A DNA stretch of 15,092 nucleotides from Desulfurococcales archaeon (GTDB lineage Archaea > Thermoproteota > Thermoprotei_A > Sulfolobales > Desulfurococcaceae): the NCBI GenBank assembly GCA_026985375.1, contig JALSQP010000053.1, forward strand, positions 1-15,092, written 5' to 3'. Positions within the stretch are counted from its first letter, which is position 1, and every line of letters starts with the position of its first letter. The notes under the pieces were generated by a model, which saw only the letters and a list, made by a program, of their open reading frames with translations, did not search any database and had not been told where the DNA came from. A program made the position numbers and the translations under genes. Shown in pieces: positions 1-15,092 of the stretch.

Positions 1-121
1 AGAGTAGCCCGATATTGTGTATTATTCTTATAGAGATGTCTCTGTAAAACTCCTTGATACGTGTAGGCGTGTGTTTTGCCGTATACATTGTGTATTTGAA
101 GCTGGGTCTCCATTCAGTCAT
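1..121 (-). CDS. Unrecognised protein, N-terminal part, cut by window edge
   Basis: A minus-strand reading frame starts at ATG 121-119 and stays open to the window edge, giving 40 complete codons. It begins MTEWRPSFKYTMYTAKHTPT and has a balanced mix of charged, aromatic and hydrophobic residues. It has no signal peptide or membrane segment in the visible part, so a cytoplasmic protein is likely. The start is supported by GGAG at 130-133, 8 bases before the ATG, and by a TATA-like element about 40 bases upstream. An in-frame GTG at 130-128 is an alternative start. I do not recognise the family. The overlapping minus frame from ATG 113 is also open but encodes a less protein-like sequence and lacks a placed ribosome site. 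Confidence 0.6.
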   Translation of the reverse strand, partial: MTEWRPSFKYTMYTAKHTPTRIKEFYRDISIRIIHNIGLL

Positions 122-158
122 AACACGCACTCCATTGTTGATTATATGGTTTCTGGGC

Positions 159-166
159 TATAATTT
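159..166 (-). promoter_or_regulatory. TATA box for the gene at 1-121
   Basis: The minus strand reads AAATTATA here. Transcription would begin about 25 bases downstream, near 136, leaving a leader of about 15 bases that includes the GGAG ribosome site. The assignment rests on spacing and base composition only. Confidence 0.4.
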
Positions 167-237
167 ATTGTCTTGCCTCATTTGAGGGAACGATTATGGC
201 AGCGCTAAGTTCTTGCTCATGGAACAATTACCTGGTT

Positions 238-250
238 GAGGAAGAAAAAG
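238..250 (-). terminator. Pyrimidine-tract terminator after the symporter gene
   Basis: The minus strand reads CTTTTTCTTCCTC about 19 bases beyond the symporter stop codon. Such T/C-rich tracts without a hairpin are the usual archaeal transcription end signal. Confidence 0.4.
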
Positions 251-268
251 ACTTGTAATGAATGGGAT

Positions 269-1534
269 CTACTTCCACTTGGTCAGGTCGAGCTCTCCCT
301 CAGTTTTTGCGACTATTGATGTACCTACTAGGTCTCCCGTGACGTTGACCATTGTTCTGCCCATGTCTAATATGGCATCTATTCCTGCTATCATTGAGTA
401 TGCAAGCATCACATTAGGATTCGTCAATGGTAGTCCGACGCTTTGGAGCACCATGGCCAACATTATTAGACCCGCACTAGGTACGCCAGCCGTACCTATA
501 GAGGCTAGAACAGCTGTAAGCACTATCATCAGCTGTTGTGCTAAGGTCAAGTGTATCCCTAGGGCACTGGCTATGAAAAATGTCGCAATTGCTTGGTACA
601 TAGCTGTGCCATCCATATTGATAGTAGCTCCTAACGGTAGTGTGAAAGAGTAAACAGTCTTTTTAACGCCGAGATTTTCTTCAGCAACTCTCATCGTTAC
701 GGGTAATGTTCCTGAGGAAGACCTAGTTACAAAGGCTGTGAGCATAGCTTCCTTGGCTCCTTTTAGGAATTTTAATATGTTCAGCCTAAAGGCGGCGAGT
801 ATTCCTCCATACGTCACGAATATGTGTATGAATAGACCTACATAGAGCGCTATAACGGCGACGGCCAGCGGACCAAGTACTTTTGGCCCATATTTGGCGA
901 CAACATAGCCGATCAGAGCGAAAACTCCTATTGGCATGTATTCGAGGATACCTCTAACTATTTTGTACATCGCCTCGGCCAAGCCGTCAAATACTCGGTA
1001 CACGGTTTCTCCAGCCTTCCTAAGTCTTTCATTCCTACTGTTCATTAGATAGGTGAGGGCTATACCTAGCACTATGGCGAAGAATATGATCTGTAGAACC
1101 TTGCCCTCGGTTAGTGCGGCAAATGGGTTTGTAGGTACAATATTTAATAATACATCAACTATGCTTGGTGCTTTACTAACCTTTATGGTTGTCCCAGCAG
1201 CTGTTGATATATTCACGCCTGCGCCGACATTGAACAGCCTCGCCATGAATATACCTATTATGACCGCTACTGCTGATGTAGCGAGATAATATATTATGAT
1301 CTTTGTGCCTATTTTGCCCAGCTTCTTAGGAGCAATACTGGCCGCGCCAACGACTAGTGAGAACAAAACTATCGGTGCAACTATCATCTTTAGTAGTCTT
1401 ATCAGCAATGTGCCCAGCGGGTACAAGACAGCAATCTGTGGTCCCACGACAATGCCGGCAATGATTCCGAGGACGAAGCCGATAAGTATTTTATATATAA
1501 CCGGGAATCTCTTATAAGACTCCCATAAGCCCAT
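269..1534 (-). CDS. Sodium-coupled aspartate/dicarboxylate symporter (DAACS family, GltPh-like)
   Basis: Integral membrane protein of 421 residues that should import aspartate or a related dicarboxylate with sodium ions. It is collinear with the structurally known archaeal homologues GltPh and GltTk. Hairpin 1 carries RSSSGTLP at 271-278. Helix 7 carries NMDGT at 306-310. Hairpin 2 carries [11 protein letters not shown] at 345-355. Helix 8 carries D386, D390, R393, T394 and, in NVTGD, D401. All substrate- and sodium-site motifs of the aspartate transporters are therefore present. The start at 1534 is chosen over an in-frame GTG at 1552 because GGGTGG lies 6 bases before it and because [20 protein letters not shown] aligns with the GltPh N-terminus. 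The gene stands alone with its own promoter and terminator. Glutamate or C4-dicarboxylate specificity is possible, but the archaeal-type motifs favour aspartate. Confidence 0.95.
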
Positions 1535-1573
1535 GTGTATCCACCCGGGCACAAAAAAATATTAAGCCGTAAT

Positions 1574-1585
1574 AATTAATTAAAA
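1574..1585 (-). promoter_or_regulatory. Promoter (TATA box) of the symporter gene
   Basis: The minus strand reads TTTTAATTAATT here, about 45 bases before the ATG. The expected transcription start is near 1555, giving a leader of about 20 bases that includes the GGGTGG ribosome site. Confidence 0.45.
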
Positions 1586-2336
1586 TTCCCATGATCGTGG
1601 GTATAAACTATGGCGACAAACACTTATTCTTCCGAATCTCGTGCTAAGATCTAGATAACTATGGTTACCTTGAATATTTCTCTAGATCTACTTGCCATAA
1701 CCGTGTATATCGAGTCTAATGGTTTCCTCTATAAAGAAATAGTGCAGGTATAGGTCAGTACAATTAGGCGTATATTTAGCAGTTCTTAATGAGTCTCGAT
1801 AATTATGATAAAAGGGACAGCCATTCATAAGCAATGATATTTCACTATATCACAAAACACTTCTAGTGCATCTCAGACGACTAGCAAGCGTTTATCTATT
1901 TCACATCATTAATACTTAGTAACTATTACTAGTAAAAAACTCATATTCCATCTCTATGAGCTCTTTGATCTCAAACAATGTGTTGACTACATACATTATT
2001 CCTATGGAGCCATTGATCCTAATCCTTGCTAACATGCATCTATCATTTCTATTATAAATATCCCTATTTTTTCCTAGAAAAAAGCAACTTTAGATAGCAA
2101 ATTATTATTGATAAGTCTTCTTACGTGTTCTTTTGTTTTGGATTATTTGTATTCTATCCGTTGTATATCCTACACGGTCTTGTACGTATTTCTTCGAAGG
2201 AGGTCAGGAAAGTGCACGATACGATTATGATGTCTCATGTACTGTTTCCAGTTCCGTATGGAACACAACATTTTAAGGAGTGTTTCAATATATGTTGGCA
2301 CGTATTTTTTAAATATTGATGGTTACTTTAATATCG
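1586..2336. other. Long intergenic region without a confident gene
   Basis: About 750 A+T-rich bases separate the symporter promoter from the binding-protein promoter region. I find no tRNA, rRNA, CRISPR array or insertion sequence in it. Several short frames are open on both strands: plus 1661-1753 (30 residues), minus 1916-2035 (39 residues), and frames on both strands around 2170-2320. None has a full set of promoter, ribosome site and recognisable product. Decayed genes are a possible reading. Confidence 0.5.
1916..2035 (-). pseudogene. Possible gene remnant, 39 codons, weakly Pcc1-like
   Basis: The minus strand encodes MLARIRINGSIGIMYVVNTL followed by an acidic helix-like tail and a TAA stop. 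The frame stays open about 18 codons further upstream without an obvious start. A beta strand followed by an amphipathic helix resembles the C-terminal half of Pcc1, the small KEOPS tRNA-modification subunit. The N-terminal half that Pcc1 needs is not visible upstream. No ribosome site precedes the ATG. It may be a fragment of a lost gene, a real micro-protein, or chance. The Pcc1 resemblance is a judgement by eye. Confidence 0.2.
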
Positions 2337-2367
2337 TTATTCAATTTGTATTTACTGAATTGAATAA
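2337..2367. promoter_or_regulatory. Perfect 10-base inverted repeat, candidate operator
   Basis: TTATTCAATT at 2337-2346 and AATTGAATAA at 2358-2367 are exact reverse complements separated by 11 bases. The half-site centres are 21 bases apart, two turns of the DNA helix, as expected for a dimeric helix-turn-helix regulator. The site lies about 40 bases upstream of the TATA box of the binding-protein gene, and its right arm runs into a second TATA-like stretch. Regulation of the importer by a local repressor or activator is inferred. Confidence 0.45.
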
Positions 2368-2409
2368 ATATATAGGAGTATGATTCTTCCTCCCACCTGG
2401 TTGGGAAAG

Positions 2410-2418
2410 TTTATATTT
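2410..2418 (+). promoter_or_regulatory. TATA box of the binding-protein gene
   Basis: TTTATATTT is preceded by purine-rich GGGAAAG at 2403-2409, which resembles a TFB recognition element. The predicted start near 2440 gives a leader of about 30 bases before the ATG at 2473. This placement argues against any longer reading of the gene that begins upstream at 2380. Confidence 0.6.
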
Positions 2419-2472
2419 CTGTTCCATTCTCTATACGTGTATAAACAATGTCTCCACGAGAGGCGAGTAAAT

Positions 2473-4152
2473 ATGGGTCTAAAGGCACTATCCAAACAGG
2501 TAGCAACCGCAATAATCGTTGCGATAGTGATTATAGGTGTGGTAGCTGGCTACTATGCCTTCCAAGCAAGCAAGGCTCCTGCATCGCCTGCAAGTATCTC
2601 TCCATCTTCGTCCAATCCTTCAGCAACGACGAGTCGGTCATTCACTTCATCAACCACCACTAGCTCCGCGAGCCCGACGGAGGCCAAAGTGGAGAGCGAG
2701 ATAGTGATCGGTGTGACGGATAAGGTTACAGATCTTGACCCGGCAAACGCTTATGACTTCTTCACCTGGGAGGTCCTCTACAACGTTATGGAGGGCCTCG
2801 TCAAGTACAAGCCAGGCACCACTGAGATCGTGCCTGGACTTGCCGAGAACTGGACGGTAAGCGGTGACGGTAAAGTATGGACTTTCGTACTAAGGCCGAA
2901 CCTGAAGTTCAGCGATGGAACCCCTCTGACCGCTAAGGATGTTGTTAGGAGCATTGAGCGTGTCATGAAAATCAAGGGGGACCCATCATGGCTCGTGACA
3001 AGCTTCGTCGAGAAAGTAGTAGCTAAGGACGACAGGACAGTGGTGTTCTATTTGAAGCAGCCTACAAGCTTCTTCCTAGCACTAGTCGCGACACCACCAT
3101 ACTTCCCGGTTAACCCCAAGTATCCGGGGGACAAGATCGTGAGCGATGCTACCTGGGGAGGAGCAGGGCCTTACAGGATAGTGAGGTTCGTCCGCGACGT
3201 AGAGCTGGTGCTCGAGGCCAACCCGTACTATTACGGCCCGAAGCCCAAGACAGAAAAGATAATCATCAAGTTCTACCGCGACGCGTCAGCCCTAAGACTA
3301 GCCCTCGAGAGCGGAGAGATCGATATCGCCTGGAGGACTCTGAGGCCAACCGATATACAGTACTTCAAGCAGCAGAGCGGGTTCAAGGTTATCGAGGTAC
3401 CAGGCAGCTTCATCAGGTATATCTGCTTCAACACCAAGGTCTCCCCAACGGACACTGCCTTGGTCAGGAAGGCTTTAGCCGCAGCGATTGATAGACAGCA
3501 GATCATAGACACAGTGTTGCTGGGCGCTGGTGAGCCGCTGTACAGCCTTGTACCCAAGGGGCTCTGGAGCCACGTGGATGCCTTCAAGGTATATGGTGAC
3601 GCTAACACTGAGCTGGCCAAGAAGCTACTAGAGCAGGCAGGCTACAGCAAGGACAAGCCCCTAGAGATAACGCTCTGGTACACACCGACTCACTACGGAG
3701 ACACCGAGGCGGATATTGCCCAGCTTATAGCGCAGCAATGGGAGAAGACAGGTCTAGTAAAGGTAACGATCAAGAGCGCTGAGTGGAGCACCTACGTATC
3801 ATATATAAGGAAGGGGCAGCTACAAGCGTATTTGCTTGGCTGGTATCCAGACTACCTCGACCCCGATGACTACCTGACCCCGTTTCTCGACAGCAATGCC
3901 AACGGGTGGAGCGGAACAGGGTTCGCCAATGAGACCGTGAACAAGCTACTCGAGAAAGCGCAGACGATAGTAAATCAGCAGGAGCGCGCCAAGATCTATG
4001 AGGAAGTACAGAATATACTTGCCGAGCAGGTACCGTACGTCCCGCTGTTTCAGGGCAAGCTATTCATAGTGACGAGGAGCGATATTGAGGGCATAATACC
4101 GAGCCCGACCATGATATTAATGTACGACACGATATACAAGGTGCAGGGCTGA
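2473..4152 (+). CDS. ABC importer solute-binding protein, family 5 (Opp/Dpp type)
   Basis: Extracellular binding protein of 559 residues that captures the substrate and delivers it to the permeases encoded downstream. Residues 1-8 are basic and 10-30 form one hydrophobic segment. Residues 33-70 are a Ser/Thr/Pro-rich linker, and the family-5 binding domain runs from about 75 to the end. The pattern DLDPANAYDFFTWEVLYNVM, then GLAENWTVSGDGKVWTF and LKFSDGTPLTAKDV, is the family-5 N-terminal signature. The N-terminus (MGLKALSKQVATAII) resembles the class III, prepilin-like signals of crenarchaeal binding proteins, so it may be processed by a PibD-type peptidase or stay as an anchor. There is no lipobox. 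The ATG at 2473 is chosen because the in-frame ATG at 2380 lies before the TATA box, and GAGAGG sits 9 bases before 2473. The ligand may be peptides or oligosaccharides. Confidence 0.92.
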   Translation: MGLKALSKQVATAIIVAIVIIGVVAGYYAFQASKAPASPASISPSSSNPSATTSRSFTSSTTTSSASPTEAKVESEIVIGVTDKVTDLDPANAYDFFTWEVLYNVMEGLVKYKPGTTEIVPGLAENWTVSGDGKVWTFVLRPNLKFSDGTPLTAKDVVRSIERVMKIKGDPSWLVTSFVEKVVAKDDRTVVFYLKQPTSFFLALVATPPYFPVNPKYPGDKIVSDATWGGAGPYRIVRFVRDVELVLEANPYYYGPKPKTEKIIIKFYRDASALRLALESGEIDIAWRTLRPTDIQYFKQQSGFKVIEVPGSFIRYICFNTKVSPTDTALVRKALAAAIDRQQIIDTVLLGAGEPLYSLVPKGLWSHVDAFKVYGDANTELAKKLLEQAGYSKDKPLEITLWYTPTHYGDTEADIAQLIAQQWEKTGLVKVTIKSAEWSTYVSYIRKGQLQAYLLGWYPDYLDPDDYLTPFLDSNANGWSGTGFANETVNKLLEKAQTIVNQQERAKIYEEVQNILAEQVPYVPLFQGKLFIVTRSDIEGIIPSPTMILMYDTIYKVQG

Positions 4153-4193
4153 GAACAGTAGATGAAAAGCATCCACCCGGTTTTTAGCTAGGT

Positions 4194-4224
4194 AATTATA
4201 ATTCACTGTCTTTTTCCTTCTCTT
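4194..4224 (+). promoter_or_regulatory. Pyrimidine tract and TATA-like box between binding protein and permease
   Basis: The 132-base gap holds AATTATAATT at 4194-4203 followed by a T/C tract at 4209-4224. The tract could end most transcripts after the binding-protein gene. The TATA-like box could start a separate transcript for the membrane and ATPase genes. Either would let the binding protein be made in excess, which is common for ABC importers. Only the elements are seen; the roles are inferred. Confidence 0.35.
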
Positions 4225-4284
4225 AATCCCCGCGGCAATAGTGACTACAGGGTCATCGTGGATCAGGGTATTAGGGTGTAATAA

Positions 4285-5307
4285 ATGGCGAAAAAGGGGC
4301 TCGGATACTATATAGTGGTAAGGGCGCTCATGATAATTCCCACAATCCTAATCCTCTACACAATAGTATTCGTACTCCTAAGAATCCTTCCCGGCAACCC
4401 CATACTAGCAGTAGTGGGCACTAGGAATATTCCGCCTGAACAACTCAGACACCTAGAGCACCTAGCCGGGCTCGACAAGCCCTTGATCGCGCAGTACTTC
4501 GACTATCTCTGGAACGTGCTCCACGGCAACTTCGGGGTAACCCTGGCTTCCCCTATGGGTGTACCAGTCATGGACTATATAGCGACAAGGTTCCCGGCGA
4601 CCCTCGAGCTCGCCATTTGGGGCTTCACGTTCAGCGTCATCATAGGATTGGTGACAGGGATGATAGCGGCTCTGAAGAGAGGAGGCAAAATCGACACGAC
4701 GATGAGGATCTACAGCATAGTAGCATACACGCTCTTCATACCGTGGCTCGGCATGATACTCCAATACGTGTTCGGAGTCGTATTAGGGGTTCTACCAACC
4801 GGTGGAAGAATTGATCCGAGGATAAATCTGCAGACAATAACAGGCCTCTACGTGCTAGACAGTATATTGACCGGCAATCTACCAGCACTAATAAGCAGTA
4901 TCAAGCACCTGATACTCCCGAGCCTAACCCTGGGGATAGTGCTCAGCGGCGCCTACACCAGGCTCGTCAGGAACAACATGGTGGATGTTCTCAGCATGGA
5001 CTTCATAAGAAGCTACAAGGCAAGGGGTATACCCGGCTACAAGATAACATGGTATGCCCTCAAGAACGCCTTCATACCCGTGATAACCTTGATGGGCCTC
5101 CAGTTCGCGATCCTCCTAGGAGGAGCAATACTTACCGAGACCACTTTCAGCTGGCCCGGCATGGGAACCTTCATAGTGGACAGAATAGAGTACCGTGACT
5201 ACAACTCCATACAGGGAGCAATAATATTCTTCGCGTTCTTCGTAGCGGTCATAAGCCTAGTAGTAGACGTGATCTACGCCCTACTAGACCCGAGGATCAA
5301 GTACTAG
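4285..5307 (+). CDS. ABC importer permease, DppB/OppB type
   Basis: Inner half of the translocation channel, 340 residues with about six membrane helices. The first helix (8-32) leads into RILPGNP at 33-39, the typical DppB opening. The cytoplasmic EAA loop that docks on an ATPase lies at about 243-266 and contains ARGIPGYKITWYALKNAFIP. It is followed by the conserved block TETTFSWPGMG at 284-294. Length is normal for the family. The ATG at 4285 is preceded by GGGTG with a 6-base spacer. The next gene begins 12 bases after the stop, so the two permeases are co-transcribed and should form a heterodimer. Confidence 0.93.
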   Translation: MAKKGLGYYIVVRALMIIPTILILYTIVFVLLRILPGNPILAVVGTRNIPPEQLRHLEHLAGLDKPLIAQYFDYLWNVLHGNFGVTLASPMGVPVMDYIATRFPATLELAIWGFTFSVIIGLVTGMIAALKRGGKIDTTMRIYSIVAYTLFIPWLGMILQYVFGVVLGVLPTGGRIDPRINLQTITGLYVLDSILTGNLPALISSIKHLILPSLTLGIVLSGAYTRLVRNNMVDVLSMDFIRSYKARGIPGYKITWYALKNAFIPVITLMGLQFAILLGGAILTETTFSWPGMGTFIVDRIEYRDYNSIQGAIIFFAFFVAVISLVVDVIYALLDPRIKY

Positions 5308-5319
5308 GGGTGAACAATC

Positions 5320-6192
5320 ATGGACAGAAGGATCAAGCCCAAGAGCCTCCTATCTCCGCTGGCAAAACAGCTCACCAGCCGCCTCCCAGGCAGAGGCCTA
5401 TTACTAGCAGGGCTGGCCATAGTCCTCCTATTCATGGGGATGGCGGTCTTCGCCCCGTGGATAAGCCCCTACGATCCCACCAAGATGGTGGACAAGCCCT
5501 TCCTACCCCCAAGCCTCAAGCACTTCATGGGGACGAACAGGATAGGCCAGGACGTATTCTCAAGGATTATATGGGGTAGCAGGATAGTTCTCTACGTAGT
5601 GTTCAGCGCCACATTACTAAGCATGGCGATAGGCATACCGCTCGGTCTACTGAGCGGCTACAGGGGAGGAAAAATCGACCGTGTATTGAGCATGTTCATG
5701 GACAGCATGTACAGTTTCCCAGCACTGATACTAGCAATAGCCATAGCCGCGGTGCTTGGGCCGAGCCCGATGAACACAGCTATAGCAATAGCCTTCGTAT
5801 ATATACCGACATACTTCAGAATGATACGTGGCCAGACACTCAGCATCAAGAGCCAGTTATTCATTGATGCCGCCCATGCCCTGGGAATACCGGACAAGAG
5901 AATAATGCTCATACACATACTCCCTAACCTAGCACACACGATACTGGTTGTTTTCAGCCTCAGCGTCGCCGATGCCATATTGACGGAGGCCGGCCTGAGC
6001 TTCTTAGGACTCTCGGTGACGCCTCCAACACCTGATTGGGGATACGACCTGAGAGTCGGGCAGCCGTTCTTCCTGAACGGGCAGTGGTGGCTAGTATTCT
6101 TCCCAGGATTATCGGTCATGCTTCTCGCAATGGGCTTCGCCTTGATAGGCGAGGCTCTAAGCGAGAGGCTCAGCCTAGCACAGTCGATCTAG
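5320..6192 (+). CDS. ABC importer permease, DppC/OppC type
   Basis: Second channel subunit, 290 residues. The N-terminal cytoplasmic tail is followed by a helix at about 27-47. Next comes the DppC-specific segment GTNRIGQDVFSRIIWGSR at 71-88. Four to five further helices follow, with the EAA loop at about 184-206 (AAHALGIPDKRIMLIHILPN). The conserved end of the loop, TEAGLSFLGLSVTPPTPDWG, is at 222-241. The ATG is preceded by GGGGTGA only a few bases after the previous stop, a very strong ribosome site. It pairs with the DppB-type permease, and its loop should contact one of the two ATPases encoded next. Confidence 0.93.
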   Translation: MDRRIKPKSLLSPLAKQLTSRLPGRGLLLAGLAIVLLFMGMAVFAPWISPYDPTKMVDKPFLPPSLKHFMGTNRIGQDVFSRIIWGSRIVLYVVFSATLLSMAIGIPLGLLSGYRGGKIDRVLSMFMDSMYSFPALILAIAIAAVLGPSPMNTAIAIAFVYIPTYFRMIRGQTLSIKSQLFIDAAHALGIPDKRIMLIHILPNLAHTILVVFSLSVADAILTEAGLSFLGLSVTPPTPDWGYDLRVGQPFFLNGQWWLVFFPGLSVMLLAMGFALIGEALSERLSLAQSI

Positions 6193-6204
6193 AGGTGGGT
6201 ATGG

Positions 6205-7161
6205 ATGCCTAGATATCTTCTCGAAATAAAGGACCTGGTTGTCAAGTACTATGCATTATCAGGAATAGTTAGGGCAGTAGACCATGTCTCCCTCGCCGTA
6301 AAGCCGGGTGAATGGATCAGCGTCGTAGGCGAGAGCGGCTGTGGAAAGAGCACAATGGCTTACAGCATAGCTAGGCTCATAAGCCCCCCGGGAAAAATCG
6401 TCGACGGCAAAATAGTCTTTGACGGGAGAGACCTGCTCAGGACGAGCCCGAAAGAATTCAGGAAGATACTTGGACGAGAAATAGGAGTAGTGTTCCAGGA
6501 TCCTATGACAAGCCTCGACCCCCTCAGGAGAATAGGAGACCAGATAGCCGAGGTATACATGACACACCTAGGAATGAAGAAGAAGGAAGCCATAGAAAAA
6601 GCAATTGAGGTCCTGGAGAGAGTAGGGATCCCGCGCGACAAGATCAGTGCCTACCCTCACCAGATGAGCGGTGGCCAGAGACAACGCGTCGCTATAGCGA
6701 TAGCAGTGGCTCTCAGGCCCAAGCTACTCATAGCCGACGAGCCTACCACGGCGCTGGACGTCATAGTCCAGGACACGATAATGGATCTGCTGCAGAGCTT
6801 CAAGAAAGAGGGGACAAGCATATTGTTCATTACACACGACCTAGCACTGGCCGCGGAGCGAAGCGACCGTATAGCGGTCATGTATGCTGGAAAACTCGTC
6901 GAGGAAGGCCCCGCAGAGAAAATAGTGGAGAACCCCCTACACCCCTATACCCAGGGACTCCTCAAAAGCGTGCCAGACCTATGGGGCCCTAAGAAGATCG
7001 AGAGCATACCAGGCTACCCGCCGGACCTACGGAGCCCGCCGCCGGGATGTAGATTCCACCCACGCTGCCGCTACGCAGGCGAGAGCTGTAGGAGGGAAGA
7101 ACCTGTCCTAAGGTGTTTTGGTGAACACTGTGTAGCGTGCCATAGGGCTTGGGTCAAGTAA
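6205..7161 (+). CDS. ABC importer ATPase, DppD/OppD type
   Basis: Cytoplasmic motor subunit of 318 residues. Walker A is GESGCGKST at 42-50, with the Q-loop glutamine at 98. The signature is SGGQRQR at 155-161, Walker B is LLIADEP at 174-180, the D-loop is TALD, and the switch histidine is H211. A C-terminal oligopeptide-transporter domain from about 240 carries a cysteine cluster: C282, C288, C295, C304, C309 and C312. The spacing C-x5-C-x6-C followed by a distal cysteine recurs in the partner ATPase and could bind a metal or iron-sulfur cluster. The start follows GAGGTGGG with normal spacing, 12 bases after the DppC-type stop. All catalytic residues are present. Confidence 0.93.
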   Translation: MPRYLLEIKDLVVKYYALSGIVRAVDHVSLAVKPGEWISVVGESGCGKSTMAYSIARLISPPGKIVDGKIVFDGRDLLRTSPKEFRKILGREIGVVFQDPMTSLDPLRRIGDQIAEVYMTHLGMKKKEAIEKAIEVLERVGIPRDKISAYPHQMSGGQRQRVAIAIAVALRPKLLIADEPTTALDVIVQDTIMDLLQSFKKEGTSILFITHDLALAAERSDRIAVMYAGKLVEEGPAEKIVENPLHPYTQGLLKSVPDLWGPKKIESIPGYPPDLRSPPPGCRFHPRCRYAGESCRREEPVLRCFGEHCVACHRAWVK

Positions 7162-7183
7162 GGCCGAGAGGTGAGCAGATAAG

Positions 7184-8170
7184 ATGGATCCCGTTCTAAT
7201 CGTTAAGGATCTGAGGAAATACTTCCCGGTAACCAGAACACTGCTCGACATGATCAGGGGGCACAGCCAAGAATACGTTAGAGCAGTAGATGGCATAAGC
7301 TTCAAGATCAAGAAAGGCGAGACACTCTCCCTCATAGGCGAGAGCGGATGCGGCAAAACCACGACAGGCAGGCTAGTGCTAAGGCTTGAGGAGCCCAGCG
7401 GTGGACAGATAATATTCAAAGGCAGAGACATTACAAAGCTCACCAGGAAGGAGCTCAGCCCCCTCCGCAGATACATGCAGATGATATACCAGGATCCATA
7501 CGCCAGCCTCAACCCGAGGATCAAGATAGGAGACCAGATCGCAGAACCGCTCATAATACATGGGCTAGCAACACCTAGAGAAGCACGCGAGCAAGCACTA
7601 GCGATGTTGAGGCGTGTAGGCCTAACACCCCCCGACGAGTTCTACGGGAGACTACCACACCACCTCAGCGGAGGCCAAAGGCAACGAGTAGTCATCGCTA
7701 GAGCCATGATACTAAAGCCGGAGTTCATCGTGGCCGACGAGGCAGTCTCAATGATAGACGTGTCGATGAGGGCATCAATACTAGACCTGCTCGAAAGCTT
7801 CCGCAGAGAATACCAGTTATCAACACTCTTCATAACACACGATATAAGCGTGGGGAGAATAGTCAGCGACCGCATAGCCGTCATGTACCTGGGCAAAATA
7901 GTTGAGATAGGGCCTACAGAAGAAGTCATAAACAACCCTGCGCATCCCTACACGAAAGCACTCATCGACGCAGTACCAAGCATAAGGAAGAGAGAAAGAG
8001 AAAGACTAAAGATCAAGGGCGATGTTCCAGACCCCAGGAACCCGCCTCCAGGTTGCAGGTTCCATACGAGATGCCCGTTCGCAACAAAGGAGTGTAGCTC
8101 GTCGGAGCCAGAGATGATAAGGGTAGGGCCGGAACACTATGTTGCTTGTAGATCACCTATTTCCCCATGA
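7184..8170 (+). CDS. ABC importer ATPase, DppF/OppF type
   Basis: Second motor subunit, 328 residues, expected to pair with the DppD-type ATPase in one transporter. Walker A is GESGCGKTT at 52-60, with the Q-loop glutamine at 103. The signature is LSGGQRQR at 161-168 and the switch histidine is H219. Walker B reads FIVADEAVSMID at 181-192: the catalytic Glu is kept, but the usual Pro after it is Ala and the D-loop is SMID rather than SALD. The C-terminal domain repeats the cysteine pattern C291-x5-C297-x6-C304-x17-C322. GAGGTGAG lies before the ATG, 22 bases downstream of the previous stop. This is the last gene of the importer operon. Confidence 0.93.
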   Translation: MDPVLIVKDLRKYFPVTRTLLDMIRGHSQEYVRAVDGISFKIKKGETLSLIGESGCGKTTTGRLVLRLEEPSGGQIIFKGRDITKLTRKELSPLRRYMQMIYQDPYASLNPRIKIGDQIAEPLIIHGLATPREAREQALAMLRRVGLTPPDEFYGRLPHHLSGGQRQRVVIARAMILKPEFIVADEAVSMIDVSMRASILDLLESFRREYQLSTLFITHDISVGRIVSDRIAVMYLGKIVEIGPTEEVINNPAHPYTKALIDAVPSIRKRERERLKIKGDVPDPRNPPPGCRFHTRCPFATKECSSSEPEMIRVGPEHYVACRSPISP

Positions 8171-8199
8171 TCTTATATTTCAGCCGTATGGGCATATAG

Positions 8200-8217
8200 T
8201 TCATTTATTTTATTATT
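8200..8217 (+). terminator. T-rich terminator after the importer operon
   Basis: TTCATTTATTTTATTATT begins about 30 bases after the stop of the last ATPase gene and has no hairpin. T-rich tracts in this position commonly end archaeal transcripts. The boundary is approximate. Confidence 0.3.
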
Positions 8218-8295
8218 AAATTAAAATTAATTAGTTACACTGTATTTTTAACTTAAACAATATTTACTGCTATCATAAAAGCTTCACGGATTTAC

Positions 8296-8317
8296 AGGAA
8301 TTCTTATATAGATTCCT
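8296..8317 (+). promoter_or_regulatory. TATA box framed by a 6-base inverted repeat
   Basis: TTATATAG at 8304-8311 is a good TATA box placed to start transcription near 8333, almost at the ATG at 8342. It is flanked by AGGAAT (8296-8301) and ATTCCT (8312-8317), which are exact reverse complements 10 bases apart. A regulator bound there would block TBP. The inverted repeat is short enough to be chance. Confidence 0.45.
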
Positions 8318-8341
8318 TGAAAAAAATAACTGTGAGATGAA

Positions 8342-9187
8342 ATGGGGTATATAGGAAAGCTTCTCTCAATAATACCTGTGATATTAATTCTTCTCATCGG
8401 TGCAACCATATCTCTTAGCGGGTCAGGACTCTATGTACTGGGAACTGACGGAAACGTTCCTAGTGAAGAATCCACATATGTTGATGACCTAGTTAACTGG
8501 ATAAGTAATGCTGCAAATTATGGCTCCCATCATCCCGGCATAATATACTCTGATCCGAGCGCAGTCAAAGACTCGATAATGGATGCCGCATCTCCGCCAG
8601 AGGATCCAGCTATCGTATTTTTTGTCGGGCACGGCGAGTTCGGAGCAGTTGCTCTCCATAGGGTTTACCTCATAATAGATAATAATAACAACATAGTAAG
8701 TGATAACTCAACATACTCTGCTACCGTAGCAAGGAGGGTTCATTTTGTTTTTCTTCACTCCTGCTTCCTAGGTGCGGAAATAGGCGGGTTCTTCACGATC
8801 CCATCAATAACGGGTCCTATACCATATCATTATGGAATGCCGCAGGCCTGGCTTCACACAACAATAATTTCTCCTAATGGATACGAAAACCCGGATCACA
8901 CCGGTTACGTATTCATTGGATGGAAAGGGCCAGCACCCTTCTTATCAGCCGATATTCTGGGAGCCAACGATACTATGTATAGGTTCATCGGTAATTTCTT
9001 CGACAAGTTATTCGGATACTATACATTACCGGCCAGTAGCGTGAACCAGGCGCTGGACTATGCATCACATGCGGTATTTGGAGAATACACTAGATTCGAT
9101 GAGACGCCACTATATAGTGGTTTCAGCCTGGACGGGATGGATACATCTATGATCGTATATGGTGATGGAAGCTATGATAACTGGTAG
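8342..9187 (+). CDS. Exported clan CD (caspase/legumain-type) cysteine peptidase, predicted
   Basis: A 281-residue protein with a hydrophobic export segment at about 5-25 and no C-terminal anchor, so it is secreted or held by its N-terminus. A hydrophobic strand ends in VGHGEFG (catalytic His97 proposed). A second strand, VHFVFLHSCFLG, ends in Ser-Cys (catalytic Cys141 proposed). This hydrophobic-HG then hydrophobic-xC arrangement, 44 residues apart, is the hallmark of clan CD peptidases such as caspases, legumains and gingipains. The later GYVFIGWKGPAPF and an Ala-rich helix around 233-245 also resemble the end of that fold. The closest subfamily and cleavage specificity cannot be told. The leader is very short. 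The gene's end overlaps the start of the next gene, implying linked expression. It could supply peptides to the adjacent importer or process surface proteins. Confidence 0.7.
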   Translation: MGYIGKLLSIIPVILILLIGATISLSGSGLYVLGTDGNVPSEESTYVDDLVNWISNAANYGSHHPGIIYSDPSAVKDSIMDAASPPEDPAIVFFVGHGEFGAVALHRVYLIIDNNNNIVSDNSTYSATVARRVHFVFLHSCFLGAEIGGFFTIPSITGPIPYHYGMPQAWLHTTIISPNGYENPDHTGYVFIGWKGPAPFLSADILGANDTMYRFIGNFFDKLFGYYTLPASSVNQALDYASHAVFGEYTRFDETPLYSGFSLDGMDTSMIVYGDGSYDNW

Positions 9188-10406
9188 AACTGCGATAATA
9201 TTGTTTGTCATAGCTTTACTAATTATCAGTATACCGGCCTCCCCCCTAGTACTCAGCATTACTGGGGAGGATTACGGGATAAGTGAGAAAGCCTTGACAG
9301 AGCAAGTACGCGACATAATTCTCGATATATTCAAGATCAATATAACAAACTATAGGCTTGAAAGCATCGAGCTACAGGACATATACGGTGGAGGCAAGTA
9401 CTCCGAAGAAATATATATGGTTGTTTTCAAGAACAATGAAAACTACGCTATAAAGACCGAGGCAGACGTGGTGGCCGGCCGAGTAATTGGCGTTGTAATG
9501 TATAGTCTTCCTGCCCCAACAGATGTTATTAAAAACATAAATATACGTCTCAAACTTATAAATGACAAATCATATATGGATGGGAAAGCTCTGAGGATGC
9601 TCTTAAATGATCTCGCAAGGAGCATCCGTAGGCTATATGGGGGCTTGGCCAAGCCCATCACTGAAGCACTTGTTAAGGCGAGTTCTAGGATACCGGATGC
9701 TCTTATGATCACAAAGGGGTGGAACGGGTATACATATCGAATCAATATAACAAGCGAATACTCATTAGTAATACAGGCCTTCTACATGAACGGCGCTAAT
9801 ACACCCCTAGGATTCTCATTATCTATCTGGAAAAGTCTCGCACTTCCGTTCAAGACCAAGGTTAAACGGGGAGTCCTCAACGTGGATTATGATGTGGCCA
9901 GTAACAAGACCTATGCTTACAGGTTTGAGATACAGCCTTTCTTCGCGGATGCATATGTAGTTGTCCCAGAGAAAATTAAACATATAAGCCTCGACAGGGT
10001 CATAGAGACTGTTGATCAGGCACTCAATAATTATCTTCATGACAAAGGAATAACGGGCTATACTATAGAATCAATCAAGCCTAAATGGATAACCTATAGT
10101 CAGCGAATGGATAAAGGCCACCTGGTTATCATCCCTGGTAATAGATTAACGCTGGAAGCCAAGGTAAGAATAGGGCATGAAACAAAATATTATCTAATTT
10201 ACCTAGACCTAGACTCTATGAAGGCGACCATAAAAGAAAACTACTATTATGGAAGAACTCTCCAATACACAAACTCTGATAATGAGAAAGAAACACCTGG
10301 TTCACTACTAGGCCTCGGAACAACTGCGGCGATCATTATATCCATAGCGCTTCTGTTGATAATATTGTTTTACACTAAGAATATGATGAAAGGGAGATCC
10401 CAATAA
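9174..10406 (+). CDS. Membrane-anchored ectodomain protein with two PepSY/YcdB-like repeats
   Basis: A 410-residue type I membrane protein with a signal peptide at about 5-25, a long external part, a membrane helix at about 382-400 and a short basic tail. Residues 36-112 and 270-355 share one plan: a helix, then a short motif (ITNYRLESIEL; ITGYTIESIKP), a beta sheet, and an ending like YLIYLDLDSMKATI. This matches the general pattern of PepSY/YcdB-like domains, which occur in protease propeptides and inhibitors. The assignment is by eye and tentative. The ATG at 9174 is chosen from several (9159, 9165, 9174) because GGTGA sits 7 bases before it and it gives a clean signal peptide. It overlaps the peptidase gene by 14 bases, so translation is probably coupled and the product may control or retain the peptidase. 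Confidence 0.75.
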   Translation: MITGRTAIILFVIALLIISIPASPLVLSITGEDYGISEKALTEQVRDIILDIFKINITNYRLESIELQDIYGGGKYSEEIYMVVFKNNENYAIKTEADVVAGRVIGVVMYSLPAPTDVIKNINIRLKLINDKSYMDGKALRMLLNDLARSIRRLYGGLAKPITEALVKASSRIPDALMITKGWNGYTYRINITSEYSLVIQAFYMNGANTPLGFSLSIWKSLALPFKTKVKRGVLNVDYDVASNKTYAYRFEIQPFFADAYVVVPEKIKHISLDRVIETVDQALNNYLHDKGITGYTIESIKPKWITYSQRMDKGHLVIIPGNRLTLEAKVRIGHETKYYLIYLDLDSMKATIKENYYYGRTLQYTNSDNEKETPGSLLGLGTTAAIIISIALLLIILFYTKNMMKGRSQ

Positions 10407-10433
10407 TACAGAGTATAATTGATACTAGTAAAA

Positions 10434-10447
10434 TTTTTTCACCTTTC
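10434..10447 (+). terminator. T-rich tract after the first PepSY-like gene
   Basis: TTTTTTCACCTTTC follows the stop by about 28 bases and precedes a new TATA box, consistent with a transcript end between the two paralogous genes. Confidence 0.35.
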
Positions 10448-10488
10448 TGCCGACTTCTAAATGATTGGGGTGTCTTCCATGATAATTG

Positions 10489-10500
10489 TTTTATAAATTT
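10489..10500 (+). promoter_or_regulatory. TATA box of the second PepSY-like gene
   Basis: TTTTATAAATTT is a strong TATA box. Transcription is expected near 10521, which makes the in-frame TTG at 10520 an unlikely translation start. A short inverted repeat, TTTATT (10508-10513) and AATAAA (10523-10528), spans the predicted start point. Confidence 0.5.
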
Positions 10501-10576
10501 TATCTAGTTTATTTCATATTTGAATAAATATAGATTAAAAAGGATAGGTTTATGGTGTAGGGGTGATGTTGACATA

Positions 10577-11788
10577 TTGATTAGGTATGCTGAGACACTC
10601 ATGCGTTGTATTGCTGTAACAGCCTTTATTCTTGTTATTATCTTCCCAGCTACACTGCAGGCATCTGCACCATTAGTGTCATCGAAGGAGAAAACTATTA
10701 TTGGAGAAGCCGAGAATATACTCTCGAAGATATTCTCAATAAATACGACAAGATATAGTTTGGTGAAAATCTATTTTGCTGGTGGAAGCGAGTATTATGG
10801 CGCAACAATTAAAAACTACCTTATAATATACAGGGGTATAAATAATCAGTCGCTTATCTTGGATACCTATACTTTGCATGGATACATCGTACGTCTCATG
10901 ATCATTGGATCCCCCTTATTCTATGGCTGTATAGAAGGAGCCCAGCCGAAAATAAAGACAAGGGCTGGCGGCATTGTCCTAGACACTAGTATCTTGAAGG
11001 ATATTCTAAACAATACGATCGGATTACTACACGGTATCTATGGATGCCTCGCCAACTCTACGCAACATGTTCTGAGAATCACGCTCCATGAGATCACTTC
11101 ATCCCAGATAGTATTGTCTGGTAAAACGGGCTATAGATACATGATTATTCTGCCAGGAAACTATATCTTCGAAGTTAGCGGTGATCAGCTTGAACTCTCA
11201 ATATCGCTTATCAAGCAGCTGAGCCTGCCTCTCGGCATAATTTACCGAGAAAGAGTGCTGTACATTCACTTCTACATTGTGAATGGAAAACTCTGTGGCG
11301 ACATATTCTCCTACAACCCGCTTCTCCCCGGGGCTAGGGTTTTTATCCCCGAGAAACTATGGAAGGTAAGCGTCAATGCTGTCATCAAAAGAGCTGGGGA
11401 GATACTTGAAAAATACCTGGCAAGAAACGGTATTAAGAACTATAGTATAATATCGGTAAAACCCGAACAGATAGGTATTAAAGAGTATGTCGAGAACTGG
11501 AGCCTGACAATAGTTCCCAGCACCGACCTTGTTCTAACCGCATCCGTCAAAACAGGATCCGGGATAAGACACTATCTCGTCTACCTAAACCTCGACACGA
11601 TGGACGGGCTCGTAAAGGGCGAGTATATCAATATTGTACATGAAGGTGAGAACATGGCCGCAGTACCTGAGTCCAACACTGTGAGCCCTTGGAGCCAAGG
11701 CGCCCTAACATTGTTGATCGCCTTGATAGCAACAGGGGCTATAATGGGCCTCTGCCTGTACAGCTTGAAGAGAGTACAGAAGAAATAG
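10577..11788 (+). CDS. Diverged paralogue: membrane-anchored protein with two PepSY/YcdB-like repeats
   Basis: A 403-residue protein with the same plan as its upstream neighbour: signal peptide (about 8-30), repeat 1 (about 36-110), a middle region, repeat 2 (about 264-350), and a C-terminal helix (about 375-396) with a basic tail. Matching motifs include NTTRYSLVKIYF against NITNYRLESIEL, VFIPEKLWKVS against VVVPEKIKHIS, and HYLVYLNLDTMDGLVKGEY against YYLIYLDLDSMKATIKENY. It arose by gene duplication and then diverged widely. It has extra cysteines (C118, C157, C240) that the neighbour lacks. The start is uncertain: TTG 10577 has GGGGTGA 10 bases upstream, ATG 10601 also gives a full signal peptide but no ribosome site, and TTG 10520 falls at the predicted transcript start. 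It has its own promoter, so its expression need not follow that of the peptidase. Confidence 0.75.
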   Translation: MIRYAETLMRCIAVTAFILVIIFPATLQASAPLVSSKEKTIIGEAENILSKIFSINTTRYSLVKIYFAGGSEYYGATIKNYLIIYRGINNQSLILDTYTLHGYIVRLMIIGSPLFYGCIEGAQPKIKTRAGGIVLDTSILKDILNNTIGLLHGIYGCLANSTQHVLRITLHEITSSQIVLSGKTGYRYMIILPGNYIFEVSGDQLELSISLIKQLSLPLGIIYRERVLYIHFYIVNGKLCGDIFSYNPLLPGARVFIPEKLWKVSVNAVIKRAGEILEKYLARNGIKNYSIISVKPEQIGIKEYVENWSLTIVPSTDLVLTASVKTGSGIRHYLVYLNLDTMDGLVKGEYINIVHEGENMAAVPESNTVSPWSQGALTLLIALIATGAIMGLCLYSLKRVQKK

Positions 11789-12292
11789 TTTTCATCAAAT
11801 TCTAATATGAAGTATTCTATAGCGTATAGTGATCAATACGAATATACCAGGAAATTGCTCGGGAAAATATATAGAGTTAATAAGTAATCTCTAAGCACTA
11901 TTCTCCACGGTCTGAAATTATGGTTGTCTGGATATGGTTCAACTGTATCCTGTACTATTTGATAGGGCTACAAACGTTATTCAAGCATAATCAATCGAGA
12001 TCAGGTGTTGCATAAAGGCTATGCGTGCCCTATTCTGGCCAGTGTAGGTGAACACGTATCAAGAAATACTGATAAATAATTATAGAAAAATTCTTGAGGA
12101 AGAATATTACTATATATCAAGGAGATATTCATCTTTATAGCTTGATCACCCACTGTAGTGGCTGTAGATGCCTCCCCTACTAGTATGGATTATGACGATC
12201 TCATATTGTGCAACATATTATTACATTATATATTATATTAAGGTAATATTACATGCCGGGTTTCCCTCGTGCTTGTCTAGATTATACAGTGT
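11789..12292. other. Intergenic region between convergent genes, no gene recognised
   Basis: About 500 bases separate the ends of two converging genes. I find no RNA gene, array or mobile element. A plus-strand frame of 36 codons is open at 11969-12079 (includes HKGYACPILASVGEH) but has no placed start or ribosome site. The opposite strand of the same stretch is nearly as open. CCACT-GT-AGTGG near 12150 is a tiny hairpin-like repeat of unclear meaning. Confidence 0.5.
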
Positions 12293-13822
12293 TCATCTTA
12301 CACCATAATATCTTGCTATTAGGGCAACTATTACCATTATTATCGATAAACCCGTCGTTAAGGTTATTAGTGTGACCAGTTGTAGGTGTGGGAGAGCAGG
12401 TTCTTTAGTGTTGCTTGATGTTCCTGAAACGTGTTGCAGAGCAGTGGTTGCAGTGGTTGTAGTGTGGTGCGTGATCATTGGAGATGTTTGGTTGAGTCCG
12501 CCGCGTCCTATCGTTCTAGATATCGTGGCTGAAGCGGTGGTCTGGGAAGGCATTGGCTTTATGCAGTAAAGGTAGAAGTCACGGCTTGCTTGTAGGATCT
12601 CTAGCATTCCATCGCCGTCTATATCCGCGATGCTTGGAGGCCTCATAAGCGGGCCCTTTGTCTCTAGGAAGTACTCGGGCCCTTTCTTGTAGTTGATTAT
12701 TACTAGTCGCCCGTCATAGCCCGGAACTATTATCTCTGGTATTCCATCCCCATCAACGTCCGCATAAATAGGAGTTGCATAGCCTTTCGTGTATGGGAAG
12801 CTATATATTTGTGTGCCGTTAATGCTGTAGACGTACAACCCCTGACTACTCGTCACGGCTACGTCCGGTATATGGTCTCCATTGAAGTCGCCGATCGCCG
12901 GGCTCATTGATATATATCCCGGTACATCGATCTGGCTAATTATTTTTAGGCTTGGCAACAAGAATATAACTACTTGATGCAATGTTGTTGCTACTGCCAG
13001 TTTTTCTCCACGATAATCTACTACAGGTATTCCTCCGTGGATTTGATCACCTATTTCGTTGTGAGAGACTATTTTGCCTGTGTATGGGTCTATTAACGCT
13101 ATGTATCCTCTAGTTTCTCCTATTTCCTGTTCGGATAAGGCTGTTCCAATCAATATATATGGCTTATCATGTATCTTAACAATGGAGGGAGAGTAAATTA
13201 TGCAATTACCTATCCTTATCTTCCTAATTATCGGCTTGTTATCTTTAATGGTGATTATATAGAGATTACCGTCCCAGCTCCCGATCACTATATCATCGTG
13301 CCTTGAATAGATAGGATATAGTGCCGGGGAAGTTATACTAAAATCCCCGTGTATTCTATATTCTAGCTTCCCAGTAGCCGCATCGAGGATCCATAGATCC
13401 CCTGGCCCACTCCCTACAACCACATCGATCTGCCCGTCACCATTAATATCGCCCAAGGCTGGTGTATCCATTCCACCACCCGTATTATATGACCATACTA
13501 GTTCGCCTCTACTATTAACTACATATAAATGTCCGTCACAGCTTGAGAAATAAATCAGCGTCTTCCCATTTATCTTGGCTATGGCTGGCTGGCTCGCGAT
13601 ACAGAGTTTTGCCTCGAATTTCCACGCGACTTTGAACCTAGTTGCCCTGATTACAGAGTGTCCGGGAAAAGTACCGTTGTGTTGCGGAGTATACATGTAC
13701 ATAGGCCATAGAATTCTTGTTTTATCCGGGTTCTCCGCGGGTTCAGCTATACCTGGCTGAATATAAGGGGAAATTAGGGCGACTAACAGTATTATAAATG
13801 CTATAATCTTTATTATATGCAA
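12293..13822 (-). CDS. Cell-surface FG-GAP/VCBS beta-propeller protein with C-terminal anchor
   Basis: A 509-residue exported protein with a signal peptide at about 4-26 and a repeat domain at about 60-422. A Ser/Thr-rich stalk follows at about 425-475, then a membrane helix at 483-503 and a short tail. The repeat domain holds four clear calcium-type loops: GDINGDGQID (124-133), GDFNGDHIPD (311-320), ADVDGDGIPE (354-363) and ADIDGDGMLE (399-408). Between them are blades of the form DGxLYV, with PQQ-propeller flavour such as GELVWSYNTGG. Such propellers usually bind proteins, glycans or calcium rather than catalyse. The start codon is TTG, supported by AGGTG 7 bases upstream and by the signal peptide directly after it. 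The gene is divergent from the exporter ATPase. Its ligand is unknown. The stalk is probably glycosylated (inference). Confidence 0.88.
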   Translation of the reverse strand: MHIIKIIAFIILLVALISPYIQPGIAEPAENPDKTRILWPMYMYTPQHNGTFPGHSVIRATRFKVAWKFEAKLCIASQPAIAKINGKTLIYFSSCDGHLYVVNSRGELVWSYNTGGGMDTPALGDINGDGQIDVVVGSGPGDLWILDAATGKLEYRIHGDFSITSPALYPIYSRHDDIVIGSWDGNLYIITIKDNKPIIRKIRIGNCIIYSPSIVKIHDKPYILIGTALSEQEIGETRGYIALIDPYTGKIVSHNEIGDQIHGGIPVVDYRGEKLAVATTLHQVVIFLLPSLKIISQIDVPGYISMSPAIGDFNGDHIPDVAVTSSQGLYVYSINGTQIYSFPYTKGYATPIYADVDGDGIPEIIVPGYDGRLVIINYKKGPEYFLETKGPLMRPPSIADIDGDGMLEILQASRDFYLYCIKPMPSQTTASATISRTIGRGGLNQTSPMITHHTTTTATTALQHVSGTSSNTKEPALPHLQLVTLITLTTGLSIIMVIVALIARYYGVR

Positions 13823-13859
13823 TAATCTACACCTTTACGTTTAATTAATAGCGGCTCGG

Positions 13860-13870
13860 TATAGTATATG
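13860..13870. promoter_or_regulatory. Palindromic TATA-like element in a divergent promoter
   Basis: TATAGTATATG lies in the 93-base gap between the beta-propeller gene (minus) and the exporter ATPase gene (plus). On the minus strand it reads CATATACTATA and would start transcription near 13838, just before the AGGTG ribosome site. On the plus strand it would start near 13891, about 25 bases before the ATG. GATTAAAC at 13881-13888 is another possible plus-strand box. One element serving both directions would link the two genes. Confidence 0.4.
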
Positions 13871-13915
13871 TGATTATCTAGATTAAACACTTATCTGTTT
13901 CGAAGGCGTCACAAT

Positions 13916-14857
13916 ATGAGCCCTGCTATATTGGCCGTGGAGGATATTTGTAAATCTTTTGGGAGGACAACCGCTTTACGAGATCTTTCCTTTGCTATAG
14001 GTAACGGAGAGATCCTCGCGCTCTTAGGCCCAAATGGGGCTGGTAAAACAACAACGATAAGAATCATTGGCGGCGTTCTGCGTCCTGATAGTGGTAGAGT
14101 CCTTATTAATGGAAAAGATATGACAGATAAGGTATCGCTGAGGAAGAAAGTTATGGGTATTATGACCGAAGAGCCGACATTATTTCCCGACATCCCCGTT
14201 GAAAGTTCATTAAATATTCTGTGCAGACTATACAGCATTGATAAAAATGCTTGTAATGACCGAATAAGAGAATTATCAGATTATTTTAACGTCACATCAT
14301 TTCTCCAACGGAAATACGCGAAATTATCGATGGGTTTAAAGAGAATATTTGACTATGTATCGTCCATAATTCATGACCCAGAGATCATATTGTTGGATGA
14401 ACCCTTCAACGCAATCGACGTTGAGAGGAAGCATTTGATCAAAATGAATATCATGAAGCTCTCGAAAGAAGGTAAAGCAATAATTATAACTTCACACAAT
14501 ATTCCAGAAACAATGGATCTCTCTAACAAAGTCGTGATTTTGAAGAATGGAGAAAAGATCTTGGAGACTACTCCATCGGAGCTGATGACGACGTATCCCA
14601 TAGAAGAGGAAATTATAATTTCGACGAGGAAGCCTATAGATCCCGGTGCTAGAACCGAACTAGATAGGCGAGGCTTTAGGGTCGTAGGCCGTCACGTAGT
14701 AATAGCTTACTACAGAAGATCCACCGATCTACCCATAGTTCTTAGGCTAGTTGAGGAGATATTATCTAAAAGCGGGAATGCTATCGAATCGATCAGGATG
14801 GCCGGGACTCCTTGGGACAAGATCTTTATTCAGATCTACAGGAAGCCGGTGAAATGA
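13916..14857 (+). CDS. ABC exporter ATPase, ABC-2 type
   Basis: Cytoplasmic ATPase of 313 residues, with a nucleotide-binding domain at about 5-220 and a C-terminal domain of about 90 residues common in ABC-2 exporter ATPases. Walker A is GPNGAGKTT at 38-46, Walker B is IILLDEP at 157-163 and the switch histidine is H194. The signature reads LSMGL at 137-141 instead of LSGGQ, and the D-loop is NAID. The Q-loop region reads MTEEPTLFP, so the usual glutamine appears to be replaced by Glu or Thr; acidic residues here also occur in other archaeal members. It ends at the start of the permease gene and should power export of a lipid, glycan, peptide or drug. The substrate is not indicated. The ribosome site before the ATG is weak (AAGGCG), in line with a short leader. 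Confidence 0.9.
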   Translation: MSPAILAVEDICKSFGRTTALRDLSFAIGNGEILALLGPNGAGKTTTIRIIGGVLRPDSGRVLINGKDMTDKVSLRKKVMGIMTEEPTLFPDIPVESSLNILCRLYSIDKNACNDRIRELSDYFNVTSFLQRKYAKLSMGLKRIFDYVSSIIHDPEIILLDEPFNAIDVERKHLIKMNIMKLSKEGKAIIITSHNIPETMDLSNKVVILKNGEKILETTPSELMTTYPIEEEIIISTRKPIDPGARTELDRRGFRVVGRHVVIAYYRRSTDLPIVLRLVEEILSKSGNAIESIRMAGTPWDKIFIQIYRKPVK

Positions 14858-14859
14858 AG

Positions 14860-15092
14860 ATGGGCTTCTTAAGAGACACCATAATTATTCTACGCAAGGA
14901 TCTTAAACAATACTATTTGAAGCCCCCAACCCTGAGCTGGGGCTTCATAACACCCATAGCGATTGTTGCAATGCTAGTGTTAGCTGCTTCTTATAATTGG
15001 AGAATAATATCTGGTGTTATTGCATTAGCTATGATGTGGTCCTCAACGACAATGAGCCAGGTCGCTATGGGTATTGAGCGGAAAGCCAGGAG
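14860..15092 (+). CDS. ABC-2 type exporter permease, N-terminal part, cut by window edge
   Basis: 77 codons are visible, with no stop before the window end. The protein starts MGFLRDTIIILRKDLKQYYL, a short amphipathic segment typical of ABC-2 permeases. A membrane helix at about 30-46 and another at about 50-65 follow. ATG 14860 is preferred because GGTGA ends 7 bases before it. ATG 14854 overlaps the ATPase stop as ATGA but leaves almost no spacer. The ribosome site lies inside the ATPase gene, so the two genes are translated from one transcript and form one exporter. Confidence 0.8.
   Translation, partial: MGFLRDTIIILRKDLKQYYLKPPTLSWGFITPIAIVAMLVLAASYNWRIISGVIALAMMWSSTTMSQVAMGIERKAR

Follow-up and report, generated by a model that had tools for sequence, protein, structure and literature searches.

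A predicted exported clan CD cysteine peptidase encoded next to a membrane-anchored partner in a Desulfurococcales archaeon

Here, we describe a family of archaeal proteins, represented in a 15,092-nucleotide stretch of DNA (the window; contig 53 of a Desulfurococcales archaeon genome of 0.99 Mb and 69% completeness), whose members conserve a His/Cys dyad, display profile similarity to clan CD peptidases and are linked to, or fused with, a second protein. The initial annotation had treated the gene as a stand-alone enzyme, which is not borne out: the peptidase-like gene forms a module with a second gene, and the two also occur as a fusion. These observations suggest a two-part cell-surface system of a caspase-like enzyme and a membrane-anchored partner. 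On balance, we favor a reading in which the protein is a cysteine peptidase of clan CD that is exported, is docked or controlled by a membrane-anchored partner, and here probably supplies peptides to the adjacent oligopeptide transporter. Within this reading we infer the fold, the catalysis, the physical pairing, the control by the partner, and the nutritional role. The features of the window are collected in Table 1.

Table 1. Features of the window, with positions counted from its first nucleotide
Feature	Position	Strand	Remarks
Oligopeptide/dipeptide ABC transporter operon	2380..8170	+	Genomic context, outside the module
Predicted exported clan CD-like peptidase	8342..9187	+	ATG open reading frame, 281 aa; assigned from family, conservation, profile match, and hydropathy
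Partner 1	9159..10406	+	Predicted exported and membrane anchored, 415 aa; hydrophobic segments at residues 13-31 and 386-404
Partner 2	10520..11788	+	Tandem partner copy, 27% identical to partner 1

The peptidase-like gene and its family

The peptidase-like protein starts with one hydrophobic segment (residues 7-25 by hydropathy). His97 (codon 8630-8632) lies inside IVFFVGHGEFG, and Cys141 (codon 8762-8764) lies inside VHFVFLHSCFLG, where the segment reads FVFLHSC. The two residues are 44 positions apart, and Gly-His97-Gly and Ser-Cys141 each end a hydrophobic stretch. The open reading frame, the signal or anchor segment, the G-H97-G word, and the S-C141 word 44 residues further on, as given in the initial annotation, are all present. 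Upstream of the gene, we observe by eye a TATA-box-like word, TTATATAG, at window positions 8304-8311, about 35 bases before the start, which suggests an own promoter for the peptidase-partner module.

A single-sequence search with the window protein retrieves 3 relatives, and a nine-row profile retrieves 38 (weakest E value, 2.5e-10), none of which carries a Pfam peptidase domain. Thirty-seven of these 38 proteins, together with the window protein and three loci, form alignment A4 (41 rows), from which P0001, 94% identical to the window protein, was left out. A wider alignment of 63 rows adds 22 genome loci, 23 having been tried; L026, L028, L037, and L038, which contain an internal stop, the duplicates L022-L024, and L029 were excluded. 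Across the 63 rows, Cys141 is invariant and D121 is kept in 61. The His97 column contains 56 H, 3 D, 1 E, 1 P, and 2 gaps, with the His kept in all nine rows of the nearest relatives. At this level of conservation (Cys141, 63/63; His97, 56/63), the dyad is more than a chance pattern. Other strongly conserved words are GMPxAWLHT and GYxFIGF/W, and we know of no clan CD family with such words. In the one close pair for which DNA is available (G001 and G005), the peptidase-like genes are under purifying selection (dN, 0.017; dS, 0.071), and third codon positions account for 17 of their 25 nucleotide differences.

The conservation of the dyad bears on whether the protein is an enzyme at all, since it could also be a non-catalytic exported binding protein that has inherited the clan CD fold. 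His97 is replaced in 5 of the 63 rows, and the HG word is absent in a divergent member (L162:1248-2597) that keeps the Cys (WHC) and has a partner directly downstream; some members may therefore be inactive, and L162 is possibly such a variant. Pseudo-enzymes are also reported among orthocaspases (PMC6426788). With Cys141 invariant and His97 kept in 9/9 of the nearest relatives, however, we regard a non-catalytic role as improbable for the window protein, which is likely, if putatively, an active cysteine peptidase. The homologue conservation anticipated by the initial annotation accordingly holds for Cys141 throughout and for His97 among the nearest relatives, and does not extend to every His97 of the wider family.

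Family matches are observed in 7 of 214 genomes of the order (E value, 0.01) and, with genomes sampled evenly across the phylum, in at least 33 of 398 (E value, 0.001), with at least five divergent copies in the richest genome; all counts of family and partner in the 398 genomes are lower bounds. Two of the 38 profile-found relatives (P0020 and P0024) bear the source names Bathyarchaeia/Bathyarchaeota. Three family members (L110:4587-7223, L113:6151-8817, and L132:514-3141) have long N-terminal extensions and a partner gene downstream, that of L132 being cut by the contig end; DUF2341 is found in the two extensions scanned, those of L110 and L132 (E values, 4.5e-15 and 1e-14). Broken or fragmentary peptidase-like copies also occur (L111 in G022:C18, L161, and G295:C105), and those of L111 and L161 lie beside a partner gene, whole or in pieces.

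We rejected a mobile or viral origin, as no family relatives are found in the viral contigs (pattern scan with A4) or in the plasmids and phages (single-sequence tblastn) searched. An assignment as a defense system was likewise rejected, since PADLOC yields stray matches of one member each, the best of which pairs a methyltransferase model with the window protein (E value, 0.001).

Similarity to clan CD peptidases

No Pfam or NCBIfam model reaches its cut-off for the window protein, which makes the new subfamily proposed by the initial annotation, or a new family, reasonable. Two models match below threshold over the His region: CHAT (PF12770) at 15.8 bits versus a cut-off of 24 (E value, 0.01), the match extending to the Cys, and the NCBIfam model caspase_w_EACC1 (NF047832) at 13.6 bits versus a curated cut-off of 140 (E value, 0.035). 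Neither Peptidase_C25 (PF01364) nor C14, C13, C11, C50, or C80 matches the window protein at an E value of 10, a listing in which HMMER filters drop most matches above approximately 0.1, or any of the 41 members at 0.1. Among these 41, three touch CHAT (best E value, 0.01), and no other clan CD model appears at 0.1. Searched by sequence, the PDB returns nothing related, the best hits (E values, 0.26 and 0.18) being unrelated molecules.

For comparison below these thresholds, 29 archaeal domains assigned by Pfam serve as yardsticks: 18 from 30 C25 loci (L056 apparently being mis-sliced), all 7 C14, 2 of 3 C11, the only CHAT, and 1 of 5 C13 loci, the other four being the same genes as C14 yardsticks. 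The 106 controls are proteins outside the family, 150-500 aa long, drawn from the neighborhoods retrieved. Ten yardsticks score 25.1-41.1 against the family profile, above every control (maximum, 23.9), among them a C14-type domain (L088, 41.1) and a C13-type domain (L093, 34.7). These ten are only partly independent, comprising three close C25, six related C14, and one C13 domain. With the active sites hidden from the aligner, nine of the ten matches pair H97 with the histidine of the HG word and C141 with a template cysteine, and the tenth covers the His only. Forty column-shuffled profiles run against four templates reach at most 22.9 versus true scores of 33.3-41.1. The other 19 yardsticks are not above background, including 15 of the 18 C25 domains, both C11 domains, and the CHAT domain. 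A relationship to established clan CD families is thus detectable at the profile level for 10 of the 29 yardsticks.

Profile-versus-alignment comparison, in which the C13 and CHAT targets are one sequence each, gives the 41-row profile probabilities of 87.7 for C13, 50.2 for C25, 48.6 for C14, 1.0 for CHAT, and 0.2 for C11; with the 63-row profile the values are mostly lower (57.2, 19.9, 16.7, 1.3, and 0.1, respectively). The match of the 41-row profile to the C13-type domain spans 136 columns, running through both dyad residues to the C-terminal helix.

Caspases have a six-stranded sheet in which strands 3 and 4 end in the dyad His and Cys (PMC4357240). The His/Cys arrangement read from the window protein fits this layout without amounting to proof of it. 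It is conceivable that the HG...C pattern is coincidental and that the fold is something else, since the sequence search of the PDB yields no relative of solved structure and 19 of 29 yardsticks stay at background, but the comparison of profiles against controls, in which the dyad falls in register, makes this very unlikely. The clan CD assignment of the initial annotation is supported by that comparison and by the conservation of the dyad, and is tempered by the yardsticks at background. On sequence grounds, we predict clan CD kinship and fold for the window protein with high confidence.

Alternatively, the window protein could belong, as an outlying sequence, to one of the known clan CD families (C25 gingipain-like, CHAT, C14, or C13). 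The weak CHAT and EACC1-caspase matches (E values, 0.01 and 0.035) and the best profile scores, obtained against C14, C25, and C13, point in this direction. We nevertheless consider it improbable, given the distance of the CHAT and EACC1 matches from their cut-offs (15.8 versus 24 bits and 13.6 versus 140 bits), the lack of matches to any other clan CD model, and the presence in the same genome of a separate C25 protein that Pfam recognizes at 119 bits. This C25 domain lies in an open frame of 1,101 aa at G000:C140:1046-2245 (L063).

Comparison family by family reveals both likeness and difference. Like clan CD peptidases in general, the window protein has a His-Gly and a Cys that end hydrophobic stretches 44 residues apart, with the dyad in register; unlike them, it falls into no Pfam or NCBIfam family and is accompanied by a linked gene for a membrane-anchored partner. 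C25 peptidases are likewise exported and of clan CD type, and in the alignments of three of them (L057, L058, and L061) both catalytic residues are matched, yet the window protein has no PF01364 match, 15 of 18 C25 yardsticks are not above background, and its 281 aa in total compare with C25 domains of about 300-430 residues in frames of mostly 450-1350 aa. High single profile scores are shared with C13 (legumain) and C14 (metacaspase/orthocaspase) domains, which differ in that the window protein has no Pfam match to them and reads SCFLGA where a template (L083) reads SCYSGG. CHAT and EACC1-associated caspases resemble it through sub-threshold matches that cover the His. Both kinds of protein are known from systems inside the cell, whereas the window protein is predicted to be exported and scores below both curated cut-offs.

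The predicted fold class is already known. The libraries searched contain neither the family nor the pair, and we recognized no description of either in the open-licence literature searched.

The partner, its linkage, and its fusion

The start of partner 1 overlaps the end of the peptidase-like gene. For partner 2, the listed TTG start is mechanical, and judging from the sequence an ATG at 10601 is the likelier start. A single partner gene likewise follows the peptidase-like gene in four other genomes (G001, G005, G006, and G155), and in distant genomes a related partner family occupies the same place (alignment A5, 15 rows). The two partner types match only over approximately 70 N-terminal residues (hhalign probability, 95.4 and 90.6), and some distant partners match the window-type partner profile directly (L115, E value of 0.0012, and L133).

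Family matches in the 398 genomes (75 rows) merge to at least 72 loci, fragments included, and among the matches listed a partner, whole or in part, adjoins or is fused to the family member at 69 of these 72. An A5 partner is located within 1 kb on the same strand at 57 of the 72 loci listed, 34 times downstream and 23 times upstream. All but one of the upstream partners are fused, sharing an open frame of 645-2106 aa, the exception being a broken copy in G022. Of the 15 loci that remain, the window, G001, and G005, which represent the window's own genus, carry the divergent partner, and nine more have a partner on inspection, among them L132 (a 72-aa piece at a contig end), L130 (in pieces), and L128 and L134 (fused to only part of a partner). 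The last three are two loci at contig ends (G394 and G508:C73) and one gene fragment (G295:C105). Counted by genome among the matches listed, the family occurs in 33, the partner in 39, and both in 29 of 398, where about 3 would be expected if the two were independent. Four genomes have the family but do not appear among those listed for the partner: G000, G001, and G005 possess the divergent partner, and in G394 a 132-aa start is cut short by the contig end.

Gene order differs between the two forms, with the peptidase preceding the partner when they are separate and the partner preceding the peptidase when they are fused, as in a 674-aa protein of G006. Nine rows of a 35-row tree are fused, and the best tree has four changes between the fused and unfused states when two uncertain rows are left out (L103, at a contig end, and L130, with the partner in pieces). 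Counting these two as unfused gives six changes, four of them forced by well-supported branches. A single fused clade is rejected (p-AU, 4.2e-4; the two uncertain rows again left out), on a tree that has long end branches and in which fission after fusion is indistinguishable from new fusion. All seven fusions examined contain one N-terminal and two central hydrophobic segments, the latter between the domains, so that both domains would lie on the same side of the membrane, most likely the outer one. That peptidase and partner are linked in either order argues strongly for a joint function, and we think it very probable that the two proteins pair physically.

What the partner does is less readily predicted. 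Pfam recognizes no domain in it. Words such as EEAIDIAKKA and WADTGEI hint at a PepSY domain, but profile comparison gives no support for this candidate: PepSY appears in 1 of 15 members at an E value of 0.26, below the cut-off, and with an hhalign probability of 3.3 over 18 columns. As no PepSY propeptide domain is detectable, the proposed control by the partner is drawn by analogy. The gingipain propeptides, reported to control an exported peptidase (PMC3677877), offer such an analogy, as an accessory polypeptide is paired with an exported clan CD peptidase in both systems. In contrast to a gingipain propeptide, the partner is in most cases a protein of its own, anchored in the membrane, and it recurs by itself and on transcription regulators as well. 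The chances that the partner is an anchor, chaperone, or inhibitor are about evenly balanced, and a role as substrate or signal receiver is less likely.

Genomic neighborhood and possible roles

In the mechanism that we favor, Cys141 would be the nucleophile and His97 the general base of an exported clan CD cysteine endopeptidase. The peptidase would work outside the cell, paired near-obligately with the product of the next gene downstream. The ectodomain of the membrane-anchored partner would dock the peptidase at the surface and keep it folded and in check, a form of control modelled on the propeptides of other exported peptidases. Released peptides would then be taken up by the neighboring oligopeptide ABC transporter.

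The module begins 171 bases past the last gene of the transporter operon. Pfam places SBP_bac_5 at 2464-4149 and ABC_tran/oligo_HPY at 7184-8167 within this operon, and we assigned the two permeases and the other ATPase by eye from the open reading frames. The window (269-8170 and 12293-13822) and G001 (L011) share flanks consisting of a symporter, the transporter operon, and an FG-GAP protein, the binding proteins being 93% identical and the flanking genes matched by eye. In G001, the module is on the opposite side of the transporter operon, between the operon and the symporter, which indicates that it relocated locally yet stayed beside the transporter. In G005, whose contig starts inside the transporter, the gene order from the binding protein onward is the same. 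G394 belongs to another family; genes for a binding protein, for permeases, and for ATPases are found upstream there, with one opposite-strand gene between. Linkage to the transporter is thus seen in four genomes, three of them of one genus, and not at the other family loci looked at, so that a feeding role is supported mainly in the window organism, for which we hold it to be an even prospect.

The partner domain also occurs apart from the peptidase, being found in 10 of the 398 genomes without a peptidase match among the matches listed. We inspected 14 loci with a seemingly lone partner (G026, G324, and L156-L167). Among them, L162 has a family member and L161 a fragment of one, and at L157 a 97-aa open reading frame before the partner (4589-4882) shares 84% identity, across 92 residues, with the start of the long member L132 and seems to be what is left of a peptidase gene that was lost. 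At the remaining loci, no peptidase gene was recognized by eye among the listed neighbors. At L163:4429-5766, L164:5194-6516, and L165:5039-6397, the partner domain forms the outer half of membrane-bound ArsR-type proteins. All three of these proteins, when scanned, have an N-terminal HTH_5 domain above the Pfam cut-off and one membrane segment each. They are encoded in G443, which also has the peptidase-partner pair, and in G375 and G528, both of the taxonomic family f14, as are many carriers. Judging from frame length, many other partner matches, in frames of about 430-490 aa, may be the same type of regulator. Given its occurrence without the peptidase and on regulators, the domain may be a general archaeal outer-surface recognition domain, which may bind either the peptidase or something that the regulator senses.

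These regulators raise the alternative of a surface processing or signaling sheddase, which would cut the ectodomain of the partner, and perhaps those of the ArsR-type regulators, to send a signal from outside to inside rather than to feed the cell. Such a role would be in line with the near-obligate linkage to and repeated fusion with the partner and with the partner domain on regulators, one of them in the pair-carrying G443; the several divergent copies per genome also fit specific recognition better than bulk digestion. In the stretches around the three regulators no family member was found, however, and the oligopeptide transporter neighborhood in the window fits feeding better, so that we judge a sheddase unlikely. 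A fuller version, in which surface caspase-like peptidases and a partner domain that is also present on ArsR-type regulators constitute archaeal outside-in proteolytic signaling through parallel pairs, appears more doubtful still. If it were true, proteolysis or release at the surface would report to the genome through several parallel pairs per cell.

The favored reading, that of an exported peptidase with a docking or controlling partner, touches on how archaea gain access to protein. C25 (gingipain-like) genes are given as the most abundant exported peptidase genes in estuary sediment, with archaeal occurrence stated (PMC6752024). For archaeal metacaspases, a 2012 survey reports 5 of 114 genomes, all Euryarchaeota (PMC3501461). 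In the window's phylum, we find Pfam C14 domains in 7 of 101 genomes. A cultivated member of Bathyarchaeia is described as having intracellular peptidases, the class being cited there as deficient in extracellular proteases (PMC10477458), and one order of Bathyarchaeia is stated in a review to degrade detrital protein with extracellular peptidases (PMC12694404). As the family includes members with Bathyarchaeia names and is not recognized by Pfam or NCBIfam, it is a candidate for overlooked enzymes of this kind.

Exported peptidases give peptide-eating archaea access to protein, and the near-obligate, repeatedly fused partner described here would putatively provide a novel means of anchoring or controlling caspase-type enzymes on the archaeal surface.
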